Of a DNA stretch of 15,614 nt, positions 1-15,614 are shown piece after piece. The notes under the pieces were generated by a model, which saw nothing but the letters and a program-made list of their open reading frames with translations, was not told the origin of the DNA and ran no database searches. The position numbers and the translations under genes were made by a program. The number at the start of each line of letters is the position of its first letter. Position 1 is the stretch's first letter. The DNA is from a bacterium (GTDB lineage Bacteria; DRYD01; JALUEN01), in NCBI GenBank assembly GCA_027052755.1, contig JALUEN010000064.1:1-15614 (forward strand), written 5' to 3'.

Positions 1-63
1 ACCAGGTTCGTACCAGTTGACGTTATGTATCAGCAGGTCTTCATCTTCTTTGATCCTGAGTGA
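1..63 (+). CDS. rpoB: RNA polymerase β subunit, piece before the in-frame TGA (partial at 5' end)
   Basis: Frame 1 is open from the window edge to a TGA at 61-63 and encodes 20 residues ending in F-F-D-P-E. In Bacillus subtilis and E. coli β (recalled sequences), an F-F-x-x-(K/D) stretch directly precedes R-Y-D-L-x-x-V-G-R, which ends the N-terminal half before the fork domain. Here F-F-D-P-E is followed by TGA and then, in the same frame, Y-D-I-S-L-A-G-R-Y-K-L. These residues are therefore the end of the β N-terminal half, whose remaining several hundred residues (protrusion and lobe) lie upstream of the window. The stop may be a genuine end of a split β-N polypeptide or an artefact. The gene identity is secure from continuity with the next entry; the status of the stop is not. 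Confidence 0.85.
   Translation, partial: TRFVPVDVMYQQVFIFFDPE
61..63 (+). other. In-frame TGA replacing a conserved Arg codon in rpoB
   Basis: The codon series reads GAG-TGA-TAC-GAT-ATA, giving P-E-stop-Y-D-I-S. The position is Arg in the recalled E. coli and B. subtilis sequences (R-Y-D-L). One substitution from AGA or CGA gives TGA. The ten codons between the stop and the next usable start (TTG at 94) still encode conserved β sequence ending in G-R-Y-K. An anciently split gene would not be expected to keep these as coding. Candidate explanations are a base-call or assembly error, a recent nonsense change, re-initiation, or readthrough. Confidence 0.9.
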
Positions 64-80
64 TACGATATAAGCTTAGC

Positions 81-87
81 GGGAAGG
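81..87 (+). promoter_or_regulatory. Possible internal ribosome binding site before the rpoB continuation
   Basis: GGGAAGG lies 6 nt before TTG 94 and 9 nt before ATG 97. It could support re-initiation 18 nt downstream of the TGA at 61-63. The same bases encode the conserved G-R of the β motif, so the resemblance to a Shine-Dalgarno site may be accidental. It is weaker than the AGGAGG-type sites elsewhere in the window. Confidence 0.3.
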
Positions 88-93
88 TACAAG

Positions 94-3000
94 TTGATGA
101 AGGCTTTTGACAAGAAGGTGAAATGTCCTAAGTGTGGTTACGAGGAGTATCCTAGGAGATTGAAGTGTCCAAAGTGTGGGGCTTACTTTAAGTTTGACAC
201 TGTGCTTACACCAAATGATTTCATTGATGTGGTTAAATATCACATGGCGTTCTTAGAGGGATTTGGACAGGAGGATGACCTAGATCACCTCAGCAACCGA
301 AAGCTCAGACGTGTCGGTGAACAGCTCTACAACCAGTTCAAAGCTGGTATGATAAGGCTCTCTAGGGTAGTCAGGGAGAGGTTTATGATAGCTTTCGGTA
401 ATCAGGAGAGAGTATCTGATAAAGCATCAAAGCTCATAGATAAGTTTAACCGAATTCTAGCATCATGGGAGGAGCCAGACGAGGAGACTTTAAACGAGTT
501 AAACGATCACCTAAAGATCCTAGAGGATCTAATAGATTCATTGACCTCTCTAAGGGATAGCCTTACTAGACTAGCAAGGACTAAGGAGATAAAGAAGGCA
601 GCTAGTGAGCTGAAGAACGAGACAGCAAAGATCATTGATAAGGCTAAGAAACTCAGAGATGCTTTCAACGAGATGAAGAGTACTCTCAGCGCTGGTAAGA
701 AGGTAAAGGCTGATAAAGTTAAGTCGGTTAGAGAGCTAGTTCTGAACATAATGGATATGTTAATCTCCCTCAAGGGAGATATAGATCGCAATGCCACTAT
801 AGCAAGCGCTATAGAGATAAATATATCTGAGGTATTCACTAACAGACCTGTAGTTGGAGCTATAAAGCAGTTTTTCGCTCAGCAGAGTCAGTTGTCCCAA
901 TTCCTGGATCAAACTAACCCACTTGCTGAGCTCACCCACAAGAGGAGGATATCATCGTTAGGACCTGGAGGACTTCACAAGGAGAGAGCAGGTTACGAGG
1001 TCAGGGACGTGAAGTCAACCCATTACGGTAGGATATGTCCTATAGAAACGCCAGAGGGATCTAACATAGGTCTGATAACATCTCTAGCTATACTAGCTGA
1101 TAGCAACGACTTTGACTTCCTGGTAACACCTTATTACAAGGTTGAGAACGGTAAGGTGAACTTTGATAAGGTTGATTACCTTGACGCTGATGATGAGAGC
1201 AGGTACGTCATCGTTCCTGCTGATACCGAACTAGATGAGGAAGGTAGGATAAAGGACGAGTACGTAGTGGCAAGGAAAGGTGGAGAACTTCAGATAGTGA
1301 AGAGAGAAGAGGTTGACTACATAGATGTCTCACCTAGACAGATCTTCAGCTTGTCTGCCTCCCTTATCCCGTTTATTGAAAACGATGACGCTAACAGAGC
1401 TCTGATGGGAGCTAACATGCAGAGACAAGCTGTACCACTAGTTGAGACAGAGGCTCCGTTTATAATGACCGGTATGGAGAAGATAGCAGCTGAGAACAGT
1501 GGATATCTAGTGAAAGCTAGGAGAAGCGGATACGTCAAGTACGTTGACGCTAACAAGATAATCATAACTACTGATGATGGAGACGAGGATATCTACGAGC
1601 TGATAAAGTTCACCAAATCCAACGCTGCTACTACGATACACCAGGTACCGATAGTTGACCCAGGCCAGAGGGTAGAAGCAGGTCAGGCTATAGCTTCTGG
1701 GCCATCTATGAGCGGTGATACCTTAGCTCTGGGAAGAAACGTGTTGGTAGCTTTCTTGCCGTGGGAGGGCTATAATTTTGAGGATGCTGTGGTGATCAGC
1801 GAGGAGCTAGTGAGAGATAACGTATATGACTCCATACACATTGATGACTTTGAGTGTAAAGCGACGAAAACTAAGCTAGGTGATGAGGAGATAACCAGGG
1901 AGATACCTGGTGTTCCAGAGGAGGAGCTTAGACACTTAGATGAGAAGGGAATTGTACTGCCTGGTACCTGGGTAAAGCCTGGTAACATACTAGTTGGTAA
2001 GCTAACACCGGAGGGCGAGAGTGAACTATCACCAGAGGAGAAGCTTCTCAGGGCTATTTTTGGAGATCAGGCTAAGAAGGCTAAGGATACCTCCCTTAGG
2101 GTCCCGCCAGGTCTCAGGGGTAAAGTTATGGACGTTTACGAGATAGATCCATCATCTAGCGATCCTTTCTCTGAGGACAGCAACCTCCTCAAGATGGTAA
2201 TGGTTTACATAGCTCAGTACAGACACCTTCAGGTAGGAGACAAGATGGCGGGTAGACATGGTAACAAGGGTGTTATATCTGTCGTCGTACCTGTGGAGGA
2301 CATGCCGTTCCTAGCTGATGGTACACCGATACAGATGGTATTGAACCCACTAGGTGTTCCCTCTAGGATGAACGTTGGACAGATTATGGAGACTCACCTT
2401 GGGTTAGTGTGTAAACTATTGGGGATAAGGATGGAGGTACCATCCTTCTACAAGATGACACATGAGGAGATCAGGGAATGGATGAAGAAGGCGCTGGAGA
2501 AGGAGTTAATGGACCTGATGGGGGACAATAAGCGAGCCTACTCTTCTAAAGAGCTATTACTGTTGATGATGAGAAGGTCCGGATACACAATTGAGCACGT
2601 GTTAGATCTACTAGGATTTGATAGGGAGAAGCTGATGGAGAGGTTAACTCAAGCTGGCTACGATAGACCCGAGTTAGAGAAGTACACGGATGAGGGCTTG
2701 AAGAAGTTGATCGTCTTAGATGACCTAACTGAGGATGAGCACAAGAAAGCCATCAACAAGATAATAGACAATCTGTTAGATGGTAAGTTTATCTTATATG
2801 ATGGTAAGACCGGCCAGCCTTTTAAACAGCCTGTTATCGTAGGTTACATGTACATGATGAAGCTGATCCACCTGGCGGAGGATAAGATACACGCTAGGTC
2901 AACAGGACCCTACTCACTGGTAACGCAACAGCCCCTAGGTGGAAAGGCTCAATTTGGTGGTCAGAGGTTCGGAGAGATGGAGGTATGGGCCTTGGAGGCT

Positions 3001-3267
3001 TATGGAGCCTCATATGCTCTCCAGGAGATGCTGACGATAAAATCAGATGACATTACCGGAAGATATAAGGCCTATGAGGCTATCATCAAGGATGAAAATA
3101 TTAAGCTAGTAACTATCCCAGAGTCCTTCAAAGTGTTGATCAAGGAGCTTCAAGCTCTTGGCATGAACATAGAGATCATCACTAAGGACAACAAGAAGAT
3201 TATCCCCAAGGATTACGGTGCCTTTGAGCCAGAGGAGGAAAGCCTTATACCTACTTATAGAATTTAA
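94..3267 (+). CDS. rpoB: DNA-directed RNA polymerase subunit β, portion downstream of the TGA
   Basis: This encodes most of β, from the fork domain to the C-terminal clamp region of core RNA polymerase. Numbering from TTG 94: a zinc ribbon with C11, C14, C25 and C28; fork sequence with D-D-L-D-H-L at 61-66; a helical insertion at about 105-242; the rifampicin-pocket region at about 260-295 with Q-L-S-Q-F and T-H-K-R-R-I-S; E-T-P-E-G near 318-322; active-centre lysines K717 and K725 in G-D-K-M-A-G-R-H-G-N-K-G; a second insertion of about 95 residues coded near 2455-2780; then the conserved H-A-R-S-T-G-P-Y-S and G-G-Q-R-F-G-E-M-E-V-W blocks. The C-terminus is complete, ending at TAA, with 25 nt before rpoC. 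The start is only the first possible codon after the TGA, because β homology extends upstream in frame; ATG 97 is an alternative. Identity is certain. Whether this is a separate polypeptide is unknown. Confidence 0.97.
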   Translation: MMKAFDKKVKCPKCGYEEYPRRLKCPKCGAYFKFDTVLTPNDFIDVVKYHMAFLEGFGQEDDLDHLSNRKLRRVGEQLYNQFKAGMIRLSRVVRERFMIAFGNQERVSDKASKLIDKFNRILASWEEPDEETLNELNDHLKILEDLIDSLTSLRDSLTRLARTKEIKKAASELKNETAKIIDKAKKLRDAFNEMKSTLSAGKKVKADKVKSVRELVLNIMDMLISLKGDIDRNATIASAIEINISEVFTNRPVVGAIKQFFAQQSQLSQFLDQTNPLAELTHKRRISSLGPGGLHKERAGYEVRDVKSTHYGRICPIETPEGSNIGLITSLAILADSNDFDFLVTPYYKVENGKVNFDKVDYLDADDESRYVIVPADTELDEEGRIKDEYVVARKGGELQIVKREEVDYIDVSPRQIFSLSASLIPFIENDDANRALMGANMQRQAVPLVETEAPFIMTGMEKIAAENSGYLVKARRSGYVKYVDANKIIITTDDGDEDIYELIKFTKSNAATTIHQVPIVDPGQRVEAGQAIASGPSMSGDTLALGRNVLVAFLPWEGYNFEDAVVISEELVRDNVYDSIHIDDFECKATKTKLGDEEITREIPGVPEEELRHLDEKGIVLPGTWVKPGNILVGKLTPEGESELSPEEKLLRAIFGDQAKKAKDTSLRVPPGLRGKVMDVYEIDPSSSDPFSEDSNLLKMVMVYIAQYRHLQVGDKMAGRHGNKGVISVVVPVEDMPFLADGTPIQMVLNPLGVPSRMNVGQIMETHLGLVCKLLGIRMEVPSFYKMTHEEIREWMKKALEKELMDLMGDNKRAYSSKELLLLMMRRSGYTIEHVLDLLGFDREKLMERLTQAGYDRPELEKYTDEGLKKLIVLDDLTEDEHKKAINKIIDNLLDGKFILYDGKTGQPFKQPVIVGYMYMMKLIHLAEDKIHARSTGPYSLVTQQPLGGKAQFGGQRFGEMEVWALEAYGASYALQEMLTIKSDDITGRYKAYEAIIKDENIKLVTIPESFKVLIKELQALGMNIEIITKDNKKIIPKDYGAFEPEEESLIPTYRI

Positions 3268-3272
3268 TATCC

Positions 3273-3282
3273 GGGAGGGAGG
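3273..3282 (+). promoter_or_regulatory. Ribosome binding site of rpoC
   Basis: GGGAGGGAGG ends 10 nt before the ATG at 3293. It is the only strong Shine-Dalgarno match in the 25-nt rpoB-rpoC gap. It fixes the rpoC start, whose first residues also match known β' N-termini. No promoter or terminator is seen in this gap, so rpoB and rpoC are probably one transcript. Confidence 0.8.
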
Positions 3283-3292
3283 TTGGTAAGAT

Positions 3293-6200
3293 ATGTCACT
3301 CACCTTGAATGATATAAGTGCCATAAAGATATCCCTAGCGTCCCCCGATATGATAAGGAGCTTGTCCTTCGGTGAGGTTAAGAAGCCAGAGACCGTTAAC
3401 TACAAGACGTTGAAGCCGGAAAGGGATGGTTTATTCTGTGAGAGGATCTTCGGGCCTATAAAGGATTATGAGTGTGCCTGTGGAAAATACAAGCGCTCGA
3501 AGTCCATATCTCTCTTAATGAGGACGAAACAGAAGGGCTTTAGATGTGAGAGATGTGGAGTGGAGATAACCAGGTCTAAGGTTAGGAGGGAGAGGTTAGG
3601 ACATATAGAACTAGCTGCCCCCGTAGTTCACGTTTGGTACTATAAGGGTAACCCTAGTATAATATCCTTATTCCTAAACTTACCTCAGAGCGATCTTGAG
3701 AAGGTTGTCTCTTTCCAATCCTGGATAGCTACCTCGGTAAATGAGTTCAACAGGGAGATATTACTCCAGCTATTAAAGGTGGTTTACCTCAATATTAGGG
3801 AGAACCTCAGGAAGAACTGGGAGTCTATAAAGTCTAATTTAGAAAACCTTCTAGAGGATATTGAGGAGCGTATAAAATCCTACAGTAAGTCCTCTAACGG
3901 AAAAGCTTATAAGTTCCTAGAAATAATGAGGGAGATAATCCTGAGGCTAGTTGGCAAGGATGGAAATGGATTAGTGGACTCTCTATTTGATGATATCGGT
4001 AGCAGTATTAGAAGCATAAAGGCTAGAGATATTGAGAACAGGTATAATGATTTCCACATAGATCTGGTTAACAGACTTAGGAGATTAGAGGCTAACATAC
4101 CATCTGATAGCACTTTGAAGTCAATATGGGAGAACTTTCACAGGATAGTTACTGAGACTATAAACCTGCTACTATCTATGGAGGGAACTGGTGTATCGCT
4201 TCAGAAGATAGATGAGGTTTACGTTTACTTCAGGGATCTCCTTAACTCACTAGCTTACAAGAAGGTCATAAGTGAATCTGATTACTCCCAGATGGAGAAG
4301 TTAGAAAAAGAGTACAGGGAGAAGTTGATCTCCTTGTCCCTCATACTAATGCTACCTGATTCTGAGATAAGGGAGATCTTTGGATATGAAGTAGGGGAGT
4401 ACTTGATAAACCTTAAGAGGGATATACCGCTGCTCATAGCTTTAAATAGGTTAGATTCCAGATCACTTAAAAACCTTTTGGATATCTTATTAAAGAGGGA
4501 GGATCTGGAGAGGGAGATATCTGAGCTTAAGGAGAAGCTATCAGACTTAGAGTCTAGTTTAGAAAACGCTAGCACGAACTCTGAAAAGGAGAAGCTTCTA
4601 GGAGAGATAGAGAAGGTCAGGGAGGAGCTCTCAGAAAAGTCAATAAGGTTTGAGAACTCCTGGTTTGATTTCAGGAACTTAGTAGAGAACTTGGTCTTCT
4701 CTGAAGGTAAAGGTGTGTTTAATCTATATAACTTAAGGGATTACTTAGGGATATTCTACGTGGATATCAATAACGAGGAGGAGTTTGAGGAGTATAAGAA
4801 GACCTTCGCTGAGAAACTAGCTAAGGAGTTGCTCACGTTAGCTACTATATCTAGTCAGGGCACAGCTTCCCCTTCAGGAAATAAGGTGATAAGGGAAGGG
4901 GCTCAGGAGATAGAGTTAGAGTCTCTTCCCACTGAGAAACCTAGGTCTAACTCCATAGATGAGAAGGTTCTGGAGAATTACCTAGTTAGCAGGTTCCTTG
5001 AGTTCTACAATAACTGGAACACTATTAGAGATACTATAAAAAACAAGCTCCTGAGAAAGTACTCAGCTACAATTGATAAGAGGCATCAGGAGTTCGCTAG
5101 AACTTACCTAGGGATGATAGAGAATCAGAAGATATCTATAACGGATAGGGACTATCGTGAGCTCAGTAAGATTTCCTATCTAGGTTTCGCTGAGAAGGTA
5201 GCTGTGATCCTGTATGATCTAGTTAGAAATAGGTTAAAGAGCCTAAGCGGAGTAGTAAAAGCCTTCCCACTGTTTGAGGATGCTGTATCTGAGCTGTTAG
5301 AAGATTTTGATTTCGTCGCTAGGTTAAGATATGCAGCTGATAAGGAGATGTCATCTAAAGCTTCTAAAGTTGCGGACTATTCTGAGGAGTCTCCGAAGGT
5401 AAGAGTTCTTAAGGAAGGCTATAAGAGGCTTCTGAGTTTCTCCAAGTTTGCTACTATCTCCACCTTCATGACAGGGGCGGGAGCAATTAGGATCTTACTC
5501 TCCAAGGTTGATGTTGATCAGATGTATGAGGAGCTTAGAAATAAAATAAACTATCTCCTAGAGTGGGAAGTAACTCAGAGGAGGCTCTTTAACAGGGATA
5601 TCATCTTAGGATTGCTCACTTACAAGTACTATGTTCAGAGGAGGAGGAAGTTAATAGATGAGCTGGATTCCAGTTTAAGGCCTCTCTCTGATAAAGTCTT
5701 AATGAACTACCTTGAGAGCTTAGAGAAACTGAACTTACATGATATAATAGCTAGATCACCTTGGACTTATCCGTGGGATATATCTGAGAACTACTCTGAG
5801 TTCAGAGACGCGGTAGAGGAGAAGGTAGAGGACCCAGAGCTTAGGCGAAAGGTAGTTAGATATATTAAGGAATTAGAGGATCTAGATAAGGAGTACTTAG
5901 ATCTGTTAGAGTCTTTTGAGAAATTGGGTGTCAAGGGATCGGTTATCCCCAATGATAAATATGAGCACTTATCAACGATAATCTATGATTTAACTCCTGA
6001 GTTCTCCTCACTGATGTTCCAGCTTTACCTAACATCCAACTCCTCTAAGCTGAAGCTGAAAAAGGAGATCCTCTCAAAGCTACCTCCTTTAGATGAGCTT
6101 AGGGATCTGATCTTGAAAATCGCTGTGATAACCAGGGGTACGCCTGCTAGGGTGAAGGAGCTGAAGAGGTTAATAGATGAGTACTTCAAGGCTAAGGATG

Positions 6201-9200
6201 AGGATAAGGATCTAGCTAGGGATAAGTTACGAGCCCACATGATATCAATGAAGCTTGATTCCTACCCAGAGCTTGAGGATGAGTTCCTCAACACTGAGTA
6301 CCCACTTATGTTAGCCTTCTCTGATGGTAAGGTGGAGTGGACAGATGATGAGCTAAAGCACCTGAGAGAACTGATAGATGACTTAGCTAACAATGATGAA
6401 CTTTATTGGGCGGATCTCTACGTTAAGCTTATAGAGAAGCTCTGGGAGTACGCTAGCAAGTTTATAGTTTACGAGGATGGCACTAAGAGAGACACCTTAA
6501 AAGAAGAGCTTGTCTCTGCCTGGGAGAAGCTCTTAGAGGTCGTTCCCGGAGTACTTGATCCAATCCCTGCTGAGTTCCAGATAGCTAAGACCCATAACAT
6601 AACGGCAAGAAATAAGCTGATAAAGAGACTAGAGGTTGTCTGGTCATTTAAGTTCTCAGGCGTTAAGCCCTCCTGGATGGTCCTAGAGGTTGTACCTGTA
6701 TTACCTCCTGACCTAAGACCTATAGTGCCACTTGAGGGTGGGAAGTTCGCTTCTTCTGACCTCAACGATCTTTACAGGAGGATCATCAACAGAAACCTGA
6801 GGCTCAAGAGGCTCTACGAGTTGGATGCTCCGAAGATGATTATAAACAACGAGAAGAGGATGCTCCAGGAAAGCGTGGATGCCCTCATAGATAACAGTAA
6901 GAAGGCTAAGCCTGTAGTCAGTCAGGGAAGCACTAAGCGACTCCTCAAGTCCCTCTCAGATAACCTGAGAGGAAAGCAGGGTAGGTTCAGACATAACCTG
7001 TTAGGAAAACGTGTTGACTACTCTGGTAGAGCTGTTATCGTGGTTAACCCGAAACTGAAGATGCATCAATGTGGTGTACCTAAGGAGATGGCATTAGAGC
7101 TCTTCAAGCCTTTCCTGATAAGGAAGCTTCAGGAACGAATGAGCGATATGACCATAAAACGCGCTAAGAGGATGATTGAGCAGGGAAGACCTGAGGTATG
7201 GGACCTCTTAGAGGAGGTTATCAAGAACCACCCAGTTCTACTCAACAGAGCACCTACGCTTCACAGGTTAAGTATCCAAGCGTTTGAGCCTGTTCTAGTG
7301 GATGGAAAGGCTATCCAGATACATCCTCTGGTTTGTACACCTTATAACGCTGACTTTGACGGTGATCAGATGGCTATACACGTTCCGCTAACCCCTGAAG
7401 CTCAAACTGAGAGCAGGGTGCTTATGTTATCCATACACAATATGCTTATCCCAGCTAATGGTCAACCAGCTAACTCTCCTACCCAGGATATGGTAATAGG
7501 AGCCTACTACCTCACAATAGAACTGGAACCCTTCTCAAAGGAGAAGGTGAGGAAAGCTTTCTACAGCTTTGATGAGGCTATAAGAGCCTTTGAGGAAGGT
7601 GTTGTAGACGTTCACGATTGGGTAGCGGTATCAGTTCCTAGCAGCCTTCTCGTGAGGGAGAGCATTAAGGATGAACCTAAGAAGCTTAGGACAGGAATAC
7701 TTTACACAACTATAGGTAGGATAATCTTTAACGAGGCTATAAGGAAGTACGTTGTTAAATACGATCCAAAGGTGGAGTACTTTAACTTTGAGTTTGATAA
7801 GAAGGCTCTGAAGTGGCTAGTGGCTACCCTTATATACAGGTATGGCATGGTTAAAACTGCTCCGGTACTTGATGAACTGAAGGAGTTAGGCTTCTACTGG
7901 GCTACAAAGCAGGGATTAACCATGAGTATAGCTGACCTAGTGGTACCTGAGGAGAAAGCTCAGATACTTAAGGAAGCTGAGGAAAAAATTAACGAGTATG
8001 AGAAGTACTACAAGATAGGATTGCTCTCTAGGGAGAAGCTGGATGAGCTCAAGATAGAGATCTGGCAGGAGACAACTGATAGGGTAGTGGAGGCGCTCAA
8101 GAGGTACTTCATCCAGAAAGCTAAGCTCAACCCGGTCTGGATGATGGCGAACTCAGGAGCTCGTGGTAGCATGAGCCAGGTTAAACAGCTATCCGGTATG
8201 AGGGGACTGATGGTGGATCCAACTGGTAGGATCATTCCCACACCAGTTAAGGCTTCTTTCAAGGAAGGTCTAAGCGTGATAGAGTACTTCATATCTACTC
8301 ACGGTGCTAGGAAAGGATTAGTGGACACTGCTCTGAGAACCGCTGACTCAGGTTACCTCACTAGGAGAATGGTTGACGTGCTTCAGGATATCTACGTTAA
8401 GGAGGAGGACTGTGGTACTACTGAGGGTATCGTGGTCCGTGCTCTGAAGGAGATTAATTGGGATCCAGAGGAGGCTCAGAAGATTAAGGTATCTGAGGCT
8501 CTTGGCAGGACCTTAGCAGAGGATATCACTAAGGGCAAGAAAGTTCTGGCTAAGGCTAACACCTTAGTTGACTGGAACACGAGGAAACAGCTAGAGGAGG
8601 CTGGAGTTAAGGAGGTTAGGGTTTACTCTGAAAACGAGATAATACCGTTCAGCCAGAGGATAAGGGGAAGAGTATCACTTCAGGACTTCGTTAACCCAGA
8701 AACCGGTGAGGTTATCGTTAAATCAGGTGAGCTTATAACTGTAGATAAAGCTGAGAAGATCGCTAAGTACTACGTTGAGGGTAAAGTTAGGAGTGTCCTG
8801 AAGTGTAAGTCCTTCAAGGGAGTATGTAGGAAGTGTTACGGTGAGGATCTAGCGAGAGGTAATGCTCTCATTGATCTAGGAGAAGCAGTAGGTATAATCG
8901 CAGCTCAGAGTATTGGAGAGCCTGGTACTCAGCTAACGCTACGTACCTTCCACACAGGTGGAGTAGCTATGGAGGACATCATTCAGGGTCTCCCCAAGGT
9001 TGAGTACCTATTTGAGGTTAGGAGACCGAAAACCGTAGCCCCATTCCTGCCAGAGGAATCAGTCCTCAAAGAGGTTGAGACAACAGATAAGGGTTATAAG
9101 CTGAAGTTCAAAGGTGAGATCTTCGGTGAGGATTACGAGATACTAATTCCGTTCAACCAGAAGCTTAACTTCAGGATATCAACCATAACTAGAGGTGCTA

Positions 9201-9940
9201 AGTTCAAAGAGAAGAAGATACCTGCCTGGATACCGCTTACAAGGGGGTTACTCCCGCTTAGGGAGGTAATGGAGAAGGGTATCTCCTTCCTGTGGGACAA
9301 GCTGATAACGAACGTGATTAAGGATGGTAAAGGCAAGGTTATCAGGGATCTCTTAGCTTCCACTGAGATTCCAGTTGATATATACGTCAGAAAGGTCAAG
9401 GAGCTCTGGGAGAAGTATAGATCTGAGGACAAGGTTATAAAGAAGGCTCAGGAGGAGCTGAGGAAACTGATTGAGGATTACGTGATAGAGATCGTTCAGA
9501 AATACATCGTTGATGAGATCCAGAAGGTATATGTGGGTCAGGGAGTATCTATACATGACAAACACATTGAGCTGATCGTCAGGCAGATGAGCAGGTTCGC
9601 TAGAATTATAGATCCAGGTGATACAGAGCTACACCCTAACAAGCTAATTGACTACATCGCTTTAGAGCGCTTGAACGAGATGCTGGAGAAAGAGGGTAAG
9701 AGGAAAGTTATTGCTCAGAGGGTCTTGTTAGGTATAACTAAAGCAGCGCTAAACACTGAGTCGTTCCTCTCCGCAGCATCATTCCAGGAGACCACAAAGG
9801 TCCTAACCTACGCTGCGATAGAGGGACAAGTTGATCCATTGAACGGGCTGAAGGAGAACGTGATCATCGGTAAACTGATACCAACGGGTACCGGATTCTG
9901 GAAGTACAGAGACCTGAAGATCAAAGTGAGATCTAAGTGA
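3293..9940 (+). CDS. rpoC: DNA-directed RNA polymerase subunit β', giant form of 2215 residues
   Basis: Catalytic subunit of RNA polymerase, complete from N-terminal clamp to C-terminus. Features in order: zinc site 1 (C61, C63, C85, C88, with a loop about 9 residues longer than in E. coli); clamp up to about 147; insertion 1 at about 150-715, helical with a coiled coil near 403-465 and a Ser/Thr/Pro-rich linker near 518-558; a conserved G-A-G-A-I and Q-R-R segment at 728-764; insertion 2 at about 770-1100; lid, rudder and K-R-V-D-Y-S-G-R at 1239-1246; the Mg-binding N-A-D-F-D-G-D with D1354, D1356 and D1358; bridge helix near R1624; trigger loop near 1671-1720; zinc site 2 (C1707, C1838, C1845, C1848) enclosing an apparently duplicated unit; a helical addition at about 1982-2075; and a normal C-terminus. 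From memory, β' is 1199 residues in B. subtilis, 1407 in E. coli, 1524 in Thermus and about 1690 in Thermotoga. No catalytic residue is missing. The gene ends at TGA. Confidence 0.98.
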
Positions 9941-9941
9941 T

Positions 9942-9950
9942 GGGAGGAGA
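9942..9950 (+). promoter_or_regulatory. Shine-Dalgarno-like GGGAGGAGA upstream of the post-rpoC hairpin
   Basis: GGGAGGAGA begins just after the rpoC stop. It is the only strong Shine-Dalgarno match near the NUDIX start at 9986, but lies 35 nt away. The terminator-type hairpin occupies the space between. If the hairpin folds and is looped out, the effective spacing falls to roughly 12-13 nt. Function is inferred only. Confidence 0.35.
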
Positions 9951-9951
9951 G

Positions 9952-9983
9952 AGGGGACGGCGCTTGCCGTCCCCTTCCCTTTT
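9952..9983 (+). terminator. Rho-independent-type terminator after rpoC
   Basis: GGGGACGGC at 9953-9961 pairs perfectly with GCCGTCCCC at 9966-9974 around the loop GCTT. An outer A-T pair at 9952/9975 extends the stem to 10 bp. The tail TTCCCTTTT is pyrimidine-rich but broken by three Cs, so termination may be incomplete. On the opposite strand the hairpin is followed by a mixed C/T stretch without a clean T run, so it is probably one-directional. It sits 12 nt after the rpoC stop and ends just before the NUDIX start, leaving no room for a promoter between them. Confidence 0.85.
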
Positions 9984-9985
9984 CC

Positions 9986-10450
9986 ATGAGGTTAAGAGTT
10001 GCTGGGCTAATTAGGTATAGGGACAAGCTCCTATTAGTTAACCACGTGAAGGGGTATAGGAGCTACTGGCTCCTTCCTGGCGGTGGAGTAAGGGAAGGGG
10101 AGAGCATTGATAGAGCATTAGCTAGGGAGCTCTTTGAGGAGCTTGGGCTGGATGAGCTTCACTTCTCTATAAGAGATGTAGTTCTGATAGTGGAGAGCAT
10201 TGGCCCTTCTCGGCACGTGGTTAACCTAATTATGGAGGTTCACCTACCAGAGGATCTCTTCGCTAGGAACCTAGATGGAGATCGCTGGAGGTGGAAGTCA
10301 GAGGATCCCAGGGTGGTTGGCGCTAGGTTGTTTTCCAGATCAGAGCTGGAAAGTCTAGAGATACATCCACCTATAAACGAGGAGCTTAGGGCTTACCTCT
10401 CTGGAAAACCCTTTAAGAGGATCTACATAGGGGCAAGGTGGCGACCTTAG
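9986..10450 (+). CDS. NUDIX hydrolase
   Basis: A 154-residue member of the NUDIX family, which hydrolyses nucleoside diphosphates linked to another moiety in a metal-dependent reaction. The NUDIX box is complete: G33, five residues, E39, seven residues, then R47-E48-L49-F50-E51-E52-L53-G54-L55. E51 and E52 belong to the metal-binding helix. L-P-G-G-G at 30-34 leads into the box. No signal peptide is visible, so it is cytosolic. The substrate (for example oxidised nucleotides, ADP-ribose or a dinucleotide) cannot be read from the sequence. ATG 9986 is the only reasonable start, yet it follows the terminator tail with no adjacent Shine-Dalgarno site. The gene is in the same frame as rpoC, with no stop between the rpoC TGA and this ATG. 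Its TAG directly abuts the next ATG. Confidence 0.93.
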   Translation: MRLRVAGLIRYRDKLLLVNHVKGYRSYWLLPGGGVREGESIDRALARELFEELGLDELHFSIRDVVLIVESIGPSRHVVNLIMEVHLPEDLFARNLDGDRWRWKSEDPRVVGARLFSRSELESLEIHPPINEELRAYLSGKPFKRIYIGARWRP

Positions 10451-11728
10451 ATGATACCTCTTCTAGCTATCTCTATCCTGCTGATATTACTCCTCTTCAT
10501 CGCCTTACCTTTTATAATAGGAGCTTATCTTCAATCTAAACGAGGTTCTAAGCTGGAGCTGAATCAGACTCCTTGGTTTAAAAGTGGCGCTTGCAGGTTA
10601 ATCAAGATATTGACTTTAAAGAATAAAGGGAACTTCCACGCTTTAATTTTAGAGGGATACGTTAGGAGTAAGTTCATGGAGTCTTATCCGTTCCTGATTA
10701 GGCTCCTTAGGCCTGATCAACCATCACCTTACCCCTATTTTAAAACAGCTCTGATTAAACCAGAGAATTCTAAAAAAGATCCCAAAGAGCTTAAGATTAT
10801 CTTAGAGCTTCTCTTAGATAGGAGTACTTCTAGTGAAGTTTTCTCGGCACCGGATCTGGAGCTAGTCTTAACCTTTTATGATAACAAACCAATCAGGACG
10901 GTAACGTTTCCCATAGCTACTGAGGTATCTGGGGAGGGGCCTTCGGATCTTGACCTGTCCTCTAAATCTGGAAATCACTCAAAAGAGGATGATTTAACCT
11001 CTGAGGTATCCCTTCTCAATATATTTACTGATTACGGTAGTATCAGCTGTCTGAGAACACCGATTATTGAGAGAGAATCTCAGCTAGTTGAGTATCTACT
11101 TGAGGGACTTAGGAGATTTCGCGATGTTTACAATGAACAGCCGGAGTTGGTAGCTATATCTGAGAGCGTCGTAGCTATAGCTCAGGGAAGAGCTTTTAAG
11201 GTCTATGAGGTGAAAACTACAGCTATATCTGAGACCTTAACTGGTTTCTTTCACGAGGATTCCAGTATGTCTAGCCCGTATGCTTTTCAGGTAGTACTTA
11301 GAGAGGTTGGCTTTCTCAGGATCCTCTTAGGGATATGGGGAGGAATGTTAGGGAAGCTATTTAGACAAAGGGGTTGGTTTTACGTTTTAGCTGGCAGGCA
11401 GGCTGCTTCAGTAGATGACTGTGGTGGTACTACTCCACCATTTGATAAGAGTGTGGTCCTATCTCCTAGGGATCCTAGCTTTTTTGCGAAAAGACTTAAG
11501 GAGAAGCTGATTGAAAGGGATAAAGAATTGTCCTCAATACACCTAGCGGTTGTTGACGTCAATGACCTGGGAGCCGTAGATCTCTTAGGAACTTCTGATA
11601 TCTCCAATTGGAAACTTCATGAGGTTGCCCTTAAGAAACTTCTCAGAAAAAATCCTCAGGGTAATGAGGATGAGAGAAGACCTATCGTCCTAATCCCTAA
11701 GGCTACTTTAGAGAAGGCTTCCTCTTAA
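10451..11728 (+). CDS. Membrane-anchored protein with a domain like coenzyme F420-0:L-glutamate ligase
   Basis: A 425-residue protein. Residues 3-26 form one strongly hydrophobic N-terminal helix followed by S-K-R, a likely membrane anchor. Residues 40-160 are unrecognised, with predicted β content, and are followed by an acidic, Ser-rich linker at 160-185. Residues 202-415 resemble the CofE/FbiB-type domain: A-I-S-E-S-V-V-A-I-A-Q-G-R-A near 235-248, L-R-E-V-G at 283-287, a G-K-L-F and G-W-F-Y-V-L-A-G-R block at 301-316, V-V-D-V-N-D-L-G at 367-374, and N-P-Q-G-N near 401-405 followed by P-I-V-L-I. These match my recollection of bacterial homologues annotated as F420-0:L-glutamate ligase. The true ligase adds glutamate to F420-0 using GTP. 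Activity here is uncertain, because nothing else in the window relates to F420. The start directly follows the previous TAG, with AAGGTGG about 9 nt upstream, suggesting coupled translation. Confidence 0.75.
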   Translation: MIPLLAISILLILLLFIALPFIIGAYLQSKRGSKLELNQTPWFKSGACRLIKILTLKNKGNFHALILEGYVRSKFMESYPFLIRLLRPDQPSPYPYFKTALIKPENSKKDPKELKIILELLLDRSTSSEVFSAPDLELVLTFYDNKPIRTVTFPIATEVSGEGPSDLDLSSKSGNHSKEDDLTSEVSLLNIFTDYGSISCLRTPIIERESQLVEYLLEGLRRFRDVYNEQPELVAISESVVAIAQGRAFKVYEVKTTAISETLTGFFHEDSSMSSPYAFQVVLREVGFLRILLGIWGGMLGKLFRQRGWFYVLAGRQAASVDDCGGTTPPFDKSVVLSPRDPSFFAKRLKEKLIERDKELSSIHLAVVDVNDLGAVDLLGTSDISNWKLHEVALKKLLRKNPQGNEDERRPIVLIPKATLEKASS

Positions 11729-11764
11729 ACAGCTTTTCCTTGTAGATCTATCAAGGGAAGAGGA
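11720..11764 (+). promoter_or_regulatory. Intergenic stem that could mask the namZ ribosome binding site
   Basis: TCCTCTT at 11720-11726, which overlaps the end and stop of the preceding gene, is complementary to AAGAGGA at 11758-11764. The latter overlaps the AGGAGG site (11761-11766) of the next gene. An inner CCTTG/CAAGG pair at 11738-11742 and 11752-11756 can stack inside. A ribosome finishing the upstream gene would open the outer stem, a layout compatible with translational coupling. This is inference from complementarity only. The 46-nt gap shows no T-run terminator and no clear promoter. Confidence 0.4.
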
Positions 11765-11774
11765 GGTAGGGTAG

Positions 11775-13001
11775 ATGGTATTCAAGTTCGGTGCTGAGGT
11801 CCTCCTTGAGGAGAACTTAGAGGAGTTAAGAGGAAAGAGGGTAGGGCTTTTAACTAACTGGTCAGCGTACCTTAACTGGAGTGGGAAGATAGTTCCGACC
11901 TTTCAGGCTCTCCTTGAGGCTAGCAGGGAGTATGGTTTTCAACTAGTGAGGATCTTCTCTCCTCAGCATGGCTTGTGGATGTTAAGGCAGGCGAACATGT
12001 TAGAGTGGGATGGTGGAGAGGAGTTATCCCTTAAGGTCTTCAGCCTCTATGGGAAGTACAGGAAACCACCTCTAGAGACTTTGGAAGATCTAGATATTAT
12101 GCTCGTTGACCTCCAGGATGTGGGTGCTAGATACTATACCTACGTGTGGACCTTGAAGTTGACTATGGAGGCTTGCGATGAGCTGGGACTCCCTCTCTGG
12201 GTTTTGGATAGGCCTAACCCGATAGGTCGCGGAGTTGAAGGTCCTATCTTAAGACGGGAGTTCTTCTCCTTTGTTGGGATGGAGGAGATACCGGTAAGGC
12301 ATGGGATGACCATAGGAGAGCTAGCCCTACTGATAAGGACATCAAATGAGCTTAAACTACCCCTTAGGGTTATTAAGATGTCTAACTGGGATCCTAGGGG
12401 GTGGCCTGAGGATAGGCCATGGATCTTACCGTCTCCTAACATGCCCACCTTGGATACGGCTTTAGTGTATCCTGGAGGATGCTTGTTTGAGGCAACTAAC
12501 GTTAGCGAGGGAAGGGGAACTACTAGGCCCTTTGAGATCGTGGGAGCGCCTGAGGTGGATCCATTTAAGTTAAGGGATCTCTTGACTAGCTGGAGCGAGA
12601 AGTTGGGGTTAGCAGGTTTTCAGCTGTATCCAGTGAGGTTCGTACCGACCTTTGATAAGGGTAGGGGGCAGGAACTGGGTGGAGTTATGGTGATAGTTAC
12701 GGATAAATCCTCATTTCAGCCGGTGAGACTTTATTCCCTGATGATGAGGGGGTTTAAGCTTATTTGGAAGGACTTCAGGTGGCTTATGCCACCTTATGAG
12801 TACGAGTACTCTAAGATGCCTATAGATATCCTGTGGGGAAGTCCTCAGCTCAGGGAGTTAATTGACAAGAACGCTAGGTTGGAGAGCTGGAGGGAACTCT
12901 TCCTTAAGTTATCTGAGGAGGAGAGAGGCTTTCTAAACCTGAGGAAGAATTTCTTACTATACTCTGAGGCTCTTGAAAAGGAGGGAGCGTCATGCGTTTG
13001 A
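11775..13001 (+). CDS. namZ: DUF1343 protein, exo-β-N-acetylmuramidase NamZ family
   Basis: A 408-residue full-length member of the family founded by B. subtilis NamZ, which removes MurNAc from the non-reducing end of peptidoglycan fragments. Family blocks are clear: K-R-V-G-L-L-T-N at 21-28, F-S-P-Q-H-G at 61-66, D-L-Q-D-V-G-A-R-Y-Y-T-Y at 112-123, D-R-P-N-P at 145-149, V-R-H-G-M-T at 174-179, P-S-P-N-M near 220, and a V-S-E-G-R-G-T-T-R-P-F block near 245. Residue 64 is Gln where better-known members have Glu (S-P-E-H-G), a residue I recall being proposed as catalytic. From memory other DUF1343 proteins also carry P-Q-H-G, so this may mark a subfamily. No signal peptide is visible, so a cytosolic cell-wall recycling role is more likely than export. 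The start has AGGAGG 8 nt upstream. The TGA overlaps the next gene by 10 nt and is followed two codons later by an in-frame TAG. Confidence 0.92.
   Translation: MVFKFGAEVLLEENLEELRGKRVGLLTNWSAYLNWSGKIVPTFQALLEASREYGFQLVRIFSPQHGLWMLRQANMLEWDGGEELSLKVFSLYGKYRKPPLETLEDLDIMLVDLQDVGARYYTYVWTLKLTMEACDELGLPLWVLDRPNPIGRGVEGPILRREFFSFVGMEEIPVRHGMTIGELALLIRTSNELKLPLRVIKMSNWDPRGWPEDRPWILPSPNMPTLDTALVYPGGCLFEATNVSEGRGTTRPFEIVGAPEVDPFKLRDLLTSWSEKLGLAGFQLYPVRFVPTFDKGRGQELGGVMVIVTDKSSFQPVRLYSLMMRGFKLIWKDFRWLMPPYEYEYSKMPIDILWGSPQLRELIDKNARLESWRELFLKLSEEERGFLNLRKNFLLYSEALEKEGASCV
12978..12986 (+). promoter_or_regulatory. Ribosome binding site of the S55 peptidase gene, inside the namZ coding end
   Basis: AAGGAGGGA ends 5 nt before ATG 12992. 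It lies within the last codons of the namZ-like gene. Together with the 10-nt overlap it fixes the downstream start and suggests translational coupling. Confidence 0.75.
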
Positions 13002-15614
13002 GGATAGGGATAATAATAGCTTTCCTGCTGTCCTTATCGTTCTTGCTTACCTCTTATGCTTCATCTGCTCTATCACCTAACCGAGGCTCATCTATAGGGG
13101 TATATAAGCCTCCTATAGACAAGTCGCTTCTAACCGATAACCTACTCCTAGACTACTCTGCTTTAAAACCCGGAGAGAGGTGTGAGGTAGTTACCGTAAT
13201 AAAAGGTGTTTCAACTGATAGGATACCTTGTCATGTGTTAGGAGTGATAAAGAGCGGTGGATGGCTTCCTAGGAAGATAGTTATAAAGTTTGACATAAAG
13301 GATATCCCTGTAGCGGCGGGAATGAGCGGATCTCCGGTAATTGTAAGAGGTAAGATTGTTGGAGCTCTATCAGCTGGTCCTCTTTTCCCTAAGGAGCCAG
13401 TTGCTTACGTTACACCAATAGCTGATATGTTAACGATGAAGGCTAGGGGAAGCTCTGGAAATGAGGAGTACGCTCTGCTTAGCTTGTATGCTAACCTGAA
13501 TCTGAGTCCATCTGCTAAGAGAGTAATGGGGATCATAATCTCCCATGAGCTGGGGATCACTCCTCAAGAGCTTAGCTCTATAGATCTCAACAAGTACAAG
13601 AATTCGCTTTTGTGGAGCTTGAACACTACAGCGGAACCTTCACTTTCCTTTGGAGATAAGAAAGTAGTTAACTATCCAGAGATACTATCAAAGAAGACCT
13701 TTAAACCAGGTGATGCTGTATCCGTTATGATAACTAGGGGAGATGTAAAGTTATTTGCTACGGGAACTGTAACTCACGTTAAGGGAAATCAGTTCTTAGC
13801 GTTCGGGCACCCATTCTTCTGGATCGGAGACGTGAAGCTTCCGGTATATACGGCGGAGATCCTTCACGTTCACGATAACTACTTTAACAGTTATAAATTA
13901 CCTAACGCTGTGAATGAAGTTGGTGCTCTAGACTTTGACGGCAACTTCGCTATAAGGGGAACTATAGGCGAGAAGGTAGAGATGATGCCTGTTCACGTTA
14001 AGATCTCAAGACCTAACGGGCAAACTGCTGAGTATCGCTTTGAGGTAGCCAGGCACAGGAAGCTTACTCCTTTCTTCACTGCGATAGGGATTTTATCCCT
14101 ACTTGATAACTTAGATACCTATCAGCAGGAGGCTGCGGTTAAGGGAACTTTATCTATTGGTTTCTCTAACGGGAAGGTTATAAAATACTCCTCACTGATG
14201 GCTAATCAGAAGGTCAACCCTGCTCTAGCTCTTGTGATCAGGACTTACATCTGGCTGAGGTTTTTCCTCAATACCCCTTATGCGGAGCTAAAACCTGAGT
14301 ACGTTGACCTCTCCGTGAAGATACTGCCTAACGATAGCGCTAGTTTACCGATAGCTTTTATCAAGGACTTGAAGTACTACTCCATTGACCCATTAACTTA
14401 CAGGGTTGTAGCTACTTTAAAGACTAGGACGGGAAGGGAGTTCACAGAGGAGTTCACCGTTAGGTATCCTATTAAGCAGAAGGTCTATAGGTTAGCGGTT
14501 TGTGGAGGGCCTTACACGTTACTTGCTAGGAAGTACATAAAAACCTTACCTTATGCATCTAGGGATGTTGACAGGTTCTTTGAGATCTTGAATAGTTTAG
14601 AGCCTGAGTCTGGGCTTTACCTCCTCACATCTTACAAAGCGAAAACCTACTCAATACATCCATTTAAGAGCTTTCTCCTACCTGCTAGCTTACTTCAGAA
14701 CCTCTCTGTTTTCTCCAAGGATCTCTACAGCTTCTCTCACGTTGAGATCAAGCAGGTTAGGAAGATCCCTTATGTGGTAAGGGGAGCGAAGGGTATAGCT
14801 ATTAAACCTCAAAAGGGAGGTTACACGGTTTCCGATGAGAGGAGAGAGGGGAATGCCTCTGTGTATGAGGACCAGTTTGAGAGGATAGCTTTCTCAGGAT
14901 TAGATGGGGAGCTCTTTAAGGCTTACTTAGATACCTTTAAGGAGATGTTGAGCTCTCATGAGGATACCCTGAGTAGTGAGGAGGTAGAGCTGAGGGAGAA
15001 GTTAGGTAAATTGAAGCGCACTAGCTCAAAGAAATCAGCTAAAGCTTCCAAGGAGAGAAAACCTCAGACCTCCTCTCCTACTAACGCACCTAAAGTCAGG
15101 AGCATCTCATTAACTGATATATCTGATCTACTTGAGGGACAGTCTCAGAACGTCCTATTGACCGTTGACGGTAAGATATACCCGATGCGATCTCTTAAGA
15201 AGAAGAGGTTGGAGAGCATCCTATATGCTAAGAGGTTGGGTGATATTCTCTTCATGGTATCACCGAATAACTTATACCTATACAACACCTCCACTGGAAG
15301 GTTATCTTCTTACAGCCTGAGGATAGCCCTATTAGGGGACGAGGCCATAACCTCTATTCAGCCTATTAGCGAGGAGAAGCTCTTAGTTGGAACCTTGAGG
15401 GGTAACCTCTACTTACTAAAGGTTTTACCGGGAGTTCACAGGGTAAAGGTATTAGCGAAAGCTGATCTAAAGGCACCTATTACCTCAGTTGGATTCAGCG
15501 GTCAGAGGGTTTTCATTGGTCTAGCGAATGGAAAAATTCTCGTCTCTAATCCTACCTTAAAGGGCTTGAGAGACTTCTTGAGGATGAGGGACTTAAAGCC
15601 TTCTCAAATCTTAG
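12992..15614 (+). CDS. Exported SpoIVB-type (S55) serine peptidase with C-terminal β-propeller, partial at 3' end
   Basis: The frame is open from ATG 12992 to the window edge (874 codons). Residues 1-27 form a signal peptide: basic M-R-L-R, a long hydrophobic stretch, then S-Y-A-S-S-A, so the product is exported or lipid-anchored outside the membrane. The S55 region contains L-K-P-G-E-R near 58-63, then a G-V-A-type lead into A-G-M-S-G-S-P-V at 109-116. By analogy with G-D-S-G-G-P of chymotrypsin-fold proteases, the nucleophile is S112. A second block near 260-340 contains A-F-G-H-P-F with H273. After a region of unclear fold (about 340-660) comes a Lys/Ser/Pro-rich linker coded near 15000-15110. 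Then repeated β-strand units (L-Y-L-Y-N-T-S-T-G, L-L-V-G-T-L-R-G-N-L-Y, V-F-I-G-L-A-N-G-K-I) look like WD40 or PQQ-type propeller blades. It is much longer than sporulation SpoIVB and unlikely to be a sporulation protein; its substrate is unknown. Confidence 0.88.
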   Translation, partial: MRLRIGIIIAFLLSLSFLLTSYASSALSPNRGSSIGVYKPPIDKSLLTDNLLLDYSALKPGERCEVVTVIKGVSTDRIPCHVLGVIKSGGWLPRKIVIKFDIKDIPVAAGMSGSPVIVRGKIVGALSAGPLFPKEPVAYVTPIADMLTMKARGSSGNEEYALLSLYANLNLSPSAKRVMGIIISHELGITPQELSSIDLNKYKNSLLWSLNTTAEPSLSFGDKKVVNYPEILSKKTFKPGDAVSVMITRGDVKLFATGTVTHVKGNQFLAFGHPFFWIGDVKLPVYTAEILHVHDNYFNSYKLPNAVNEVGALDFDGNFAIRGTIGEKVEMMPVHVKISRPNGQTAEYRFEVARHRKLTPFFTAIGILSLLDNLDTYQQEAAVKGTLSIGFSNGKVIKYSSLMANQKVNPALALVIRTYIWLRFFLNTPYAELKPEYVDLSVKILPNDSASLPIAFIKDLKYYSIDPLTYRVVATLKTRTGREFTEEFTVRYPIKQKVYRLAVCGGPYTLLARKYIKTLPYASRDVDRFFEILNSLEPESGLYLLTSYKAKTYSIHPFKSFLLPASLLQNLSVFSKDLYSFSHVEIKQVRKIPYVVRGAKGIAIKPQKGGYTVSDERREGNASVYEDQFERIAFSGLDGELFKAYLDTFKEMLSSHEDTLSSEEVELREKLGKLKRTSSKKSAKASKERKPQTSSPTNAPKVRSISLTDISDLLEGQSQNVLLTVDGKIYPMRSLKKKRLESILYAKRLGDILFMVSPNNLYLYNTSTGRLSSYSLRIALLGDEAITSIQPISEEKLLVGTLRGNLYLLKVLPGVHRVKVLAKADLKAPITSVGFSGQRVFIGLANGKILVSNPTLKGLRDFLRMRDLKPSQIL

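Follow-up and report, generated by a model that had tools for sequence, protein, structure and literature searches.

The rpoB gene, which encodes the β subunit of RNA polymerase, is essential in bacteria. Second-largest RNA polymerase subunits made as separate chains are known from some archaea, namely B' and B'', and from splits in plastids. UGA is likewise known as a sense codon in bacteria, having been reassigned to tryptophan in the Mycoplasmatales/Entomoplasmatales and some insect symbionts and to glycine in the Gracilibacteria and Absconditabacteria (PMC8629427). Literature searches of partial coverage returned no report of an rpoB gene combining an in-frame stop codon with readthrough, and none on assembly errors at the contig ends of metagenome-assembled genomes of low coverage.

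Here we describe an in-frame TGA in rpoB at the edge of a contig from a draft bacterial genome of 1,408,649 bases in 281 contigs, estimated to be 73.8% complete. The window, that is, the whole stretch of 15,614 nucleotides analyzed, comprises positions 1-15614 of contig C64 (16,941 bases) and begins at the physical start of that contig (Table 1). The locus resembles the archaeal and plastid splits in that β here would be two chains, and it resembles the bacterial reassignments (PMC8629427) in that a UGA lies inside a conserved frame in a draft where release factor 2 (RF2) was not found. Finally, the stop stands alone in an essential single-copy gene, next to a contig break and with homology undecayed on both sides, features that it shares with base or assembly errors and with the mixing of strains in the consensus of draft metagenome-assembled genomes.

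Table 1. Coordinates of features at the rpoB locus within the window.
Feature	Position	Strand	Remark
Physical start of contig C64 (assembly break)	1..1	.	
rpoB (β), 3' part	1..3267	+	5' part (343 residues) closes contig C211 of this draft
In-frame TGA	61..63	+	site is Lys within the order and mostly Arg in bacteria beyond it
Residues YDISLAGRYKL, from the stop to the ATG at 97	64..96	+	conserved, identical to P0003
Shine-Dalgarno-like GGGAAGG	81..87	+	nine bases ahead of the ATG at 97, inside conserved Gly-Arg codons
ATG, first candidate restart past the stop	97..99	+	TTG at 94 just ahead
rpoC (β')	3293..9940	+	2215 aa, ends in TGA

An rpoB gene cut by the assembly

Across the TGA the β frame reads TRFVPVDVMYQQVFIFFDPE-stop-YDISLAGRYKL and then stays open to the end of the gene, giving 1057 residues when counted from the TTG at 94; an NCBIfam match identifies the part after the stop as rpoB. 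The nearest full-length β among the best 120 of at least 7,995 matches, P0003, is 78% identical over 815 residues and consists of one chain of 1292 residues with lysine at the site of the stop, FFDPEKYDISLAGRYKL. Upstream of the stop, 17 of 20 residues are those of P0003 (85%). Downstream, 78 of 118 positions are identical directly after the stop and 639 of 815 farther along; the first 11 residues past the stop all agree with P0003, as do 14 of the first 15. Reading frame, NCBIfam match and P0003 alignment together confirm what an earlier note, made from the sequence alone, had claimed, namely that this TGA lies inside rpoB with β homology on either side.

Only 60 bases separate the assembly break from the stop, which is the 21st codon of C64. 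The missing N-terminal part of β was sought with a query of 333 residues, translated from the first 1000 bases of a same-order locus (L003). Two sites in the draft matched, one at C211:7819-8553 and the other at the start of C64. Contig C211 (8,635 bases) stops in the middle of β; its frame runs for 343 residues from an ATG preceded by a GGAGG-type sequence and is open through the last base of the contig. When the two pieces were searched separately against P0003, the C211 piece ended at residue 335 and the C64 piece started at residue 337. C211 ends with one leftover base, so that two bases are missing, assuming no indel, and no exact overlap joins it to C64. Since their ends lie one residue apart on P0003, rpoB is a single gene cut by the assembly into C211 and C64, 60 bases ahead of the stop, and its N-terminal part continues in frame from the end of C211 to the stop in C64. 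The start of the gene at the window's edge is thus an assembly break. Searches of the draft returned a single rpoB match, with no second copy, and no contig overlapping the start of C64.

The site of the stop in relatives, and UGA elsewhere in the draft

In all six same-order genomes β is encoded in one open frame, of 1359-1411 residues, and lysine occupies the site of the stop in each (codon AAA five times, AAG once). Among homologues P0003-P0121, taken from the best of at least 7,995 matches, the motif was found in 116 of 119, with arginine in 111, lysine in 4 and leucine in 1; it was also recovered from 71 of 80 named loci, with arginine in 60, lysine in 8 and histidine in 3. Almost every sequence thus has a basic residue at this site, and in the window's own lineage it is lysine. 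The ‘conserved Arg’ of the earlier note consequently stands for bacteria at large (111 of 116) and fails for the organism's own order, in which the six genomes and P0003 carry lysine. In the comparison with close relatives that it proposed, the gene is intact in the six genomes and in P0003, as would be expected under an assembly or consensus error. A full-length β from the same species elsewhere was not seen among the best 120 matches listed, in which the only 100% match is the window's own (P0002) and the next is 78% identical. An N-terminal β of the species, truncated in a different assembly, was likewise sought; the 11 fragments obtained are at most 44% identical, and none fitted.

The use of UGA elsewhere in the genome was sampled in 62 stretches of the draft, the window included. 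Of these, 24 were N throughout and were set aside, and the 38 left held 278,132 letters, about one-fifth of the draft; gaps of 10 N also occur in a number of its contigs. Comparison was made with 762 ORFs, rpoB not being among them, from 60 stretches (923,026 bases) of the same-order genome G003, itself taken in part. The 103 non-overlapping matches comprise 28,793 aligned residues without one in-frame TGA, a count that bears on a change of code, site-specific readthrough lying outside its reach. Five in-frame stops were found. Three are TAA codons just past a 10-N gap in one contig; the remaining two are a TAG in a 30%-identical alignment and a TAA where an alignment of 33% identity ends. Gene ends were counted as anchored where no more than 15 residues of the relative lay beyond the homology, and the 57 such ends comprise 29 TAA, 19 TAG and 9 TGA. 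Long ORF ends counted without homology anchoring (n = 86) comprise 41 TAA, 23 TAG and 22 TGA. Since TGA closes anchored genes, UGA is, by the evidence of gene ends, an ordinary terminator in this draft genome.

A tRNA able to read UGA, for which the earlier note had suggested looking, did not turn up: none of the 21 tRNAs found in the incomplete draft has a UCA anticodon, and no tRNA-Sec exceeded the cut-off there, all 7 sub-threshold matches coinciding with other detected tRNAs. As for release factor 2, which the note had also raised, RF1 (prfA) is the sole release factor found in the incomplete draft, and RF2 (prfB) was not found in it. prfB exceeds the cut-off in five of six same-order genomes; the genome in which it does not is 71% complete, against 73.8% for this draft.

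Readings of the stop codon

We judge, with a probability of roughly 85%, that the TGA reflects a local error in consensus or assembly, or else a stray, non-representative strain variant, and is not part of a working rpoB. The draft consensus would have taken up the error or stray variant within the first 63 bases of C64, the assembly having broken the gene a short way 5' of it, and the cell would carry one uninterrupted β gene read by the standard bacterial code. Several observations argue for this. The stop lies at base 61 from the start of a contig in a fragmented and incomplete draft, and the N-terminal 343 residues end C211 in frame and meet C64 on P0003. The draft yields one match to a gene that is essential, that gene is one open frame in every same-order genome, and homology does not decay directly past the stop. 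UGA, moreover, ends other genes of the draft and is absent from the frames aligned. Among the options that the earlier note had raised (error, recent mutation and readthrough), an error or a recent or stray variant remains the likeliest.

Other results count against this reading. The lysine codons of the order are two or three base changes from TGA, and in this respect the locus differs from a simple error of a draft metagenome; a single miscall suffices only if the species had another residue at the site. The 60 bases nearer the edge of C64 look sound, as their agreement with P0003 indicates, and the failure to find RF2 in the draft points in the same direction. Nor do the other contig edges support a common occurrence of edge errors. 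Of the 73 real edges in the 38 unmasked stretches, one is the window's own and 27 show no frame of 150 codons. The other 45 carry such a frame, which runs open at 35 of them and ends within 100 bases at 10; among random internal cuts, serving as the control, 126 of 991 show an end this close (22% vs 13%, p = 0.07). The excess is slight and not significant, and no stop occurs in any of the 13 homology matches (382 residues) that extend to an edge.

A real nonsense mutation, recent and fixed in the strain, with rpoB damaged or rescued in some way, would likewise leave no decay past the stop, as is observed. We nevertheless regard it as very unlikely: with one rpoB match in the draft and an essential gene, such a mutation is implausible without rescue, and at least two substitutions would be needed from the order's lysine codons.

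Alternatively, the N-terminal chain might end at the TGA and translation restart at the ATG at 97 (or the TTG at 94), with both chains assembling into the polymerase. The GGGAAGG ahead of this ATG would suit such a restart. A match as strong precedes 2 of 148 other internal ATG, GTG and TTG codons of rpoB and rpoC, and the distance from stop to restart is about 30 bases. However, this stretch was sought post hoc, and it coincides with codons for Gly-Arg in the conserved AGRYK motif. A chain started there would also be without YDISLAGRYKL, which looks to be still under constraint, being identical in P0003; the earlier note's argument that conserved codons past the stop speak against an ancient split therefore holds. 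In contrast to the archaeal B'/B'' and plastid splits, six same-order relatives and P0003 are unsplit, and the restart here would drop conserved residues. The two-piece bacterial β that the note had envisaged accordingly has one Shine-Dalgarno-like stretch in its favor and no split relative, and it seems highly improbable.

Decoding of UGA as a sense codon, whether under a changed code or by readthrough at the rpoB site alone, appears extremely unlikely. The β frame is open and conserved on both sides of the TGA, and the failure to find RF2 in the draft would fit. Against this stand the TGA-closed genes, the lack of any in-frame TGA in the aligned residues, the tRNA complement found, and the presence of RF2 in most same-order genomes. 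The locus differs from the reassignments given in PMC8629427: UGA here terminates other genes, the frames compared contain no further UGA, a tRNA with a UCA anticodon was not found in the draft, and the site is basic, neither tryptophan nor glycine. The recoded polymerase gene suggested earlier thus finds no echo in the compared part of the draft, and genome-wide reassignment is rejected on the counts of aligned residues and gene ends. Selenocysteine is considered unlikely in turn, with no tRNA-Sec above the cut-off in this incomplete draft and a basic site in relatives.

Taken together, the checks made lend no support to a novel code or to a polymerase in two pieces. There is only a slight chance that the TGA is both real and fixed, in which case this uncultured bacterium would produce β as two chains through reinitiation at the ATG at 97, or UGA would be read through at this one basic residue while serving as a normal stop elsewhere. 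Were the stop upheld by reads, the locus would offer an internal stop in an essential bacterial gene, on which reinitiation or readthrough in β could be tested directly. As it stands the TGA matters little, and it is a warning that one stop close to the edge of a contig is poor ground for inferring recoding or a split gene.

Insertions in β and β' and neighboring genes

Shortly past the stop, positions 124-177 encode a zinc-ribbon-like CPKC...CPKC in β; its four cysteines recur in P0003, and a similar pair is present in the β of same-order genomes. Farther along, at 418-813, lies a coiled-coil-looking insertion of 132 residues that is absent from P0003, between flanks that are 66-78% identical. 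rpoC follows downstream of rpoB. Judged from alignment, β' carries a very large lineage-specific insertion: about 913 residues (~3872-6610) lie between two stretches alignable with same-order relatives, and the same interval spans about 404 residues in the β' of G003, whose frame is 1648 aa. The downstream region, 9986-15613, encodes a NUDIX protein, an F420-ligase-domain protein and a NamZ-like exo-muramidase, and a long protein without a Pfam match is still open at the window's end.
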